A DNA stretch of 64,000 bases from Acidimicrobiia bacterium (lineage in GTDB: Bacteria; Acidobacteriota; Terriglobia; Bryobacterales; Bryobacteraceae), in assembly GCA_016871315.1 (NCBI GenBank), contig VFZE01000001.1, positions 1-64,000 on the forward strand, written 5' to 3'. Shown one piece after another: positions 1 to 64,000 of the stretch (positions are counted from its first letter, which is position 1; the number at the start of each line of letters is the position of its first letter). The position numbers and the translations under genes are program-made. The notes beneath the pieces were generated by a model. It ran no database searches, was not told where the DNA came from, and saw only the letters and a program-made list of their open reading frames with translations.

Positions 1-135
1 GCCGGAGGGAGCCCGTTCTTGTTGCGAGTCTGAGAATTCACGCTGATTCCTATTCTCGCCCTGCTCAGTAATTAAGGCCAGGGGAGTTGTCTCAGCTATG
101 TTGGCACGGAGGGCACTGTCTATGGCAGCCCGGCC

Positions 136-1047
136 ATGCGCGCGCTTATGGGCCGGGCGCAGAGGATTGCCCAGACTAGCGCATCGGTTCTGATCATCGG
201 CGAGACGGGATCGGGTAAAGAGCATGTGGCGCGTGCGGTTCACCATTACTCCCTGCGATGTCATGCCCCGTGGGTGGATATCAACTGTGGAGCAGTTCCA
301 GAACATCTACTGGAAAGTGAACTCTTCGGCCATGAAAAGGGTGCCTTCAGCGGAGCTGTCGGTCTGAAGAAAGGCCTCGTGGAGCTAGCCCAGGGAGGCA
401 CGCTGTTCCTGGATGAAGTAGCGGAGCTGGATCCAAAGATGCAAGTGAAGCTGCTAAGGGTTCTGGACGGAACGCCGTATTACAGGGTGGGGGGCATTTC
501 CAAGGTGACGCCGGATGTGCGGGTAGTGGCGGCGACAAATCGGAATCTGGAGGAGATGGTGGAAGAGGGGCGTTTCCGTTCAGATCTTTACCACCGGCTG
601 AATCAAGTATGCATCCAAGTTCCCCCGCTGCGGGAGAGAAGAGAGGACATCCTTGCACTGGCTGAGTTGTTCCTTGGCCAACTAAGTCCGTCGGCCCGGC
701 TGACCGAAGATGCCAAAGTCTGCCTGCTCCGTTACGCCTGGCCCGGAAACGCCCGCGAAATCAAGAACGCGCTGACGACGGCGCTGGTGGACTGCGAGGC
801 GGACGAAATTGACGTTGCCTATTTGCCTGCGCGAATCAGCGGCTCAGCGGAAGCGCCGCGGGAAGCGCCCATTCCGGAGAACCTCTCGGATCTGGAACGG
901 ATCGGGATCATGGAAGCTCTGAAGAAGGCGAATGGGAACCAGAGCCGGGCGGCAATGATGCTCGGCATATCACCGCGAACCTTGTATAGAAAACTGAAGA
1001 CCTACCGGGAGGAAGGGCCTAATGAAAAATTATCGCTCGTCTCGTAG
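136..1047 (+). CDS. Sigma-54 interaction (AAA+) / Fis-type HTH activator lacking an N-terminal sensor domain
   Basis: Bacterial enhancer-binding protein that would remodel sigma-54 RNA polymerase. Visible in order: Walker A GETGSGKE (about residues 22-29), the sigma-54 contact loop as GAFSGA (69-74) in place of the usual GAFTGA, Walker B GGTLFLDE (87-94), sensor I ATNRN, the arginine-finger region FRSDLYHRL, sensor II WPGNAREI, and a C-terminal Fis-type HTH (about 255-290). There is no receiver, PAS or GAF domain before the AAA+ module. The same frame is open back to codon 76, and the residues just before the ATG (YGSPA) match the usual start of a sigma-54 domain. The gene may therefore be 5'-truncated, or use an unseen start. 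It overlaps the following PilZ gene by 26 nt, suggesting coupled expression. Confidence 0.9.
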   Translation: MRALMGRAQRIAQTSASVLIIGETGSGKEHVARAVHHYSLRCHAPWVDINCGAVPEHLLESELFGHEKGAFSGAVGLKKGLVELAQGGTLFLDEVAELDPKMQVKLLRVLDGTPYYRVGGISKVTPDVRVVAATNRNLEEMVEEGRFRSDLYHRLNQVCIQVPPLRERREDILALAELFLGQLSPSARLTEDAKVCLLRYAWPGNAREIKNALTTALVDCEADEIDVAYLPARISGSAEAPREAPIPENLSDLERIGIMEALKKANGNQSRAAMMLGISPRTLYRKLKTYREEGPNEKLSLVS

Positions 1048-1318
1048 CAGCCAAACGGAAGTGGTCGCTCTGGATCGCCGCAATCAGGAGCGCCAGGAGG
1101 CGGCCGGCGATGTTACCCTCATCCTGGATCACGAACTGGAAGTCTCCGCGACTCTTCGCGATCAAAGCGATAGTGGCTTTCGCGCCGCTCATCACTATAT
1201 TCTGCTGGAAAGCGGCCAGGAGGTCCAATACCGGATCGGAACTCGCGAAGGCAAGGCGCGGGTGGTCTGGTGCAGGATCGGTTCCGGCGGCTGTGAAAGC
1301 GGATTCTACATTCTGTAA
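1022..1318 (+). CDS. PilZ domain protein (c-di-GMP receptor)
   Basis: A 98-residue single-domain protein. It carries both PilZ signature elements: an RxxxR motif (RNQER, about residue 20) and DxSxxG (DQSDSG), followed by the beta-strand pattern G-x-V-x-Y-R-I typical of the barrel and a final strand near GGCESGFYIL. PilZ proteins bind cyclic di-GMP and alter partner activity. The ATG lies inside the 3' end of the sigma-54 activator (26-nt overlap), so the two are probably co-translated and may act together. No transmembrane segment or second domain is seen. Confidence 0.8.
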   Translation: MKNYRSSRSSQTEVVALDRRNQERQEAAGDVTLILDHELEVSATLRDQSDSGFRAAHHYILLESGQEVQYRIGTREGKARVVWCRIGSGGCESGFYIL

Positions 1319-1592
1319 CTGCAAACTGCAATTGCAAAGGCCGTAGCTTGCCGGCCTTGGTTCCCTTTCCTTGTGCCCCCCTGCAGACTCTTCCAGGGGC
1401 TCCATTACCATTTCATTTGACCCCGCGGTCAGCATGTCCGGAAATCTTGTCATTGCCGAAGGTGAGACTGTCCGGACAAAAACGCCGAGCGCGGATCGAC
1501 TCATGGCGGAGCCGTATCGTGAACTGTTTGATTTCGCTTAACTTGAGCGCCCAATCGGGTTTGGCAGATCGTTTGCCTTCCTAAGCGCCGAT

Positions 1593-3257
1593 ATGAAGAC
1601 CTTCCCAAGAATTCTCCTCCTGGTAGTAGCCGCCGGGCTCTGTTTCGCCGGAAACGGGAAACTCGCCAAGGATCTGCAAGGCCTGCACCCATCGGCCAAG
1701 GTGGATGTCATTATCCAGTTTGTGCCGGGCACCAACGGAGCATCACCGTCGATCAACCTCGGAGCGGGGAAGCTGAAGAAGCTGTTCTCGAAAGTGAACC
1801 AGATTCTCGCCGAAATGCCAGCCGCCGCGCTGGCCGCCCTTTCCAAGAATCCCAACATTCACTTTATCAGTCCGGACCGGCCACTGAAGCGGAACCTGGA
1901 ATACGCGGCGCCGGCAGTGGGAGCCAACATCGCGTTCAACTACGGCTGGACGGGAGCGGGGATCGGGCTGGCGATTATCGACAGCGGCATTTCTCCTCAC
2001 GCGGACTTGGCGGGCCGTGTGGTCCACAACGAGAACTTCGTGGCCAATGAAATCTCCGCTTTGGATCTGTACGGACACGGCACGCACGTGGGTGTCATCG
2101 CGGCCGGGGGCGCGGTGGCTTCCACGGGGAACGGAGCGTTCCGCCAATTCCGCGGTGTGGCGCCCCAGTCGAGTTTGATTAATCTTCGCGTACTCAGGGC
2201 GGACGGATCCGGCAGCGACAGCTCGGTAATCGCCGCCATTGACCGGGCCATCGAGCTGAAGAATCAGTACAACATCCGCGTCATCAACCTCTCGCTGGGC
2301 CGGGGCATTTTCGAGTCACATACGCTGGACCCGCTATGCCTGGCGGTGAAGCGCGCCTATGAAGCGGGAATCGTCGTCGTGGTCGCCGCCGGCAACAAGG
2401 GCCGGGACAATTCGCTGGGGACGAAGGGATATGGAACTATCGGTTCTCCGGGAAACTCCCCCTACGCGATTACGGTCGGGGCGATGAATGATCGGGGCAC
2501 CGGCTCCCGGGCCGATGATGTCATTTGCAGCTATTCCAGCAAGGGACCAACTCTGATTGACCGCGTCGTGAAACCGGACCTGGTTGCGCCTGGCAACCGC
2601 ATGATTTCCGGTTTCGTCGCCGGTAGCACCCTAGCCACCCAACATGCCTCCGGCATCGTCGCCCGCAGCTACTACACGACCAACCTGATCGGGTCAATCG
2701 AATACTTCCGCGCCAGCGGCACCAGCATGGCCACCCCCGTGGTTTCCGGTGCGGCCGTTCTCCTTCTGCATAAGACCCCGTCTCTCACACCGGACGGGGT
2801 CAAAGCAATTCTGATGAAGACGGCCACCAAGGTGAGTCCGCGTTTCGGCACGGCCCGGGACATTCTGACCTCGATTGTCTATTCTGCACAGTACGACGTG
2901 TTCACCTACGGGGCCGGATATGTCGACGTCTGGGCGGCCCTCAACAATTCGGACGTGATTCCGGCGGGGAAACCCGCGATTTCTCCCGCACTGGGCCGGA
3001 ATCTTGTGACCAATGAATACTACTTTGTCCATGGCCACAACATTCTGTGGGGAGATAACATCCTTTGGGGCGACAACCTGGTGTGGGGCGACGTCGTCTT
3101 TGACGGCGGCAGCCGCCTTTGGGGCCAGAACATCCTCTGGGGCGACACCACCGCTTCCGGCTACAACATTTTGTGGGGCGATAACATCCTCTGGGGCGAC
3201 ACCGTGGTGTTCCCGCGGGCGGTGGAGACGGGCGGCGATACCGAAACCGAGAATTGA
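1593..3257 (+). CDS. Secreted subtilisin-like serine peptidase (S8) with C-terminal WGD repeats
   Basis: 554-residue exported protease. A hydrophobic signal peptide covers residues 1-20. A short propeptide-like segment follows, then the S8 catalytic domain with Asp130 (AIIDSG), His162 (YGHGTHVG), oxyanion Asn268 (AAGN) and Ser378 (SGTSMATP), so the triad is complete. After the catalytic domain comes a segment built from the motif (N)ILWGD repeated about seven times (listed separately). Its role is unknown; surface display or a folding repeat is a guess. No strong Shine-Dalgarno is visible before the ATG. The 274 bases between the PilZ gene and this start show no recognised element. Confidence 0.93.
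   Translation: MKTFPRILLLVVAAGLCFAGNGKLAKDLQGLHPSAKVDVIIQFVPGTNGASPSINLGAGKLKKLFSKVNQILAEMPAAALAALSKNPNIHFISPDRPLKRNLEYAAPAVGANIAFNYGWTGAGIGLAIIDSGISPHADLAGRVVHNENFVANEISALDLYGHGTHVGVIAAGGAVASTGNGAFRQFRGVAPQSSLINLRVLRADGSGSDSSVIAAIDRAIELKNQYNIRVINLSLGRGIFESHTLDPLCLAVKRAYEAGIVVVVAAGNKGRDNSLGTKGYGTIGSPGNSPYAITVGAMNDRGTGSRADDVICSYSSKGPTLIDRVVKPDLVAPGNRMISGFVAGSTLATQHASGIVARSYYTTNLIGSIEYFRASGTSMATPVVSGAAVLLLHKTPSLTPDGVKAILMKTATKVSPRFGTARDILTSIVYSAQYDVFTYGAGYVDVWAALNNSDVIPAGKPAISPALGRNLVTNEYYFVHGHNILWGDNILWGDNLVWGDVVFDGGSRLWGQNILWGDTTASGYNILWGDNILWGDTVVFPRAVETGGDTETEN
3039..3200 (+). repeat. Tandem coding repeat, consensus N-I-L-W-G-D
   Basis: A hexapeptide repeat inside the S8 peptidase, seen as NILWGD, NILWGD, NLVWGD, RLWGQ, NILWGD, NILWGD and NILWGD, with two short interruptions (VVFDGGS and TTASGY). 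Codons vary between copies, so the repeat is conserved as protein rather than being a recent DNA duplication. Similar WGD-type tails are, from memory, seen on other acidobacterial subtilases. Confidence 0.85.
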
Positions 3258-3288
3258 TTCGTCAACTCATCCATTCCTTTCATAAGTC

Positions 3289-4053
3289 ATGAGGCAGGTT
3301 ATGAGTAGACGCGCTATCGGCTACATCTGGGTGGTGGTGATCGCAGGATTGGCTGTGGTCACTTATGCGCTGCTTCACTGGACTTCAGTAGATCCTGGGC
3401 TGTTCACCATTCTGCTGGCCGCCGCCGCCGTGGTGTCCACGTTGAAGGTCCGCCTGCCAGGCCTGTTGGGAAACATCACGCCCGGCTCGTTCTTTCTGCT
3501 GCTAGCGATCGGCAGGTTTTCCTTGCCGGAGGCGGTGGTCCTGGGCGCCGTCTCCGCAACGGTACAGTCTCTCATCAACACGAAGAAACGTCCGCGGCCG
3601 GAGCAACTGGCGTTCAACATATCCACGCTCGCCCTTGCCACCGTTGCCGCCTGGATAGCCTCGCGGCCGTTCGCCTGGGCCGATGACCGTGTGGCTGGGC
3701 TTCTCGTGGGCCTGTTATTGGCAGCACCGGTCTACTATCTGCTCAATACCGTGCTGGTGGCGGGTGTGATCACGCTGACTTCCGGGCGCCCGTTCGACTC
3801 AGTCTGGAGCCAGTGCCACATGTGGAATTCCGTCTATTACGTCATTGTCGTGCCCCTGGCGGGCGTGGCATGGTTTCTTTTGCCATCGCTCAGTTGGCGC
3901 GTGCTAATCGTGTTGCTGCCCAGCCTGTGGCTGCTGCACACCAGTTGCCGGTTTCTCGCGGTGATGCTGGCCGAGGCCGCGTACCAACCGCCCATGAAAG
4001 AACCGGCCATCGCAGAGCCGTATGTGGCAGGCGCTGGGGCCGGCCAACCTTAG
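3289..4053 (+). CDS. Polytopic membrane protein of unknown function
   Basis: 254 residues with about six or seven hydrophobic segments (for example around 10-30, 40-50, 65-85, 110-125, 135-160 and 180-225) and a short hydrophilic C-terminus. It loosely resembles the membrane half of some acidobacterial signalling proteins that carry HD or GGDEF output domains, but no output domain is present here. The start is uncertain: an in-frame ATG at 3301 has a purine-rich GAGGCAGG just before it and may be the real one. It lies 31 nt after the peptidase, and the next gene starts 11 nt after its stop. Confidence 0.6.
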   Translation: MRQVMSRRAIGYIWVVVIAGLAVVTYALLHWTSVDPGLFTILLAAAAVVSTLKVRLPGLLGNITPGSFFLLLAIGRFSLPEAVVLGAVSATVQSLINTKKRPRPEQLAFNISTLALATVAAWIASRPFAWADDRVAGLLVGLLLAAPVYYLLNTVLVAGVITLTSGRPFDSVWSQCHMWNSVYYVIVVPLAGVAWFLLPSLSWRVLIVLLPSLWLLHTSCRFLAVMLAEAAYQPPMKEPAIAEPYVAGAGAGQP

Positions 4054-4064
4054 ATTGGGATTCT

Positions 4065-5067
4065 ATGCAGGGCAATTCTCTCCCGGATGATACCAAGACA
4101 GTCGGCCCGGACAGCGAGCCGAACTGGATGGACCTGGTGACGGCCATTGCCGGGATGGTTGTGCCGCCCAAAACGCACGAACCTCTCCGTCAGGCCATGG
4201 TAGCGGCGCTTGCGGAGTGCTCCTCGAACCCGGCTGCGGCATTGCGGCAGTTGAACGAGATGGCCAAGGAGCATCCGGAAGCTTTCCGGTTCGCCTGCCT
4301 GGATGTCTGCGGCCGGCTGCCGGGCACCGATCTTGCGCGGCTGGCCGCCTATCAACTGATCGGCAACGACTCGATGATCGTGATCCTGTGCACGCCAGGC
4401 TGCCTCAACACCGCCAAGGCGGCGCAGATGTTGCAGAGGCTGGCCGCCTTCGATCCGTTGATCCATTTGAAATTATGCCTGCGTGTGATCGAGCTGCTCT
4501 GCTCCGGCTCCGCGCCAGAGGAAATCCAGCAGCGCGCCGGCCATATGATCGCTCTGCTGCCGGGTCTGGCGAATCCCCCCCGGGTGAGTGACTTGCTCCA
4601 ACTCATCATCAAACTAGCCAATCACCGAATCCGGGCCCGTGCCGCCATCGTGCTCGCCAAAATCGACCCTAACTCGCCGGCGTTGGAAGCATGCCTCAGC
4701 GATCCTTACCCCCGTGTACGCGCCGATGTGGTTGAGGGCCTGTGGGGGAGAAGCTCCCTCCACTCGCGTATGGTGTTCGAAATGGCGCTAGCCGATCCGA
4801 GCCAACGCCTGGGTGGGAATCCATTTGGTTCGTGAAGAACGGGCCGCCGCCGGCCTGCTGCAAATGGCTGCGGAGTCCTCGGCGGAGACCCGAGCATCGG
4901 CCGCCTGGGCGCTGGGTCATTGGGATCATCCGGCGGCGGCAGAGAAGCTCCAGCAAATGAAAGAAGCTCCGGAGCCCATCGTCCGACGCAATGCGGAGAG
5001 GGCCTTGATTGAATCCAGCCTGCGGCGTACCGCGCAAACTCTAAAAGCCTCTGCCGCCCAGGAATAA
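4065..5067 (+). pseudogene. HEAT-repeat protein split by a frameshift
   Basis: Two reading frames encode one HEAT-like alpha-helical repeat protein. The first runs from the ATG at 4065 and stops at 4835 after a garbled end (residues after DPSQR read LGGNPFGS). The frame one base on, open through 4801-5067, continues the repeat pattern: RANAWVGIHLVREER, then RASAAWALGHWDHP and IVRRNAERAL. The match DPS-RANAWVG across the two frames places a one-base deletion or two-base insertion at about 4796-4808. An intact product would be about 333 residues. It lacks a signal peptide and looks like a cytoplasmic scaffold. It could be a real pseudogene or a sequencing error; read depth at this site would tell. 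Confidence 0.75.
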
Positions 5068-5244
5068 AAAGAAAAGGGGCGAGCTTGCAACACGCGCCCG
5101 CCATCGGCGAACTGCGGCTGCTGGAAGCGGCACCGGGGGGGTGAGCGCGCTGGCGCCCATCCCCAGCGAGTTGGACTGATATTTTGCCCGAGTTCGATAT
5201 GCGAAATTCAATATAGCCACCCCTATCCAGCGGATAATAAAGTC

Positions 5245-6183
5245 GTGGCCACGCTTCACCGCCACCGCGACCACTCACGGCCGGCTCGCCGCGCAATGCA
5301 CCTTTCTCTGGCAGTGGGGGTGTTGTTGCTGGCTGCGAAAGCCAGTGCGTGGTATGTCACCGGTTCCACCGCCATTCTCGCCGACGCCACCGAATCCGTC
5401 ATCCACGTGTTCGCCGTAGGCTTTGCTGCGTTCAGCCTGTATCTGAGCGAACGGCCGCCGAATGCGCGCTTTCTCTACGGCTATGAGCGCATCGCATTTT
5501 TTTCGGCAGGCTTTGAGGGGGCTCTGATCATTCTCGCGGCCGTTGCGATCATTGTCACGGCGATCCGGAAGTGGATGCAGGGGCTGGAACTGGCCCATCT
5601 CGGCAGCGGCGCCCTGATGGTTTTGGCCGCCTCGGCCTTGAACGCGGCTTTGGGCTGGCACCTGGTCCGTACCGGCCGCAAACAGAATTCGATCATCCTT
5701 GAAGCCAACGGGCACCATGTACTCACCGATTGCTGGACAAGCCTGGGCGTGGTGGGCGGGCTGGGGATGGTGCTGTTGACCGGATGGAAGCCGTTCGATC
5801 CGCTGCTGGCCATTGCCGCGGCGGTGCACATCCTGTATTCAGGCGCCAAACTTGTGTGGCGATCCGTCGGAGGCCTCCTGGACTACGCCGATCCCGGCGT
5901 CGGTCACCAACTGCGGGAGCAACTGGACGAGGTCTGTGGAGAGCTAGGACTCCAGTACCACGGCGTGCGCTTCCGGCATACCGGTCACCGGCTGATCGTC
6001 AATATCGATCTTCTGTTCCCGTTTCAAACCGCGCTTGGCGAGGCGCACCGCCTGGCCACTATGCTCGAACAGTGTCTGCCCGAGCGGCTCGAATTCCCGG
6101 CCGAGATCATCACCCACCTGGAGTCGCTGGAGGACCACGCCGAGATCCACGATGACCAGCACTATACAGGCCGCCCGGCGTGA
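5245..6183 (+). CDS. Cation diffusion facilitator (CDF) family metal transporter
   Basis: 312-residue inner-membrane metal/proton antiporter, exporting zinc, iron or manganese by family precedent. Six transmembrane segments can be traced from residue 17 to about 205. Candidate metal-site residues are in the DATES motif of helix 2 and the HHVLTD motif of helix 5. A C-terminal cytoplasmic domain follows (about 210-312), ending in a His/Asp-rich tail (EDHAEIHDDQHY). The start is a GTG at 5245. The N-terminus is His/Arg-rich (HRHRDHSR), which fits a metal-sensing tail. The 177 bases upstream hold no clear terminator or riboswitch. Confidence 0.9.
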   Translation: MATLHRHRDHSRPARRAMHLSLAVGVLLLAAKASAWYVTGSTAILADATESVIHVFAVGFAAFSLYLSERPPNARFLYGYERIAFFSAGFEGALIILAAVAIIVTAIRKWMQGLELAHLGSGALMVLAASALNAALGWHLVRTGRKQNSIILEANGHHVLTDCWTSLGVVGGLGMVLLTGWKPFDPLLAIAAAVHILYSGAKLVWRSVGGLLDYADPGVGHQLREQLDEVCGELGLQYHGVRFRHTGHRLIVNIDLLFPFQTALGEAHRLATMLEQCLPERLEFPAEIITHLESLEDHAEIHDDQHYTGRPA

Positions 6184-6203
6184 GCTAAACTGGTGTTGGA
6201 CGT

Positions 6204-6281
<78 letters not shown>

Positions 6282-6320
6282 TTTCTCTATTATCGACCCT
6301 GGCCGAAATCCCGGTGCAAG

Positions 6321-6326
6321 TATAAT
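6321..6326 (+). promoter_or_regulatory. Consensus -10 box upstream of the toxin-antitoxin pair
   Basis: A perfect TATAAT lies 17 nt before the antitoxin ATG. No good -35 is visible at the right distance (best CTGGCC at 6299). It is placed between the tRNA and the TA genes, so the pair likely has its own promoter. Confidence 0.5.
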
Positions 6327-6342
6327 ATGGGTAGATCTGCGT

Positions 6343-6576
6343 ATGCGAGCTATCGGCATAGTGGGCGAAATCGGCGATGACCATCAGATCCGCGCGGAAG
6401 CGCCGAAGGACTTCCCACCAGGTCGTGTCCAATTGATTGTCGTGCGGCCGGATGAAGATGAGGCGGGCGCCTTTTGGCCATGGGATGTTTCGCGGGCTTG
6501 GAGTGACGAATTAGGGGACGCGCGCCAGGATATTTACACTCTGTCGGACGGCCGGCCCATAGATGAGTCCCGGTGA
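6343..6576 (+). CDS. Small putative antitoxin of a type II TA pair
   Basis: 77 residues, unrecognised by family, rich in acidic residues, with a C-terminus reading LSDGRPIDES. It sits directly before, and overlaps by 14 nt, a MazF/PemK-like toxin gene, which is the classic order of an antitoxin. The ATG at 6343 is preferred because the frame further upstream runs through the tRNA. No clear ribbon-helix-helix or AbrB domain can be named. The assignment rests mainly on gene order and size. Confidence 0.6.
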   Translation: MRAIGIVGEIGDDHQIRAEAPKDFPPGRVQLIVVRPDEDEAGAFWPWDVSRAWSDELGDARQDIYTLSDGRPIDESR

Positions 6577-6907
6577 GATCTGCCTCGCGAGTTTCCCGTT
6601 CGGCGATACCGCGGGGATGAAGCTACGGCCGGTGCTCGTGCCGTCTGGGCCGATCGGGCCGATCCCCGAAGTGCTGGTCGCGTATATCTCGTCAGTACTA
6701 CCAGCGGAATTGATGCCCTCCGATTTGGTCTTGGACCCGGCGAAACCCGAGTTCCGTTCCACAAATCTGAAGACCACGTCCGTGCTCCGCCTGCACAAGC
6801 TGGCCACTATTCATGCCTCGATGATCGCGCGCCATCTCGGCGATCTGCCGGGGTCTCAGAAAAAGACCGTTTCTGCTAAGCTGCACCACCTACTGGCCTC
6901 CTGGTGA
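6563..6907 (+). CDS. MazF/PemK-family toxin (endoribonuclease) of a TA module
   Basis: 114 residues. The N-terminal pattern GEICLASFPFGDTAGMKLRPVLV matches the MazF/PemK fold start (G-x-I-x-x-x-x-F-P-F-x-D...K-x-R-P-x-L-V). A later strand-helix section contains LKTTSVLRLHKLATI, equivalent to the region usually written S-x-x-x-x-x-K-L-x-T-I. MazF-like enzymes cut mRNA. The ATG overlaps the end of the putative antitoxin by 14 nt. Its position just after a tRNA 3' end suggests acquisition by transfer, although no integrase is nearby. Confidence 0.8.
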   Translation: MSPGEICLASFPFGDTAGMKLRPVLVPSGPIGPIPEVLVAYISSVLPAELMPSDLVLDPAKPEFRSTNLKTTSVLRLHKLATIHASMIARHLGDLPGSQKKTVSAKLHHLLASW

Positions 6908-6948
6908 CACAGTGACGCCCGGTTCGGACGGAGGCCGAGAAGCGCTCC

Positions 6949-7701
6949 TCAAATCTCCACACGGTCCATCGCCAGGAATTCCTGGATGTGCGGATGGTCC
7001 TCCCATTCCAGTTCCTGGAGCGTGCCGAAAAAGATCACCTGGCTTTCGTGCAGGAACACAACGCGATCCGCCACCAGGCGCATCAAGTCCAGATCATGAG
7101 TCACCACAACCGAGGTCAGCTGCAGTTGGTTTTTCAGGCGCAGCATCAGGTGGCCGAGGTGATCGGACATGATCGGATCCACCATCGTCGTCGGCTCATC
7201 GAACAGGATGCACTGCGGTTGCGCGGCCAGTGCGCGGGCAATCGCCACCGCGCGTTTGTAGCCGGTGGATAGATCGGTCGGAAAAGCATCGTAGTAGTCC
7301 TCGAGATCCACCATTCCCAGCAGGCCTCGGACGATGGTTTCGCGGTTGGCGGCATCGTAATCGTCGCGCAACTCGAGCGAGAACATGATGTTCTCCGCCA
7401 CCGTGAGCGAATCAAACAGCGCCCCGGACTGGAACACCATGGTCACCTTCTTCCGGATCTGCCGCATTTGCGATTCGCCGAAATCGGTGATGTCGACGTG
7501 GGAGACAATGATGCGGCCCGAGTCGGGCTTGAGGAATCCCATGATGTGGCCCAAGGAAACCGATTTGCCCACGCCGCTGCGGCCGATGATCGCCACCGTC
7601 TCGCGCGGCTTCACGTGAAAACTCACATCGACTAAAACGGGGCGGTCGAACGTCTTATAGACGTTACGGAACTCGATGTAGTGGGGATAGGCCTCGCTCA
7701 T
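6949..7701 (-). CDS. ABC transporter ATP-binding protein, MlaF/Ttg2A-like
   Basis: 250-residue ATPase. Walker A is GRSGVGKS, Q-loop VFQSG, a variant signature LSTGYKR replaces LSGGQ, Walker B is CILFDEPTT with the D-loop MVDP, and the switch His is in VVVTHD. This pattern resembles MlaF-type ATPases that move phospholipids between membranes (with MlaE permease and MlaD). No MlaE or MlaD gene is adjacent on either side. The start at 7701 is chosen because it overlaps the mobA stop as ATGA; a longer open frame to 7749 runs into mobA. Confidence 0.88.
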   Translation of the reverse strand: MSEAYPHYIEFRNVYKTFDRPVLVDVSFHVKPRETVAIIGRSGVGKSVSLGHIMGFLKPDSGRIIVSHVDITDFGESQMRQIRKKVTMVFQSGALFDSLTVAENIMFSLELRDDYDAANRETIVRGLLGMVDLEDYYDAFPTDLSTGYKRAVAIARALAAQPQCILFDEPTTMVDPIMSDHLGHLMLRLKNQLQLTSVVVTHDLDLMRLVADRVVFLHESQVIFFGTLQELEWEDHPHIQEFLAMDRVEI

Positions 7702-8327
7702 CGGGCCAGCGCCTCCCAGTCGGCGGGGGTGTTGAGATTGAGAAAGCACTCGCTATCATGAATTTGCACAGTTTTCACCGTCACACCGCGCAGCGCCTCG
7801 CGCACTTTGAATTGGCCTTGCCCGATGGCTGCTTCCACCGCCGCAAGACATTCCCTATGATAGACCGCGCACAGCGGATGCTCGCGCCCGGCACCGTCGA
7901 CGGGCATCAGGCACCCCGGATCGGCTGCTTCGGCTTCCTTAATCAGCCTGTTCAGAACGGCCAGGTCGAGAGCGGGCATGTCGCAGGCCACGATCAGGTT
8001 CCACTCGGCGCGCCTCAGGCTCAATGCGGTGTGGATTCCGCCCAGCGGCCCCAGCCCCGCCCGCACGTCGGGGATCACCTCCCGGAGCCCCAGATGCGCG
8101 TAACGCTCCGGCGGACCGATGACCACGGCTTGCCCGGCTGCCTGCTCCACGTGCCGGCAGGCTTGCACGAGCAGCGTAGTCCCACCCAGGCTCAGCAGGG
8201 CCTTGTCGGCGCCCATCCGCGAACTGTTTCCGCCCGCGAGCACGAAGCCTGCCGTCTTCCGCACGACTTCATCGTATCGCGCGCGGAAGCGGCGCCGCCA
8301 GGCATCTGGAGAAAGCCTGTGCGACAA
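7698..8327 (-). CDS. mobA: Molybdenum cofactor guanylyltransferase
   Basis: Transfers GMP from GTP to molybdopterin to make the bis-MGD cofactor. The nucleotide-binding start GFVLAGGNSSRMGADKALL is typical, followed by GPLGGIHTAL and the metal-site motif ACDMP. About 209 residues if started at 8327; the GTG at 8264, only five residues before GFVLAGG, would give a length closer to the family norm. Its stop overlaps the MlaF-like start by four bases. No other molybdopterin gene is in the window. Confidence 0.85.
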   Translation of the reverse strand: MSHRLSPDAWRRRFRARYDEVVRKTAGFVLAGGNSSRMGADKALLSLGGTTLLVQACRHVEQAAGQAVVIGPPERYAHLGLREVIPDVRAGLGPLGGIHTALSLRRAEWNLIVACDMPALDLAVLNRLIKEAEAADPGCLMPVDGAGREHPLCAVYHRECLAAVEAAIGQGQFKVREALRGVTVKTVQIHDSECFLNLNTPADWEALAR

Positions 8328-8355
8328 TGTCGAAGTAGCTCATTAAAAAACCTGA

Positions 8356-8383
8356 TTGAACTCGCTCAGAATAAGGGTATAAT
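8356..8383 (+). promoter_or_regulatory. Sigma-70-type promoter for the lytic transglycosylase
   Basis: TTGAAC at 8356-8361, a 16-bp spacer, and a perfect TATAAT at 8378-8383. An AGGGGA purine run follows and the ATG is at 8400. The promoter lies between the divergent mobA and transglycosylase genes. Confidence 0.7.
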
Positions 8384-8399
8384 CAGGGGAAACAGATTC

Positions 8400-9116
8400 A
8401 TGAGGATTTGTTTTTACAGCGCGCTTCTTCTGGCTCTGGCGCCGGCGGCGCCAGCCGCCTCCGCTCACGAGGAGCCGGTTTCCGCCGCCACGGTCGTGCG
8501 GGCCGATCCACGCTCGGGACGGCTGGTGCGCAGAGTCGTGGTGTCGCCGCGCGTGGTTCAATCCCGTATGGTCTCCCCGGCGCGCGGCTCGAACGCCAAA
8601 TTGACGCCCGCGTCCGGCTCGGAGGCCGTTAACGCGGTTGTCGAGGAGCTTTCCGCCGCGCATGGCGTCGATCCGCTGCTGGTGCACGCAGTGATTCAGG
8701 TGGAGAGCGGTTATAACCGGTTCGCGCTTTCGCACAAGGGAGCCCAGGGCCTGATGCAACTGATCCCGGCCACCGCGCGCCGCTTCGGCGTGCGCAACAG
8801 CTGGGACAGCCGGCAGAATATCGAGGGTGGCGTGAAGTATCTCCGGTTTCTGCAGGACCGGTTCGACGATCTGCAGCTGGTGCTGGCCGCCTACAATGCC
8901 GGCGAGGAGGCGGTGGCGAAATACCGCGGCATCCCGCCATACGCGGAAACGCAGCAATACGTGTATAAAGTAGGTGCGCGGCTCGGCCAGCTGCGCAGAT
9001 CGCAAAGCCGGCTGCTGGCCCAAGCCTCCAAACCCCAGGCGGTGGTGGTATCGGAATACCGCCCGCTGGAAACGATGATGGATGACCAAGGAAGGTTGCA
9101 TCTGAGAACGAGGTAG
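8400..9116 (+). CDS. Secreted lytic transglycosylase (SLT domain)
   Basis: 238 residues. Signal peptide at 1-20 (ALLLALAPAAPAASA). The SLT fold begins near residue 80 with the catalytic glutamate in VIQVESGYNRFALS. It continues with KGAQGLMQLIPATARRFGV and the AAYNAGEEAV motif, all standard for MltC/Slt-type cleavage of peptidoglycan glycan strands. The ATG at 8400 is chosen because it follows a good promoter and purine-rich site and directly precedes the signal peptide. Its partner downstream is a peptidoglycan amidase, so the two probably form a cell-wall remodelling unit. Confidence 0.92.
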   Translation: MRICFYSALLLALAPAAPAASAHEEPVSAATVVRADPRSGRLVRRVVVSPRVVQSRMVSPARGSNAKLTPASGSEAVNAVVEELSAAHGVDPLLVHAVIQVESGYNRFALSHKGAQGLMQLIPATARRFGVRNSWDSRQNIEGGVKYLRFLQDRFDDLQLVLAAYNAGEEAVAKYRGIPPYAETQQYVYKVGARLGQLRRSQSRLLAQASKPQAVVVSEYRPLETMMDDQGRLHLRTR

Positions 9117-9126
9117 CCCGGAGACC

Positions 9127-10692
9127 ATGCCTCCCGCCACATCCTCCCCCAGGCCGGCGGCCCGCTCCTCCCGCAGCGGGATCATGTCCGTTCTGCGCAT
9201 GGCTGGCCTCGTGCTGGCGGCGGTGGTGGGTCCCGCACAGACCGCGGCCGAGGTGGGCCAGCTCAAAGAGGTACGATACTGGTCGGCCGGGGAAGTTACC
9301 CGCGTTGCGCTGGAGCTGACGACCGAAGCGCGTTACAAGATCGACCGGCTGCCTGATCCGCCCCGCATCTATCTCGACCTCGCCGATATCCGCCCGCAAA
9401 CGGGGCCCGGGATTCACACGATCCCGGTCGGGGACGGCATCATCCGCCAGATCCGTGTCGCCTTGACGCAGAAGAACGTCACGCGCGTGGTGATCGACCT
9501 GGAAACCGAAGCCGAGTTCATCACCTCCCAGCTGAGCAATCCGGACCGTGTGATGGTCGAGCTGCGCCTGCCGGAACCGGTCAAGCCGGCGGCGCCGAAA
9601 AAGGAAGAACCGCGGCATGTTTCGCTGAAGTCTCCGGCGCGGCCGTTTGTTCCGCCGCCACCGGGGATAGGACTTGCGCGGCCGGCTCCGCTGCTGGCCT
9701 CCCTGGGGCGTCTGCCCGCCTATTCGCCGCGTTCCCCGCGCCTGCGCATTCCGGCCTTTCTTGAGCCTCCGCCGCTGCGCATAGCGCCTCCGCCGCAGCC
9801 GGCGGCCGTAGCGGCGCGAGAGGAGGCTTTGGACCCCGTGAAGGAAACGCCGCGCCAGTTCGCCGCCAAGGTTGAGCCGGCGCCGCGGGTGATTATCCCG
9901 GCGCCCAAATCCGAGCCTCCGCCGGAGGTGCGCATCGCCAAGCCCGCGGACCGTGACCGGCTCGGAAACCGGTCTTTGACCAGGGTGCTCGGCCTAAAGC
10001 TCGGCCGCGTGGTGCTGGACGCCGGACACGGCGGCCATGACACGGGCTCCATCAGCCGATCCGGCCTGCTCGAAAAGGAGCTTGTGCTGGACGTCACGCT
10101 GCGCCTCGGCAAGTTGATTGAGGAGCGGCTGCATGCCGAAGTCGTCTACACGCGCAAGGACGACACTTTCATTCCGCTCGAAAAGCGCACCCTGATCGCC
10201 AACCAGGCGCGCGCCGACCTGTTCCTTTCCATTCACGCTAACTCCAGCCCGCTGCGCAGTTCCCAGGGTGTGGAAACTTTTTATCTGAACTTCACGACAT
10301 CCAAGGAAGATCTCGACGTGGCCGCCCGCGAAAACGCCGGCGCGGAAAAGTCGATCCACGAACTGTCTGACCTGCTGAAGAAAATCGCCCTCAAAGATAA
10401 GATCGACGAATCCCGCGAATTCGCCGCGCGGATTCAAAGCGCCGCCTTCGAGCTGTCGCGCCAGAGCTTCGGCCCCATCCGCAACCGCGGCGTGAAGAAG
10501 GCGCCATTCATCGTGCTGATCGGCGCGGAAATGCCCAGCGTGCTTACCGAGATCGGCTTCATGACTAATGCGCGCGAGGAAGCGCTGCTGAAAAAGGGCG
10601 AGCACCGGCAGCGAATCGCCGAGGCGTTGTACAAGGGTATTTTTCAGTACACCGAATCGCTGAGCAGTTTTAGCGTGGCGCAGCGCCAGTAG
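9127..10692 (+). CDS. N-acetylmuramoyl-L-alanine amidase with AMIN domain (AmiC type)
   Basis: 521 residues, exported. An ATG at 9184 (SVLRMAGLVLAAVV...) gives a cleaner signal peptide than the upstream start. An AMIN domain (about residues 45-150) for envelope targeting is followed by a Pro-rich linker (155-280). The C-terminal Amidase_3 domain shows LDAGHGGHDTG, the glutamate in LLEKELVLD, SIHANS and the late catalytic glutamate in LTEIGFMTN, so the zinc and catalytic residues look complete. It cuts peptide stems from muramic acid during cell separation. It lies 10 nt after the transglycosylase. Confidence 0.93.
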   Translation: MPPATSSPRPAARSSRSGIMSVLRMAGLVLAAVVGPAQTAAEVGQLKEVRYWSAGEVTRVALELTTEARYKIDRLPDPPRIYLDLADIRPQTGPGIHTIPVGDGIIRQIRVALTQKNVTRVVIDLETEAEFITSQLSNPDRVMVELRLPEPVKPAAPKKEEPRHVSLKSPARPFVPPPPGIGLARPAPLLASLGRLPAYSPRSPRLRIPAFLEPPPLRIAPPPQPAAVAAREEALDPVKETPRQFAAKVEPAPRVIIPAPKSEPPPEVRIAKPADRDRLGNRSLTRVLGLKLGRVVLDAGHGGHDTGSISRSGLLEKELVLDVTLRLGKLIEERLHAEVVYTRKDDTFIPLEKRTLIANQARADLFLSIHANSSPLRSSQGVETFYLNFTTSKEDLDVAARENAGAEKSIHELSDLLKKIALKDKIDESREFAARIQSAAFELSRQSFGPIRNRGVKKAPFIVLIGAEMPSVLTEIGFMTNAREEALLKKGEHRQRIAEALYKGIFQYTESLSSFSVAQRQ

Positions 10693-10695
10693 GCA

Positions 10696-11610
10696 TTACT
10701 CAAACGGCAAGTAGACGCAACGATTCCGGCCGTCCTGCTTGGCGCGGTAGAGGGCGCAGTCGGCCACGCGGATCAGAGTCTCCGGCGTCGCGTAGGCATC
10801 CTTCTTTAGAGATGTGGCTCCGAAGCTGGCCGTAACATCCAGGCTTCCTCCGAGCAGTTCGATATGGGAAGACTGCACTGACTCCCTCATCCGCTCTGCG
10901 GCAGCCAAGGTGCTATCCTCATCGCATCCCGGCAGTACCATGAGGAACTCTTCACCGCCGTAGCGCCCCACCGCGTCATAGGGCCGGATGGAGTGCAGCA
11001 TGCGGTCAGCCACTTCGGCGAGCACCGCGTCGCCTGCGATGTGACCATAGCTGTCGTTGATTCCCTTAAACCGGTCCAGGTCGCCGATGACAATGCCGAC
11101 GACGGAGTTTTCCCGCTGGCAACGTGCCAGCTCTTTGGCAAGAATGTCAAAGATGGCTCTCCGGTTCCACAGCTTAGTGAGGGAATCCCGCGTTGCCTGT
11201 ACCCGAAGCTCTTCGCGGGCCGCGAGCAGTTCCCTTTGCAGTTCAATGATGCGGCGGCCGGGACCCAACCGCACCTTGAGTTCATTCTGATCGAACGGCT
11301 TGACTAGATAATCGTCGGCGCCGGCCTCCATGCCCGCGATCAAGTCTTCCTTTTCGTGCCGTGAGGTGAGCAGCAAAATGTAGGTGTAATGGTCGTTGGC
11401 CTGCTCCCGCACGCGGCGGCAAACCTCCAGGCCGCTCAAGCCCGGCATCATCCAGTCGAGAATGACCAGCCGGGGCGCCTCCTCGCCACTGAGGATGTTC
11501 CAAGCCTCCGTGCCATCCGAGGCCGTGATCACCCGGTAGCCCCATTTTTTCAGATCCGCTTCCAATAGCCGGCGTGAAACCGCACTATCGTCGGCGATCA
11601 GGATGTCCAT
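10696..11610 (-). CDS. Response regulator diguanylate cyclase (REC-GGDEF)
   Basis: 304 residues. An N-terminal receiver domain has the acidic pair near DDS, the phospho-acceptor Asp in LVILDWMMPG and the Lys in YLVKPFD. A C-terminal GGDEF domain has the active-site motif RYGGEEF. The inhibitory RxxD site (RPYD) lies at the expected distance just before it, so product inhibition by c-di-GMP is likely retained. It makes c-di-GMP from two GTP. No cognate histidine kinase is next to it. It is convergent with the amidase gene (3-nt gap). Confidence 0.95.
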   Translation of the reverse strand: MDILIADDSAVSRRLLEADLKKWGYRVITASDGTEAWNILSGEEAPRLVILDWMMPGLSGLEVCRRVREQANDHYTYILLLTSRHEKEDLIAGMEAGADDYLVKPFDQNELKVRLGPGRRIIELQRELLAAREELRVQATRDSLTKLWNRRAIFDILAKELARCQRENSVVGIVIGDLDRFKGINDSYGHIAGDAVLAEVADRMLHSIRPYDAVGRYGGEEFLMVLPGCDEDSTLAAAERMRESVQSSHIELLGGSLDVTASFGATSLKKDAYATPETLIRVADCALYRAKQDGRNRCVYLPFE

Positions 11611-12101
11611 ATTGTCCGTCCGGATCCCCGGTATCGCGCCCGCTCACTTCTGCGCATTTTTTCACTTGCCCGGTCTGCCTCTCATGAAATGAAAAAGCAT
11701 GTCAAGGTACCTCTTCAGAGCCTACCCTTGCTTCTTCTCATGCTGCTTCTTGTCCTCCAAGAAAGTTCCGCTCGAACCTCCAGGCCTCCTGCCCGTGCTG
11801 CTGCAGAAGCTCACCCTTCAGTCCTCCTATCTTAACTTATCGGCAAACCTCTGTCCTGCGGTAGAGTTAGGGGATTGTCTGGGCCAGAATTATCCTCGGC
11901 CGACCCATGGCCGACGGAGATCGGGCATCTCTTTATTCATCAACAGTTTATGATTATCCTGCTCCCGGATGCTCAGTACTTATCAGGTCTACTGGTACTC
12001 TCACAACGCCTATGGCTTCTAGGCCTTCTGGATTGCGGGCTCCGGCACGCCCTTTTGCCTGACCCTCCATTGCTGACCCTGACAGAGTTATCTTGGAGGG
12101 A
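11611..12101 (+). other. 491-bp divergent intergenic region, no gene recognised
   Basis: Lies between the cyclase (leftward) and the next gene (rightward). The + strand is strikingly pyrimidine-rich around 11720-11840 and the region is less GC-rich than its surroundings. A small inverted repeat TCGGCC/GGCCGA sits at 11896-11914. Short frames on both strands give low-complexity peptides with no family match. It may be a long untranslated leader, an RNA gene or decayed mobile DNA; nothing here decides between these. Confidence 0.4.
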
Positions 12102-13685
12102 ATGAGATTCTACTTGCCACTCCTGATGGCTGCGCTTTGCGTGGCTCAAGTCCGGCTCGACGAGTACCCTCAGAAGCGGGTATCGTTCTACAAGGCGGCA
12201 GACCCGGCCGTTCCCAAGGCTTTGCTCGTGGAACCTCGGCCGTTTCCGCTCAGCGAAGTCACCTCCCAGGTGCGCGCCTCTGACGGCGCAGTGTGGACCG
12301 GCACACGGCGCGGCCTCATCCGCTACCAGCCCACGGCCCCTGCCGCGGATCAGGTTCAATACTTCCATTCGCGCCGTTACCTTTGGGACGATCACGTGCT
12401 GCATCTTGCCGCCGGAGAATCAGCCTCGGTATGGGTGCGAACCAATACCGGGGTAAGCCACATCAGGCTGGAGCCGATGACGCTGATGCGGAAAGCCGCG
12501 CTGTTTGAAGACCGCGTTGCGAAACGCCATTACCGTCACGGCTTGGTAGCTTCCTCCAATCTGCTGACCCCGGGCGATCTCTCCACGAATCAGCTTGACC
12601 CGAGCGACAACGACGGACTCTGGACCGCCATGTACGCCGCGGCGGAATGCTTCCGCTACGCCGTGACCAAATCACCGGAAGCGTTGGAGAGAGCAACGCG
12701 CTCCACCGAAGCGGTGCTGTTTCTCGAATCCGTCACCGGGCGGTCCGGCTATCCCGCCCGCAGCTTCATCAAACGCGGGGAATGGCGTCCGCAAGGCGGC
12801 GTCTGGCACTGGGCTCCCGATGGCGAGTATGAGTGGAAGGCCGACACCAGCTCCGATGAAATCGTAGGCCACTTCTACCTGTTCGGCATCGCGCACGATC
12901 TGCTGCCGGATCCGGCCTTGCGCCGCCGCATTGCCGCCACCGCCGCGCGCATCGCCGATCACATCGCCGCTCACCGTTGGAACCTCACCGACATCCACGG
13001 CCAGCCGACCTATTGGGGCCGGTGGTCGCCGGAGTATTTTGAAACTCCGCGCGGCAAGCCCGACGCTCCGCTGAACGCGCTGGAGATCCTCAGCTTCTTC
13101 AAGACGGCGCATCACATCACGGGAGAGGAGCGCTTTGACGCCATCTACAAGAAACTCGCCCTGGAGATGAACTATGCCGAGATGACCACGCGGCTGCTCG
13201 AACTGCGCCAGGTGATCAACTATTCCGACGAGGAGCTTGCCATGCTTCCCTTCTATCTCCTGTTCCGCTACGAAAAAGACGCAAAGTTGGTCGCTCTCTA
13301 CCGCCGCGCGCTGGATCAGTGGTGGCAGAACATCCAGCGCGAGAATAATCCGCTGTGGAACTTCATCTATCAAACCGCCAGTCCCGCCGCGAAAGTGGAC
13401 TTGGCCGCCGCCGTGCACACTCTCTACCGCATACCGCTGGAGCTTGTCACCTGGACGGTTGACAACTCCCACCGCGCCGACATCGTTTGGGAAAAAAACA
13501 ACGACCGCTTCCGCCAGCCGCAATCGGTGAACTTCCTCCCGCCCGACGAACGGCCGGTGATGAAGTGGAACGGCAATCCATTCCGCGTGAGCGGGGGCAA
13601 CGGAGGCCGTTCCGAAGATGACGGCGCCTTCTTCCTGCTGCCGTATTGGATGGGCCGGTATCACAAGCTGCTGATCGGGGAATAA
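12102..13685 (+). CDS. Exported protein of unknown function, probable alpha/alpha-barrel (glycosidase-like) fold
   Basis: 527 residues. Signal peptide at 1-17 (MRFYLPLLMAALCVAQ). An early segment GAVWTGTRRGLIRYQP resembles one blade of the two-component-regulator type beta-propeller. The rest is helical with repeated aromatic-rich hairpins (DNDGLWTAMYAAAECFRYA, SSDEIVGHFYLFGIAHDLL), like six-hairpin glycosidases or lyases, but no catalytic pair can be named. The ATG is preceded by GGAGGG only two bases away, so an upstream TTG at 12093 is also possible. No operon partner is visible. Confidence 0.65.
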   Translation: MRFYLPLLMAALCVAQVRLDEYPQKRVSFYKAADPAVPKALLVEPRPFPLSEVTSQVRASDGAVWTGTRRGLIRYQPTAPAADQVQYFHSRRYLWDDHVLHLAAGESASVWVRTNTGVSHIRLEPMTLMRKAALFEDRVAKRHYRHGLVASSNLLTPGDLSTNQLDPSDNDGLWTAMYAAAECFRYAVTKSPEALERATRSTEAVLFLESVTGRSGYPARSFIKRGEWRPQGGVWHWAPDGEYEWKADTSSDEIVGHFYLFGIAHDLLPDPALRRRIAATAARIADHIAAHRWNLTDIHGQPTYWGRWSPEYFETPRGKPDAPLNALEILSFFKTAHHITGEERFDAIYKKLALEMNYAEMTTRLLELRQVINYSDEELAMLPFYLLFRYEKDAKLVALYRRALDQWWQNIQRENNPLWNFIYQTASPAAKVDLAAAVHTLYRIPLELVTWTVDNSHRADIVWEKNNDRFRQPQSVNFLPPDERPVMKWNGNPFRVSGGNGGRSEDDGAFFLLPYWMGRYHKLLIGE

Positions 13686-13765
13686 GACGGCGGGTTTGCG
13701 CTGCAGGGCTGCGCGCATTTAAGATGAAGTTGTCGTGAATCGCCGCCGCGCAAAGTGAAATCTCC

Positions 13766-14233
13766 ATGATCTATAGCCGCTCGGCAGAATATGCCATCCG
13801 GGCCTTTGTTCACTTGGCTCATACTCCGCAAGGCGCTTATGTCATGGCGCGCCAGATCGCCGAGGAAACGCAGATCCCCGCGCACTTCCTCGCCAAGATC
13901 CTGCAGCAGCTGGCCCGCAAGGGCTTCCTGCGGTCCTCCAAGGGGCCCACGGGAGGATTCTGCCTGCGCAAGCCCGCAAACGACATCACGATGCTGGAGA
14001 TCGTCGAAGCTGTCGACGGGCTTCAAGACTATCAGCGGTGCATCAGCGGTTACCATGAATGCAACGACCAGGCTCCTTGCGGACTGCACGATGGCTGGAA
14101 GCACATGCGGTCGCGTATCATGGATTATTTGGAGGGGACGACGATCGCCCAGGTGGCGGAAAGTCTCGAAACCAAGAAAGCGGCGATCGAGAGATATAAG
14201 AAGACCGCTCTCAAACAGTTTCCGCGAGGCTGA
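13766..14233 (+). CDS. Rrf2-family transcriptional regulator, probable Fe-S sensor
   Basis: 155 residues. An N-terminal winged helix opens with the Rrf2 signature [16 protein letters not shown], followed by the recognition region [28 protein letters not shown]. Three cysteines are spaced C-x6-C-x5-C ([14 protein letters not shown]), close to the IscR/NsrR cluster arrangement (C-x5-C-x5-C), so Fe-S or nitric-oxide sensing is likely. The target genes are unknown; clpP follows 37 nt later on the same strand and could be co-transcribed. No Fe-S assembly gene is in the window. Confidence 0.88.
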
Positions 14234-14270
14234 ATTGCCCCGGTCCGCAAAGTGAAAAAGGAGAATACTT

Positions 14271-14879
14271 GTGATGAATTCGGTTTTGGTGCCCATGGTC
14301 GTCGAGCAGACGTCGCGCGGTGAACGCGCCTTCGATATCTACTCGCGGCTTCTCAAGGAGAACATCATCTTCCTCGGCACCCCGATCGATGACCAGGTTG
14401 CGAACCTGATCATCGCCCAGATGCTATTTCTGGCCGCCGAAGATCCGGAAAAGGATATTTCGCTTTACATCAACTCCCCGGGCGGCTCTATCACCGCGGG
14501 GCTTGCGATCCTCGACACGATGCGCCTGGTCGAGCCCGACATCACCACCTACTGCGTCGGGCAGGCCGCTTCCATGGCCGCCGTTCTGCTGGCCTGCGGC
14601 ACCAAGGGCAAGCGCTTCTCGCTGCCCCATTCGCGGATCCTGATTCACCAGCCGTCGATGAGCGGACTGGCCGGTCAGGCCGCCGACATCGACATCTACG
14701 CCAAAGAGATTCTGCGGATGCGCGAGACGCTCAACCAGATCCTTGCCGATGCCACCGGTCAGCCCACCGACCGCATCGCCCGCGACGTCGACCGCGACTA
14801 CATCATGGAGCCGGATCAGGCCGTCTCCTACGGCATGGTGGACCGCGTCATCGCCTCGCGCGACGAGCAACCGAAGTAG
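14271..14879 (+). CDS. clpP: ATP-dependent Clp protease proteolytic subunit
   Basis: 202-residue serine protease subunit forming the 14-mer chamber with ClpX/ClpA. The catalytic Ser is in [12 protein letters not shown], the His in [12 protein letters not shown], and the Asp in RDVDRDYIM. The GTG at 14271 and ATG at 14274 are adjacent; an AAGGAG at 14258-14263 suits either. No clpX is adjacent in the window, unlike many genomes. Confidence 0.97.
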
Positions 14880-14889
14880 CGGTGCGCGG

Positions 14890-15924
14890 CTACCGTCCGC
14901 TCAGCTTCAAAATCCGGTGATTGTAACTGTCGGAGATATACAGGTCGCCTGTCAAGGCTTCCACCGTCACCCCGTGCGGACGCCGTAACCGGCTGCGCAC
15001 GGGATCATCGGAAACGATGGTATCGCCCGCCTCGCCCGTTCCGGCGATCGTCTGCGTCTTTCCCGTTTTCACCGCGTAGCGCCGGACCAGGTGATTCTCC
15101 GCGTCGGCGATGATCACGTCCCCGTTGCGGTCCATCGTCAGGTGCTTGGGTCCCTTCAGATCCGGCTGCACACTGCCCGGCGCGATCAAGGTCCGTATCC
15201 GGCCCGCTTTGTCCACCACGCGCAGCGCATTGCCTCCGCGCTCCAGCACGTACACATTCCCTTCGCCATCGGCCGCCACCGCCCGCGGATCCACCAGCGG
15301 ACTCTCCTCCGCCACCGCGCCATCGGCGGGCACACCCTTGTCCCCGTTTCCCGCCACCGTCTTCACGGTCCCGCTCTTCAGGTCGACCACCCGCACGCGC
15401 CGGTTGGATAAGTCCGCCACGTACAACTTATCCGAGGTTGGATTCAATTCCATCGCGAAGATTCCATGGAAGGCCGCCTTCAACGCCGGCCCGCCGTCTC
15501 CGGAATAGCCGGCGTCGCCGTTGCCGGCCACCGTCGTGATGATGCCCGACTTCAGGTCCACCTTGCGCACGCGGTTGTTGTGTGTGTCGGCGATGAACAT
15601 CTGGTCGCCGCGCGAAATCACGATGCCGTGAGGGTCGTTCAACTGGGCCGCCTCCGCCCTTCCTCCGTCGCCGCTAAAGCCCATTTGACCAGTGCCCGCC
15701 GCCACCGACGTCTTGCCCGCGCGGTCTACCCGGATCACCCGGTGGCCCTTGAACTCGCAGACATAATAATTGCCGCGGCTGTCAAACGCCACGCCGAACG
15801 GTTCAATGAACCGGATCTGTTTCGCTTCGGCGCCCGCCGCGCCCTCACCTCCCCCGGCGATGTGCTCGAGTTTTGCCGGCATCGCCGCCACGGCCGCCGC
15901 CATTACCATCCAAGCGATCCTCAT
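14890..15924 (-). CDS. Secreted NHL-repeat beta-propeller protein
   Basis: 344 residues with a signal peptide (1-18). About five or six NHL-type blades follow, for example FGVAFDSRGNYYVCEFKGHR, PHGIVISRGDQMFIADTHNN and PHGVTVEALTGDLYISDSYN, interleaved with VAGNGDAGYSGDGGPA loops common in acidobacterial NHL proteins. Such propellers bind ligands or partners; no catalytic residues are evident. It is convergent with clpP (10-nt gap) and divergent from the RraA-like gene. Confidence 0.85.
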   Translation of the reverse strand: MRIAWMVMAAAVAAMPAKLEHIAGGGEGAAGAEAKQIRFIEPFGVAFDSRGNYYVCEFKGHRVIRVDRAGKTSVAAGTGQMGFSGDGGRAEAAQLNDPHGIVISRGDQMFIADTHNNRVRKVDLKSGIITTVAGNGDAGYSGDGGPALKAAFHGIFAMELNPTSDKLYVADLSNRRVRVVDLKSGTVKTVAGNGDKGVPADGAVAEESPLVDPRAVAADGEGNVYVLERGGNALRVVDKAGRIRTLIAPGSVQPDLKGPKHLTMDRNGDVIIADAENHLVRRYAVKTGKTQTIAGTGEAGDTIVSDDPVRSRLRRPHGVTVEALTGDLYISDSYNHRILKLSGR

Positions 15925-15997
15925 GACTCCCTACTCTACCGGCTGCCGCCGCCGGATCACAACCTCCGTGGGCGCATGAAAGTACGAGAATGGGGAG

Positions 15998-16666
15998 ATG
16001 CCTTGGTCCAACGATGAGCAGATGTTTTCCCTCGCCCGCCGCCAGCTGTTCACCGCCGTGATCGGCGACATCATGGATAAGATAGGATTGCGCCGGCAGT
16101 TTCTGCCTCCCTACATTCAGCCGCTCGATCGCGGCATGACCGCCGTGGGCCGCGCGATGACGGTACTCCAGTCCGATTGTGAAGACGGCGCCGGCGGCGC
16201 CCAGCCGTTCGGGCTGATGCTCGATGCGCTGGACGATCTCAAGCCCGGGGAAATCTACCTCTGCTCGGCCGGCTCGCCTCCTTATGCCCTTTGGGGGGAG
16301 CTGATGTCGACGCGCGCCATGCGCTGCGGGGCCGCGGGAGCCGTGCTCGACGGTTACCTCCGCGATACGCATGGCATCCTCAAACTCGGTTTCCCTTGTT
16401 TCTCGCGCGGCTGCTACGCACAGGACCAGGCGGGCCGCGGCAAAGTCTCCGATTTCCGCGTCTCCATCCAGATCGGCGGCGTCCATGTTTCCCCCGGCGA
16501 CATTGTATTCGCCGACGTCGATGGCGTCTGCATCGTCCCCCGCCATGCCGAGCGGGAAGTCTTCGAGCGCGCTCTCGAAAAAGTCCAGGGCGAAAACGTG
16601 GTCCGCGAAGCGCTGGAGCAAGGCATGCCCGCCCGAGAAGCTTTCGACCGCTTCGGCATTCTTTAA
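15998..16666 (+). CDS. RraA-like / demethylmenaquinone methyltransferase-type aldolase family protein
   Basis: 222 residues. The RraA fold is indicated by GELMSTRAMRCGAAGAVLDGYLRDTHGI (the usual G-x-x-x-x-x-x-A-x-x-x-G-x-x-G-x-x-x-x-G-x-x-R-D) and PGDIVFADVDGVCIVP near the C-terminus. Members act as 4-hydroxy-4-methyl-2-oxoglutarate aldolases or as RNase E inhibitors. The Arg-Asp of the aldolase site is present, so an aldolase/decarboxylase on a 2-oxo acid is more likely. The partner pathway is not in the window. Confidence 0.82.
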   Translation: MPWSNDEQMFSLARRQLFTAVIGDIMDKIGLRRQFLPPYIQPLDRGMTAVGRAMTVLQSDCEDGAGGAQPFGLMLDALDDLKPGEIYLCSAGSPPYALWGELMSTRAMRCGAAGAVLDGYLRDTHGILKLGFPCFSRGCYAQDQAGRGKVSDFRVSIQIGGVHVSPGDIVFADVDGVCIVPRHAEREVFERALEKVQGENVVREALEQGMPAREAFDRFGIL

Positions 16667-16692
16667 CCGGGACGCGCGCTATGATGACCTAG

Positions 16693-16929
16693 ATGGAGCC
16701 GTTGACGATCGACCCTGAGCTGAACCGGCTCGCGCTGGAAGAAGCCGCCGGCCAGTTCCCCGAGTTCGCGGGCAAGGCTGCCGGCGTTGTGGCGCGGCCC
16801 CTGTTCCGCGGCTACGCCTGGCAACTGGAGTGGCGCGGGAGTCCTCCCGAAGGCCAGCAGGCCTGGGAGTTCCAAAACGCCGCGGTCCGCGCCTATAAGA
16901 GACTTGCCGGTATTCAGGATAAAACGTGA
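16693..16929 (+). CDS. Small protein of unknown function coupled to a radical SAM gene
   Basis: 78 residues, soluble, no recognised family. It is rich in Ala/Glu and aromatic residues (WQLEWRG, WEFQNAAVRAY). Its stop overlaps the radical SAM start as GTGA (16926-16929), so translation is coupled. It has no leader-peptide/core layout and no Cys, so a RiPP precursor is only a weak possibility. A small accessory subunit is equally possible. Confidence 0.6.
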   Translation: MEPLTIDPELNRLALEEAAGQFPEFAGKAAGVVARPLFRGYAWQLEWRGSPPEGQQAWEFQNAAVRAYKRLAGIQDKT

Positions 16930-17993
16930 GCGGCAACCAGCAAGTCCATCCCAGCCGCATCCGGCTGGAGGCCAGCTCCGTCTGCCAGCTGGAATGTCCC
17001 GCCTGCCCGACCGCTTCCGGGGAAACCAAGCCGGTGCTGGGCGCCGGCCATCTGCGGTTGGCCCGATTCCGCCAGCTACTGGAAGACAACCCGCAACTCG
17101 TCCACATTGAACTGAGCAACTACGGCGAACTGTTTCTCAACCCGGAACTCCCCGCAATCATGGAGTCCGCCCATCAGCAAGGGGTGCGTCTGACCGCCGA
17201 CAACGGCGCCAACTTCAACACCGTTTCGGAAAGCACGTTGGAGGCTCTCGTCAAGTTCCGCTTTCACAGCATCACCTGCTCACTCGATGGCGTTACTCAG
17301 GAGACGTATGCGCAATACCGCAAGGGCGGTGACCTGGACACCGTGCTGGCCAATATCCACAAACTGAATCAACTGAAGCAGCGCTACGGCTCCCCGTACC
17401 CGAAGCTGCTGTGGCAGTTCATCCTCTTCCCGCACAATCAGCACCAGGTGGAGGAGGCGCGCCGCATGGCCGAGGAACTCGGCATGCGCTTCCGCATCAA
17501 GCTTGCCTGGAATGAAGACGCAGATCAGAGCCCGCTGGTTCAAATCGAAGGAGCCGGCAGCCGGTCGGAATACCGCCAGCGCTACGGAGTCAACTACAAA
17601 CGCGAACTCTGCCGGCAGCTCTGGCGCATGCCCCAGATCAACTGGGACGGCCGCGTCATGGGCTGCTGCCGGAATTTCTGGGGAGAGTTCGGCGGCAACG
17701 CGTTTGAAGACGGCATCGGGCAGGTCTCCAATTCGACGCGCATGGTCTATGCACGGCGCATGCTGATGGGCCAGGTTCCGGCGAAGCAAGAGATCCCCTG
17801 CACCACGTGCGATCTTTACTTAGACATGCACTCCTCCGGCCGCTGGCTTTCCGCATCGGAGATCCGAATCCCCGCCGCGATTCTCGAATGGCTGTACCGG
17901 CGCCGTCTGGCCAACACGCTCACCTTCGCCGCTGCCGGCGCGCTGTTCCGTCTCGCCGAGGCCGCTCTAGAATGGCGGACGAAAACAGGATAG
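16926..17993 (+). CDS. Radical SAM protein with SPASM-like C-terminal cluster region
   Basis: 355 residues. The radical SAM cluster motif C-x3-C-x2-C is at residues 20-27 (CQLECPAC), followed by the TIM-barrel elements HIELSNYGELFLNPEL and ITCSLDGVTQETYAQYR. The C-terminal part has further cysteines (ELCRQLW, VMGCCRNFWGE, PCTTCDLY), as in SPASM/twitch auxiliary clusters. The substrate is unknown. The GTG start overlaps the 78-residue gene, and the next gene, a glycosyltransferase, starts right after its stop. The three form one operon, perhaps making a modified peptide or sugar-linked product. Confidence 0.85.
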   Translation: MSGNQQVHPSRIRLEASSVCQLECPACPTASGETKPVLGAGHLRLARFRQLLEDNPQLVHIELSNYGELFLNPELPAIMESAHQQGVRLTADNGANFNTVSESTLEALVKFRFHSITCSLDGVTQETYAQYRKGGDLDTVLANIHKLNQLKQRYGSPYPKLLWQFILFPHNQHQVEEARRMAEELGMRFRIKLAWNEDADQSPLVQIEGAGSRSEYRQRYGVNYKRELCRQLWRMPQINWDGRVMGCCRNFWGEFGGNAFEDGIGQVSNSTRMVYARRMLMGQVPAKQEIPCTTCDLYLDMHSSGRWLSASEIRIPAAILEWLYRRRLANTLTFAAAGALFRLAEAALEWRTKTG

Positions 17994-18845
17994 ATGGACA
18001 TCTCGGTCATCGTCCCCTGCCGCAATGGAGAACCTTACATCGAGCGGTGCCTGACCGCTCTGCTCAACCAATCCTTTCCCGCTGAGCGCTACGAGGTGAT
18101 CGTCGTCGACAACATGTCCACCGACGCCTCACTCCAAAAAGCCCGCTGCTTCGCGCGGGTGCGCACGCTCCAGGAGTCCAAACCCGGCTCCTACGCCGCG
18201 CGCAATGCGGGACTCCGCCTCGCCGCGGGCCGCCTACTCGCCTTCATCGACGCCGATTGTGAGGCTGATCCGCACTGGCTCGCCGCGATCCACGACGCTT
18301 TCGAGCAGCAGGAAACCTCCGCCATCCTGGGAGGCCGCCGCTTCGGCGCGGAGTCATTCCTTCTCGCCGCTTTCGCCAACTACGAGCATGAAAAGGCGCG
18401 ATTCGTCTTTAACCAGCAAGACCCGGCGCTATTTTATGCCTACACCAACAACATGGCTGTCCGTCGCGAGGTTTTCGAGCGTTGCGGCGAGTTCCCGCAA
18501 CTCCTCCGCGGCGGCGACGTCGTCTTTATGAAGGAGATTCTCAAAGCCTATCCTTGCCGCACCGTCCGCTTTGTCCCTGCCGCCCTAATCCGTCACCTGG
18601 AAATCGACCGCTGGTATTCCTGGCCCCGGAAAATGTGGATCTACGGCCGCAGCTTTCAGAACTACTCCACGCTCTGCCAGGCCCGAACGCTCGACAATCG
18701 CGCGCGGCGCGAAATCTTCCGTCAAACTCTACGGCGCAACAATTACTCCATCGCGCAGGCCGCTGTTTTTTTTCTCTTCGGAGCCGTCACGACGCTGGCC
18801 TTTGAATGCGGCCGCCGCTTTTCCTTGCGGCCTCCAGCTCGATAA
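17994..18845 (+). CDS. Glycosyltransferase family 2
   Basis: 283 residues. GT-A start DISVIVPCRNGEPYIERCL, nucleotide-sugar Asp in VIVVDNMSTD, and the DxD-like motif AFIDADCEADP are visible. The acceptor region includes LLRGGDVVFMKEIL. A hydrophobic C-terminal stretch (AQAAVFFLFGAVTTLAF) suggests membrane association. The ATG follows the radical SAM stop with no gap, so the genes are coupled. The donor and acceptor are unknown. Confidence 0.88.
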   Translation: MDISVIVPCRNGEPYIERCLTALLNQSFPAERYEVIVVDNMSTDASLQKARCFARVRTLQESKPGSYAARNAGLRLAAGRLLAFIDADCEADPHWLAAIHDAFEQQETSAILGGRRFGAESFLLAAFANYEHEKARFVFNQQDPALFYAYTNNMAVRREVFERCGEFPQLLRGGDVVFMKEILKAYPCRTVRFVPAALIRHLEIDRWYSWPRKMWIYGRSFQNYSTLCQARTLDNRARREIFRQTLRRNNYSIAQAAVFFLFGAVTTLAFECGRRFSLRPPAR

Positions 18846-18880
18846 GCCATCTGCGATATGATTCTTTCCGAGGTGCCATC

Positions 18881-19990
18881 ATGAGCGTCAATCGCCGATC
18901 TTTCTTTCTTGGTACGGCCGCCGCCGCCCACTCTCTGTACGCGCAAACCGAACCCCGCGTGCCCACCGCGGTGATCGGAACCGGCAACCGCGGCTCCTAT
19001 CTTCTGCAAGGCGTGCTCAAGCAGCCTAACGCGAAGGTCGCCGCCGTCTGCGACATCAAGCCCGACCGCCTGGACAAAGCCGCCAGCGCCGCCGCCCGCG
19101 ACAACCCCATGACCGCCACCGACTGGCGCAAGGTGATCGACCTCAAGGATCTGGAAGCCGTTTACATCGCCACGCCGCCCCACCTCCATTCGGAGATGGC
19201 CATCGCCGCGCTACAGGCCGGCAAGCACGTCTACTGCGAAAAGCCAATCGGCGTTACGCCGGCCCAGGTCAAGGCCCTGCTGGAAGCCGCGCGCGAATCA
19301 AACAAAGTGTTCGTCGCCGGACAGCAGCTTCGTTCCATGAAGCAGCTCTCCGAGGCCGTCCGCAAGATCCACGAAGGCGCCATCGGCGACGTCATCATGG
19401 TTAAGGCTCAGCGCCATGCCACGGCCGATCTCGCCCACGACGGCCCTTCCGCCGACTGGTACTTCGACGTGGAGAAATCCGGCGGCTATCTGATCGAGCA
19501 GTCCGTCCACAACCTCGACGCCTGCAATTGGGTGATCGGCGCGCATCCGATCACGGCTTCCGGCTTCGGCGCCACCCTCCTATATCAGGATGACCCGCCC
19601 GGCCGCAACATTTTCGACTGCGGCGTTATGAGCTTTGACTATGCAAATGGCGTGAAAATGTCCTTCACCCAGAACGTCTTTCATCCCCGCACCATGCCGA
19701 ACGGCAACCAGTACATCTACGTGTACGGCAAGAAGGCAGCCGTCGATCTTATGCAGAACCCGATGCTCTACCCGCTCTCGCGCGAAGGGGCCCCCTCCGT
19801 GCTTGCGGAAAAGCAGGAGCAGGACCCGCACGCGCACATCGTTGCCTTTTACGACTGCGTCACCAAGGGCGGAAAGAATCCCGCCGACATTACCATTGGC
19901 GCCACAGCCGCGCTCACCTCCATCCTCGGGCACGAAGCGATGGTAAAGCAGAAGGTCATTTCCTGGTCCGACCTCGGCGTCAGCATATAG
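18881..19990 (+). CDS. Tat-exported Gfo/Idh/MocA-family oxidoreductase
   Basis: 369 residues. A twin-arginine signal (NRRSFFLGTAAAA) precedes a Rossmann domain: VIGTGNRGSYL, VCDIKPDR, VYIATPPHLHSEMAIAALQAGKHVYCEKP (the conserved E-K-P). The C-terminal domain has SGGYLIEQSVHNLDACNW. Family members oxidise sugars or inositols with NAD(P). Periplasmic forms with a Tat signal are common in Acidobacteria and Planctomycetes. The start at 18881 is set by the Tat signal; the frame is open further back into the glycosyltransferase gene. Confidence 0.9.
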   Translation: MSVNRRSFFLGTAAAAHSLYAQTEPRVPTAVIGTGNRGSYLLQGVLKQPNAKVAAVCDIKPDRLDKAASAAARDNPMTATDWRKVIDLKDLEAVYIATPPHLHSEMAIAALQAGKHVYCEKPIGVTPAQVKALLEAARESNKVFVAGQQLRSMKQLSEAVRKIHEGAIGDVIMVKAQRHATADLAHDGPSADWYFDVEKSGGYLIEQSVHNLDACNWVIGAHPITASGFGATLLYQDDPPGRNIFDCGVMSFDYANGVKMSFTQNVFHPRTMPNGNQYIYVYGKKAAVDLMQNPMLYPLSREGAPSVLAEKQEQDPHAHIVAFYDCVTKGGKNPADITIGATAALTSILGHEAMVKQKVISWSDLGVSI

Positions 19991-20901
19991 TGCAGGGTAG
20001 CCACAAAAGAATGCTTCATCCCGGCACTTCACTCACGATTGCGCTGCTGAGCTGTTGTACCGCGCTGGCCCAGCAATCCACCTTCTCCACCACCATCCAG
20101 CCGTTGCTCCGGCAAAACTGCGCCATGTGCCACAACAAGGCCATGGCATCCGGCGGCCTGAACCTCGACGGCCTCAACAGTCACTCCTCCATCGCTCAGG
20201 AACGCGAAGCCTGGGAGCGCATCATCGCCAAGATGCGGACGGGCGAGATGCCGCCCAAAGGCGCTCCCAAGCCGCCACCGGAACAGGTGCACGCCCTCAT
20301 CCAATTCGTCAACGCCGAACTGGACCGGATCGACCGCGCCCGCCCGCCCGATGACTCCGTCCTCGGCTTCGACAACATCGGCGATGTCCTCACCATCAGC
20401 CCTCTGCTGATGGAAAAGTATGTGCACGCGGCCGAGCGCATCGCGGCCCTGGCCATCGCCGCCGACGGACTCCCCAAGCCCACTCTGTTCGAACTCAAGG
20501 CCGACAGGACCCGCCGCCTCGACATCGGAGCCTCCGATATCACCGAACACCTCGACTATAGCGGCGAATATGTCTTCCGCGTCCGGATCCGCGGCCATCT
20601 CGGCCCAAAGGGTCAGCCCGCCTCCCTCCAAATATCGGTCGACGGCAAGCCCATCCACACCGTCGAAGTCGATACGGCTGAAAACGAAACCAGCACCGTC
20701 GCCCGCGACATTCAGCGCTCCGAACAGGAGGCCCGTGTCTACCTTACGGCCGGCCCTCACACTTTCCGCGCCGAGTTCGTGGGCGACCAGTTCCGCAAGC
20801 CCGTCCCGCGCCCGCCCGCGGGAAGAACTTTCACCGCCCGCCAGACCGACCCGATGATCTACCCGGAGAAGTTCGCTTGCCGATTCCAAGAGCCTTCGTA
20901 A
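19990..20901 (+). pseudogene. 5' part of a deleted PSCyt1-DUF1587-type cytochrome protein
   Basis: 303 residues in one frame. A signal peptide is followed by a PSCyt1 haem domain (C-x2-C-H in QNCAMCHNK, ending MRTGEMPPKGAPKPP). DUF1587 is cut: DRIDRARPPDDSV runs straight into GFDNIGDVLTISPLLMEKY, omitting the usual R-L-N-R-x-E-Y-N-N section (roughly 35 residues). A carbohydrate-binding-like beta domain follows up to DPMIYPEK. The frame then breaks into unrelated residues and stops, where DUF1595 and most of DUF1592 should be. The GTG at 19990 overlaps the previous stop; the ATG at 20011 is an alternative start. Confidence 0.75.
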
Positions 20902-20908
20902 GCCCGGT

Positions 20909-21964
20909 GTGCTCGACGCGCAAATCACCCGCATGCTCGCCGACCCCAAATCCGATGCCCTGGCTCGCAACTTTGCCGGCCAGTGGCTGGAAACACGCAG
21001 CCTCGCCGCCGTCAAGCCCGACGTCCTCAAGTTTCCCATGTGGAACGCCGCCCTCGCCGAGGACATGGCCACCGAAACGCGCCTCTTCTTTGACCACATC
21101 CTCCGCGAAAACCGTCCCGACTCGGAATTCATCAACGCCGGCTACACGTTCCTCAATCCGCGCCTCGCCCGCCACTACGGCATCGAGAATGCCGACGGCC
21201 CGGACTTCCGCAAGGTGGAGGTTGATCCAGCGCAGCGCGGCGGCCTTCTCTCGCACGCCAGCGTGCTTACCGTGACCAGCTACCCGGTGCGAACCTCACC
21301 CGTGCTCCGCGGGAAATACATCCTCGACGTTATCCTCGGTTCGCCGCCGCCCGCTCCGCCGCCCAACACTCCCGCGCTCGACGAGGACACCGTCGGCGCC
21401 TGCCATGATCCGCACCGGCCGGCCCCGGAAGATAAGGCCGCCTACTACCGCTCCCGCTGCCTCACATGCCACACGGAAACACCCTGCGCCGCGCCCGCCT
21501 CGGACCGCGAACTTGGCCTTGCCTACGCCTCGGTTGCTCTCCGCGAAAACCACCGCCCCTCCGGCCTCCGCGCCTTTTCCATCCTTCAGGGTGTCTACGA
21601 AAAGCTGCCCGAGGACGCCGCTGTCGCCACCCAGCTCGCCCAACTCTATGACCGCATGAACAACCCCGCCAAAGCATGCGAACTCTACGCCCGAGCCGTC
21701 GCCGCCGATCCCGCCTCCACCGCCGCCTCCGTCAATCTCGGCGGCTGTCTTGCCAAGCAAGGCCGCATGCCGGAAGCTATCGAGCTCTGGCGCGGCGCCC
21801 TTCGCCGCAACATCGGGCTGGAACCCGCCCGCCTCAACCTAGCCGTCGCTCTCTATCAATCCGGCAATCTGAGGGAAGCCCGCGAAACTCTCGAACAAGC
21901 CCTCCGCGTCAACCCCGTCTCCGCCCAAGCACGCCGGTTGCTCTCTGCACTCAACCGCCGCTGA
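20909..21964 (+). pseudogene. DUF1592/DUF1588 remnant fused to the tail of a haem/TPR protein
   Basis: 351 residues in a different frame from the preceding piece. It starts inside the end of DUF1592 (LDAQITRMLADPKSDALA, then NFAGQWLETR) and runs through DUF1588 (RGGLLSHASVLTVTSYPVRTSPVLRGKYILD) to NTPALDED. There it switches abruptly to CHDPHRPAPEDKAAYYRSRCLTCH, a multihaem-cytochrome pattern with the first Cys of one C-x2-C-H missing, then three or four TPR units. DUF1585 is absent. The coding similarity continues upstream of the GTG (LADSKSLRKPG), so the two pieces were once one gene and were joined by deletion near 20870. Confidence 0.75.
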
Positions 21965-21991
21965 TTCGCACTATACTAAGGGCGATCCCCC

Positions 21992-23179
21992 ATGAGCATC
22001 TACGACAAATACGGCGTCCGCACCATCATCAACGCCAAGGGCAACGTTACCCGCCTCTCCGGCGGCTTTCTCGACGCCGAAGTATCGGCCGCCATGGCCG
22101 AAGCCGCCACCTACTGCGTCGACGTTGCCGAGTTGCAGGCCGGCGCCAGCGCCGTCATCGCCAAGCTCACCGGAGCGGAAGCCGGCATCGTCACCTCCGG
22201 CGCAGCCGCCGGCCTCCTCGTGGGGACAGCCGCCTGCATCACCGGCCTCGACCCGGGCAAAATGGCCCGCCTCCCCGACACCGGCGGCATGAAGAACGAA
22301 GTGGTCATGGTCCGCAGCCAGCGCAATTTCTACGACCATGCCGTGCGCACCGCAGGAGCCCGCCTCGTGGAAGTCGGCCTGCCGGACCGCTTCGCCGGAG
22401 CCGGCGTCCGCGACGCCGAACCCTGGGAAATCGCCGACGCGATCAACGAGCGCACCGCAGCCGTCTTCTACGTCGCCGGAGGCAACGCCCGCCCTCCACT
22501 TGCCGACGTCGCCCGCGCCGCCCATTCCGCCGGCGTCCCTGTGCTGGTCGACGCCGCGGCGCAGCTTCCGCCCGCTTCCAATCTCCGCCGCTTTATCCAA
22601 GAAGGGGCCGACCTGGTCGCCTTCTCCGGCGGCAAGGCCATCGGCGGCCCGCAAGGCTCCGGCATCCTCGCCGGCAAGCGCGACCTCGTCATGTCCGCTC
22701 TTCTGCAGCAGCTGGATCTCGATATTCTCTGGGAAGAGTGGGCGCCACCAGCTTCACTCATCGACAAGGACCGCCTGCGCGGCACGCCCCAGCACGGCGT
22801 CGGACGGCCCTGCAAAGTCGGTAAGGAGACCGTCATCGGACTCCTTGTCGCTCTGGAGAAATTCGCCGCTGAAAACGACCACGCCCGCACCCAACGTCTG
22901 CAAGCCATCATCCAGAGCCTGCAAGCCGCACTCACCGGCGTCGATCACGCGCGCATCGTCCCCACCGGCGGCGCCAACCCGAAACTCGAGCTGCACCTCA
23001 CGCCCGACGCCCCGCGCACCGCCATGCAGCTTGCCATCGAGCTGGCCCGCGGCAACCCGAGCGTCCATGTGGACACCTCCCGGGCACACGCCGGCATCCT
23101 TTCCCTCAGCGCCTGGTGCCTGCGCGACGGAGATCCGGAAAACATCGCCGCCCGCATCAAACCGCTGCTGCGTTACTAA
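21992..23179 (+). CDS. SelA-like PLP-dependent enzyme (aminotransferase class V fold)
   Basis: 395 residues. The start YGVRTIINAKGNVTRLSGG and the run CVDVAELQAGASAVIAKLTGAEAGIVTSGAAAGLL match the SelA-like branch that includes D-glucosaminate-6-phosphate ammonia-lyase (DgaE) and L-seryl-tRNA(Sec) selenium transferase. The PLP lysine is in FSGGKAIGGPQGSG. Near it is an Asp in VPVLVDAAAQLPP. No selenocysteine genes are nearby, so an amino-sugar or amino-acid lyase is more likely than SelA itself. It starts 27 nt after the fused TPR gene. Confidence 0.85.
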   Translation: MSIYDKYGVRTIINAKGNVTRLSGGFLDAEVSAAMAEAATYCVDVAELQAGASAVIAKLTGAEAGIVTSGAAAGLLVGTAACITGLDPGKMARLPDTGGMKNEVVMVRSQRNFYDHAVRTAGARLVEVGLPDRFAGAGVRDAEPWEIADAINERTAAVFYVAGGNARPPLADVARAAHSAGVPVLVDAAAQLPPASNLRRFIQEGADLVAFSGGKAIGGPQGSGILAGKRDLVMSALLQQLDLDILWEEWAPPASLIDKDRLRGTPQHGVGRPCKVGKETVIGLLVALEKFAAENDHARTQRLQAIIQSLQAALTGVDHARIVPTGGANPKLELHLTPDAPRTAMQLAIELARGNPSVHVDTSRAHAGILSLSAWCLRDGDPENIAARIKPLLRY

Positions 23180-23193
23180 CTAAGCGGCCCGGT

Positions 23194-24420
23194 TCAGCGG
23201 TTGAACAGGTCCTTCAGCTTGTCCTTCACGCGCGCCAGCAGCCCGCCGGAGGAGTCCTTCGGCGGAGGAGGCGCGGGAGCGGCCGGCGTGGAATCCTCTT
23301 CCTCCTCCCGTGGAAGCTGCCATGCGGTCTTCTCGATCTGGCGCACATGGTAGCCCTGGAACTCATAAGTGCGCCGGTAGAGCACGCCGTCGCGCGCGGA
23401 GAAGATCAGGGAAAAGCGCGGCATTGTGGCGCCTTCCAGCATCGGGTGCACCTCGATCGGATAGTAGCCTTTCAGGTTGCGTTCGATGTAGGCCGTCTCA
23501 TACCGGTGCCGCCTCGTACTCCACACAAAGACGCGGAAGCTGTCGAAATGGTACGGGTTGATGCGGCTCTGGATCGTCGTCCACAGCCAGTGCTGCCGGG
23601 TCTGCCCCTGATCCTCCACCGAGCCAAGTGGAAAATAAGCCGTGATGTGGTGGCCCTCGGCATACTGGCCCACTTCGTCCGGGATGGCCATCATCATCAT
23701 CCGCGATAGCACCCATCCGGGACGGCCATCCTTCAGCCGCACAAGGCTCCAGCTGTCCATCGGGGCGTCCGGTGGCAGCGGCGTTCCGGCGGGCGGCGCG
23801 TGCCGCGGCGTTACGCGATGGCCGATCAGGTCCGCGCTTTCTCCCTCCTGTAGCTGGTAGAAAGTCGGTGACTGCCGTTGCGCTTCAATGTGGACGTTCA
23901 GCAGATCGAACGGCGTCATCTTACCCTGGCTGCCGACGGTGGCGGCGCGCTCGGCTGAGCGGCGCAGCCGCGCCATCTGTTCGGGCGTCAGCAACTGGCG
24001 CCCGTCGGTCCAGCCTTCCGCTCCGGACTGCGTGCGCACCTTGGCGAACCGGCGGCGGTAGGCGAGGATCTCCAGCTTTTCCCCGTGCTTCACCGTGGCC
24101 GTCACCTCCGCGCGGGGAGCGAGATCCTTGCGCAGGTTCAGCGAGATGCCTCCGACGTATGCCTCGGCGATGGCCACGTCGCGCGGCTCCTCTCGCTTGC
24201 ACCCGGAAAGGCCAAGCAGCGCGGCAACGCAGACGGTGATAATAGCGGCATGGAAGATCCGCTGCCGGCGGTTGACTATTATTGCCCGGAGTGCCGCAAG
24301 CCGGTGAGCGATCCGCTGGTCTGCCGGGACTGCGCCGCGGTCATCTGCCGCGATTGCGGAACGCCGCTGGAGCGTGCCGACGATCTGGGCATCGGATAAA
24401 CGCGCGCGTTCAGGGCACAT
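23194..24420 (-). CDS. SH3-like domain lipoprotein, start uncertain
   Basis: Predicted lipoprotein with lipobox LLGLSGC (Cys at about residue 75 of the full open frame). An SH3_3-like segment follows (LNLRKDLAPRAEVTATVKHGEKLEILAYRRRFAKVRT-like), a second domain with WSLVRLKDGRPGWVLSRMM, and a Pro-rich, Lys-rich C-terminus. The only standard start codon in frame before the signal peptide is the ATG at 24420, which would add about 50 polar residues before the hydrophobic stretch, antisense to a zinc-ribbon gene. A natural start is expected near 24240-24260, where only ATC, ATT or an out-of-frame ATG exist. A rare start or a one-base indel is possible. Confidence 0.65.
   Translation of the reverse strand: MCPERARLSDAQIVGTLQRRSAIAADDRGAVPADQRIAHRLAALRAIIVNRRQRIFHAAIITVCVAALLGLSGCKREEPRDVAIAEAYVGGISLNLRKDLAPRAEVTATVKHGEKLEILAYRRRFAKVRTQSGAEGWTDGRQLLTPEQMARLRRSAERAATVGSQGKMTPFDLLNVHIEAQRQSPTFYQLQEGESADLIGHRVTPRHAPPAGTPLPPDAPMDSWSLVRLKDGRPGWVLSRMMMMAIPDEVGQYAEGHHITAYFPLGSVEDQGQTRQHWLWTTIQSRINPYHFDSFRVFVWSTRRHRYETAYIERNLKGYYPIEVHPMLEGATMPRFSLIFSARDGVLYRRTYEFQGYHVRQIEKTAWQLPREEEEDSTPAAPAPPPPKDSSGGLLARVKDKLKDLFNR
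24250..24399 (+). CDS. Small zinc-ribbon protein
   Basis: 49 residues starting at the ATG at 24250. Four C-x2-C-type elements (YYCPECRKP, LVCRDCAAVICRDCGTP) give a double zinc-ribbon or rubredoxin-like knuckle of the kind seen in small acidobacterial proteins. It is divergent from the lipoprotein: its ATG and an ATG on the other strand share the palindrome CATG. It ends 11 nt before the end of manA, with which it is convergent. The function is unknown, possibly nucleic-acid or protein binding. Confidence 0.65.
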   Translation: MEDPLPAVDYYCPECRKPVSDPLVCRDCAAVICRDCGTPLERADDLGIG

Positions 24421-25192
24421 AGGTCCGCACGATCGTTACCTGCGAATCGGGTTGAATCTCCAATCCGGCGCCGGATTGCCAGACTTCCCCTGGCGAAAAA
24501 ACTTCATTCCCCAGACGGCCGCTGCCTTCGAGAACGATGTAGCAGCCCGGACCAACAGTGGCCGGCCCGCTCAATTGCCAGCGTTCGGTCGCGAAGTAGT
24601 CGCAGGTGGCCAACAGCCTGCCTCCGCCGGGAAGATCTTGTTGTAATGACGGACCGGGGTGGGCTTCAGGTTTCACCACTTCCATACCCCGGTCAAGATG
24701 AAGCGGCCGGCCTCGATTGTAGTCGTACAGCCGGTAGGTGACGTCGGAGTTCTGCTGTATCTCCAGCACCGCAAGATCGGGGCCCAGGGCGTGCACGGTT
24801 CCCGCGGGTGTGAAGAAAACATCGCCCGGCTTTGGTGTGAACCAGCCGAGCAGAGATTCGATGGATCCGTCCGATGCCGAAACCCGGACTTGCTCCAGGG
24901 AGACAGGCTCGCGGAAACCGCAGGCGATGCGCGCTTGCGGCCCGGCGCGCAGGATCAACCACATTTCGGTCTTGCCGCGCGAGTCTTCCACGCGGCGGGC
25001 GTAGTCGTCATCCGGATGCACCTGCACCGACAGTGGCTGCGAGGTGAACAGGAACTTGATCAGCAGCGGCCCGGCGTCAAACCACACCTCGCCCGTTGGC
25101 GTTTCGGCCGGAGGAAACCAGGGCCCTAGGTCGCGAGAGCCCCAGACGCGTTCGACAAATCGGGGGAGGATTCGTTCTGGGGCCTGGCTCAT
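24410..25192 (-). CDS. manA: Class I mannose-6-phosphate isomerase
   Basis: 260 residues; converts mannose-6-phosphate and fructose-6-phosphate. Cupin metal ligands are in LSVQVHPDD (Gln/His), the Glu of KTEMW, and the His of PAGTVHALG. The catalytic Arg region is YRLYDYNRGRPLH. Shorter than the 390-residue enterobacterial form but typical of the compact bacterial type. Its ATG overlaps the preceding aminotransferase stop by one base (TGATG), and it is the last gene of the coaD-aminotransferase-manA operon. Confidence 0.92.
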   Translation of the reverse strand: MSQAPERILPRFVERVWGSRDLGPWFPPAETPTGEVWFDAGPLLIKFLFTSQPLSVQVHPDDDYARRVEDSRGKTEMWLILRAGPQARIACGFREPVSLEQVRVSASDGSIESLLGWFTPKPGDVFFTPAGTVHALGPDLAVLEIQQNSDVTYRLYDYNRGRPLHLDRGMEVVKPEAHPGPSLQQDLPGGGRLLATCDYFATERWQLSGPATVGPGCYIVLEGSGRLGNEVFSPGEVWQSGAGLEIQPDSQVTIVRTYVP

Positions 25193-26385
25193 CAGCGCTG
25201 TTCGACGAATTTCTGGATGCGGTCCAGGCCGCGCTCCAGCTCCTTCATGGATGTCGCGTAGGAGATGCGCACGTGCCTATCGGTGCCGAACGCTTCGCCC
25301 GGCACCACCGCCACATGGGCCTGGTTCAGCAGCCGTTCGGCGAACTCCAGCGCCGTCGGGATGCCCAGTTTCTTCATCGCATCGCCCACGTTGGGGTAGG
25401 CGTAGAAGGCGCCCTGCGGCTCGGCTGCCGTTACGCCGGGGATGCCGCGCAGCCGCTGCATCACGTAGTCGCGCCGGGAGCGGTACTGGCTTAACATCGC
25501 GGGCACTGAATCCTGCGGCCCGCGCAGCGCTTCTATGGCGGCCCGCTGCGCAATCGAGGTCGGGTTGGACGTCATGTGGCTTTGCAGCTTGACGATCGCG
25601 TTGATTACCGGCACCGGCGCCAGCCCGAAGCCGATTCGCCAGCCCGTCATCGCGTAAGTCTTCGACAGCGACCCGGCCACGATCACCGTCTCCTTGGCGT
25701 TCGGAGCCGAGGCGATCGAGTACGGCTTGTGGTTGCCGTAGAGGAACTGGCAATAGCATTCGTCCGTGATCAGCCAGATCCCGCGGCTGGAAGTCAGCGC
25801 GAGAATCCGCCGGAATTCCTCGTCATCAACGACGGCCCCGCTCGGATTCGAGGGCGAGTTGACGATCAGCACCTTGGTCTTCGAAGTCAGATGTTTCTCC
25901 ACCTGCGCGGCCGTCAGGGCGAAACCGGAAACTTCATCCGTTTCCAGGAATACGCACTTGCCGCCGGCATAGTTGACGACATCCTTATAGGTCACCCAAT
26001 AAGGAACGGGGATGATGACCTCGTCGCCCGGGTTCACCAGCACCTGCATCAGGTTGAAGATCACGTGCTTGCCGCCAACGGTCACCACGCACTCCGCCGG
26101 CGTGTAGCTGGTGCCGAAATCGGTGGCGTGACGCTCGCAAATCGCCTTCTTCAGCTCCAGCACGCCGCCGACCGCGGTGTACTTGGTGAAGTTGTCATCC
26201 AGCGCCTTCACGGCGGCCTGCTTGATGTTGTCCGGCGTAGGGAAATCCGGCTCGCCGGCGCCGAAGTCGACGACATCCACGCCTTCACGCCGCAGGCGCT
26301 CGGCTTCCGCCGATACCTTCACGGTCGAGGAAACGCTGATCGTATTCAGCCGTTCTGCCAATTCGGTGGCTGTAGTTGGGGTCAT
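25192..26385 (-). CDS. Class I/II pyridoxal-phosphate aminotransferase (aspartate-type)
   Basis: 397 residues. Hallmarks are DFGAGEPDFPTPDNIKQAA at the N-terminus, the substrate-site NSPSNPSGAVV, the Asp/Tyr of LITDECYCQFLY, the PLP lysine in GSLSKTYAMTGWRIG, and the Arg in HVRISYATS. This matches the AspB/AspC type Ib group that makes aspartate or prephenate-derived amino acids. The Shine-Dalgarno AGAGGA is about 7 nt upstream of the ATG. It starts 3 nt after coaD and is coupled to manA downstream. Confidence 0.92.
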   Translation of the reverse strand: MTPTTATELAERLNTISVSSTVKVSAEAERLRREGVDVVDFGAGEPDFPTPDNIKQAAVKALDDNFTKYTAVGGVLELKKAICERHATDFGTSYTPAECVVTVGGKHVIFNLMQVLVNPGDEVIIPVPYWVTYKDVVNYAGGKCVFLETDEVSGFALTAAQVEKHLTSKTKVLIVNSPSNPSGAVVDDEEFRRILALTSSRGIWLITDECYCQFLYGNHKPYSIASAPNAKETVIVAGSLSKTYAMTGWRIGFGLAPVPVINAIVKLQSHMTSNPTSIAQRAAIEALRGPQDSVPAMLSQYRSRRDYVMQRLRGIPGVTAAEPQGAFYAYPNVGDAMKKLGIPTALEFAERLLNQAHVAVVPGEAFGTDRHVRISYATSMKELERGLDRIQKFVEQR

Positions 26386-26388
26386 AGT

Positions 26389-26901
26389 TTATCCTCTTGC
26401 TGAGATTCCGCTTATACGGCGTTGCAGGCGGGCTTCCACGGTGGGGGGGACCATGCCCCGAATGTCGCCGCCAAGGCGGAACACCTCTTTCACCAGCCTG
26501 GAGCTGATGAAGCTGTAGGCTTCGCCGGCCATGAGAAAGACGGTTTCAATTTCGGGTTTCAGACGGCGGTTCATCAGCGCCATTTGCAGTTCGTATTCGT
26601 AATCGGAAACGGCGCGGATGCCGCGCAGAATGGCCGTGGCCTGTTTTTGCGCGGCGTAATCGACAAGCAGGCCATCAAAGCTGTCTACTTCCACGTTGCC
26701 GAAACCCGGGACCACCTCGCGCACCATTTCCATACGCTCTTCCACGCTGAACAGGGGCTGCTTGCCGTCATTGCGGAGGACAGCCACGATCAGCCGGTCC
26801 ATCATCGCCGAGCCACGCTCAATCAGATCGAGGTGGCCGCTCGTGAGGGGATCGAAAGAGCCGGGGTAAATAGCGATGTGACTCCGCGACTTGCTCGCCA
26901 C
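26389..26901 (-). CDS. coaD: Pantetheine-phosphate adenylyltransferase
   Basis: 170 residues; transfers AMP from ATP to 4'-phosphopantetheine in coenzyme A synthesis. It has the nucleotidyl-transfer motif YPGSFDPLTSGHLDLIERG, the KQPLFSVEERMEMV region, RGIRAVSDYEYELQMALMNR, and the C-terminal SFISSRLVKEVFRLGGD motif. Length is normal. First gene of a three-gene leftward operon. Confidence 0.96.
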   Translation of the reverse strand: MASKSRSHIAIYPGSFDPLTSGHLDLIERGSAMMDRLIVAVLRNDGKQPLFSVEERMEMVREVVPGFGNVEVDSFDGLLVDYAAQKQATAILRGIRAVSDYEYELQMALMNRRLKPEIETVFLMAGEAYSFISSRLVKEVFRLGGDIRGMVPPTVEARLQRRISGISARG

Positions 26902-26943
26902 AGTGATTAACCATCAATTGTAACGAACTCGGGCAGCGGCTGC

Positions 26944-27831
26944 TTAAAAGTTGTCACAGTGCCGGTACGCAGCGATCACCGCCTTCTCCCCTTCCTTCCC
27001 GGGCTTCGAGTTGCCGTGCTCCATCCCGACAACGCCGGTGAACTTGCGCTCATAAAGCCACTTGAAGATGAAGTGGTAGTTGATCTCGCCGGTCGTCGGC
27101 TCCTTGCGGCCGGGATTATCGCCCACCTGAATGTACGGCGTCTCGTCCCAGGCCGTTTCGAGATTGGGGATCAGATTGCCGACGTCGATCTGCTGGTGAT
27201 AGAGATCGTTCAGGATCTTGCACGACGGCGAGTTGACTCCCTTGCAGATCGCGTAGGCCTGCGGCACCGAGCGCAGGAACAAACCAGGATGGTTCGCGTA
27301 CCAGTTCAACGGCTCCAGCACCATCACCAGCCCGGCCGGCTCGCAAATCTCGCACATCACCTTGAGGTTGGTAATGCAGTTGGCCGTCTGGTAGCCGGGG
27401 TCGATGCGGTTATTCACCGAGTTCGGCACCACCGTTGTCCACTTCGCGCCCACGCGCTTGGCGCACTCCACCGCCGTCCGCATTGTCTGGCGCAGCGTGT
27501 CCTGATATGCGCGGTCGGTCTTCGACACAAAATCGTTCGAGTTGAAATCGGCGTGCGAGACGAATACGCCCATCAGCATCCCGTTCTTGGCCAGCGCCTC
27601 GCCGATGCTGGTTTGCAGGGCGGGCTCGCGGCGCATGGCGCCGTTGTCCTCCCAGGCGGTGAAGCCCTGGTCGGCGCTGAATTTGATCTGGTCGATGATG
27701 TCCTCGCCCGCGGACTGGCGGAACATGCCCGGATGCGGTCCGTAGCGAAGTTTAAACTTGGGAGTGTTGGACTGGGCGGCGTTGGCCGCTAGTGGTGCCA
27801 GTGCGGAAGCGAAGAAGTTTCGTCGGCGCAT
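26944..27831 (-). CDS. Tat-exported sugar phosphate isomerase/epimerase (xylose-isomerase-like TIM barrel)
   Basis: 295 residues. The N-terminus MRRRNFFASALAPLAANA is a Tat-type signal. The AP-endonuclease-2/xylose-isomerase barrel is indicated by the metal Glu in VMVLEPLNW, the His/Gln in DLYHQQIDVGNL, the IQVGDNPGRKEPTTGEINY stretch typical of hydroxypyruvate isomerase-like proteins, and GVVGMEHGNS. The substrate is probably a keto sugar. A LacI-like palindrome lies upstream. Confidence 0.87.
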   Translation of the reverse strand: MRRRNFFASALAPLAANAAQSNTPKFKLRYGPHPGMFRQSAGEDIIDQIKFSADQGFTAWEDNGAMRREPALQTSIGEALAKNGMLMGVFVSHADFNSNDFVSKTDRAYQDTLRQTMRTAVECAKRVGAKWTTVVPNSVNNRIDPGYQTANCITNLKVMCEICEPAGLVMVLEPLNWYANHPGLFLRSVPQAYAICKGVNSPSCKILNDLYHQQIDVGNLIPNLETAWDETPYIQVGDNPGRKEPTTGEINYHFIFKWLYERKFTGVVGMEHGNSKPGKEGEKAVIAAYRHCDNF

Positions 27832-27851
27832 GATCTATTCAAGCCGATTTT

Positions 27852-27862
27852 GTAAGCGTTAC
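27852..27862. promoter_or_regulatory. LacI-family-like operator palindrome
   Basis: GTAAGCGTTAC, an inverted repeat (GTAA-GCG-TTAC) with the central CG typical of LacI/GalR operators. It is placed between the divergent sugar isomerase and acetyltransferase genes, 20 nt before the isomerase ATG. No LacI gene is in the window. Confidence 0.4.
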
Positions 27863-27873
27863 GCAACCGGGAG

Positions 27874-28476
27874 ATGATAATGCTCAATGACGGATACACG
27901 GAAGTGCCGCAAGGAAGGCTCGCGGCGGTCGTAACCTACCTCGAGATGCGGCAGCCACCACCGCCCGCTCCTGACTGGACGCCGCCTTCGGGACTGCGCA
28001 TCGTGCCCCACGCCAAGCCCGACCTTGCCTGGTACCGCGATCTGTTCCGCCGCGTCGGCGAACAGTGGCTCTGGTTCAGCCGCCTGCGCATGGGGGATGA
28101 GGAGTTGCGTGCCGTTCTTCATGACGACCGCGTGGATGTGTTTGCTCTGGAAAAGGCCGGCGTGGCAAAAGGGTTGCTGGAACTTGACCGGCGCGATTTC
28201 CCCGAGATCGAGCTCGCCTTTTTCGGCGTAACGCCGGATCTGGTCGGCAAGGGCGCCGGACGCTTGCTGATGCGGTTCGCCGTGGAGGAGGCCTGGCGCC
28301 ACAAGCCTGCGCGGTTCCATGTCCACACCTGCACGCTCGATCATCCGCGGGCGGTGGAGTTCTATGTGAAGTCGGGCTTCCGTGCCTATAAGCGTGCGGT
28401 GGAGGTGTCGCCGGACCCGCGGTTGACCGGGGAATTGCGAAGGGATGCCGCGGCGTGTGTGCCGGTGATCGAGTGA
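27874..28476 (+). CDS. GNAT-family N-acetyltransferase
   Basis: 200 residues. The GNAT core is visible: beta-4 LLELDRRDFPEIELAFFGVTPDLVGKGAGRLLMRFAVEEAW, with the acetyl-CoA loop as VGKGAG in the Q/R-x-x-G-x-G/A position, then HVHTCTLDHPRAVEFYVKSGFRAYKR. The N-terminal 60 residues are extra. The substrate is unknown. The ATG at 27874 is followed by a second at 27880, and either may start. The TetR promoter begins five bases after its stop. Confidence 0.85.
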   Translation: MIMLNDGYTEVPQGRLAAVVTYLEMRQPPPPAPDWTPPSGLRIVPHAKPDLAWYRDLFRRVGEQWLWFSRLRMGDEELRAVLHDDRVDVFALEKAGVAKGLLELDRRDFPEIELAFFGVTPDLVGKGAGRLLMRFAVEEAWRHKPARFHVHTCTLDHPRAVEFYVKSGFRAYKRAVEVSPDPRLTGELRRDAAACVPVIE

Positions 28477-28480
28477 GGAG

Positions 28481-28510
28481 TTGACAAACATACCAACTGG
28501 TTGGTATTTT
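28481..28510 (+). promoter_or_regulatory. TetR-gene promoter with embedded palindromic operator
   Basis: Perfect -35 TTGACA at 28481-28486 and TATTTT at 28505-28510 (18-bp spacer). Between them is an inverted repeat ATACCAAC-TG-GTTGGTAT at 28490-28507 with perfect 8-bp arms, overlapping the -10. A repressor bound here would block polymerase, the usual autoregulation of TetR genes. Confidence 0.75.
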
Positions 28511-28517
28511 TGTGGGC

Positions 28518-29150
28518 ATGGCCCAGGACCGCGCCATCGCCACCCGCGGAAAGCTCATGCAAACCGCCACCGACCTCATCCGCCGCCACGGCTACGGCCC
28601 CACCTCCATTGATCAGATCTGCGCTCAAGCCCGCGTCACCAAGGGCGCCTTTTTCCACCACTTCAAGTCCAAGGAGCAGCTGGCCGAAAGCTGCCTTCAT
28701 CAATGGGACCGGCAGACGGCGCTGATGGAGCGCTCGGCGCCATTTCAGCAAGTTCCGGATCCGCGCGTGCGCGTTCTGGGCTACATGGATTTTTTCGCCG
28801 GCATGTTGGCGGATCCGAAAATGCTGAAGTCCTGCCTGGCGGGGACCACCGCGCAGGAGGTTTCCTCCAGCAACGAGGCTTTGCGCGAAGCCGCCCATGC
28901 CTATTTCGAGAACGCGCGGAAGCGATTTGAGGCATTGCTTCAGGACGCCTGCCGCGGATCGCGCGCGAAAGTAGATACGGCGGGGTTGGCGGCGTTGTGG
29001 ATCGCCGCGATTCAAGGCTCCCTCATTCTGGCTAAGGCTTCCCAGGACGAATCGGTGATCGCAACCAGTCTCGATCACGCCAAGCGTTACATCGCGGCCC
29101 AATTGCCCGCCAAGGCGAAGGGCCGAACCAGGAAGCAAACAAGACAATAG
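28518..29150 (+). CDS. TetR/AcrR-family transcriptional repressor
   Basis: 210 residues from the ATG at 28518 (a GTG at 28512 is also possible). The N-terminal HTH reads GKLMQTATDLIRRHGYGPTSIDQICAQARVTKGAFFHHFKSKEQLA, the standard TetR pattern. The C-terminal ligand domain is unassigned; the CLAGTTAQE segment resembles the subgroup that senses electrophiles or drugs. It probably represses itself through the palindrome in its own promoter, and the DinB-like and TfoX genes downstream (10-nt gap) may share this control. Confidence 0.92.
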   Translation: MAQDRAIATRGKLMQTATDLIRRHGYGPTSIDQICAQARVTKGAFFHHFKSKEQLAESCLHQWDRQTALMERSAPFQQVPDPRVRVLGYMDFFAGMLADPKMLKSCLAGTTAQEVSSSNEALREAAHAYFENARKRFEALLQDACRGSRAKVDTAGLAALWIAAIQGSLILAKASQDESVIATSLDHAKRYIAAQLPAKAKGRTRKQTRQ

Positions 29151-29159
29151 GAGAACAAG

Positions 29160-29810
29160 ATGACGATCGGACAATCATTTCTCGCTGCATTGGAACACGA
29201 AGCGGCGGTGACGCGGAAGTTTCTCGAGCGGCTGCCCGAGGACAGGCTGACCTGGAAGCCGCACGAAAGATCCATGTCGGCCGGACAGCTGGCTTATCAT
29301 CTGGCAACCACGCCCGGCCAGGTGGTGGAGATGGCGAGCAAAGACGACGCCGTGGCGCCCGACTTCTCCCAGGGAAATCCGCAACCCACCAGCGTGAAGG
29401 AGGTGCTGGAAGCGCCGGAGCGCAGCGTCCAGGCAGTCAAGCAGTTGCTGCCGAAGCTTGACGACACCGCGATGGAGAGAACCTGGCGCGCGCTCAAAGA
29501 CGGCCGGGAGATGATCGCGATGCCGCGCGTCGTGTTCCTGCGCAACATCATGCTCAACCACTGGTATCAGCACCGCGGGCAGTTCAGCGTCTATCTGCGC
29601 CTGATGGGCCAGAAGGTTCCGGCAAGCTACGGGCCCAGCGCCGATGAGATGCCCGAGTTCATGCAACAGAAAGCGGCCGTCTCATGGCCTGCGACGAACG
29701 TCTGGCCGCGCGCGTGCGGAGCGCGCTGGAGGGGCGCAAGGGCGTGGAGGAGCGCCGCATGTTCGGCGGAGTCTGCTTCATGCTCAACGGCCACATGTGC
29801 TGCGGCGTGA
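29160..29810 (+). CDS. DinB-like four-helix metalloprotein with an anomalous C-terminal extension
   Basis: 216 residues. The DinB/YfiT fold shows metal-ligand His residues in GQLAYHLATTPGQ and LNHWYQHRGQFSVYLRLMGQKVP. The normal DinB end is near YGPSADEMPEF. After this the frame goes on for about 45 residues of Arg/Ala-rich sequence that is the TfoX gene read in the wrong frame (127-nt overlap). A lost stop codon or a small frameshift near 29670 would explain it. DinB proteins act in thiol or bacillithiol-type detoxification or stress response; the TetR gene just upstream fits a stress operon. Confidence 0.78.
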   Translation: MTIGQSFLAALEHEAAVTRKFLERLPEDRLTWKPHERSMSAGQLAYHLATTPGQVVEMASKDDAVAPDFSQGNPQPTSVKEVLEAPERSVQAVKQLLPKLDDTAMERTWRALKDGREMIAMPRVVFLRNIMLNHWYQHRGQFSVYLRLMGQKVPASYGPSADEMPEFMQQKAAVSWPATNVWPRACGARWRGARAWRSAACSAESASCSTATCAAA

Positions 29811-30013
29811 CGCGCGACCTGCTGGTGCTGCGGCTGGGCGAGGAAGGAGCGGCGGATGCTTTCCGCCGTCCGCACACCCGCGAAATGGATTTCACGGGGC
29901 GGCCGATGAAGGCAATGGTGTACGTCGAGCCCGCCGGAACGGCAACGGAGGCGAAGTTGGGCGCCTGGATCGAGAAGGCGGCCCGGTTCGTGAATGGGCT
30001 ACCGGCGCGCTAG
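29684..30013 (+). CDS. TfoX N-terminal domain protein
   Basis: 109 residues: the TfoX-N fold (VEERRMFGGVCFMLNGHMCCGVTRDLLVLRLG), then REMDFTGRPMKAMVYVEPAG, matching small stand-alone TfoX-N proteins of unknown function (the domain is named after the competence regulator). The start lies deep inside the DinB-like frame. The 3' end overlaps the convergent acetamidase gene by 15 nt. Confidence 0.82.
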   Translation: MACDERLAARVRSALEGRKGVEERRMFGGVCFMLNGHMCCGVTRDLLVLRLGEEGAADAFRRPHTREMDFTGRPMKAMVYVEPAGTATEAKLGAWIEKAARFVNGLPAR

Positions 30014-30994
30014 CGCCTTCTTCGGAATCTTCAGCGCCATTGACCCGGCCACCGTGATCACGTCGTAACGGCCCTGAAAGGCGATCAACTGGTGCGCGGC
30101 CCAGGGTTCGATCTGAAATTCCGTGGTGAGCCAATGAATCATGTCGGAGGTGGCTAGGCGGATGGTCCGGTCAAGCGAAGAGACAAATTCCGGCTGGCTG
30201 GCGATGGCGATGATGTAGTCGTCGTTTTCCAGACGCGGACCGGGCAGGTTCGCGTTCTTACGCAGCCCGACGGTGAACATGACGTCCATCGAAGTTTCGA
30301 CACCGGTGCCCACCGGTTCACCGTCTGCTTGCAGCGCGTGGCCGTCGCCGATGTAGAGCAGAGCGCCGGGATGGTAGACGGGCAGGGTCAGCGTGACGCC
30401 TTCGACGATTTCGTTGTAGTCCATGTTGCCTCCGTAAGTACCGGAGATGCCGGAGGTGGGGGCGAACTCGCCGGGCGCGGCAACACCAACGCAGCCGAGC
30501 ATGGGCCGGGCGGGGAATTTGAGCGCCAGGTGCTTGCTTTGCGGCTCCCGGAGCTGCACGGTCTGGTTTTCGAGATCGATGTCCCAGGGGATGAGATCGT
30601 TGCGGCCGGCCCGGATGAGGTCGTCTTTGTAGCGGCGTGGATAGGTGGTTTCGATCGATTCCGGCGTGAGCGAGAACAGGCCGAGCCGGTAGTTGCTCCA
30701 GCCCCACTTGCGGTTCATGCGGATGCGCTGGAAGCGGACCGTGATCGCATCGCCGGGCTCGGCGCCCTCAATGAAAAACGGCCCCGTAAGCGGGTTGGAG
30801 GGCGTGGCGCGGCGGACGTCCTTTGAGTCCTGACCTCCGGCGTCGATCGTGTAGGTGATCACCGTGTCACCGGGCTTGATCTGCTTGAGCACCGGGTGGC
30901 GGTGGAAGAAGGTGTGATAGAAGGTTTCGGGCTTGACGTCGTGCACTTCACCGGCGGCAAGCGCGGCGGCGGCTAGGAAAACGAAGCGGAGCAA
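29999..30994 (-). CDS. Secreted acetamidase/formamidase family protein
   Basis: 331 residues with signal peptide MLRFVFLAAAALAAG. FmdA/AmdA fold: PGDTVITYTIDAGG, PLTGPFFIEGAEPGDAITVRF, HLALKFPARPMLGCVGVAA, GGNMDYNEIVEGVTLTLPVYHPGALLYIGDGHALQADGEPVGTGVETSMDV. The last block is the most conserved in the family. These zinc enzymes hydrolyse formamide or acetamide; an exported form may act on other amides. It ends 11 nt after the start region of the GMC gene and probably forms an operon with it. Confidence 0.9.
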   Translation of the reverse strand: MLRFVFLAAAALAAGEVHDVKPETFYHTFFHRHPVLKQIKPGDTVITYTIDAGGQDSKDVRRATPSNPLTGPFFIEGAEPGDAITVRFQRIRMNRKWGWSNYRLGLFSLTPESIETTYPRRYKDDLIRAGRNDLIPWDIDLENQTVQLREPQSKHLALKFPARPMLGCVGVAAPGEFAPTSGISGTYGGNMDYNEIVEGVTLTLPVYHPGALLYIGDGHALQADGEPVGTGVETSMDVMFTVGLRKNANLPGPRLENDDYIIAIASQPEFVSSLDRTIRLATSDMIHWLTTEFQIEPWAAHQLIAFQGRYDVITVAGSMALKIPKKALARR

Positions 30995-31004
30995 GGGACC
31001 TCCT

Positions 31005-32657
31005 TCAGGCGATCTTTTTGCTGTACTCTCTGGCGATGTAGTCGCAGGCGCGTACGGTGATGGCCATCATCGTGAGCGTCGGGTTCTGGCAGCCGATGGA
31101 GACCCAACAGGCTCCGTCGGTGACGAAGATGTTTTCGACATCGTAAGACTGGCACCATTTGTTCACGACGCTCGTCTTGGCATCATTCCCCATACGAGCC
31201 GTACCCACTTCGTGGATGCAAAAGCCGGGGACGGAGTACTGGCCCGTTTTGCGGACGTTGCGTGCGCCGGCGGCTTCCAGCATCTCGGCGGCCTGCTCAC
31301 GGCCGTCCTCGAACAGCTTCTTCTCGTTATCGCCCCATTCGCACTGAATCTTTAGGACCGGCACGCCCCAGGCGTCGACACGGGCCGTGTCGATCTCCAC
31401 GTGGTTTTCCTTGCGCGGCAGGCATTCGCCCCACAGACCCAGGTTGAGGTAAGTGCGGCCGTTGCGGACCGCATCCTTATACGAGGCTCCGAACCCCGGC
31501 GCACCGAAGTCGAAATTCGTGGTTCCGCCGCCTTGGTAGCCGTAGCCGCGGATGAAGCCGTTGGTGGATTTCTCCCTGACGTTGCGGAAGCGCGGGACGT
31601 AGATGCCGTTGGGGCGGTGTGGCATGCCGGCCCACGGCTTGGTTTCGATCATCGGCATCTCGCCCGCCGCTCCGCCGCCGTAGATATGGTCCATCAGGTA
31701 GCGGCCGAGCGTGCCGCTGGAGTTGGCGATGCCTGAGTTGAGCAGCAGGCGCGTCGATTCCAGCGTCGAGGCGCAAAGCACCAGAATCTTGCCGGACACC
31801 TCGCGGGCGCGGCGGGAAGTGCGGTCGATGTAGGCGATGCCGGAAGCCTTGCCGTCCTTCATGGTGATGCGCGCGGCGACGTCGTCGGTGATCAGCGTGA
31901 GACGTCCGGTTTTGGCGGCGTCGCCGATGGTGGTGAAGGGGCTCGCGAAGTAGGAGTTGGTGACGCAGCCGCGCTCGCAAGGCCCGCAGTAATGGCAGGC
32001 GGCGCGTAAGTTGTGGTTGCGCGTGAGGATGGCGGTGCGGCCGATGGTGACGGCGCGGCCAAACTTGTCGCGCGAGGACTTGCGCAGGAGCTGTTCGGCG
32101 CAGGTCATCTCCATGGGAGGGAGAAAAATCGAATCGGGCAGCTGAGGAAGGTTCAGCGCTTCGCCGCTGATGCCGACGTACCGTTCCACCTGTTCGTAGC
32201 AGGGAACCATCTCTTCATAGGAGATGGGCCAGTCATCGCCGTAGCCGTCGTGCGAGGCGGCCTTGAAGTCCAGGTCGCCCATGCGGTAGCTCTGGCGGCG
32301 CCAGGAAAGCGAGCGGCCGCCGATCACGCGCTGGCGGATCCAGTGGAACGGCTTGGCCTGCGTGTAGGGATTCTCGACGTCGCTGACGAACCACTTGTAG
32401 TTGTACTCGGTGCAGGCATAGCAAAGGCCCTGAATCGGGCGGTCCTTTCGAATCACCGGCGACATGCCGAGGAAGGGCATCTGCCAGGACTGGGCATGCT
32501 CGTTGAAGTCGCGCTGGGTGATTTTTGGGCCGGCCTCGAGCAGCGCGACGCGCATGCCGGCTTCGGTCAGTTGTTTGGCCGCCCAGCCTCCCGTCGCTCC
32601 CGATCCGACGACGATGGCATCGAAGCTCTGGCGGGAGGGGGCGATTTGAGCCATCAA
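31005..32657 (-). CDS. GMC-family FAD oxidoreductase
   Basis: 550 residues. FAD-binding start FDAIVVGSGATGGWAAKQL then VALLEAG. A Cys-rich stretch ACHYCGPCERGCVTNSYF and the C-terminal catalytic region HEVGTARMG...WVSIGCQNPTLTMMAI follow, as in gluconate/sorbose-type and cellobiose-type dehydrogenases. The Cys-rich insert suggests an Fe-S cluster or structural zinc. No small subunit (gluconate 2-dehydrogenase subunit 3) gene is next to it. It oxidises an unknown alcohol or sugar. Confidence 0.9.
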   Translation of the reverse strand: MMAQIAPSRQSFDAIVVGSGATGGWAAKQLTEAGMRVALLEAGPKITQRDFNEHAQSWQMPFLGMSPVIRKDRPIQGLCYACTEYNYKWFVSDVENPYTQAKPFHWIRQRVIGGRSLSWRRQSYRMGDLDFKAASHDGYGDDWPISYEEMVPCYEQVERYVGISGEALNLPQLPDSIFLPPMEMTCAEQLLRKSSRDKFGRAVTIGRTAILTRNHNLRAACHYCGPCERGCVTNSYFASPFTTIGDAAKTGRLTLITDDVAARITMKDGKASGIAYIDRTSRRAREVSGKILVLCASTLESTRLLLNSGIANSSGTLGRYLMDHIYGGGAAGEMPMIETKPWAGMPHRPNGIYVPRFRNVREKSTNGFIRGYGYQGGGTTNFDFGAPGFGASYKDAVRNGRTYLNLGLWGECLPRKENHVEIDTARVDAWGVPVLKIQCEWGDNEKKLFEDGREQAAEMLEAAGARNVRKTGQYSVPGFCIHEVGTARMGNDAKTSVVNKWCQSYDVENIFVTDGACWVSIGCQNPTLTMMAITVRACDYIAREYSKKIA

Positions 32658-32686
32658 GAGCCAGTATAGCGGCAGGCGGATGCGAG

Positions 32687-32692
32687 TATAAT
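32687..32692 (+). promoter_or_regulatory. -10 box positioned for a leaderless mRNA
   Basis: TATAAT ends seven bases before the ATG at 32699, the spacing expected if transcription starts at the first coding base. No Shine-Dalgarno fits between them. The -35 region is poor. Confidence 0.5.
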
Positions 32693-32698
32693 GCCCGC

Positions 32699-33661
32699 AT
32701 GTTACGCAGAGACTTCATCGCGACGTTCACGGCAGGGGCGCTGGCGGCGCAGCAGGCGATAGCGCAGCAGGCTTCCGGCGAGGTGTTTATCGAGCGCGCC
32801 GCGGCGGGCACACCGCACAAGGGCAAAGTGCTGCTGGCGCTTCAAGCGCACTCCGACGACATACCGCTGTCGGCGGCGGGCACGGTAGCGAAACTGGTAC
32901 AAGAAGGCTACACGGGGTATCTGGTTCGGGCCACTAATGACGACATGGGCGACGCGCCCGGGCTCGGAACCGACGGCACCATCGGCGAAAACGTGCTCGG
33001 CAATGAACGCGACAACGCCAAGCTGGTTCCTATTCTGGGGCTGAAGGGCCACTTCGATCTCAACTACAACAACCACTACATGGCCGGCGTGCCGCTGAAC
33101 GAGATCATGCTGCGGATCATCTTTCTGATCCGGCTGCTGAAGGTGGACACGGTTGTCTGCTGGGATCCCTGGGCCCATGACGAGGAGAATCCCGATCACT
33201 ACATGCTAGCGCGCGCGGTGGAGGCGGCCTGCTGGATCGCCGGGCGGCGGCACGATTTTCCCGAGCACCTGGCGGCGGGTTTGAAGCCGCACGCGGTGCA
33301 GGAGAAGTATTATTTCGCGCGGCGCCCGGAGATCACGCGCGTGGTGGACATCAGCGGCGTGGTGGATAAGAAAGTGGAGGCCAACCGCGCGAACGTGGCG
33401 AAGGGTCCGGCGGGAACCAACGGGTCGCGGCTGAAGGCGGAACTGGCCAAACGCGGCCAGCGTCTGCCGCTGCTCGACGGCGACGACGCGGCGGCAGACC
33501 GCAACTACATCAAGGAGTTCGTGCTGGCGCGGAACCGCGAATTGGGCCGCCGCTACGGTGTAGAGTACGCTGAGGCGTTTCACTATATCGGCCCGGGTTC
33601 GGCTTCCCGGGGCCCGCGCGTGGAGGAGTACATCAAGCAGAACGCGGTGCCGTTGCGGTAG
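32699..33661 (+). CDS. PIG-L family deacetylase
   Basis: 320 residues. N-terminal signal LRRDFIATFTAGALAAQQ resembles a Tat leader. The zinc motif is AHSDD (A-H-P-D-D in most members) in LLALQAHSDDIPLSAAGTVAKL, with a second metal region WDPWAHDEENPDHYMLARAVEAA. These enzymes remove N-acetyl groups from amino sugars. The Pro-to-Ser change in the first motif is unusual but leaves the His and Asp ligands. The start is set by the leader and the -10 box; the open frame extends back into the divergent gene. Confidence 0.87.
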   Translation: MLRRDFIATFTAGALAAQQAIAQQASGEVFIERAAAGTPHKGKVLLALQAHSDDIPLSAAGTVAKLVQEGYTGYLVRATNDDMGDAPGLGTDGTIGENVLGNERDNAKLVPILGLKGHFDLNYNNHYMAGVPLNEIMLRIIFLIRLLKVDTVVCWDPWAHDEENPDHYMLARAVEAACWIAGRRHDFPEHLAAGLKPHAVQEKYYFARRPEITRVVDISGVVDKKVEANRANVAKGPAGTNGSRLKAELAKRGQRLPLLDGDDAAADRNYIKEFVLARNRELGRRYGVEYAEAFHYIGPGSASRGPRVEEYIKQNAVPLR

Positions 33662-33698
33662 ACATACAGCAGCAAGGCGCCCCCGCCGATGGAAGAAT

Positions 33699-34166
33699 GT
33701 GCGGGAAAACGACCTGCTGACGGCGGGGTTCGGCACGCTGGTGCTGGCGGGGCCGCTGTCTCTCCACCTCTGGCGGACGCACCGGCGTTGCGCGGCGGCC
33801 CATAGCTGGCGGAGGGTGCGGTGCCGGGTTAAATCGGCCACCGTACTGAGTCAGACAATGAGTCAGTACCGGAAGATCTTCACGATCGATGTGCGGTTCG
33901 TCTATGAAATCGACGGCAAGAGCTACGAAGGCAAGCGGTACGATTTCTCGAAAGGGCCGTTCCGGCGGGATGCAGCCTACAGGATTGTTGAGGGGTTGCC
34001 GGCCGGCGCGGAAACCGAATGCCTTGTGAATCCGGAGCGGCACTCGGAGGCGGCGCTTCGTGCCGGGGGCCAAGAGAGAACGCTTTTCGGGCTCCGCTTC
34101 GTGCTCGCGTTCCTGCTTATGTCGCTAGGAATGATCGGGTACGGGTTGTGGGGGAAGCTGACGTAA
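33699..34166 (+). CDS. DUF3592-like membrane protein
   Basis: 155 residues starting at GTG 33699 (an overlapping ATG at 33697 is out of frame). An N-terminal and a C-terminal hydrophobic segment (LLTAGFGTLVLAGPLSL; FVLAFLLMSLGMIGYGLW) flank a beta-rich domain: VRCRVKSATVLSQ...VRFVYEIDGKSYEGKRYDF, then AGAETECLVNPERHSEAAL. This matches the DUF3592 layout. The function is unknown. Confidence 0.75.
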   Translation: MRENDLLTAGFGTLVLAGPLSLHLWRTHRRCAAAHSWRRVRCRVKSATVLSQTMSQYRKIFTIDVRFVYEIDGKSYEGKRYDFSKGPFRRDAAYRIVEGLPAGAETECLVNPERHSEAALRAGGQERTLFGLRFVLAFLLMSLGMIGYGLWGKLT

Positions 34167-34172
34167 GGGGAG

Positions 34173-34203
34173 GGCGGCGGCGCCCTCCTGGAGCGCCGCC
34201 GCC
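34173..34203. terminator. Strong GC hairpin between convergent genes
   Basis: GGCGGCGGCGC, a 9-base loop, then GCGCCGCCGCC: an 11-bp perfect stem. It lies between the DUF3592 gene and the convergent TonB receptor. There is no T-tract on either side, so it is a barrier or a weak intrinsic terminator rather than a classic one. Confidence 0.55.
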
Positions 34204-34215
34204 GTTCGATCCTGG

Positions 34216-37200
34216 TCAGAAAAACAAGCGCATCCCGATGGTGAAGATGCGCGGGCTGGACTGGGTTTCCGTCTCGTTCAAGAACGTGCGGTTGTTGGCA
34301 ACGTCGATGTAGAGGTTGGGAATACTGAGGACGGGATGGTTGAAGATGTTACTGGATTCCAGCCGCAACTGAGCACTGACCTTCTCGCGGATCTTGATGT
34401 TCTTAAACAACGCGAAGTCAGCCTCGTAGGTCTTGGGGCCACGCAGAACGCCGCGGCCCGCGCCGAAGGGAACCCCCACCCGCCTGGCGCCGTCCAGGTT
34501 ATTGAAGATCCACCTGACCTGGTCTGGAGTGACGGTTTGGGTGCGGTTGTTGAAGTCCACCAGGTTTCCGTTGGGCAGATAAATGCCGGTGGAGCGGAGC
34601 GGAGCGTTGGGGTTGGAGGAGAACGGGCGCAGGGTGTCGAAAGCTCCGGCGAAGGTCACGTTGAAGGACCGGTCGGTGACGCTAGGCGCCTGGCTGTTGG
34701 ATTGGAGCGGCTGCATTGGTCTGCCGCTGTACCATAGCTGCACGCCGGACATGGTCCAGCCGCCGAGAACGCGGCCGAGGAAGCCGCGCTGGTCCTTGAA
34801 CCACGGGGTATCCCAGACGAAGTTAGTGCTCCAGGCGTGCTTGATGTCGTTGTTGGACAAGCCGCGTTCGCCTTTGTGAATGTCGAACGGGTTCTGTGCG
34901 AAGGCGATCGATCCGGAGCCCGTGAAGTTGAAGACCTCGCTCACGTTGTCGATGCTCTTGGCATAGGTGTAGGAGGTACCCAACACGAGTTGATGAAACA
35001 GGCGCCCGTCATAGCGTGTTTGCAGCCCATGGTAGGTGGCCATGGCGTCGTTGGAGCGAACGCGGATGTTGCCGTAATCAGGGATGACGCGGCCGGCGCA
35101 GGCGGCGCAGCCCGGGTTCACGGTGGGGCGGATGCCGGAGGGAATCACGCTTCCGAAACCATTGTCGATATAGGCGCTGACCAGCGGATTGCCATTGATG
35201 GTCTGGAACTGGCCGATCGCGCGTGTGCCGACATAGCGCACTTCGAACCCCTGGTTGCGCCCGGCGCGGCGTTGGAACCCGAGCGACCAGTTCTGCGAGT
35301 AAGGCGAGTGCAGGTCTGGAGTGAACTGGGTCTGGTTCAGCCGGCGCGGGTCGCCGCCGCGAGGGGGTGTGGCCAGCTTGGCCAAATTGTCGCCGGTAAC
35401 GTCAGCCGGCACCGGCATGCCGGAGCCCGCCAGCTGATAGAGCAGCACAACCGGCGTCGAGGTGGAGATGTTGAGCATCAGGTTATAGAACTGCGCGTCG
35501 TAGGCGATGGAGTAGCCGCCGCGGATGACCGTGGCCTCATCCCCAAACAGGCCTTTCCAAAAGCGCGGCGTGTAGGCGAAACCGAACCGCGGCGCCAGAT
35601 TGTTGCGGTCCGGCCTGAGGTATTGCACGGTCCGGTCAGCCAAGGGAAGGTTTGTGTTCCAAAGGGCGGTGGAGGCGTTGGACTCGCGTGCCGTGGTGAT
35701 GTCGTTGAGAATGTTCATCGGCTGGCCGGAGTATTCGTAGCGAACACCGAGATTCAGCGTGAGATTCGGTTTGATGCGGATGTCGTCCTGGAAGAAGTAG
35801 AACTGGTCGATTTGGGTGGGGGCGATGATCTTCTCGCCGGCGGCGCCGTTGAAGAAGGCGGGCCGGTTGTCGACGAAATCCTGCAGGGTATTGAAAGTGA
35901 ACTGACCGTTTACTTGGGGAAGGAAGCCGGCCGGGATGTGATCGCGCGCGATCTGCACGCCCATCTTGATGGCATGAGAGCCGCGCTGCCAACTGATATT
36001 GTCCTGGAACTGGAACCGCTTGACGTCACGGAACTGCGGGATGTTGGTGGGCAGCCCGAATCCGAGATAGCCTGGCGGCAGGCTGAAATTGGCGATGTTC
36101 TTGCCGATTTCGTTGAACTTGAATGTATTGTTGCCTTCGAAGTTCACTTGGAGCCGCACGAAGCTGAAGCGGAACTCGTTCACCAGCGTCGGCTTCAACA
36201 CGCGTGTCCAGGTTGCCCCGGCGTTGATGCTCTTCGCCGGAACATCCCAGAAATAGCCGCCGAGGTTGGCGCCGGAGTTCTCGGTGATGGCGTTGCGGTA
36301 CAGATAGCGTGCGTTGATGCGGTCCTTGTCGGAGAGATTGAAATCCTCCCGGGTGCCGAATTCCCAGTTCTTGAAAGGATTGGAATAGGTTCGCACGAGC
36401 CGGCCCATTTCCACGCCGACCGTGCCGCCGGCTGGGTTGCGCACGTTATCCACGCGCGTGTCGGGCAAGAACACAGGATCGCCGATGGCGCGGGAAACGG
36501 GGCCATGATCCAGCAGGGCCCTCACGGAACTGGAGTTCGGGAAGTTCTGCCGCAGCGTGGCGAGGCCATTCGGCGTCGGAGTCATGTTGCTTGCGGTGGC
36601 CTCCAGCCTCGTGTCGCGTTTCGTGATGGTTCGGTAGAGATAGCCGTGGAAGAAGACCTTGTCTTTTTTAATGGGGCCTCCGACGGTGCCGCCGAAGACG
36701 TTATGAATCCGTTTCGGTGGTTCCTTCACGCCGGCGCGGCGCTGGAAATTGGTAAGGGAAGCGAGCGGCTTGTCATTTTCGTGAGCCCAGACGGCGCTGC
36801 CGTGCAAGTCGTTGTTGCCGCCGCGGGTGACGATATTGAGGATCGCACCTTGGTTGCGGCCATACTCGGCGCTGAACTGGTTGGTGATGACCTGAAACTC
36901 GCCTACGGCTTCGACGTTGGAGAAGAAAAAGCCGGGACCGGCGATAGTGCTGTCATTGTTGTCGCTGCCATCCAAGAGGAAGTTGTTGGAGCGCGCGCGC
37001 TGGCCATTGGCGGAGAAGACCGCTCCGTTGGAGTTGATGTTGCCGAAGCCCGGCACCACGCCGGGAGAAAGTAATGCCAGGCGGTCCAGGCCCGCCACCA
37101 TGCGGGGCAGCGTCATCACACGCTTGGATTCGACGTTCAGACTAAGCTGGGCGGTGGAGGTTTCGATGATTACAGCTCCCCCTTCCACCGTCACCGTTTC

Positions 37201-37578
37201 GGCGGTGGCCCCGACTTCCAGAGTCACGTTTTGCACGGTTTCTTTTGACAGAGCCACTTCCAGGTTTCGCGACTCGAACACGCGGAACCCGGAGTTCTCC
37301 ACGCGCAGCGCGTAGCGGCCCGGTTCCAGGAACGGAGCCTTGAAAAAGCCTGTCTGGTTGGTGGTCAGTTTGGTTTCCACTCCCGTCGCTTCGTTGCGAA
37401 CAGTCACCGAGGCTCCGGCGATTACGGCGCCTGAGGCGTCCGTCACCGTTCCGCTGAAGGAGCCCGTGGTTACTTGGCCGCAACAGAGTGAAGTGAAAAG
37501 AAACAAAGTTGCCCAGCAGGCGCTGCCGGAAAGCAGTCCACGCTTGGGCGGAAATACACGTAACGTCATATGGTTCAT
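34216..37578 (-). CDS. Oar-like TonB-dependent receptor with carboxypeptidase-regulatory N-terminus
   Basis: 1120 residues. A signal peptide is followed by a CarboxypepD_reg domain (VTDASGAVIAGASVTVRNEATGVETKLTTNQTGFFKAP), the plug domain, then a large beta-barrel ending in a terminal Phe (RIFTIGMRLFF). This is the large Oar-type family that is greatly expanded in Acidobacteria and imports polysaccharide breakdown products or displays adhesins. Length is typical. It is divergent from the TRAP permease and has its own promoter region. The ligand is unknown. Confidence 0.94.
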   Translation of the reverse strand: MNHMTLRVFPPKRGLLSGSACWATLFLFTSLCCGQVTTGSFSGTVTDASGAVIAGASVTVRNEATGVETKLTTNQTGFFKAPFLEPGRYALRVENSGFRVFESRNLEVALSKETVQNVTLEVGATAETVTVEGGAVIIETSTAQLSLNVESKRVMTLPRMVAGLDRLALLSPGVVPGFGNINSNGAVFSANGQRARSNNFLLDGSDNNDSTIAGPGFFFSNVEAVGEFQVITNQFSAEYGRNQGAILNIVTRGGNNDLHGSAVWAHENDKPLASLTNFQRRAGVKEPPKRIHNVFGGTVGGPIKKDKVFFHGYLYRTITKRDTRLEATASNMTPTPNGLATLRQNFPNSSSVRALLDHGPVSRAIGDPVFLPDTRVDNVRNPAGGTVGVEMGRLVRTYSNPFKNWEFGTREDFNLSDKDRINARYLYRNAITENSGANLGGYFWDVPAKSINAGATWTRVLKPTLVNEFRFSFVRLQVNFEGNNTFKFNEIGKNIANFSLPPGYLGFGLPTNIPQFRDVKRFQFQDNISWQRGSHAIKMGVQIARDHIPAGFLPQVNGQFTFNTLQDFVDNRPAFFNGAAGEKIIAPTQIDQFYFFQDDIRIKPNLTLNLGVRYEYSGQPMNILNDITTARESNASTALWNTNLPLADRTVQYLRPDRNNLAPRFGFAYTPRFWKGLFGDEATVIRGGYSIAYDAQFYNLMLNISTSTPVVLLYQLAGSGMPVPADVTGDNLAKLATPPRGGDPRRLNQTQFTPDLHSPYSQNWSLGFQRRAGRNQGFEVRYVGTRAIGQFQTINGNPLVSAYIDNGFGSVIPSGIRPTVNPGCAACAGRVIPDYGNIRVRSNDAMATYHGLQTRYDGRLFHQLVLGTSYTYAKSIDNVSEVFNFTGSGSIAFAQNPFDIHKGERGLSNNDIKHAWSTNFVWDTPWFKDQRGFLGRVLGGWTMSGVQLWYSGRPMQPLQSNSQAPSVTDRSFNVTFAGAFDTLRPFSSNPNAPLRSTGIYLPNGNLVDFNNRTQTVTPDQVRWIFNNLDGARRVGVPFGAGRGVLRGPKTYEADFALFKNIKIREKVSAQLRLESSNIFNHPVLSIPNLYIDVANNRTFLNETETQSSPRIFTIGMRLFF

Positions 37579-37602
37579 AGCACCCTTTCCCGAGGCGATT
37601 TG

Positions 37603-37672
37603 GTAAACCTGTTACATCTTATACCACAGAGCGCCGGGAGCAATGCCCATTTTTGGGTTTCTCTGGTATAAA
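37603..37672. promoter_or_regulatory. Divergent regulatory region of the TonB receptor and TRAP permease
   Basis: Contains a GTAAACCTGTTAC palindrome-like element (37603-37615, GTAA/TTAC arms). It also has the inverted pair TTATACCA (37619-37626) and TGGTATAA (37664-37671). Each arm reads GGTATAA in the direction of one gene and could be its -10 box, so the two genes may have symmetrical promoters. Confidence 0.45.
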
Positions 37673-37705
37673 CGAAGGGATGCCGCGCCGGAGGTCGCCT
37701 ATCGC

Positions 37706-39565
37706 ATGAAGCCGGCCGTAGCCCTGCAGGAGGAAACCTGGACGCCGGCGGAGGCGCGCGGCGCGGGAACCGGCATCTGGGCCGCTCCGGAAAACTTCAT
37801 CCTGTGCCTATCGCTGGGACTGATGACGCTGATCCCGCTGGCGGAAGCCGTGATGCGCGTGACGCTGCCGTTCGGCATTTCCGGGGCCTCCTCGCTCGTG
37901 CAGCACATGGTGCTGGTGGTGGGGATGGTGGGCGGCGCGGTGGCCGCGCGTCAGGACCGTTTGCTCTCGCTGGCGATTCTCGATCAGCTTCCTGGAAAGG
38001 GCTGGAAAAGGCCGGCGCTTCTGTTTGCCGGAGCGATGGGGGCGGCGATGGCGGCGCTGCTATGCGCGACGGCGGTGGATTTTGTGAAACTGGAACGTGA
38101 AGCCGGCAAGATCCTTGCCTACGACGTTCCGGTGTGGGTGGCGCAGCTGGTGATGCCGGCCGGATTCGCGCTGATCGCATGGCGCATTGTGGTGCATTCG
38201 GCGAAAGCCTGGAGGTGGCGGTTGGTTGCGGCTGCGCTCGCGGCCTGCATCGTGTGGGCGGGCGTCAAACCGCCGGCGGATCCGGAGCTTCTGGCGCCGG
38301 TGGCGCTGATTGCGCTGCTGGTGGCCACCGCGATGGGCACGCCCATCTTCGCGGCGCTGGGCGGCGCGGCGCTGATCCTGTTCTGGGGAGCCGGCGAGGT
38401 AGTTGCGGGCATTCCGATTGAACACTACCGGCTGGTGACCAACCCCACTTTGCCGACGCTGCCGCTGTTCACGCTGGCCGGCTATTTTCTGGCCGAGGGC
38501 GGCGCCAGCCGGCGGTTGGTGCGGGTGTTCCACGCGCTGGTGGGGCAGTTCCGCGGCGGGCCGGCGCTGATCGCGACGCTGGTCTGCGCCTTCTTCACTT
38601 CTTTCACCGGCGCCTCGGGAGTGACGATCCTCGCGCTGGGCGGCTTGCTGTATCCCGTTCTGGTGGAGGCCCGCTACAGCGAACGCTCCTCGCTCGGCCT
38701 GCTCACCGGCGCCGGTTCGCTCGGCCTGCTGTTCCCGCCCTGCCTGCCGTTGATCCTCTACGGCGTCATCGCCGGCGTCGCCATTGAGAAGATGTTCCTC
38801 GGCGGCATCTTGCCGGGATTCTTGCTGGTCGCGCTCACTGCCTGGTGGGGCATCCGGCAAGGTCCGCCGGTGGCGGAAAAGCGCAGGTTCGACGCGCGCG
38901 AAGCGGCTCGCGCGGTATGGGCGGCCAAGTGGGAACTGGCGCTGCCCGCCGTCGTGCTTGTCAGCCTGTTCGGCGGATTCGCGACTCCGGTGGAGTCGGC
39001 CGCCCTGACCGCTTTCTACGCCTTTCTGACACAGACGCTCATGCACCGCGACCTCAGCCTGGGCAAGGATATCGGCCGCGTGATCACAGAAGCAGGTCTG
39101 TTGGTGGGCGGCGTGCTGCTGATCCTGGGTGTCGCGCTCGGTTTCACCAACTACCTCATCGACGCGCAGATTCCGTCGCGCATGGTCGAGTATGTGCAAA
39201 GCTCCATCACCTCGCCCTGGGTCTTCCTGCTGGTGCTCAACGTGTTCCTGCTGCTGGTTGGCGCGCTGATGGACATCTTCTCCGCCATCGTCGTCGTCGT
39301 CCCGTTGATCGTGCCGATCGGGGAGGCGTTCGGGATCGACCCGGTGCACCTGGGCATCATCTTCCTGGCAAACATGGAACTCGGCTACCTGACGCCGCCG
39401 GTGGGTATCAACCTGTTCTTATCCTCCTACCGTTTCTCCAAACCGGTGCATGAAGTCTACCGTTCCATCTTGCCGATGCTGGTCGTACTCGGAATCGGCG
39501 TGTTGCTGATCACTTATATTCCTGTGCTGACGACGTTTCTGCCGGGATTGACGGCAAGCCCCTAA
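37706..39565 (+). CDS. TRAP transporter fused small and large permease (DctQM type)
   Basis: 619 residues, about 16 transmembrane segments. The first 190 residues look like a DctQ small subunit (ENFILCLSLGLMTLIPLAEAVMR). The rest is the DctM large subunit: PTLPTLPLFTLAGYFLAEGGASRRL, SFTGASGVTILALGGLLYPVL, GSLGLLFPPCLPLILYG, and the second-half repeat ELGYLTPPVGINLFLSS. The fused form is known for some TRAP systems. The DctP substrate-binding protein gene is not next to it. The ATG at 37706 is chosen for the GGAGGT 10 nt upstream. Its gene precedes the tyrosine-degradation operon, so an aromatic or organic acid is a possible substrate. Confidence 0.93.
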   Translation: MKPAVALQEETWTPAEARGAGTGIWAAPENFILCLSLGLMTLIPLAEAVMRVTLPFGISGASSLVQHMVLVVGMVGGAVAARQDRLLSLAILDQLPGKGWKRPALLFAGAMGAAMAALLCATAVDFVKLEREAGKILAYDVPVWVAQLVMPAGFALIAWRIVVHSAKAWRWRLVAAALAACIVWAGVKPPADPELLAPVALIALLVATAMGTPIFAALGGAALILFWGAGEVVAGIPIEHYRLVTNPTLPTLPLFTLAGYFLAEGGASRRLVRVFHALVGQFRGGPALIATLVCAFFTSFTGASGVTILALGGLLYPVLVEARYSERSSLGLLTGAGSLGLLFPPCLPLILYGVIAGVAIEKMFLGGILPGFLLVALTAWWGIRQGPPVAEKRRFDAREAARAVWAAKWELALPAVVLVSLFGGFATPVESAALTAFYAFLTQTLMHRDLSLGKDIGRVITEAGLLVGGVLLILGVALGFTNYLIDAQIPSRMVEYVQSSITSPWVFLLVLNVFLLLVGALMDIFSAIVVVVPLIVPIGEAFGIDPVHLGIIFLANMELGYLTPPVGINLFLSSYRFSKPVHEVYRSILPMLVVLGIGVLLITYIPVLTTFLPGLTASP

Positions 39566-39572
39566 AAAAGAC

Positions 39573-39595
39573 CCACTTGCAAGTGGTGCTATAAT
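39573..39595 (+). promoter_or_regulatory. Palindromic operator and -10 box before the tyrosine-degradation operon
   Basis: CCACTTG-CAAGTGG (39573-39586) is a perfect 14-bp palindrome with no loop, so not a terminator. TATAAT follows at 39590-39595, 34 nt before the hisC-type ATG. Placement between the -35 zone and the -10 suits a repressor site. No -35 matches well. Confidence 0.5.
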
Positions 39596-39629
39596 AAGAC
39601 TAGGGAATGCTGTCCGCCCTCGTGTCTTT

Positions 39630-40736
39630 ATGCCGCTCGTCCCTCCTTATATCGAGTCGCTGAAACCGTACGAGCCCGGCCGTGGGATCGACGAGATTCG
39701 ACGCTTGTACGGCGTCGAAAAAGTGTCCAAGCTGGCCTCCAACGAAAACCCGCTCGGGCCCTCGCCGCGCGCCATCGAAGCCATGCGCGCCTGCCGCGAG
39801 GATATCCACCGCTATCCCGATGGCGGCCTGAAACTGCGCCAACGCCTGGCGCCCGCCTTCGGACTGAAGGTGGAAAACGTCATTGCCGGCTCGGGCAGTG
39901 AAGGCATCATGTCGAACATCATCCGCGCGTTCCTGTGCGATGAGGATGAAGTGCTGACCACCGAGTGCGCCTTTATCGGCTTTCAAGTGCTGGCACGCTC
40001 GCGCGGCGTCGCCTACCGCACGGTGCCCTACCGCAGTTTCCACTACGATCTTGAGGCGCTGGCCGCGGCCATCACCAAAAAGACGAAGATCATCTACCTG
40101 GCCAATCCCAACAATCCGACAGGCACCATCTTCACGCGCGGCGAATTCGACGAGTTTTACCGCCACGTGCCCGAGCGCGTGCTGATCATTCTCGACGAGG
40201 CCTACTTTGAGTACGCCAAAGACAACCCGCGTTATCCGGATTCCATGCACTACCGCTACGACAACGTGATCACGCTGCGGACCTTCTCCAAGGTCTACGG
40301 GCTGGCCGGGGTGAGGATCGGCTACGGGTTCGCGCATGAGCGGCTGATCGGCAACCTGTTGAAAGTGAAGCTGCCATTTGAACCCGGCACGCACGCCCAA
40401 GCAGCGGCAATTGGCGCGTTGGAGGATACCGAGTTCTTGCACCGCTCGCTGGCGGTGAACGCCGCGGCATTGCGGCAATTAAAGGTCAGGCTTCAGGAGG
40501 CAGGCTACACAGTCGTGCCCTCGGAGGCCAATTTCGTCATGGTCCCGATGGAAACGGCCGATATCGCGGCCCGGTTCACCGAGGCGATGCTGCGGCAGGG
40601 CGTGATTGTGCGGCCGCTGGGCGCCTTCGGGCTGCCTCACTGCGTGAGGATTTCCACGGGGACCGAATCAGAAATGGAGCATTTTTTCACGGCGCTCGCC
40701 ACAATAAAGGAAGGAGCCGTTGTATGCCACAAGTAA
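39630..40736 (+). CDS. Histidinol-phosphate-type aminotransferase, probably acting on tyrosine
   Basis: 368 residues. Class I/II PLP enzyme of the HisC group: KLASNENPLGPSPRAIEAM, AGSGSEGIMSNIIRAF, ANPNNPTGTIF, the Asp-Glu-Ala-Tyr of ILDEAYFEYA, the PLP lysine in TFSKVYGLAGVRIGYG, and the C-terminal Arg of VRISTGTESE. By sequence alone it could be hisC. However, it overlaps hppD by 13 nt and starts an operon for tyrosine breakdown with no histidine genes around. It therefore most likely makes 4-hydroxyphenylpyruvate from tyrosine (inference). Confidence 0.9.
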   Translation: MPLVPPYIESLKPYEPGRGIDEIRRLYGVEKVSKLASNENPLGPSPRAIEAMRACREDIHRYPDGGLKLRQRLAPAFGLKVENVIAGSGSEGIMSNIIRAFLCDEDEVLTTECAFIGFQVLARSRGVAYRTVPYRSFHYDLEALAAAITKKTKIIYLANPNNPTGTIFTRGEFDEFYRHVPERVLIILDEAYFEYAKDNPRYPDSMHYRYDNVITLRTFSKVYGLAGVRIGYGFAHERLIGNLLKVKLPFEPGTHAQAAAIGALEDTEFLHRSLAVNAAALRQLKVRLQEAGYTVVPSEANFVMVPMETADIAARFTEAMLRQGVIVRPLGAFGLPHCVRISTGTESEMEHFFTALATIKEGAVVCHK

Positions 40737-41851
40737 TGGAACAAACCACGCAGGCAGCGCAGGATTTCCTGCCGCTGGAAGGCGTGGATCATTTGGAATT
40801 CTGGGTCGGCAACGCCCGCCAGGCGGCCTACTTTTACCGCGCCGCCTTCGGGTTCCGGCTTACCGCCTACGCCGGGCCGGAGACCGGCTCGCGCGACGCC
40901 GCCTCCTACGTGCTGGAGCAGAACAAGGTGCGCCTGGTGATGACCACGCCGCTGGACCCGACGCACATGATGGCCAGCCACATCCGCCTGCACGGTGATG
41001 GCGTGCGCGACGTCGCGCTGGCAGTGACCGACGCCGAAAAAGCCTGGCGGGAAACAACCAGCCGTGGAGCGCGCAGCGTGCGGGAGCCGCAGTGGCTGGA
41101 AGACGAACATGGCCGCTACTGCCAGGCTTCCATCGCCACCTACGGCGAAACAATTCATACCTTCGTCGACCGTACACGCTATCGCGGTGCATTCCGGCCC
41201 GGGTTCGCGACCGCCGAGTCGCCTGATTCGGTGGCCCGGCCGGTGGGTATCCGCGCCGTCGATCACGTGGTCGGCAACGTCGGCTGGGGACAGATGGACA
41301 CTTGGGTCCGCTTCTATGAGCGCGTCATGGGCTTCCGGATGTTCAAGCATTTTGACGACAAGGACATCTCCACCGAATTCTCCGCGTTGATGTCGAAAGT
41401 GGTCTCCGGCGGTAATGACCGCATCAAGTTCCCCATCAATGAGCCCGCCGAGGGCCGCCGTAAGTCGCAGATCGAGGAATACCTGGACTTCTATCGCGGC
41501 GCCGGCGTGCAGCACATCGCGCTGATCACCGGCGACATCATCGATACGGTGACCAGGCTTCGCAACCAGGGCGTCTCGTTCCTCCGCGTACCGGACACCT
41601 ACTATGCGTCGCTGACCGAACGTGTCGGCAAAATCAAGGAGCCCATCGACAAACTGGCCGAGCTGGGCATTCTGGTGGACCGCGACGAAGACGGTTACCT
41701 GCTGCAGGTCTTCACCAAGCCCGTCGAGGACCGGCCCACGCTGTTCTACGAAATCATCCAGCGCCACGGAAGCCAGAGCTTCGGCAAGGGCAACTTCAAG
41801 GCGCTGTTTGAAGCCATCGAGCGCGAGCAGGCACGGCGCGGAAACCTGTAG
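40724..41851 (+). CDS. hppD: 4-hydroxyphenylpyruvate dioxygenase
   Basis: 375 residues; converts 4-hydroxyphenylpyruvate to homogentisate with Fe(II) and O2. Two vicinal-oxygen-chelate modules: VDHLEFWVGNARQAAYFYRAAFGF and VDHVVGNVGWGQMDTWVRFYERVMGF. Iron ligands are the His of VDHVVGN, the His of VQHIALITGD and the Glu of FYEIIQRHG. The C-terminal helix FGKGNFKALFEAIEREQ is standard. AAGGAG at 40711-40716 is well placed. It overlaps the aminotransferase and is followed 3 nt later by the fumarylacetoacetase-type gene. Confidence 0.96.
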   Translation: MPQVMEQTTQAAQDFLPLEGVDHLEFWVGNARQAAYFYRAAFGFRLTAYAGPETGSRDAASYVLEQNKVRLVMTTPLDPTHMMASHIRLHGDGVRDVALAVTDAEKAWRETTSRGARSVREPQWLEDEHGRYCQASIATYGETIHTFVDRTRYRGAFRPGFATAESPDSVARPVGIRAVDHVVGNVGWGQMDTWVRFYERVMGFRMFKHFDDKDISTEFSALMSKVVSGGNDRIKFPINEPAEGRRKSQIEEYLDFYRGAGVQHIALITGDIIDTVTRLRNQGVSFLRVPDTYYASLTERVGKIKEPIDKLAELGILVDRDEDGYLLQVFTKPVEDRPTLFYEIIQRHGSQSFGKGNFKALFEAIEREQARRGNL

Positions 41852-41854
41852 CCG

Positions 41855-42823
41855 ATGAAGCTTTGCACGTTTGAGGTGCGGACGCACCTGGGGCGTCGCC
41901 GCAGGCTGGGCGCCGTGCTGGAAGACGGCATCCTCGATCTGAACTTCGCCACCGCGCTGCGCGTGGGCAGTGGGCCGTTGGCCGCCGCGCTGGTGCCCAG
42001 CACCATGCGCGCAATGCTTGAGCACGGCCAGATGGACGAGGCGCGCCAGACCATCGATTGGTGGACCTCGCGCCGGCCGGCGCACGGCGCAAACGATGAG
42101 ACGCTGTTCTACAAGACTGGGGAGGTTCGCCTCTGTGCACCTCTGCCCGATCCGGCCTCCGTGCGCGACTTCTACGCCTTTGAGCAGCATGTGAAGAAGG
42201 GCTTCGAAAAGCGCGGGGAGCCGATGCCGGAGGAGTGGTACCAGATGCCCGTCTATTACAAGTCCGGCCACCACAACATCGTCGGGCCTGATGAGGACGT
42301 GCTGTGGCCCAGCTTCACCGAGAAGTTCGACTATGAGCTGGAGTTGGCGGCCGTCGTCGGCCGCCGCGGCTCCAATCTCAAGGCGGAGGAAGCCGAAGCC
42401 TGGATTGCCGGCTACACCGTGATGAACGATTTCAGCGCGCGCGATATTCAGAAGCGCGAGATGCGCGTTCGGCTGGGTCCGGCCAAGGGCAAGGATTGGG
42501 CCACCGCGCTCGGCCCCTATCTTGTGACTCCCGATGAGATCGGCGGCGTCTATCAACTACGGATGACGGCGTGCGTCAACGGCGAGATGTGGTCGGAAGG
42601 TTCCAGTTCCACGCTGCACTGGAAATTCGGCCAGATGCTCGAGTTTCTCACCCGTGACGATACCATCGTGCCCGGCGACGTGCTCGGTTCGGGCACGGTG
42701 GGAACCGGCTGCGGGCTGGAGCTGGGCCGCTGGGTACAGCCCGGCGATTTGATGGAACTGGAGATTGAGAAAATCGGCGTCTTGCGTAATAGAGTCAGGA
42801 AGGGGCAGCCATGTATCCACTGA
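41855..42823 (+). CDS. Fumarylacetoacetate hydrolase family protein
   Basis: 322 residues. The FAH fold has the metal/active-site run YYKSGHHNIVGPDEDV, DYELELAAVVGRRG, IAGYTVMNDFSARDIQKREM, GPAKGKDWATALGPYLVT and the C-terminal DVLGSGTVGTGCGLELGRWVQPGD. The position between hppD and hmgA points to cleavage of fumarylacetoacetate (or maleylacetoacetate) to fumarate and acetoacetate. A separate maleylacetoacetate isomerase gene is not in the window. Its 3' end overlaps hmgA by 13 nt. Confidence 0.93.
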   Translation: MKLCTFEVRTHLGRRRRLGAVLEDGILDLNFATALRVGSGPLAAALVPSTMRAMLEHGQMDEARQTIDWWTSRRPAHGANDETLFYKTGEVRLCAPLPDPASVRDFYAFEQHVKKGFEKRGEPMPEEWYQMPVYYKSGHHNIVGPDEDVLWPSFTEKFDYELELAAVVGRRGSNLKAEEAEAWIAGYTVMNDFSARDIQKREMRVRLGPAKGKDWATALGPYLVTPDEIGGVYQLRMTACVNGEMWSEGSSSTLHWKFGQMLEFLTRDDTIVPGDVLGSGTVGTGCGLELGRWVQPGDLMELEIEKIGVLRNRVRKGQPCIH

Positions 42824-43911
42824 GCAAGGGAAAAACATCGAAACAGGCGCATGTCGGATTGCCGGACGGCACCTACGAGGAAGAACACGGCCGCAAAGGC
42901 TTCTACGGCAAATCGACCCATCTTTACCACGCCAATCCGCCCACGGGTTGGATAAGGTTTGAAGGCAAGCTCCGCCCGCATTGTTTCGACTTGAACAAGC
43001 TGGAACCCGCCGACCTGCGCGATGCCAAGGGCATGCCCACCGCGTTTCTCGGGAACGACGACGTCCGGCTCTATGTTTCCCGCCGCACAGAGCCAATGCC
43101 GTTCTACTACCGCAACGCCGACGGGGACGAGCTCCATTTCGTGCACCGCGGCGAAGGGACCATCGAAACCGACTTCGGACCGCTTGAATTCTCCAAGGGC
43201 GACTATATCGTCATCCCGCGCGCGGTGACTTATCGCGTAATTCCGCGCACCAAAGACAATTTCTTTCTCATCATTCAAGCGAAGGCGGAGTTTGAGCCGC
43301 CCGAGAAAGGCCTCCTCGGCCAGCATGCCTTATACGACCCGGCCGTTGTCGTGACACCGGAACCCAAGCCGAACCTCGACGACAAGCGCGAATGGGAAGT
43401 CTGGATCAAGGTGGAGGAGGAGATCTCCAAAGTCGTTTATCCATTCAACCCCATCGACGTCGTTGGCTGGAAAGGCGACCTCACCGTGTGGAAGCTGAAC
43501 ATCGCCGACATCCGCCCGGTGATGAGCCCGCGCGCGCACTTGCCGCCCAGCGCCCACACCACGTTCCAAACGCAAGGCGCTGTCGTCTGCACCTTCCTGC
43601 CACGCCCGCTGGAAGACGATCCGGAAGCGCTGCGCGTTCCTTTCTTTCACCGCAACACGGACTATGACGAGTTCCTCTTCTACCATGACGGCGATTTCTT
43701 CTCGCGCGACAACATCACCGCCGGCATGGCCACGCTGCATCCCCGCGGCATCCATCACGGCCCGCACCCGAAAGCGCTCGCCAATCAGCACAAAAAGACG
43801 CACACCGACGAAAGCGCGGTGATGCTCGACGGGCTGAATCCCATCCATGTTTTGCCAGCCGGTGAGCAAGTGGAATGGAAAGATTACTGGAAGAGCTGGA
43901 TGGGTGGGTAA
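42811..43911 (+). CDS. hmgA: Homogentisate 1,2-dioxygenase
   Basis: 366 residues; opens the homogentisate ring to maleylacetoacetate with Fe(II). Cupin-like: MPFYYRNADGDELHFVHRGEGTIETDFG in the N-terminal half. In the C-terminal half, FFHRNTDYDEFLFYHDGDFFSR and the metal-binding MATLHPRGIHHGPHPKAL are the family signature. Shorter than the 430-residue human-type enzyme, as in several bacterial versions. Last gene of the four-gene operon. Confidence 0.95.
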   Translation: MYPLSKGKTSKQAHVGLPDGTYEEEHGRKGFYGKSTHLYHANPPTGWIRFEGKLRPHCFDLNKLEPADLRDAKGMPTAFLGNDDVRLYVSRRTEPMPFYYRNADGDELHFVHRGEGTIETDFGPLEFSKGDYIVIPRAVTYRVIPRTKDNFFLIIQAKAEFEPPEKGLLGQHALYDPAVVVTPEPKPNLDDKREWEVWIKVEEEISKVVYPFNPIDVVGWKGDLTVWKLNIADIRPVMSPRAHLPPSAHTTFQTQGAVVCTFLPRPLEDDPEALRVPFFHRNTDYDEFLFYHDGDFFSRDNITAGMATLHPRGIHHGPHPKALANQHKKTHTDESAVMLDGLNPIHVLPAGEQVEWKDYWKSWMGG

Positions 43912-43939
43912 CCTCCATATTAATTTTCCGTATTAAGCC

Positions 43940-43968
43940 TTCAATTCCAGAATAAATCCTGGTATACT
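43940..43968 (+). promoter_or_regulatory. Promoter of the tyrosinase gene
   Basis: TTCAAT at 43940-43945, a 17-bp spacer, and TATACT at 43963-43968 with an extended TGG directly before it. It lies in the 91-bp AT-rich gap after hmgA. GGAGG at 43990-43994 serves the ATG at 44003. Confidence 0.6.
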
Positions 43969-44002
43969 TCCGGCACTCAGACTGGGATTGGAGGACATAC
44001 CC

Positions 44003-45349
44003 ATGACATTGACCCGCCGCGGGTTTCTTGCCGGAGCTGCGTCCGGCCTCGTACCCGCTTATTGCCAGACATGCGCTCCGCCGGCCGGTGGAACGCCGCT
44101 CCCTTTCAGCATCCCCGCCGGACAAACCAACGTTCAGCGCAAAGCCATCTCCGCTCTCACCGCCACCGAGGTGAACCGGCTGAGGCTTGCTTACCGGGCG
44201 CTTCGCAACCTCACCAACTCCAACGCCAACGATCCGCGCGGCTGGATGCAGCAGGCTAATGTGCACTGTTTCCAGTGCGGCGGGAATCCCGCCGGCTCCG
44301 ACATTCACCAGAGCTGGTTTTTCCTGCCCTGGCACCGCGCCTATCTGTACTATCACGAACGCATCCTCGGCCGGCTCATCAACGACATGAGCTTCCGGCT
44401 CCCCTTCTGGGATTGGGATCTTCCGGCCAGCCGCAACCTGCCGCCCATCTACCGGCCGCAAACAGTCAGCAGCCAGCCCAACTCACTGTTCGACAACCTG
44501 CGTGACACCAACGGTGGCCAGGCGATGCCAGCTTCGATCTTCCCCGCCAACAGCAACCCGATGAATTCCCCGAACTTTCCCACCTTCGGTGGATCGGCCA
44601 GTTCCGGCGGTTCGCTGGAGAACACCATACACGGCTTGGTGCATGTCTGGACGGCGCACCGGCCCATGACACAGGCCCGCGCCGACATGGGACGCCTGAA
44701 CACCGCCGCCCGCGACCCGATCTTTTTCAAACACCACTGCAATATCGACCGGCTCTGGGCGGAATGGCTTCGCCGGAACCCGGTAGCGCGCCAAAACCCG
44801 ACAGCGCTGGCCTGGCTGGACCGTGCCTTCACTTTCTTTGATGAGAACAGCCGCCTGCGCAGCATCCGCGTGCGGGACGTTCTCAACACCGCCACCAACC
44901 TTGGCTACAACTACGCTCCGGGCGCGGCGCTCACCTCCTCGGCGGCACCCAAACGGTTCGATCTCACCGCCAGTCAGCAGCAGGTCGTCAAACTCACCGC
45001 GGAGTTGAAGAAGCGTCTGCTCACACCCTCCGATCTCAACGTCACCCGGTCGCTGGTGGTGGAAGACGCCAAGGTGCCCACGGCCACGGGACTCTATAAT
45101 GTCTTCGCCGGCGCACCGCCTGCGGCCGGAACCGAAGCCAGCGAGGCCCCCAACTATCTCGGCTACATCGCCGTCATCGTCGGCGAACATGCCCATGCCG
45201 CCAGGCCCGCCTCGCTGATTCTCGATCCCAAGAAGGCCTTCGCCGATATGGCCTCCACCTCCGAAGGCGCGTTTCTCACTTACGCGCCAGCGGGCGCCGC
45301 ACAGGGAACCCGATTGAGCTTCTCCAGCGTCTATATTATTGAGCAGTGA
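44003..45349 (+). CDS. Tat-exported tyrosinase / polyphenol oxidase
   Basis: 448 residues. The N-terminus MTLTRRGFLAGAASG is a Tat signal, fitting a copper enzyme exported folded. CuA ligands: His88, His102 and His111 (NVHCFQC; DIHQSWFFLPWHRAYLYYHE). CuB: IHGLVHVW and FKHHCNIDRLWAEW. A C-terminal domain with LYNVFAGAPPA and YLGYIAVIVGEHAH resembles the plant-type polyphenol oxidase KFDV domain. It oxidises monophenols or catechols to quinones. It sits right after the homogentisate operon but has its own promoter. Its stop overlaps the next gene as GTGA. Confidence 0.93.
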   Translation: MTLTRRGFLAGAASGLVPAYCQTCAPPAGGTPLPFSIPAGQTNVQRKAISALTATEVNRLRLAYRALRNLTNSNANDPRGWMQQANVHCFQCGGNPAGSDIHQSWFFLPWHRAYLYYHERILGRLINDMSFRLPFWDWDLPASRNLPPIYRPQTVSSQPNSLFDNLRDTNGGQAMPASIFPANSNPMNSPNFPTFGGSASSGGSLENTIHGLVHVWTAHRPMTQARADMGRLNTAARDPIFFKHHCNIDRLWAEWLRRNPVARQNPTALAWLDRAFTFFDENSRLRSIRVRDVLNTATNLGYNYAPGAALTSSAAPKRFDLTASQQQVVKLTAELKKRLLTPSDLNVTRSLVVEDAKVPTATGLYNVFAGAPPAAGTEASEAPNYLGYIAVIVGEHAHAARPASLILDPKKAFADMASTSEGAFLTYAPAGAAQGTRLSFSSVYIIEQ

Positions 45350-45819
45350 TCCGTGGTTCCACACTCTTGTTCGTGGCGGCCTGCGCCATGCTGGCCTGCC
45401 AGGAGCCTCCCGTGACGCGGGAGACCCAGCCGGTTACCGTCACCGTGGCGGCGCCCAAACTGACGCTGCCCACGGACCGGCTCTCTCTCCGCGTCAGCCT
45501 GGAGGTTCCCCGCGAAAAGGGCGGTATCTTCCGCATCTTTGCCGAGCATCCCAAGGCCGGCCGCAACTCCAGCGTGGAAGATGAACGCTTCATCGGCTAT
45601 GTCACCGCGATGGCCGGGCCGGCGCCCAAAGACCCGAAAAAGGCCGAAGCCCTGAACCAGGTGAGCGTCGAACTACCCATCCCGGCGTCGTTTGAAAACT
45701 GGGGCAGGGGTAAATCCACCATCCGCTTCACCGTCATCGGCATGGGCGAGGCGGAAGTGAAGGTAAAGAAACTGGGGCTTGCCCTCATCACGGACGACCG
45801 CGGTGTCCCACTTCGTTAA
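45346..45819 (+). CDS. Lipoprotein translationally coupled to tyrosinase
   Basis: 157 residues. Signal peptide with lipobox MLAC (Cys18), so a predicted outer- or inner-membrane lipoprotein. The mature part is a beta-rich domain: LPTDRLSLRVSLEVPREKGG, then VSVELPIPASFENWGRGKSTIRFTVIGMGE. This resembles the second half of the plant polyphenol oxidase C-terminal domain, suggesting a split or caddie-like partner of the enzyme (inference). The GTG start overlaps the tyrosinase stop by four bases. Its 3' end overlaps the subtilase start. Confidence 0.7.
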   Translation: MIRGSTLLFVAACAMLACQEPPVTRETQPVTVTVAAPKLTLPTDRLSLRVSLEVPREKGGIFRIFAEHPKAGRNSSVEDERFIGYVTAMAGPAPKDPKKAEALNQVSVELPIPASFENWGRGKSTIRFTVIGMGEAEVKVKKLGLALITDDRGVPLR

Positions 45820-47035
45820 ACAGCAGCTGAAAGCCTTCGGGGTGGCGCAAGCCATCGTCGTCTTGAAGAAGGCGGCCGGGGCCGAACGCCACCCGGCCCT
45901 CGATCTGCGCAAGCATTTCCAGTGGAGCGATCTTGATCGCCATCTTGGCCGCGTCCTCTCTGTTGCCTCGGCGGTGGCGGGCGCGGCCGCGGCGCCTGCT
46001 GCCTCTCCGATGCTCCACTTCCGGAATCTCGGCATCGCCTACGGCACCCTCGATCAACAAGGCTGGGACAATCTGCGGAAGGAAGATGCCGTCGCCAAGG
46101 TGCACGGCGCGCCCACCGTTCGCCCCATCCGCGTTCTGGAATCGAAACCCGCCGCCGCGCCGCCCAAGCTCGGCTGGAACCTGCGCCAGATCGGTGTTAC
46201 CAAGCTTTGGAGAAAAGGTTTCACCGGCAAGGGGGTCCGCGTGGCTCACCTCGATACCGGCGTCGACGGCAAGCACCCGGCGCTGGCGGGCGTCGTGGAG
46301 GAGTTCGTCGAGTTCGACGCTACTGGTCAGCGCGTGCCGCACTCCACAGCGTTCGACACCTCCAATCACGGGACACTCACCGCCGGAATCATCGCCGGCC
46401 GCCGCAATAACGACCGCGCCGTCGGTGTCGCTCCCGGGTGCAGCCTTCTGAGCGGCATCATCATTGAAGGCGGCGACCCCACGGCTCGCCTGCTGGCCGG
46501 CCTTGACTGGGCCGTGGAGAAAAAGGTCCGCATCGTCAACGCCAGCCTCGGCTTCCCCGATTACTCGGAGGAGTTCCTACCCGTCATCAAGATTCTGCGC
46601 TCCAACGGCATCCTTCCGGTCTTCGCCGTGGGCAATGAAGGGCCCGGTACCAGCCGCTCCCCGGGCAACTATGCGGAAGCCGTTTCCGTCGGCGCCATCG
46701 ACCGCAAGGGCGTCGTCGCCGCCGATTCCGGCAGCCAGCGTTTCAACCGCACCGCCGATCCCATTGTTCCCGACCTGGTGACGCCCGGCGTCGACATCGT
46801 CTCCACCGACGCCGGCGGAGGCTACCGCAAAGCCAACGGCAGTTCCATGGCCGCGCCGCACGTGGCGGGCCTCGCCGCGCTGCTGTGGGAAGCCACGCCG
46901 GACTCAACCGTCGATCAGATCGAGCAAGCCATCTTCCAATCCTGCACGCGGCCCCAATCGGCCCCCGAGGATCGTGCAAACCGTGGCATCCCGGACGCCG
47001 TCAAAGCGCTAGCTTTGCTGACTAAACCGAAGTAG
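45779..47035 (+). CDS. Subtilisin-like serine peptidase (S8), no signal peptide
   Basis: 418 residues from the ATG at 45779; a GTG at 45803 would reduce the overlap with the lipoprotein gene. The catalytic Asp is in VAHLDTGVDGKHP, the His in SNHGTLTAGI (N-H-G-T instead of G-H-G-T), the oxyanion Asn in AVGNEG, and the Ser in NGSSMAAPHVAGLAALL. There is no secretion signal, unlike the other two subtilases of the window. The first 130 residues are a helical N-terminal domain. Overlap with the tyrosinase/lipoprotein genes suggests one operon and perhaps a role in maturing the tyrosinase (speculative). Confidence 0.88.
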   Translation: MPSSRTTAVSHFVKQQLKAFGVAQAIVVLKKAAGAERHPALDLRKHFQWSDLDRHLGRVLSVASAVAGAAAAPAASPMLHFRNLGIAYGTLDQQGWDNLRKEDAVAKVHGAPTVRPIRVLESKPAAAPPKLGWNLRQIGVTKLWRKGFTGKGVRVAHLDTGVDGKHPALAGVVEEFVEFDATGQRVPHSTAFDTSNHGTLTAGIIAGRRNNDRAVGVAPGCSLLSGIIIEGGDPTARLLAGLDWAVEKKVRIVNASLGFPDYSEEFLPVIKILRSNGILPVFAVGNEGPGTSRSPGNYAEAVSVGAIDRKGVVAADSGSQRFNRTADPIVPDLVTPGVDIVSTDAGGGYRKANGSSMAAPHVAGLAALLWEATPDSTVDQIEQAIFQSCTRPQSAPEDRANRGIPDAVKALALLTKPK

Positions 47036-47168
47036 CTCAGACGCCATGGCCCGGCAATCACTCACAAACACGCAATCGCGTTTCTGCGCCGCGCGCGTCA
47101 GCAGCGGTTATGGAACTCTTCCGCAGCCTCTGACGTTTCGGGCCATGCGGCAAGCTAGGATTGTAGAA

Positions 47169-47344
47169 ATGAGGCGCGATCTCGCGGACGAGTACAGGCG
47201 CCAGTATGCATGGCGGGACTGGCGAACTGCCCTCGGGTATCTGCCATCGGTTCCAACCAGACTGTGTTTGACTTGGGCTGCGGGAAGCCGCTGACCGCTT
47301 CCAGCGCGCCGGAAAGATCGCTCATACAGCGCATACCGGCGTGA
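47169..47344 (+). pseudogene. Remnant of a SAM-dependent methyltransferase N-terminus
   Basis: MRRDLADEYRRQYAWRDW then RTALGYLP is the typical lead-in of a class I methyltransferase. One base shift later (about 47245) the next frame reads GSNQTVFDLGCG, the SAM-binding motif I, then degenerates and stops at 47344. So this is the first 40-odd codons of a dead gene with one frameshift. Confidence 0.65.
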
Positions 47345-47506
47345 ATAACACGCTTTTCGGCCAAGTGACGGCGACCCAGGTTCCGAACAGCGACGGATCT
47401 CGCTTGCAGCCAGGCTGAGTTTTTGACGATAAGGGAGGTAGAGCGGGTGTCTCTGCATGTAAGCGATTGATAAAAAAAGAGATATATTCTAGGTTTCTTT
47501 TCCTCT

Positions 47507-47534
47507 TTGCTGCGCGGGATCTTCCGGCTATACT
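47507..47534 (+). promoter_or_regulatory. Candidate promoter of the FnIII subtilase
   Basis: TTGCTG at 47507-47512, a 16-bp spacer and TATACT at 47529-47534; the ATG is at 47600 with GGAG a few bases before it. The same TATACT box precedes the tyrosinase. Confidence 0.45.
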
Positions 47535-47599
47535 TGCCTGAGGATGGCTGGTTAACCTGGAGGGCTGTTGGCCCAGCTTGAGTCACGTTTGGAGAATCT

Positions 47600-49093
47600 A
47601 TGAAATCACGTCTTATTCGGAGGGCGTCGAGTGCCGCCCTGATGCTGTCTTGCCTTAGCCTCGTGCCTGCTGCACTGGCACAGCCCGGTCCCGTGGAATG
47701 GGTGCCGGTGATCATCGGGTTCAACCGCTTGCCCGGAGCGAGTGAGCAGGCCCTTGTGCGGTCGCTCGGCGGCGTGGTCAGACACACCTATCGTTTCACT
47801 CCCGCGATTGCGGCAAGAGTGCCGAGGCAACTGATCCAGGTGCTCGACAATCACCCGCTGATTTCGGTTGTCGAACCGGACGTGACGATTCATGCCATTG
47901 ATGAGTACACCTCGGCTTGGGGCGTGCAGAAGATCAATGCCAAGCTGGTGCACGATGCCGGCAATCGCGGCCAGGGTCTGAAGGTTTGCGTGATTGACAC
48001 CGGCATCGCGAAGAACCATCCGGAGCTGTCGCCCAACTATGAGCCCAATGGAAGTTGGGACTACGTGAACAATGACCCCGATCCGGAAGACGACAACGGC
48101 CATGGCACGCACGTGGCGGGCAGCATCGCCGCGGCGCTGAATGGCGCCGGGGTTGTGGGCGCGGCGCATCAGGCGCGCATCCTGGCCTTCAAGATCCTCA
48201 ACGCGCAAGGATCCGGGCAGATGAGTGACGCCATCGCCGCCGTCGACCGTTGCCGGCTGTATGGCGGTAAGATCACCAACAACAGCTACGGCTCCAGCGG
48301 CGATCCTGGCTCCTCCGTGAAGGCCGCTTTTGACTCCACTTACAACGCAGGCATGCTCCACGTGGCCGCCTCCGGCAACGCCACCTCCATCTTCACGTGC
48401 AACTCGGTTTCCTACCCCGCGCGCTACGACTCGGTGATGGCGGTGGGCGCGACCGACTCCGGCGATGCCATTGCCAGCTTCTCGTGCCGTGGGCCTGAAG
48501 TAGAGGTTTCCGCGCCGGGGGTCAGCATCACTTCCACATACCTCAATAACGGATACGCCAGCGGAAGCGGTACCTCGATGGCGTCGCCTCATGTGGCTGG
48601 AACCGCCGCTCTCGTGTTCGGATGTGGCTTAGCCGACCAGAACGCCGACGGTGTCATCAACAACATCGACGTGCGCCTGCGCCTTCAGAACACGGCTCTT
48701 GATCTCGGGTCAGCGGGGCGCGACAACTTGTTCGGCTTCGGCCGCATCCGCGCCGACGTTGCGGCCACCAACTGCAACATCGCACCGCCGCCACCGCCGT
48801 TGCCCACCATTCCCGGCAACTTCCGTGTCACTTCCACCAATCGTACCTATATCAGCCTTGCCTGGAACGATGCGCAGAACGAAACCTCCTACCAGTTGGA
48901 GCGTTGCACAGGCACCAGCTCACAATGCGCCTCCAGCGGAGCCTTTTCGCTCGTCGCTACTCTGAGCGCCAACACGACCAGCTATACGAATACGGGTCTC
49001 GCGCGGCGCACTACCTACACCTACCGGCTCCGGGGCGTCAATAGCGCCGGACCGGGAGGCTGGTCCTCTCTCGCCTCCGGCACAACCAGGTAG
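47600..49093 (+). CDS. Secreted subtilisin-like serine peptidase with fibronectin type III domain
   Basis: 497 residues. A signal peptide (1-27, ending ALA-QPG) is followed by an I9-like propeptide (VIIGFNRLPGASEQALVRSLGG...VSVVEPD-like) and the S8 domain: Asp in VCVIDTGIAKNHPEL, His in NGHGTHVAGSIAAAL, oxyanion Asn in AASGNAT, Ser in SGTSMASPHVAGTAALVFG. A Pro-rich linker (APPPPPLPTIPGN) leads to one FnIII domain (RVTSTNRTYISLAWNDAQNETSYQLER). It is a complete proteinase-K-like secreted enzyme, probably for nutrient protein breakdown. Confidence 0.95.
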   Translation: MKSRLIRRASSAALMLSCLSLVPAALAQPGPVEWVPVIIGFNRLPGASEQALVRSLGGVVRHTYRFTPAIAARVPRQLIQVLDNHPLISVVEPDVTIHAIDEYTSAWGVQKINAKLVHDAGNRGQGLKVCVIDTGIAKNHPELSPNYEPNGSWDYVNNDPDPEDDNGHGTHVAGSIAAALNGAGVVGAAHQARILAFKILNAQGSGQMSDAIAAVDRCRLYGGKITNNSYGSSGDPGSSVKAAFDSTYNAGMLHVAASGNATSIFTCNSVSYPARYDSVMAVGATDSGDAIASFSCRGPEVEVSAPGVSITSTYLNNGYASGSGTSMASPHVAGTAALVFGCGLADQNADGVINNIDVRLRLQNTALDLGSAGRDNLFGFGRIRADVAATNCNIAPPPPPLPTIPGNFRVTSTNRTYISLAWNDAQNETSYQLERCTGTSSQCASSGAFSLVATLSANTTSYTNTGLARRTTYTYRLRGVNSAGPGGWSSLASGTTR

Positions 49094-49096
49094 GCC

Positions 49097-49852
49097 TTAC
49101 AGCCGACCGTACCGGCCCAACTTGTAGTCGCGAATCACGCGCAGGACGTTGAATCCGTACTTGATCGGGTTCAAGTGCGACTCTTCGTCCGCATAGATGG
49201 TCGGGATCGCCACCTCGCGTATCCGCAGTCCCTTGATCTTGGCCATCACCACCATCTCCAGGTCAAAATCGAAAGAATCGGACAGCTTTTCGAACGGCAC
49301 CGCCTCCAGCAGCTTCCGGTTATAAACCAGAAATCCGCTGTGATATTCCGCCATGCGCAAGCCGAAAGCCAGGTTCTCCAGGGCAGTCAGCGACTTGTTC
49401 GCCACGTACTTGTACAGCGGCATCCCGCCCTTCAGCGCGCCGCCCCCCAACATTCGGGAGCCCATCACAAGGTCCGCCTGCCCCCGGTCGAATGGCTGGA
49501 GCATCGCAGGAATCACCTCCGGGGAATACTGGCCGTCGGAGTGCAGCAGAATCACAATTCCGGCGCCCTCTTTCACCGCGTGCTGCAGCAGCGTCTTCTC
49601 TGCCGCGCCGTAGCCGCGGTTGGCCGGATGACGCAGCGGGTCCAGGTTGGGGAACTGCTTCTGGAGCCGCAAGATCGCTTCCCACGTATCGTCCTTGCTG
49701 CCGTCGTCCACCACCACATACCGCGTGATGCGCTGGCGGACAGTCTCCGGAATCCGCTCGAAAACACGCTCAATGGTGCGGCCCGCATTGTAGGCGGGCA
49801 TGACGATGAAGTTTCCGCCGGCCACGTCAGCCGCCGGTTTGCTGCGTGACAA
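49097..49852 (-). CDS. Family 2 glycosyltransferase (dolichol-phosphate-mannose synthase / ArnC-like)
   Basis: 251 residues from a TTG start at 49852. GT-A motifs: FIVMPAYNAGRTIERVFERIP, VVVDDGSKDDT, RGYGAAEKTLLQHAVKEGAGIVILLHSDGQYSPE (D-x-D-like) and GSRMLGGGALKGGMPLYKYVANK. It lacks the C-terminal membrane helices of ArnC and resembles stand-alone DPM1-type enzymes that load a sugar on a polyprenyl phosphate. The start overlaps the preceding epimerase gene by 26 nt, so the two form one operon. Confidence 0.9.
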   Translation of the reverse strand: MSRSKPAADVAGGNFIVMPAYNAGRTIERVFERIPETVRQRITRYVVVDDGSKDDTWEAILRLQKQFPNLDPLRHPANRGYGAAEKTLLQHAVKEGAGIVILLHSDGQYSPEVIPAMLQPFDRGQADLVMGSRMLGGGALKGGMPLYKYVANKSLTALENLAFGLRMAEYHSGFLVYNRKLLEAVPFEKLSDSFDFDLEMVVMAKIKGLRIREVAIPTIYADEESHLNPIKYGFNVLRVIRDYKLGRYGRL

Positions 49853-50936
49853 GCCTCTGGTTCAGGTGGCACTCCATCTGGTAATCCATGGACGCCTCCA
49901 CCAGATCCCCCAGCTTCCACTTCGGCTCCCAGCCCAGCAGTTTCCGCGCTTTGGTGATGTCGGGAATGCGCCGGTCGGAATCCTCGTAGCCTTCCCCGTA
50001 GAACTCCTCCCCGGACACCACTTCGATCTCGCTCAGAGCCTGGCCCGGCTTCAGGTACTTGCGCCGGTAGATCTCCCGCATCAGCTCTGCCAGCTGGCGG
50101 ATGGAAACTTCGTTCTCCGGCGAGCCGATATTGAAAATCTGCCGGTCACAAGCGCCCCCGGGATTCTCCACGATCCGGTAGGTGCACTCCACCGCATCCT
50201 CGATGTAGGTGTAGCAGCGCCGGTTCACGCCGCCGTTCACCAGCTTCAAAGGCTGTGAATGAATCAGCGCGTCCATGAAGAAGCTGAACACGCGCGGAAT
50301 GCCGTCCTGTTCGCTCGCCAGGAAGTCGATCTTCGGTCCGATGAAGTTGAACGGCCGGATGATGCTGTAGTTAAACCCCTGCTCCAGCCCGTAGGCATGC
50401 AGCACACGCTCCAGCAGCTGCTTGGCGCAGCTGTAGATCCAGCGGTGCTTGTTCACGGCGCCGAGGATGAACTCCGATGAGTCTTCCGAAAATGTCGCAT
50501 GCTTGGGATCTTCAGGGTCCTTCAGGCCGGCCGCCGGGATGCTGGCCACCGTGCGCCCGTACACCTCGCACGTGGAGAACTGGATCAGCCGCCGGTTCTG
50601 CTTGACGCAGGTTTCGGCGATGTGCAGATTCTCGGTGAAGTTCAGCCGGAACACTTCCAGTGGAATCTTCACGTAGAGGCCGGGGTTGGCGTAGGCCACC
50701 AAGTCGATCACCAGGTCGGACCATTTCACCAGCTCCTCCATGCCCCAGTCCCGCGCGCGGATGTCGTGCCGCAGGAACTTGAGTTTCGGATCGCCGATAT
50801 ACTCCGAGATCTTCCCGTCAAAGAGGTCAACGACGGTGACCTCGTAGCCGCCTTCGAGCAGCCTCTGCGTCAGATGCGAGCCGATGAAGCCCCCGCCTCC
50901 GAGCACCAAAATCTTGTTCGCCTTCGGGGTTGTCAT
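49827..50936 (-). CDS. NAD-dependent sugar epimerase/decarboxylase (ArnA C-terminal-like SDR)
   Basis: 369 residues. Rossmann start ILVLGGGGFIGSHLTQRLLEGGYEVTVVDL, the FSTCEVYGRT stretch, the active-site YSCAKQLLERV, IIRPFNFIGPKIDFL and NIGSPENEVSIRQLAELM. The pattern NKHRWIYSCAKQ matches the UDP-glucuronate decarboxylase domain of ArnA. With the neighbouring glycosyltransferase this looks like a pair making a pentose-type UDP-sugar and transferring it to a lipid carrier. The ATG at 50936 is chosen by the fold start; the frame is open further back. Confidence 0.9.
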   Translation of the reverse strand: MTTPKANKILVLGGGGFIGSHLTQRLLEGGYEVTVVDLFDGKISEYIGDPKLKFLRHDIRARDWGMEELVKWSDLVIDLVAYANPGLYVKIPLEVFRLNFTENLHIAETCVKQNRRLIQFSTCEVYGRTVASIPAAGLKDPEDPKHATFSEDSSEFILGAVNKHRWIYSCAKQLLERVLHAYGLEQGFNYSIIRPFNFIGPKIDFLASEQDGIPRVFSFFMDALIHSQPLKLVNGGVNRRCYTYIEDAVECTYRIVENPGGACDRQIFNIGSPENEVSIRQLAELMREIYRRKYLKPGQALSEIEVVSGEEFYGEGYEDSDRRIPDITKARKLLGWEPKWKLGDLVEASMDYQMECHLNQRLVTQQTGG

Positions 50937-51034
50937 TAGGATTCTGCGTTTGCCTTCGTGGCCGTCTACGGCCTCCGATGTTGAATTAATTAGTTTACAT
51001 GGTACCGGCTTCGTTCGGCAATTTTCCACTTCAT

Positions 51035-51064
51035 TTGACAGGTCTCGGCGCTGGCCGCTACACT
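51035..51064 (+). promoter_or_regulatory. Promoter of the DUF507 gene
   Basis: Perfect TTGACA at 51035-51040, an 18-bp spacer and TACACT at 51059-51064, 36 nt before the ATG. It lies in the divergent gap between the sugar epimerase and DUF507 genes. Confidence 0.65.
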
Positions 51065-51099
51065 ACGGTAGATAAGCGTTAGGACTTGACCACGCCCGG

Positions 51100-51687
51100 A
51101 TGCTACTGCCCAGGGAATTCATCACCTACATTTCCCGTCAATTGGTTCAGAGACTGAGTCCCCATACTCTGGAGACCCCGAATACCGACGCGGCTGCCTC
51201 CGCCATTGCGAATCTCATCACCGAGGAGCTGATGATCGAGGATGAGCTCAACGATGAGGTGCGTGAAATCCTCAGCCAGTATCAGGAATACATGCGGCGC
51301 GAGGGCGTCAGCTACCAGGAGATGTTCCGCAAGATCAAGAACACCCTGATCACCCAGCGCAAGGTGGTGCGCGCCTCCGGCCGCGATACCGGCGACAACA
51401 TGAAGCTGTCGCGCGACAAGATCAACGACATCTCGCACAAGCTGGTCACCATGCTCCGGAAGTCCCGCGACTGCCGGATCAAGCGCGACTCCAATGACGT
51501 ACGCCTGGAAATCGTCCGCGAGATCACGGATTTCCTTCAGACAGAGGAAAAAATCGACAAGGCCGCCCGCGACAAGATCCGTTCGCAGAAACGCGACATC
51601 GCCGAAGGCACCGAGGAATGGGGCCTGCTCCACAAGCGCTATTACGCCGAGGAGCTGAAAAAGTACGGCATCGACCTCGGCGGTTAA
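51100..51687 (+). CDS. DUF507 protein with duplicated domain
   Basis: 195 residues, all helical and highly charged. The family unit appears twice: [15 protein letters not shown]...[13 protein letters not shown] and [15 protein letters not shown]...[12 protein letters not shown]. Proteins of this family occur in Acidobacteria and some thermophiles; function unknown. No membrane segment. It overlaps the end of the convergent mscL gene by four bases. Confidence 0.87.
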
Positions 51688-52040
51688 CCCACCTTTTCGG
51701 CTTCCTCGCTCCGCAGCCGGTTCATCTGCTTCACCATCAGGAATACGGCAAGCGCCATGATCGCGAAATCCAAACACGTGTTGATGAAAAGGCCGATGTT
51801 CATCGTCGGCGCGCCTGCCGCCTTGGCCGCGGCCAGGCTTTCATACGTCTTGCCGCTCAGATTGATGTAGAGGTTCGTAAAATCCACCTGCCCAACCAGC
51901 ATCCCCACCGGCGGCATGAGGATGTCGGTCACCAGAGAGTTGACGATCTTGCCGAATCCGGCTCCGATCAGGATGCCGACGGCCATATCCATCATGTTGC
52001 CTTGGACGGCGAAGTCCCGGAACTCTTTCATCATTCCCAT
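51684..52040 (-). CDS. mscL: Large-conductance mechanosensitive channel
   Basis: 118 residues. Two transmembrane helices: the pore helix [22 protein letters not shown] with the conserved Asn/Gly pattern, and [25 protein letters not shown]. The periplasmic loop between them is short. It opens at high membrane tension to release solutes on osmotic downshift. Length is slightly below the 136-residue E. coli form. Confidence 0.96.
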
Positions 52041-52055
52041 TGCTGATTCCTCCTT

Positions 52056-53708
52056 TCAAAATCCTGGCTGGGGACCGAGGCGATAAACGCGATAGCGCGC
52101 GTTTCCGAACACGGGCTCACGGCCGTCCACTTTCGTGGCTGCCCCAACCACCACGTAGTCTATTCCAATGCCCTCGTATCGGCGCAACGTCGGATCGAAC
52201 TTCCCCTCCATCGTCTGCTGCCACCGGCGCCACCATTCCAGGGCGAACTCCTTAAGCAGATTCACCTGGCCACCGCTTTTCCAGTCCACGTAGAGAGCCC
52301 GTTTGGCGTGTGCCCGGAAAAGCCCGGGTTGAAGATTCTTACCCGCATCGGCGAACTGGAACACCGCGGCGGGATCGGTCTGCTCACGCGCCCACGCCGC
52401 CAGCGAATGAATTTCCGGATGGTCCAGGTTCGGATAATTCTTCACTTCCCCCGGACCGGGAATCAGGATCAGCGGCAAGGCCACGGCGGCCGCCAGGCAG
52501 GGCAGGCCAAGCCGCGGACGCCGGGTTTCCCACCGCGCGGCCAGTGCGGCTGTAACGGCTAGCGTCATCACGATGGCTACTCTTTTGGCGATGAGCGGCT
52601 GGCGAAGATCCGGTAACAGCAACTGCATCACTTCGGTTTGCGTGGGAACCGCGAAGGCGATCGCGAACCAGACAGCCGACTCCCAGAACCTGGTTGCGCG
52701 CGCCCCGGCGATGCCGCATGCCGTTACGGTGACCGCCACCAGCAGCATCGTCGCCCGCGCCGGCTGAAACTGCGGAATGAGCGACCACTTCCACCCTTCC
52801 AGCAGCGCGTAGGATAGCGGAATGCTTAGCAACCCATAGAGCGGTATCCCCGCCATGACGTAGCGCAGCCCGCCAGTGGCCGCCCGGCTCAGCCGCAGGA
52901 ACGCGGCCAGGCTCACGACATACAGCAGCTCGTAGTGGCGGATCCAGCGTACGTCCCATTTCGAAATCCAGTTGTAGGAACCGCGCAGCCTCTGCAGTTG
53001 CTCCAGTTCTGCGTCAATCGTCGAGAACAGCTGCTGTGATTCCCCCAGGCCGGCCTGTATCCTCGACAGAATCCCGATGAGCAGCGCGGCCACGGCTATT
53101 GGAACAAGCCCCTTCAACCGCTCGACGCGCTCCTGCTTCCCGGTGATCACCATGAGTAAGAAGACAGCGCAAAACGGCGCCGCTGTCGGCGGGTGATAAA
53201 GGATCGAGGCGCCGCATGCCGCCCCGGCCCAGATCCAGCGGTGCTGCGCCGCAAGGCCCGCCGCCAGAATCACCAGCGGCCCCGCGAGTCCCCGCGGCAC
53301 CGGCTCATACTCGATGGTCAGCACCGATGGACCGGCAATCGTCGCCCCCAGGCCAAAAAGCGAAGCCACAAGCAGAGACATCAGCCACGACAGTCCTGCC
53401 GCGCGCGCAAGCAGCGACGCGCCCAGCAGCCCCATCGCGCGCGTGATCAGCTGCTGCGCCATCAGGCCAGGGTAGAAATCCCCTCCCGTCAAACGGGACA
53501 GCCCGACCGAGATTTCGTCATAGACGGTGTAGGCCACATGAGGGCGTGTCGCCACGGGATCGGCGGCCAGCAGCGAAGGATCGGCCAGCCGCTGCAGCAT
53601 CGGCGCCCAGATCTGCGTGTCCTGTTGCAGCCAGGTGTGGCCGGGAAACAGAAAAAAGCCCGCAAGGGTGAGGACTGCGATGGCGGCGGCCGCCGGGTGC
53701 AGTCTCAT
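52056..53708 (-). CDS. Polytopic membrane protein, possible GT-C-type enzyme
   Basis: 550 residues, roughly 10-12 transmembrane segments and a soluble C-terminal domain of about 120 residues (EIHSLAAWAREQTDPAAVF...YEGIGIDYVVVGAATKVDG). The early region FPGHTWLQQDTQIWAPMLQRLADPSLLAADP carries an acidic first loop, as in GT-C glycosyltransferases, but no family can be fixed. The ATG at 53708 overlaps the TPR gene stop (ATGA). It lies in a chain MFS, TPR, this gene. Confidence 0.7.
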   Translation of the reverse strand: MRLHPAAAAIAVLTLAGFFLFPGHTWLQQDTQIWAPMLQRLADPSLLAADPVATRPHVAYTVYDEISVGLSRLTGGDFYPGLMAQQLITRAMGLLGASLLARAAGLSWLMSLLVASLFGLGATIAGPSVLTIEYEPVPRGLAGPLVILAAGLAAQHRWIWAGAACGASILYHPPTAAPFCAVFLLMVITGKQERVERLKGLVPIAVAALLIGILSRIQAGLGESQQLFSTIDAELEQLQRLRGSYNWISKWDVRWIRHYELLYVVSLAAFLRLSRAATGGLRYVMAGIPLYGLLSIPLSYALLEGWKWSLIPQFQPARATMLLVAVTVTACGIAGARATRFWESAVWFAIAFAVPTQTEVMQLLLPDLRQPLIAKRVAIVMTLAVTAALAARWETRRPRLGLPCLAAAVALPLILIPGPGEVKNYPNLDHPEIHSLAAWAREQTDPAAVFQFADAGKNLQPGLFRAHAKRALYVDWKSGGQVNLLKEFALEWWRRWQQTMEGKFDPTLRRYEGIGIDYVVVGAATKVDGREPVFGNARYRVYRLGPQPGF

Positions 53709-54394
53709 GGGGAAGGCGTCTTCTCCAGTTGCTGGCGCGCCCATTTGCGGTTCGGGTTCAACTGCAGAGACTTATTCAGCGCCTGCCGCGCCTCCGCGTT
53801 CCGGCCCGCCTTGCGAAGCGCAATTCCCAGCCACAGGTGCGCCTCGGCGGCATCGGGTTTCAGCTGGACCGCCTTCTGCATGTCCTCGATGGCCTTGTCC
53901 ACTCCTCCGCCGAACATCGGCGGCAAGTAGTAATTCCCCACACCGCGGCTGAGCCAGATCTCGGAGGAGTTCGCGTCCAGCTCCATCGCCTTGTTCACTT
54001 CCTCCATCGCGCACTTGCCGTACTTCAACCCGGCCATCACGTTGGCCGGAATCACCTGCCCGCAAAGCATGCCCAGAACGCGATGATACTCCGCCCTGTC
54101 CGGGGCCAGCGCCACGGCCTGCTTGGCCGCTGCAATGCCCGCTTCCGCCGCCGAGCGGCCCAGATTCCTGTCGCCGAGTTCGATGCCGAGCTGCGCCAGC
54201 AATGAATTGGCGCGCGCCACGCGGTATTGCGCCCGCGCATCGCCGCTGTTTTTTCCCGCCGCCGCCGTCAGGTTGGCGATGATCTTCTCCAGGCCCTCGC
54301 GGTCCTGCTCATCCAGGGCGCGCTCCATCGCCGGACGTGAGGATTGCGCCAGACAGACAGCTGCAAGCAGCAGGCTCAGCGCGATCGGCTTCAT
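53705..54394 (-). CDS. Secreted TPR-repeat protein
   Basis: 229 residues; signal peptide MKPIALSLLLAAVCLAQ. TPR units include EYHRVLGMLCGQVIP, NSSEIWLSRGVGNYYL, AEAHLWLGIALRKAGRNAEARQALNKSLQLNPN. It probably acts as a periplasmic scaffold. Both ends overlap neighbours by four bases (MFS stop and membrane protein start), so the three genes are translationally coupled. Confidence 0.85.
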   Translation of the reverse strand: MKPIALSLLLAAVCLAQSSRPAMERALDEQDREGLEKIIANLTAAAGKNSGDARAQYRVARANSLLAQLGIELGDRNLGRSAAEAGIAAAKQAVALAPDRAEYHRVLGMLCGQVIPANVMAGLKYGKCAMEEVNKAMELDANSSEIWLSRGVGNYYLPPMFGGGVDKAIEDMQKAVQLKPDAAEAHLWLGIALRKAGRNAEARQALNKSLQLNPNRKWARQQLEKTPSP

Positions 54395-55596
54395 AATTTC
54401 GCGACCTTTTTTTGCACCAGCAAGTAGTAGAGCCCCAGACAGGCCAGCAGCGCGCCGTTCACCGAAACCACCAGCGGCGCGCCCAGGTCCTTCACCAGAG
54501 ACCCTGTTACCAGGCTTCCGAATGGCATTCCCCCCCGGAATGCCACATTGTACACACTCATCACCCGCCCCCGCATCTCGTCGGTGGTGATCAGCTGGAC
54601 CAGCGAACTGATCAGCGCGAAGACGGAAATCAGCACGGCGCTGCCCACAAACAGCAGCGCGCAGCTCAAGAACATCGACTTCGACAGCGCGAAGCCGGTG
54701 ATGCACAGCCCCAACGCCACGATCATCACCACGGTCGCCAGTCCCATCCGCCGCCGGTGGTGGAACGTGGCAACCAGCAGCGCGCCGACGATCGATCCGA
54801 TGCCGGAGATGGCCAGGAAGAGCGTATACGTGCTGGGCCCTTTCTGGAAAACGTCCTTGGCGAAGACGGGCAGGAACACCACCAGTGGAATACCCAGCAT
54901 CGTCATCAGGAACGCCAACAGGATCAGCGCGGTCATCGCCTCCTTGCTGCGGATGAAGCCGATCCCCATTTTCATGCTGTCGAGCATCGAACGCTTGTCG
55001 TCGGCGGGCTTATAACGCGCCTTAATCAGGATGAGCGTCGTGATGACGGCGATGAAGCTGAGTCCGTTCAGCCCGAAACACCAGGCCGCGCCGAGATTGG
55101 TTAGCGCCAGACCCCCGAGCACCGGGCCGACCACGCGCGCCACGTTGAACTGGATCGAGTTCAGCGCGATCGCGTTCGGCAGATCCTCCGACTTCACCAG
55201 CGTCGGAATCAGCGCCTGGTAGGCCGGGCCGCCGAATGCCTGCGCCAGCCCGACAATGAACGACAGGCAAAGAATATGCCACACCTGGACGACGCCGAAG
55301 GCGAACAGCGATGCCAGAAACAGCGCGCAACCCATCTGGATGAACTGCGAAACCAGCAGCAGGTGGCGCCGGTCCATCCGGTCGGCCACGACGCCCCCCA
55401 CCAGCGAGAACAGAAAGATCGGAATCTCGCCGAGGAACGAGTCCAGCCCCAGCAGGAACGGGCTGCCGGAGATCTCCAGCACCAGCCAGCTTTGCGCCAG
55501 CTTCTGCATCCACGTCCCGATGCTGGAGGTGCAGGCGCCGCCCCACATCAGGCGGAAATCCGGGTACTGGAAAGCCTTGAAGGTCCGGTGGAGCAA
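54391..55596 (-). CDS. MFS transporter (enterobactin-exporter-like MFS_3)
   Basis: 401 residues, 12 transmembrane segments. The N-terminal pattern FRLMWGGACTSSIGTWMQKLAQSWLVLEISGSPFLLGL and the loop VGGVVADRMDRRHLLLVSQ match the MFS_3/EntS branch of drug or siderophore exporters. The start is a TTG at 55596; no ATG is available before helix 1. It is coupled to the TPR gene downstream by ATGA overlap. The substrate is unknown. Confidence 0.9.
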   Translation of the reverse strand: MLHRTFKAFQYPDFRLMWGGACTSSIGTWMQKLAQSWLVLEISGSPFLLGLDSFLGEIPIFLFSLVGGVVADRMDRRHLLLVSQFIQMGCALFLASLFAFGVVQVWHILCLSFIVGLAQAFGGPAYQALIPTLVKSEDLPNAIALNSIQFNVARVVGPVLGGLALTNLGAAWCFGLNGLSFIAVITTLILIKARYKPADDKRSMLDSMKMGIGFIRSKEAMTALILLAFLMTMLGIPLVVFLPVFAKDVFQKGPSTYTLFLAISGIGSIVGALLVATFHHRRRMGLATVVMIVALGLCITGFALSKSMFLSCALLFVGSAVLISVFALISSLVQLITTDEMRGRVMSVYNVAFRGGMPFGSLVTGSLVKDLGAPLVVSVNGALLACLGLYYLLVQKKVAKL

Positions 55597-55603
55597 GGGG
55601 CGC

Positions 55604-55978
55604 CTAGGGCAGGGGTTGCGGGCGCTTGATCAGGTGAAGGTAGTTGCCGTCCCCATCGGCAAAAAAGACCAGCCGGTTGCCTTGCGTTTCAAACGGCTCG
55701 GTATAAAACTGCACGCCCTTGGCTTTAAGGTGCGCGAGGGCGGCGTCGAAATCGTCCACGTCGATGGCCAGGTGCCGGATCCCCTCATCCTTCATCTTCT
55801 GCGCGGCGCGCTCGCCTTCGCTGGGGATGATCTCGAGCATCGAGCCGTCCTTGGCGCGCACGAAATAATTCCCCGCATAGGTGAAGTTGATGCGGAACTC
55901 CAAATGATCGACATACCAGTTCGCCAGCTTCTCCGGATTCGGAGATGCGATCGCGGTATGCTCCAGGCCTTTGAACAT
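55604..55978 (-). CDS. Glyoxalase/VOC-superfamily protein
   Basis: 124 residues from the ATG at 55978. One VOC module: LEHTAIASPNPEKLANWYVDHLEFRIN, then GIRHLAIDVDDFDAALAHLKAKGVQF and GNRLVFFADGDGNYLHLI. His residues in the first and second repeat and the late Glu/Asp suggest a metal site. The reaction is not known; it is 7 nt before the MFS gene on the same strand. Confidence 0.85.
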   Translation of the reverse strand: MFKGLEHTAIASPNPEKLANWYVDHLEFRINFTYAGNYFVRAKDGSMLEIIPSEGERAAQKMKDEGIRHLAIDVDDFDAALAHLKAKGVQFYTEPFETQGNRLVFFADGDGNYLHLIKRPQPLP

Positions 55979-55988
55979 AAATTGGATT

Positions 55989-57629
55989 CTAGTTGATCCG
56001 GGCAGGGCCGCGCAAATCACCGTAGACCTGCTTGCCTCCTACCAGCGTGTGCAGTACCCGCGTCTTGTGAATGTCGATCGGGTCGATGCGGAACGGGTCC
56101 TGGGAGAGCACAACCAGGTCGGCATACTTACCGGGAGTGAGCGTGCCTTTCTGCTCCTCCTCGAACGAAGCGTAGGCGCCGGCGACGGTGTAGGCGCGGA
56201 GCGCGGTTTCCAGAGTCACCCTCTGGTGCGGTAGCCAGCCCTCATTCGGCGTGCCCGCGATCGTGCGGCGGTTGACGGCGTTGTGAATCCCGCGGATCGG
56301 TGCAAGCGAAATCGAGGCCGGCCAATCGCTCGAGAAAACAAGACGAGCGCCGGCCGATTCCAGCGACCGCCAGGGAAACGAGTAGGGCAGGCGCTTGTCT
56401 CCAATGAGGCGGCTCCAAACGTGGATAGTGTCGGGATCGGCGTGGATGGGCTGCATCGAGGGCAGCACGCCGAGGGCGGCGAAACGCGGCACGTCATCGG
56501 GGTGGATGATTTCTATGTGCTCGATGCGGAAGCGCGGGTCGCGCGCCGGATGAGTGCGCAGGGCCGCCTGAAACGCGTCGAGCGCCGTGCGCACGCCGGC
56601 ATCGCCAATGGCATGAACCAGAATCTGCCAGCCGGCGGCGTGACAGCGCGCCACCGCCGCTTGGAATTCGTCCGGCTTCCAGCTCAGCGGGCCGCGGTCG
56701 GTGGAGCCGTCCGAGTATGGTTCCAACATGGCGGCGGTCTTTGATTCAATCACGCCGTCGATACTGAACTTGACCGCGCCGGTGGAAAGCATAGGCTCCT
56801 TGCGCCGCGGCCAGGCGGCGATCTCGGCATCGCTCGCTTTACCGGCGGACACCGCCAGGCGCACACGAAGCGTGAGTTCGTTCCGGCGCAGAAGCTCCTC
56901 GTAGAGAGAAAGTTCGTCGGCGCCCCCGCCGGCGTTCTGGATAGACGTGATGCCGAGCGAGGCGGCCAGGCTCATGCCGCGCCGTAATGCTTCCAGGCGC
57001 CGCTCGCGCGTTGGACGCGGCAGATGACGGCCGACCAACCCCATCGCCCCTTCCTTCAGCGCTCCGGAAGGCTCACCGGATGCGTCGCGGACGATCTCGC
57101 CGAATCCTTCAAACTTCGTGTCCCGCGTGATCTCGGCGATGCGCAGCGCCATCGAATTCGCCCAACCCGTGTGGCCGTCGTAGGTGCGCAGAAAGACGGG
57201 ACGGTCCGCCACCACGGCGTCCAGATCCTGCTTGCGCGGCAGGCGGCTGTCGGGGAAGCAGTAGTATTCCCAGCCGGAGCCGGTGATCCACGCCTCATCG
57301 GGATTGGCCCGCGCGTAATCGGCGACAGCCCGTTGCATCTCCTTCAGAGTGCAGATGCCCGTGAGATCCACCTGGAACAGCCGCAGAGAACCGCCCGCGA
57401 AATGGATATGCGCGTCGTGAAAGCCGGGGATCACCAGCTTGCCGCCGAGGTCGGCCACTTGTGTCTCCGGTCCGGTCCTCACGGTGGCCGCGATGCGTCC
57501 ATCCTTGATGGCGAGAGAATCTGCCCAGGGACGCTTGGGATCGCCCGTCCAGACGCGGGCGTTACGCAGAACAAGGTCGGCCTGAGCGTAGAGACTGAGA
57601 GCGGTCACCAGGACCGGCAAGTAACGCAT
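55989..57629 (-). CDS. Secreted YtcJ-like metal-dependent amidohydrolase
   Basis: 546 residues; signal peptide MRYLPVLVTALSLYAQ. Amidohydrolase_3 motifs: IPGFHDAHIHFAG, ILVHAIGDAG, FRIEHIEIIHPDD, FSSDWPASISLAPI and LTPGKYADLVVLSQDPF. The family removes amide or carbamate groups, but many members have unknown substrates. The start at 57629 is set by the signal peptide; the frame is open to 57659. It is divergent from the PSCyt1 gene. Confidence 0.92.
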   Translation of the reverse strand: MRYLPVLVTALSLYAQADLVLRNARVWTGDPKRPWADSLAIKDGRIAATVRTGPETQVADLGGKLVIPGFHDAHIHFAGGSLRLFQVDLTGICTLKEMQRAVADYARANPDEAWITGSGWEYYCFPDSRLPRKQDLDAVVADRPVFLRTYDGHTGWANSMALRIAEITRDTKFEGFGEIVRDASGEPSGALKEGAMGLVGRHLPRPTRERRLEALRRGMSLAASLGITSIQNAGGGADELSLYEELLRRNELTLRVRLAVSAGKASDAEIAAWPRRKEPMLSTGAVKFSIDGVIESKTAAMLEPYSDGSTDRGPLSWKPDEFQAAVARCHAAGWQILVHAIGDAGVRTALDAFQAALRTHPARDPRFRIEHIEIIHPDDVPRFAALGVLPSMQPIHADPDTIHVWSRLIGDKRLPYSFPWRSLESAGARLVFSSDWPASISLAPIRGIHNAVNRRTIAGTPNEGWLPHQRVTLETALRAYTVAGAYASFEEEQKGTLTPGKYADLVVLSQDPFRIDPIDIHKTRVLHTLVGGKQVYGDLRGPARIN

Positions 57630-57676
57630 GCCTCCTATCCTATGCGACAATCTCATCAATCCGAGAGGCTGACCGA

Positions 57677-59995
57677 ATGTCTGCGCGGGTGTGGCTGATC
57701 TTCATCATCGCGGCTCTGGCGCCGGGCCAGACAACCGCTCCGGCGATCCTGGAGGCGAAGTGTCTGGCTTGCCACGGCGCGGCGAAGATGTCGGATCTCG
57801 ACATGCGCACACGCGCGGCAATGCTCAAGGGGGGCACGCGCGGCGCGGCGCTGGTTCCGGGCAAGGCGGGCGAGAGCCTCCTCTATCAAGCAGTCCGCCG
57901 CGAAGGCAAGCTGCAGATGCCGCCCGGCAGTCAGCCGCTCACGGCGGAGGAGATCGCCATCATCGGCAAGTGGATCGATGGTGGCGCAAACATGGATTCA
58001 GCCGCGCACCAGGAGTCCAACTGGTGGAGCTTCCGCCCGCCGAAAAAACCCCCGATTCCCAATGACGAAACAGGCTGGGCCTCTAACGATCTTGACCGGC
58101 TGCTCGCCGCTGGACTTCGCAAGCAGGGGCTGCGGCCCGCGCCGCCGGCGGATAAGCTGACACTGCTACGCCGCGCCACGTTCGACCTGCACGGGCTGCC
58201 GCCGGCGCCGGAGCAGATTGACGCGTTCGGGAAGGACAACGCGCCGGGGGCGTGGGAGCGCCTGATCGACAGCCTGCTCGCTTCGCCCGCTTACGGGGAG
58301 CGATGGGGCCGCCACTGGCTCGACGTCGTTCGTTACGCCGATACCGGCGGCTACGAGACCGACGTCTACTTCGCCAACGCCTGGCGTTATCGCGACTACG
58401 CGATCGGCAGCTTCAACCAGGACAAGCCATACAACATCTTTGTCCAGGAACAAATCGCCGCCGACGAAATCTGGCCCGACGATCTGGAGTTGGAAGGATC
58501 CTATGAGCTGCCGGAGAGAAAGCGCATCAACCTGGCCAAGCGGATCGGGACGGGACTCTACACCATCGGGCCGATGGCGGCCGAGTACACTTTCTTCGGC
58601 GATCAATACCGCGCCGAATGGCAGGCCGACGCGGTGGAGACAACGGGCTCCGCGTTCCTCGGACTCAGCTTCAACTGCGCGCGTTGCCACGACCACAAGT
58701 TCGATCCGATCCCGCAGCGCGACTATTACCGGCTGGCCGCCTTCTTCGCCACCAGCGAGGATCGCGAGGTGCCCATCGTTTCCCGGATGGGGATCTATGA
58801 GTACACGCGCTACCAGACGCGGCTGCGCATCGCCGAGGATCTGAAGGCGGAACTGGCGCGGCTGGAAGGAGAAGTCCGCAAGCGCGCCGCCTCGGACCGC
58901 AAGAACCCGCAGCGCGAAGACGGGCCGCTGCCGTTCACCCCCGAAGAGAAGGACCGCCGCGAGACGCTGCTGCGCAAGATCGGCGAGGCCTTCTACAAGG
59001 CTCCGAAGCCGTACGCGACCGCGAACCTGCTCGTCCCTAGCGAACGCGTGCACGACACGCATGTGCTCGTTCGCGGTGAGTGGGCGCAAAAAAGCGAGAA
59101 GGTCACGCCCGGCTATCCGGCCGTGCTGAACGCCGGTGGCGCCGTGGAGGAGACGCAGCGCAGGAAAGCGCTGGCGCAGTGGATCACTTCCGCCGATCAG
59201 CCGCTGCTGGCCCGCGTGATGGTAAACCGCATCTGGCAGGGCCACTTCGGCCAGGGCCTTGTCGCGACGCCGAACGATTTCGGCCGCCAGGGCGAGCTGC
59301 CTGTGCATCCTGAATTGCTCGACTGGCTGGCGGTGCGCTTCCGCGAGGAAGGATACTCCATCAAACAAATGCACCGGCTCATCATGCAGTCAGCGGCCTA
59401 CCGTATGTCGAGCATGGCGGTGGAGGCGAACCAGAAGATCGATCCGCGCAACCAGTACTTCTGGCGGATGAACCGCCGCAGGCTGGAAGCCGAAGCGGTG
59501 CGCGACGCGGTACTGGCGGCTTCCGGCACGCTGAACCGTGAGGCCGGCGGGCCGGCGGTAGTCGTGCCTCTGTCACAGGAAGAGCGGTTGGGAATGCGCG
59601 ATGCCTCGCAGTGGCCGGTGTCGCCGGACCCGGCCGAACATGCCCGGCGTAGCGTCTACCTGCTGGTAAAGCGCAGCTTCCGGCTGCCGATGCTCGAGGC
59701 ATTCGACGCACCGGACCCGGCGCAAAGCTGCGCGCGGCGCGAGGAGTGGACGGTGGCTCCGCAGGCCCTGGCCCTGATGAACTCGGCCTTCACTTCCACT
59801 CAGGCCGACGCGATGGCGGCGAGCTTGCGCGGGCTTTCACCCGGCGAGCAGGTGTTGCAGGCATTTCTGCGTACGTTGGGCCGCAGGCCAACGGAGGAGG
59901 AGCGGGCCAAGGCGCTGGCCTTTGTGGAGCGGAACAAGCTGGAGCGGTTCTGCCTGTTGCTGTTCAACCTAAGCGAGTTTGTCTATGTCGATTGA
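57677..59995 (+). CDS. PSCyt1-DUF1549-DUF1553 protein (planctomycete-type cytochrome)
   Basis: 772 residues. A signal peptide is followed by a haem domain with C-x2-C-H (KCLACHGAAK), ending MPPGSQPLTAEEI...WIDGGA. DUF1549 follows (WSFRPPKKPPIP...LLRRATFDLHGLPP, DVVRYADTGGYETDVYF). DUF1553 starts near RKALAQWITSADQPLLARVMVNRIWQGHFGQGLV and includes HRLIMQSAAYRMSS. It contains a second haem-like C-x2-C-H (FNCARCHDHK). It forms a unit with the DUF1501 protein, overlapping it by 11 nt. These pairs are thought to oxidise or process sulfated or other polysaccharide parts, with function unproven. Confidence 0.93.
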   Translation: MSARVWLIFIIAALAPGQTTAPAILEAKCLACHGAAKMSDLDMRTRAAMLKGGTRGAALVPGKAGESLLYQAVRREGKLQMPPGSQPLTAEEIAIIGKWIDGGANMDSAAHQESNWWSFRPPKKPPIPNDETGWASNDLDRLLAAGLRKQGLRPAPPADKLTLLRRATFDLHGLPPAPEQIDAFGKDNAPGAWERLIDSLLASPAYGERWGRHWLDVVRYADTGGYETDVYFANAWRYRDYAIGSFNQDKPYNIFVQEQIAADEIWPDDLELEGSYELPERKRINLAKRIGTGLYTIGPMAAEYTFFGDQYRAEWQADAVETTGSAFLGLSFNCARCHDHKFDPIPQRDYYRLAAFFATSEDREVPIVSRMGIYEYTRYQTRLRIAEDLKAELARLEGEVRKRAASDRKNPQREDGPLPFTPEEKDRRETLLRKIGEAFYKAPKPYATANLLVPSERVHDTHVLVRGEWAQKSEKVTPGYPAVLNAGGAVEETQRRKALAQWITSADQPLLARVMVNRIWQGHFGQGLVATPNDFGRQGELPVHPELLDWLAVRFREEGYSIKQMHRLIMQSAAYRMSSMAVEANQKIDPRNQYFWRMNRRRLEAEAVRDAVLAASGTLNREAGGPAVVVPLSQEERLGMRDASQWPVSPDPAEHARRSVYLLVKRSFRLPMLEAFDAPDPAQSCARREEWTVAPQALALMNSAFTSTQADAMAASLRGLSPGEQVLQAFLRTLGRRPTEEERAKALAFVERNKLERFCLLLFNLSEFVYVD

Positions 59996-61370
59996 TCTCA
60001 ATTCGCGGCGCGCGTTCTTAAAAGGATCCGGACTCGGCTTCGGCTGGATGGCGTTGCAATCGCTGCAAGCAGCGGCGCGGCCGGCCAAGCGCGTGATCTT
60101 CCTGTTCATGCACGGTGGACCGAGCCATATCGAAACCTTCGATCCGAAGCCGCTGTTGAACAAGTTGCACGGACAGCCGGTGCCGGAATCGTTCGGCGAC
60201 GTGCAGCTACAATTCTCGAAATTCCGCGAGTCGCCGATTCTCGGCTGCAAGCGCAGCTTCGCGCGCCATGGCAAATCGGGCCACGAGATCTCGGACCTTT
60301 TCCCGCATACGGCGCGCCATGCCGACAAGCTGGCTGTGATCCGGTCCATGCACCATGACGGGTTCACGCACACGGCGGCGCTGAACTGGCTGAACAACGG
60401 CTGGCCGCGCCTGGGGCGTCCGAGCCTCGGCTCCTGGATCGTCTACGGGCTGGGGTCGGAGTCCGATTCCCTGCCGGCTTTCGTCGTGCTGCTCGAAGGC
60501 GGAATCAAGAGCGGACCGCCGGTCTACAGCTCCGGATTCCTGCCGGCCAAGTATCAGGGAACAGTGCTGCGCAACGGTCCGGCTCCCGTGCTGAACGCGC
60601 GCCGTCCTGTGGCGATGACCGAGGCCGAGCAGCGCGAACTGTTCGACACGGCGCGCTGGTTCAATGAGCGGCACATGGAGCCGCGCTCTGACGACACGGC
60701 GCTTGCCGCGCGCATTGCTTCCTACGAGCTCGCCTTCCGCATGCAAATGGCCGCGCCGGAGCTGGCGGACCTATCGAAGGAAACAGCCGCGACACGCGCT
60801 CTGTACGGCATCGATGTTGAAGGGACCTCGGACTTCGGCTCCCGATGCCTGCTCGCAAGGCGTTTGGTGGAGCGCGGCGTGCGCTTCGTGCAGGTCTGGT
60901 CGGGCTCGACAACAGGCACCTCGGACTGGGACGGGCACAAGCAATGCGACACCAACCATGTGCAGATCGCCGCCCGTGTCGACAAGCCCGTGGCGGGACT
61001 GCTCGCCGATCTGGAGTCGCGCGGGTTATTAAAGGACACCCTCGTCATCTGGGGCGGCGAGTTCGGCAGGACCCCCACCTCCGACGGTGGCATGAACGGC
61101 GGCGGCGATTCGCTCGGGCGCGACCACAACCCCTACGGCTTCTCCATCTGGATGGCCGGCGGCGGCGTTCGGGGCGGGCAGCTGATCGGGCGCACCGACG
61201 AGATCGGCCTGCGCGCGGTGGAGCATCCGGTGCACGTGCATGACCTGCACGCCTCGATCCTGCATATGATGGGACTCGATCACGAGAAACTGACCTATTC
61301 TTTCCAAGGCCGGGATTTCCGCCTGACCGACGTGCATGGATCGACCGAACTTGCGCGGAAGCTGACATAA
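59985..61370 (+). CDS. Tat-exported DUF1501 protein
   Basis: 461 residues. Tat signal SRRAFLKGSGLGFGWMALQSLQA, then an alkaline-phosphatase-like core: RVIFLFMHGGPSHIETFDPKP, GSRCLLARRLVERGVRFVQVWSG, GLLKDTLVIWGGEFGRTP and the His-rich RDHNPYGFSIWMAGGGVRGG. It is the standard partner of PSCyt1/DUF1549/DUF1553. The ATG at 59985 lies inside the end of the previous gene, so the two are coupled. Confidence 0.94.
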   Translation: MSIDLNSRRAFLKGSGLGFGWMALQSLQAAARPAKRVIFLFMHGGPSHIETFDPKPLLNKLHGQPVPESFGDVQLQFSKFRESPILGCKRSFARHGKSGHEISDLFPHTARHADKLAVIRSMHHDGFTHTAALNWLNNGWPRLGRPSLGSWIVYGLGSESDSLPAFVVLLEGGIKSGPPVYSSGFLPAKYQGTVLRNGPAPVLNARRPVAMTEAEQRELFDTARWFNERHMEPRSDDTALAARIASYELAFRMQMAAPELADLSKETAATRALYGIDVEGTSDFGSRCLLARRLVERGVRFVQVWSGSTTGTSDWDGHKQCDTNHVQIAARVDKPVAGLLADLESRGLLKDTLVIWGGEFGRTPTSDGGMNGGGDSLGRDHNPYGFSIWMAGGGVRGGQLIGRTDEIGLRAVEHPVHVHDLHASILHMMGLDHEKLTYSFQGRDFRLTDVHGSTELARKLT

Positions 61371-61383
61371 ACAAGGAGAGGCA

Positions 61384-61654
61384 ATGGCAGCCAAGAAGAG
61401 GAAGACGAAGCGGACTGGATCGGCGGCGGCAACGGCTGCGGCTCGCCTGCTGCGGAACTCGAAAGCGACCAAAGCAGCCAAGAGCGCCGCCGGCAGCGCT
61501 CTCTCGCAAACCGGCCGGCCCGGACAGGCAAACGGGTGGCGAGTCTGGCGGGCAAGGCGTTTCGGCGAAGAAGACAAGTCCGCGCGGGAGAACGGCTGCC
61601 GGAAGCGCGCTTGCGCAGACGCCGCGGAGGAAGAAGCAGCCGAAATCTTCTTGA
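61384..61654 (+). pseudogene. Small basic AAGSAL-repeat protein with a frameshift
   Basis: The N-terminus MAAKKRKTKRTGSAAATAAA then RLLRNSKATKAAKSAAGSALSQT is a Lys/Ala-rich small protein type found in soil bacteria. About 40 codons later the frame loses sense. The frame one base on reads SAKKTSPRGRTAAGSALAQT then PRRKKQPKSS and stops at 61654, repeating the AAGSALxQT motif. So the gene likely has two such units and a shift between about 61520 and 61570. In the first frame the product would run to 61770 and overlap hrpB. Confidence 0.55.
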
Positions 61655-61727
61655 AGAGGCTGGCGCATCGCTGCTGGCAAGCTTCGCGCCCAGTCTGTGA
61701 GAGCAACCCAACCCTGCGAAATGACAT

Positions 61728-64000
61728 TCAAGGCGACAGCGGATCTTCGGGCCAAGCGTGCTTAGGGTAGCGGCGGCCGAGTTCGCGGCGGAGTCTGGGG
61801 TAGAGACGCTCCCAGAAACCGGCGAGATCGGTGGTGGTTTGCATGGGGCGCTGGTTGGGGGCCAGCAGATGAAGCACGACGGGCTGCTTGCCACCGGCGA
61901 CGCGCGGGGTTTCGCGCATGCCGAAGAAGTCTTGCAGGCGTGAGGCGAGCCAGGGGGGCTTGCCGGGTTCGTAGTGGATGCGGGCGGAGCGGCCGCGCTG
62001 GAGCCGGATGCGTTCGGGGGCGAGTTCGTCGAGCAGTTGACGCTGCTTTGAAGTGAGGCGGGCGAGGAGGGCGGCCGGAAGTCCGGCAGCGGCGGATTTC
62101 AGTTCGGCGAAACTGCGAAGACCGGTGCAGAGGGAGGCGAGGGCGTCGCGGACGTCGGACTGGGTGAACTCAGGGATGGGGGCGTGGGAGGCGGCGAAGG
62201 CGACGCGGTTGAGGAGGGCGTCGAGTTCGTCTTTGTTGGTGAAACGTTCGACACCGGCTTCGAGGGCCCGCTCGGCGAGCAACTGCGCGGCCTGTTCCGA
62301 GTCGATGTTGCCGGAGGAGGACTCCTGGATGACGAGGCCGTCGTAAAGGAGTGCGCTGGATGCTTCGACGCGTTCGGCGGCGCGGTTCCAATCCAGGCCT
62401 GCACGTTCGGAGATACGTTCGGGGAAGAGATCGAGCAGCCATTCGGGCTGGATAGCGCTGGCAAGACGGACAAGCGGGAGGGCGCGGTCGCGGCGCTGTT
62501 CGATGTCGACGGCGACCATGAGTTCGTGATTGCGGACGACGCTGGAGGAGGCGAGTTCGGCGGAGCCGCCGCCGGCCATGAGGAGTTCCGCGGAGGCGCC
62601 GCGGCGGCGGACGAGGCGGTCGGGGAAGGCTTTGAGGACGGAGAGGAGAAAAGCTTCGTCGTCATTCGAGCGGTCCGGTTTGATGCGGGCGATTCGGCGG
62701 ATTTGCTCGTTGAGGCGGCGGGCGTGGTGGGAGAGGCCGGAGTCCATGAGGGCGAGCAGGTCGGAGGGGCCGTGGCGTGTTGGTTCGCCCTGCGGGAGGC
62801 GGTCGCCCGCACTGAGCAGAGCGGCGGCGGCGCAGCCATCGGCTCCAGCTCCGCGGTGTGAGGCCTCCAGAACAAGCGCGGCGAGCCGTGGATGCATGGG
62901 CAGGCGGGCCATGGCCCGGCCGTGCGGTGTGAGGCGGCCGCGGGCGTCGAGAGCCCCGAGGCGGGCGAGGAGCTCCGCGGCAGCATCAAGGGCCGACTGA
63001 GGAGGCACGTCGAACCATGGAAGGCTTTCGGCGCTTGCATGCCCCATGGCGTGCAGGTCAAGCAACATGGCGCTGAGCTCGCGGCGGGTGATCTCGGGCG
63101 TTTCGCGTTCGTCGCGGCGAAGGAGGTCGGATTCCGGATAGAGGCGGATGACGCTGCCGGGAGCAAGACGCCCGGCGCGGCCGGCGCGCTGGGTGGCCGA
63201 AGCCTTACTGATGCGGGTGATGTCGAGGGAGGGGAGACCGGTGTAGGGAGAGTCGCGCGCGATGCGGACGAGGCCGGAGTCAATGACCGCAGTGACGCCT
63301 TCAATGGTGAGGGAGCTTTCGGCAACGTTGGTGGAGAGGATGACCTTGCGGCGCGGGCCGGGAGTGACGGCGCGGTCCTGCTCGTCGGGGCTGAGGTCTC
63401 CGTGAAGGGGCAGGAGGTCGAGCTTGGCGCGTGCGGCAAGGGGCTGGCAGGCACGCTCGGCGCGGCGGATCTCGGCGGCGCCTGGCAGGAAGACCAGAAC
63501 GTCGCCGTAATGGTTGGATGCGAGCAGATCCTCGAGGGCGGCGGCCACCTGTTCTTCGAGCGGGGAAGCGGAATGCGGGCGGTACTCGATGGTGAGCGGA
63601 TGGAGCCGGCCTTCGGAACGGACGATGGGGCAATTGCCGAGGAATTGCGCAAGGGCGGCGCCGTCTAGAGTGGCGGACATGGCGACGATGCGCAGATCGC
63701 GGCGGCGCAGTTGCAGGTTGCGGAGCAGTGCGAGAGCGAGATCGCCGTCGAGGCGGCGCTCATGGAATTCGTCGAGGATAACGGTGGAGACGCCATGGAG
63801 ATCCGGATCGGCAAGCAGCTTGCGGGTGAGGACGCCTTCGGTGAGGAAGCGTAGGCGTGTGGAAGGGCCCGATACATCTTCAAAGCGGACCTGATAGCCA
63901 ACGGTGGCGCCGACTGGTTCGTGCATCTCGGAGGCCACGCGGCGCGCGGCCATGCGTGCGGCGATGCGGCGCGGTTCCAGGACGAGCACATCTCCGAGCG
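61728..64000 (-). CDS. hrpB: ATP-dependent helicase HrpB, 5' end outside the window
   Basis: Partial DEAH-box helicase, about 757 residues visible. Motif Ia region VLEPRRIAARMAARRV, motif II DEFH (VILDEFHERRLDGDL), motif III SATLDG, motif V ILSTNVAESSLTIEG and motif VI QRAGRAGR are present. The C-terminal HrpB-specific domain ends in WPEDPLSP. Motif I lies past the right edge and the frame is open to position 64000. RNA/DNA helicase of unclear role. Confidence 0.95.
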   Translation of the reverse strand, partial: LGDVLVLEPRRIAARMAARRVASEMHEPVGATVGYQVRFEDVSGPSTRLRFLTEGVLTRKLLADPDLHGVSTVILDEFHERRLDGDLALALLRNLQLRRRDLRIVAMSATLDGAALAQFLGNCPIVRSEGRLHPLTIEYRPHSASPLEEQVAAALEDLLASNHYGDVLVFLPGAAEIRRAERACQPLAARAKLDLLPLHGDLSPDEQDRAVTPGPRRKVILSTNVAESSLTIEGVTAVIDSGLVRIARDSPYTGLPSLDITRISKASATQRAGRAGRLAPGSVIRLYPESDLLRRDERETPEITRRELSAMLLDLHAMGHASAESLPWFDVPPQSALDAAAELLARLGALDARGRLTPHGRAMARLPMHPRLAALVLEASHRGAGADGCAAAALLSAGDRLPQGEPTRHGPSDLLALMDSGLSHHARRLNEQIRRIARIKPDRSNDDEAFLLSVLKAFPDRLVRRRGASAELLMAGGGSAELASSSVVRNHELMVAVDIEQRRDRALPLVRLASAIQPEWLLDLFPERISERAGLDWNRAAERVEASSALLYDGLVIQESSSGNIDSEQAAQLLAERALEAGVERFTNKDELDALLNRVAFAASHAPIPEFTQSDVRDALASLCTGLRSFAELKSAAAGLPAALLARLTSKQRQLLDELAPERIRLQRGRSARIHYEPGKPPWLASRLQDFFGMRETPRVAGGKQPVVLHLLAPNQRPMQTTTDLAGFWERLYPRLRRELGRRYPKHAWPEDPLSP

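Follow-up and report, generated by a model that had tools for sequence, protein, structure and literature searches.

How is a bacterial tyrosinase loaded, kept latent and switched on, and do two genes that follow it in overlapping order have a part in this? The question is raised by a locus in a 64,000-nucleotide stretch of DNA from a soil acidobacterium of the Bryobacterales (the whole of which we call the window), where a tyrosinase gene (TYR) runs into the gene for a small protein (the solo lid) and this in turn into a subtilase gene (S8a). It has been proposed that tyrosinases in soils and wetlands control phenolics and the storage of carbon. One review distinguishes three tyrosinase architectures and sees their activation in vivo as lacking experimental data (PMC9454253); according to another, the physiological activation of non-insect polyphenol oxidases (PPOs) is still elusive (PMC11608171). 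To our minds, and with a probability of about one half, the trio comprises a latent PPO, a trans-acting lid with a caddie-like role and a candidate maturation protease.

Layout of the locus

39630..43911, + strand: tyrosine catabolic operon (aminotransferase, HPPD, FAH-family hydrolase, divergent HmgA), a neighbour outside the system
43912..44002, + strand: intergenic gap of 91 bases between the catabolic operon and TYR, with a GGAGG ribosome-binding site
44003..45349, + strand: TYR, ATG at 44003, stop at 45347-45349
44003..44071, + strand: Tat signal peptide region of TYR, ~residues 1-23, by motif and pattern scan
44951..45346, + strand: covalent lid of TYR, ~residues 317-448, by HMM and by hhalign against the solo-lid family
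45346..45819, + strand: solo lid, GTG start at 45346, stop at 45817-45819
45803..47035, + strand: S8a, GTG at 45803 as the most likely start

The TYR stop and the solo lid start share the letters GTGA, and the S8a start overlaps the 3' end of the solo lid gene by 17 bases, so both junctions are as a sequence-only reading of this DNA had described them. Going by these overlaps, we infer that all three genes would lie on one transcript. A consensus scan of the 91-base gap upstream of TYR found no promoter; TGGTATACT, at 43960-43968 in this gap, is an extended -10-like sequence, picked out by eye only. A second subtilase gene (47600-49093, + strand), whose product appears Sec-exported and carries an fn3 domain, lies 565 bases after S8a and is absent from the surroundings of the trio in relatives.

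A neighbouring operon predicted to consume homogentisate

The operon upstream of TYR had been read as a four-gene route from tyrosine to homogentisate and, next to a tyrosinase, as one of a pair of routes leading to quinones or melanin precursors. Neither view holds. The aminotransferase is HisC-like and HPPD matches TIGR01263 above cut-off (448 bits), and the last gene (42811-43911, + strand), which scores 69 bits against a cut-off of 511 with TIGR01015 and passes the Pfam HgmA_N cut-off, encodes, judged by these profiles, a divergent homogentisate dioxygenase. Since it is joined by a FAH-family hydrolase, homogentisate would be consumed here rather than left as an end product. Pyomelanin-type loci have HPPD without HmgA, whereas here an HmgA-like gene sits in the same operon. 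Moreover, there are no homogentisate genes near the trio in the relatives described below, so the adjacency is local. Tyrosinase and homogentisate genes acting together in melanin formation would fit their adjacency on the same strand but neither the consumption of homogentisate nor the separation in relatives, and we find this scarcely credible.

TYR, a latent-type polyphenol oxidase

TYR is a two-domain type-3 copper PPO with a Tat signal and its own C-terminal lid. It matches PF00264 (Tyrosinase, E 2.2e-33) and PF12142 (PPO1_DWL, E 6.5e-13); PF12143 gave no match to TYR itself. The core (~35-306) is followed by a flexible linker (~305-316) and the covalent lid (~317-448), which the HMM places at residues 317-439 of the 453-aa open reading frame, and the AF2 model has a pLDDT of 88.6 that drops below 50 at linker residues 309-312. 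Consistent with the earlier claim of a Tat-exported type-3 copper tyrosinase, export is predicted from the motif TLTRRGF (in TLTRRGFLAG), whose RRxF is invariant in the six nearest sequences, and H88, C92, H102, H111, H210, H214 and H244 (six copper-binding histidines and a Cys) are invariant in a 48-sequence alignment. The gatekeeper-equivalent of the covalent lid, in the column of Phe397 of HcTyr1 (see below), is Ile392. HisB1 is followed by Gly211, so monophenolase activity, judged from known activity-controller positions, is not assured.

The small partner is a second lid

Profiles and predicted fold identify the small protein as a free-standing PPO lid domain with an export-like start; it is a second lid because TYR already has its own. 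By itself it has no Pfam match. An HMM from only the five small proteins, however, picks up other tyrosinases by their C-terminal domains (best 9e-18) and matches the window's own TYR at 1e-6, and profile-profile comparison (hhalign) aligns the solo lid with the C-terminus of TYR (P 96.4, E 1.3e-9). The solo-lid family profile matches the isolated apple PPO lid (6elv, E 2.8e-12), HcTyr1 (8b74, 4e-12) and other PPO lids, too. PF12143 is matched by 9/30 family members and PF25271 by 10/30, under the names PPO1_KFDV and DUF7868 that we take to denote the PPO lid domain; no member of the alignment matches PF06236 (MelC1) at E 0.1. The AF2 model of the solo lid (pLDDT 84.6) aligns with PPO lids over ~114-127 residues, with Z-scores of 11.5 for tomato PPO, 11.2 for apple PPO and 10.3 for the isolated apple lid; the first non-PPO structure follows at Z 7.8, families missing from these match lists not being treated as excluded. 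A resemblance to part of the plant PPO C-terminal domain, as first proposed, is thereby strengthened to what profile and predicted fold indicate is the same domain.

The same protein had been called a lipoprotein, and here the export-like start stands, being conserved in orthologues that begin with ordinary signal-like sequences, while lipidation is doubtful, for the lipobox candidates (VAAC13 or MLAC18) are weak and absent from these orthologues. Lipobox-like starts do occur in some family members (e.g. L153, L128), and the jelly-roll fold matches CBM35 modules (Z ~6.7), in line with a reported resemblance of lid domains to carbohydrate-binding proteins (PMC10526336). Both would suit a carbohydrate- or surface-binding anchor that places the enzyme, rather than a plug or chaperone of its copper site. 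Against such an anchor, PPO lids reach Z 11.5 and carbohydrate-binding modules 7.8 or less, most solo lids have a bulky hydrophobic gatekeeper-equivalent (F, Y, V, L or M; Met89 in the window) and leaderless tyrosinases have leaderless lids. We thus regard an anchor as unlikely and keep to a lid that works at the copper site.

The trio is conserved in Bryobacterales

A search for TYR relatives in 250 genomes of the order returned tyrosinases more than 50% identical to TYR from three (G194, G093, G245), and in each the small gene lies directly downstream of the tyrosinase with S8a next. The three are of different genera, the trio is kept at ~50% identity, and its genes overlap or are spaced by gaps of 3-60 bases; the contigs of G093 and G245 end inside S8a, with the remainder of the latter on contig C161. 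Scanning the genome contigs with single proteins gave no match and the alignment-based scan did. In a congener (G173, 86% complete) none of the three trio queries found a match, and in G111 the small gene stands at the contig start with no S8 after it. The sequence-only reading had itself named a search for conserved tyrosinase-partner-S8 order in acidobacteria as its test; with that order kept in three other Bryobacterales genera, the gene arrangement marks TYR, lid and S8a as a real conserved unit and not a product of chance. We also weighed a programmed fusion of the lid with S8a and rejected it, because in relatives the two genes are separate and a short distance apart.

Separate lids accompany tyrosinases in several phyla

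Tyrosinase similarity was the sole criterion for choosing 95 loci; in 33 of them a separate lid gene lies near the tyrosinase (same strand, within 1.5 kb), so that the small protein is a recurrent partner and its link to tyrosinases strong and general. By record title, these loci fall into Acidobacteriota, Nitrospirota, Planctomycetes, Bacteroidota, Eremiobacterota/WPS-2 and alpha-, beta-, gamma- and deltaproteobacteria, with Actinobacteria having a split enzyme. On the core-domain tree, starred branches force at least nine changes of state in the presence of a separate lid. The lid tree, though of low resolution, intermixes covalent and solo lids and forces at least four changes between them, which makes more than one origin of solo lids probable.

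Export appears matched between partners. In a scan by simple hydrophobicity and motifs rather than by a trained predictor, nearly all lids paired with Tat tyrosinases have a signal-like hydrophobic start, and leaderless tyrosinases of Roseivirga, Glaciecola and loci L050 and L078 pair with leaderless lids; L118 is the one clear exception, and in Hahella (L105) the tyrosinase is leaderless and the lid start ambiguous. The gatekeeper type of covalent and solo lid agrees in 28/29 pairs, which we rejected as a sign of co-evolution since it amounts to one independent contrast.

Some loci depart from the common layout. Tyrosinases without a covalent lid in L050 (8367-9895) and L078 (582-2924) have the lid as a separate adjacent gene and look like split enzymes. 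In a Nitrospira locus (L064, 7764-9741) the tyrosinase's own lid lies in another frame, probably through a frameshift, and is followed by the usual solo lid, so that its count as a separate lid is in part due to the probable frameshift.

Known helpers and a possible role for the solo lid

A small beta-rich exported partner next to a tyrosinase recalls the Streptomyces caddie MelC1 (PF06236) and its tyrosinase MelC2, and by this analogy the solo lid could plausibly plug or load the copper site. There are differences: MelC2-type enzymes have neither a lid of their own nor the Tat signal found in TYR, and the solo lid is homologous to the TYR lid, lies downstream of TYR, gives no PF06236 match and has Met89 in the gatekeeper column where the caddie has Tyr. 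Two-domain latent PPOs (plant enzymes with PF12143, MdPPO1, Verrucomicrobium vsTyr, Ralstonia 7XIO) share the domain order, DWL region and jelly-roll lid of TYR; what the trio adds is another lid, encoded on its own, and a gene for a subtilase. Marinomonas PpoB1/PpoB2 (PF09948) likewise pairs a tyrosinase with a copper-transfer helper in one operon, but PpoB2 sits in the membrane, belongs to another family and is not part of the window's unit. It is encoded elsewhere in the window's genome (G000:C46, 16753-17322), away from its only tyrosinase, and did not turn up in the remaining three genomes with the trio; MelC1 was not found in any of the four by a search without a positive control. In these organisms, the chief dedicated helper may thus be the solo lid, as we infer from MelC1 not being found and PpoB2 being present in one of the four.

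We propose that TYR is a latent PPO exported in folded form via Tat with its covalent lid over the copper site. The solo lid, exported separately, would act on it in trans in a caddie-like role, holding or loading the copper site or shielding it after loss of the covalent lid. That the solo lid acts on TYR in some such way, be it by binding, copper loading or inhibition, seems probable. A covalent plus a separate lid is a fourth tyrosinase architecture, present here in several phyla, and the recurrent separate lid offers a concrete handle on the loading and activation of tyrosinases in bacteria. Our search of the literature open without subscription brought up no account of a tyrosinase with a separate lid or an S8 gene.

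An immediate test case is HcTyr1 from Hahella sp. CCB-MM4 (PDB 8B74), a lidded tyrosinase with separate lid and PpoB2 genes right beside it. The Hahella locus (L105, 7944-10547) encodes a tyrosinase identical to 8B74, then PpoB2 and then the lid; it differs from the TYR locus in its leaderless enzyme, the intervening PpoB2 and the lack of S8. HcTyr1 was expressed and crystallised alone, has Phe397 protruding into the active site, holds water instead of copper in the crystal and cleaves itself (PMC11609597); a word search of that paper found no discussion of neighbouring genes.

S8a as a candidate maturation protease

S8a matches PF00082 (Peptidase_S8, E 1e-44) with an intact triad (D151, H189, S348; motifs DTG, HGT, SSMAAPH), and its orthologues are 52-57% identical over the catalytic domain. 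As first described, it is a subtilase without a signal peptide, neither possible start giving one. Its N-terminal ~120 residues show, by eye only, a propeptide-like strand-helix pattern; Pfam gave no I9-type propeptide match at E 1. S8a thus shares the catalytic domain and triad of secreted and intracellular S8 subtilases yet lacks a signal peptide despite its propeptide-like N-terminus, and is linked to a tyrosinase.

As the candidate maturation protease, S8a would cut the linker at ~305-316 or remove a lid, meeting TYR either before Tat export or after its release. With no export signal its role is uncertain, and since some lidded tyrosinases self-cleave (HcTyr1 and MdPPO1; PMC11609597) a protease may be unnecessary. 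Of the helper and the protease that the sequence-only reading saw in one transcription unit, domain identity and recurrence uphold the lid partner, while activation of TYR by S8a is a proposal: cutting of TYR or a lid by S8a we put forward tentatively, as the trio at least names a candidate activating protease. A complete three-part latency device, in which a covalent lid is joined by a trans lid that protects or loads copper and by a dedicated subtilase that times activation, its lid part being an overlooked general accessory, is more speculative still and would have to be called doubtful.

The tyrosinase-solo lid pair may instead be the functional unit, with S8a a linked passenger or engaged in general cytoplasmic protein turnover. 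Such a role would suit its missing signal peptide, the roughly one dozen S8 genes of the window's genome, the S8a relatives that lie apart from tyrosinases in G221 and G023, and the lack of S8 in most pairs. It is harder to reconcile with the same gene order in four genera at ~50% identity despite changed flanking genes, with genes that overlap or nearly so, and with the S8 genes that occupy this position in Nitrobacter and Bradyrhizobium. A passenger S8a is possible, at odds clearly short of even. S8a relatives in genomes of the same order (L159, 7526-8956; L160, 51-1523) are also without clear signal peptides and away from tyrosinases.

S8a also matches PatA and QhpE models weakly, both far below curated cut-offs, and adjoins an oxidase gene, which could suggest that TYR modifies the small protein and S8a releases the product, as in subtilase peptide maturation. 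We rejected the small protein as a substrate and hold this very improbable, given those scores, a folded lid domain and an only tyrosine (Tyr85) that is not conserved in the family.

Returning to S8a as candidate protease, we find that among 79 contig loci an S8 gene stands immediately behind the tyrosinase block in Nitrobacter vulgaris (L100), Bradyrhizobium niftali (L126) and the Bryobacterales clade; the layout recurs in L170, from a second genome of the Bradyrhizobium group. In Nitrobacter and Bradyrhizobium, unrelated S8 genes lie 28-40 bases after lid-tyrosinase pairs, and the Bradyrhizobium trio (L126) is called probable because its upstream 173-aa gene matches the lid at a borderline level only (E 9e-6, single-sequence test). 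Although the two tyrosinases are sisters on the tree, their S8 proteins differ in build, with ~25% identity and one with, the other without, a signal peptide. S8 genes total 2 in 3.9 Mb in Nitrobacter vulgaris and 4 in 9.8 Mb in Bradyrhizobium. At such densities, finding a few S8 genes adjacent and co-directional among ~80 loci exceeds a rough expectation of ~0.1, which is indicative only since S8 density was measured in few genomes. Other Bradyrhizobium tyrosinases with separate lids have no such S8 arrangement, and we do not take S8 linkage to be a general rule, since most tyrosinase-lid pairs are without S8. In Limimaricola (L124, 882-7353), a tyrosinase gene is followed by S8, trypsin-like and carboxypeptidase-like genes in a protease cluster.
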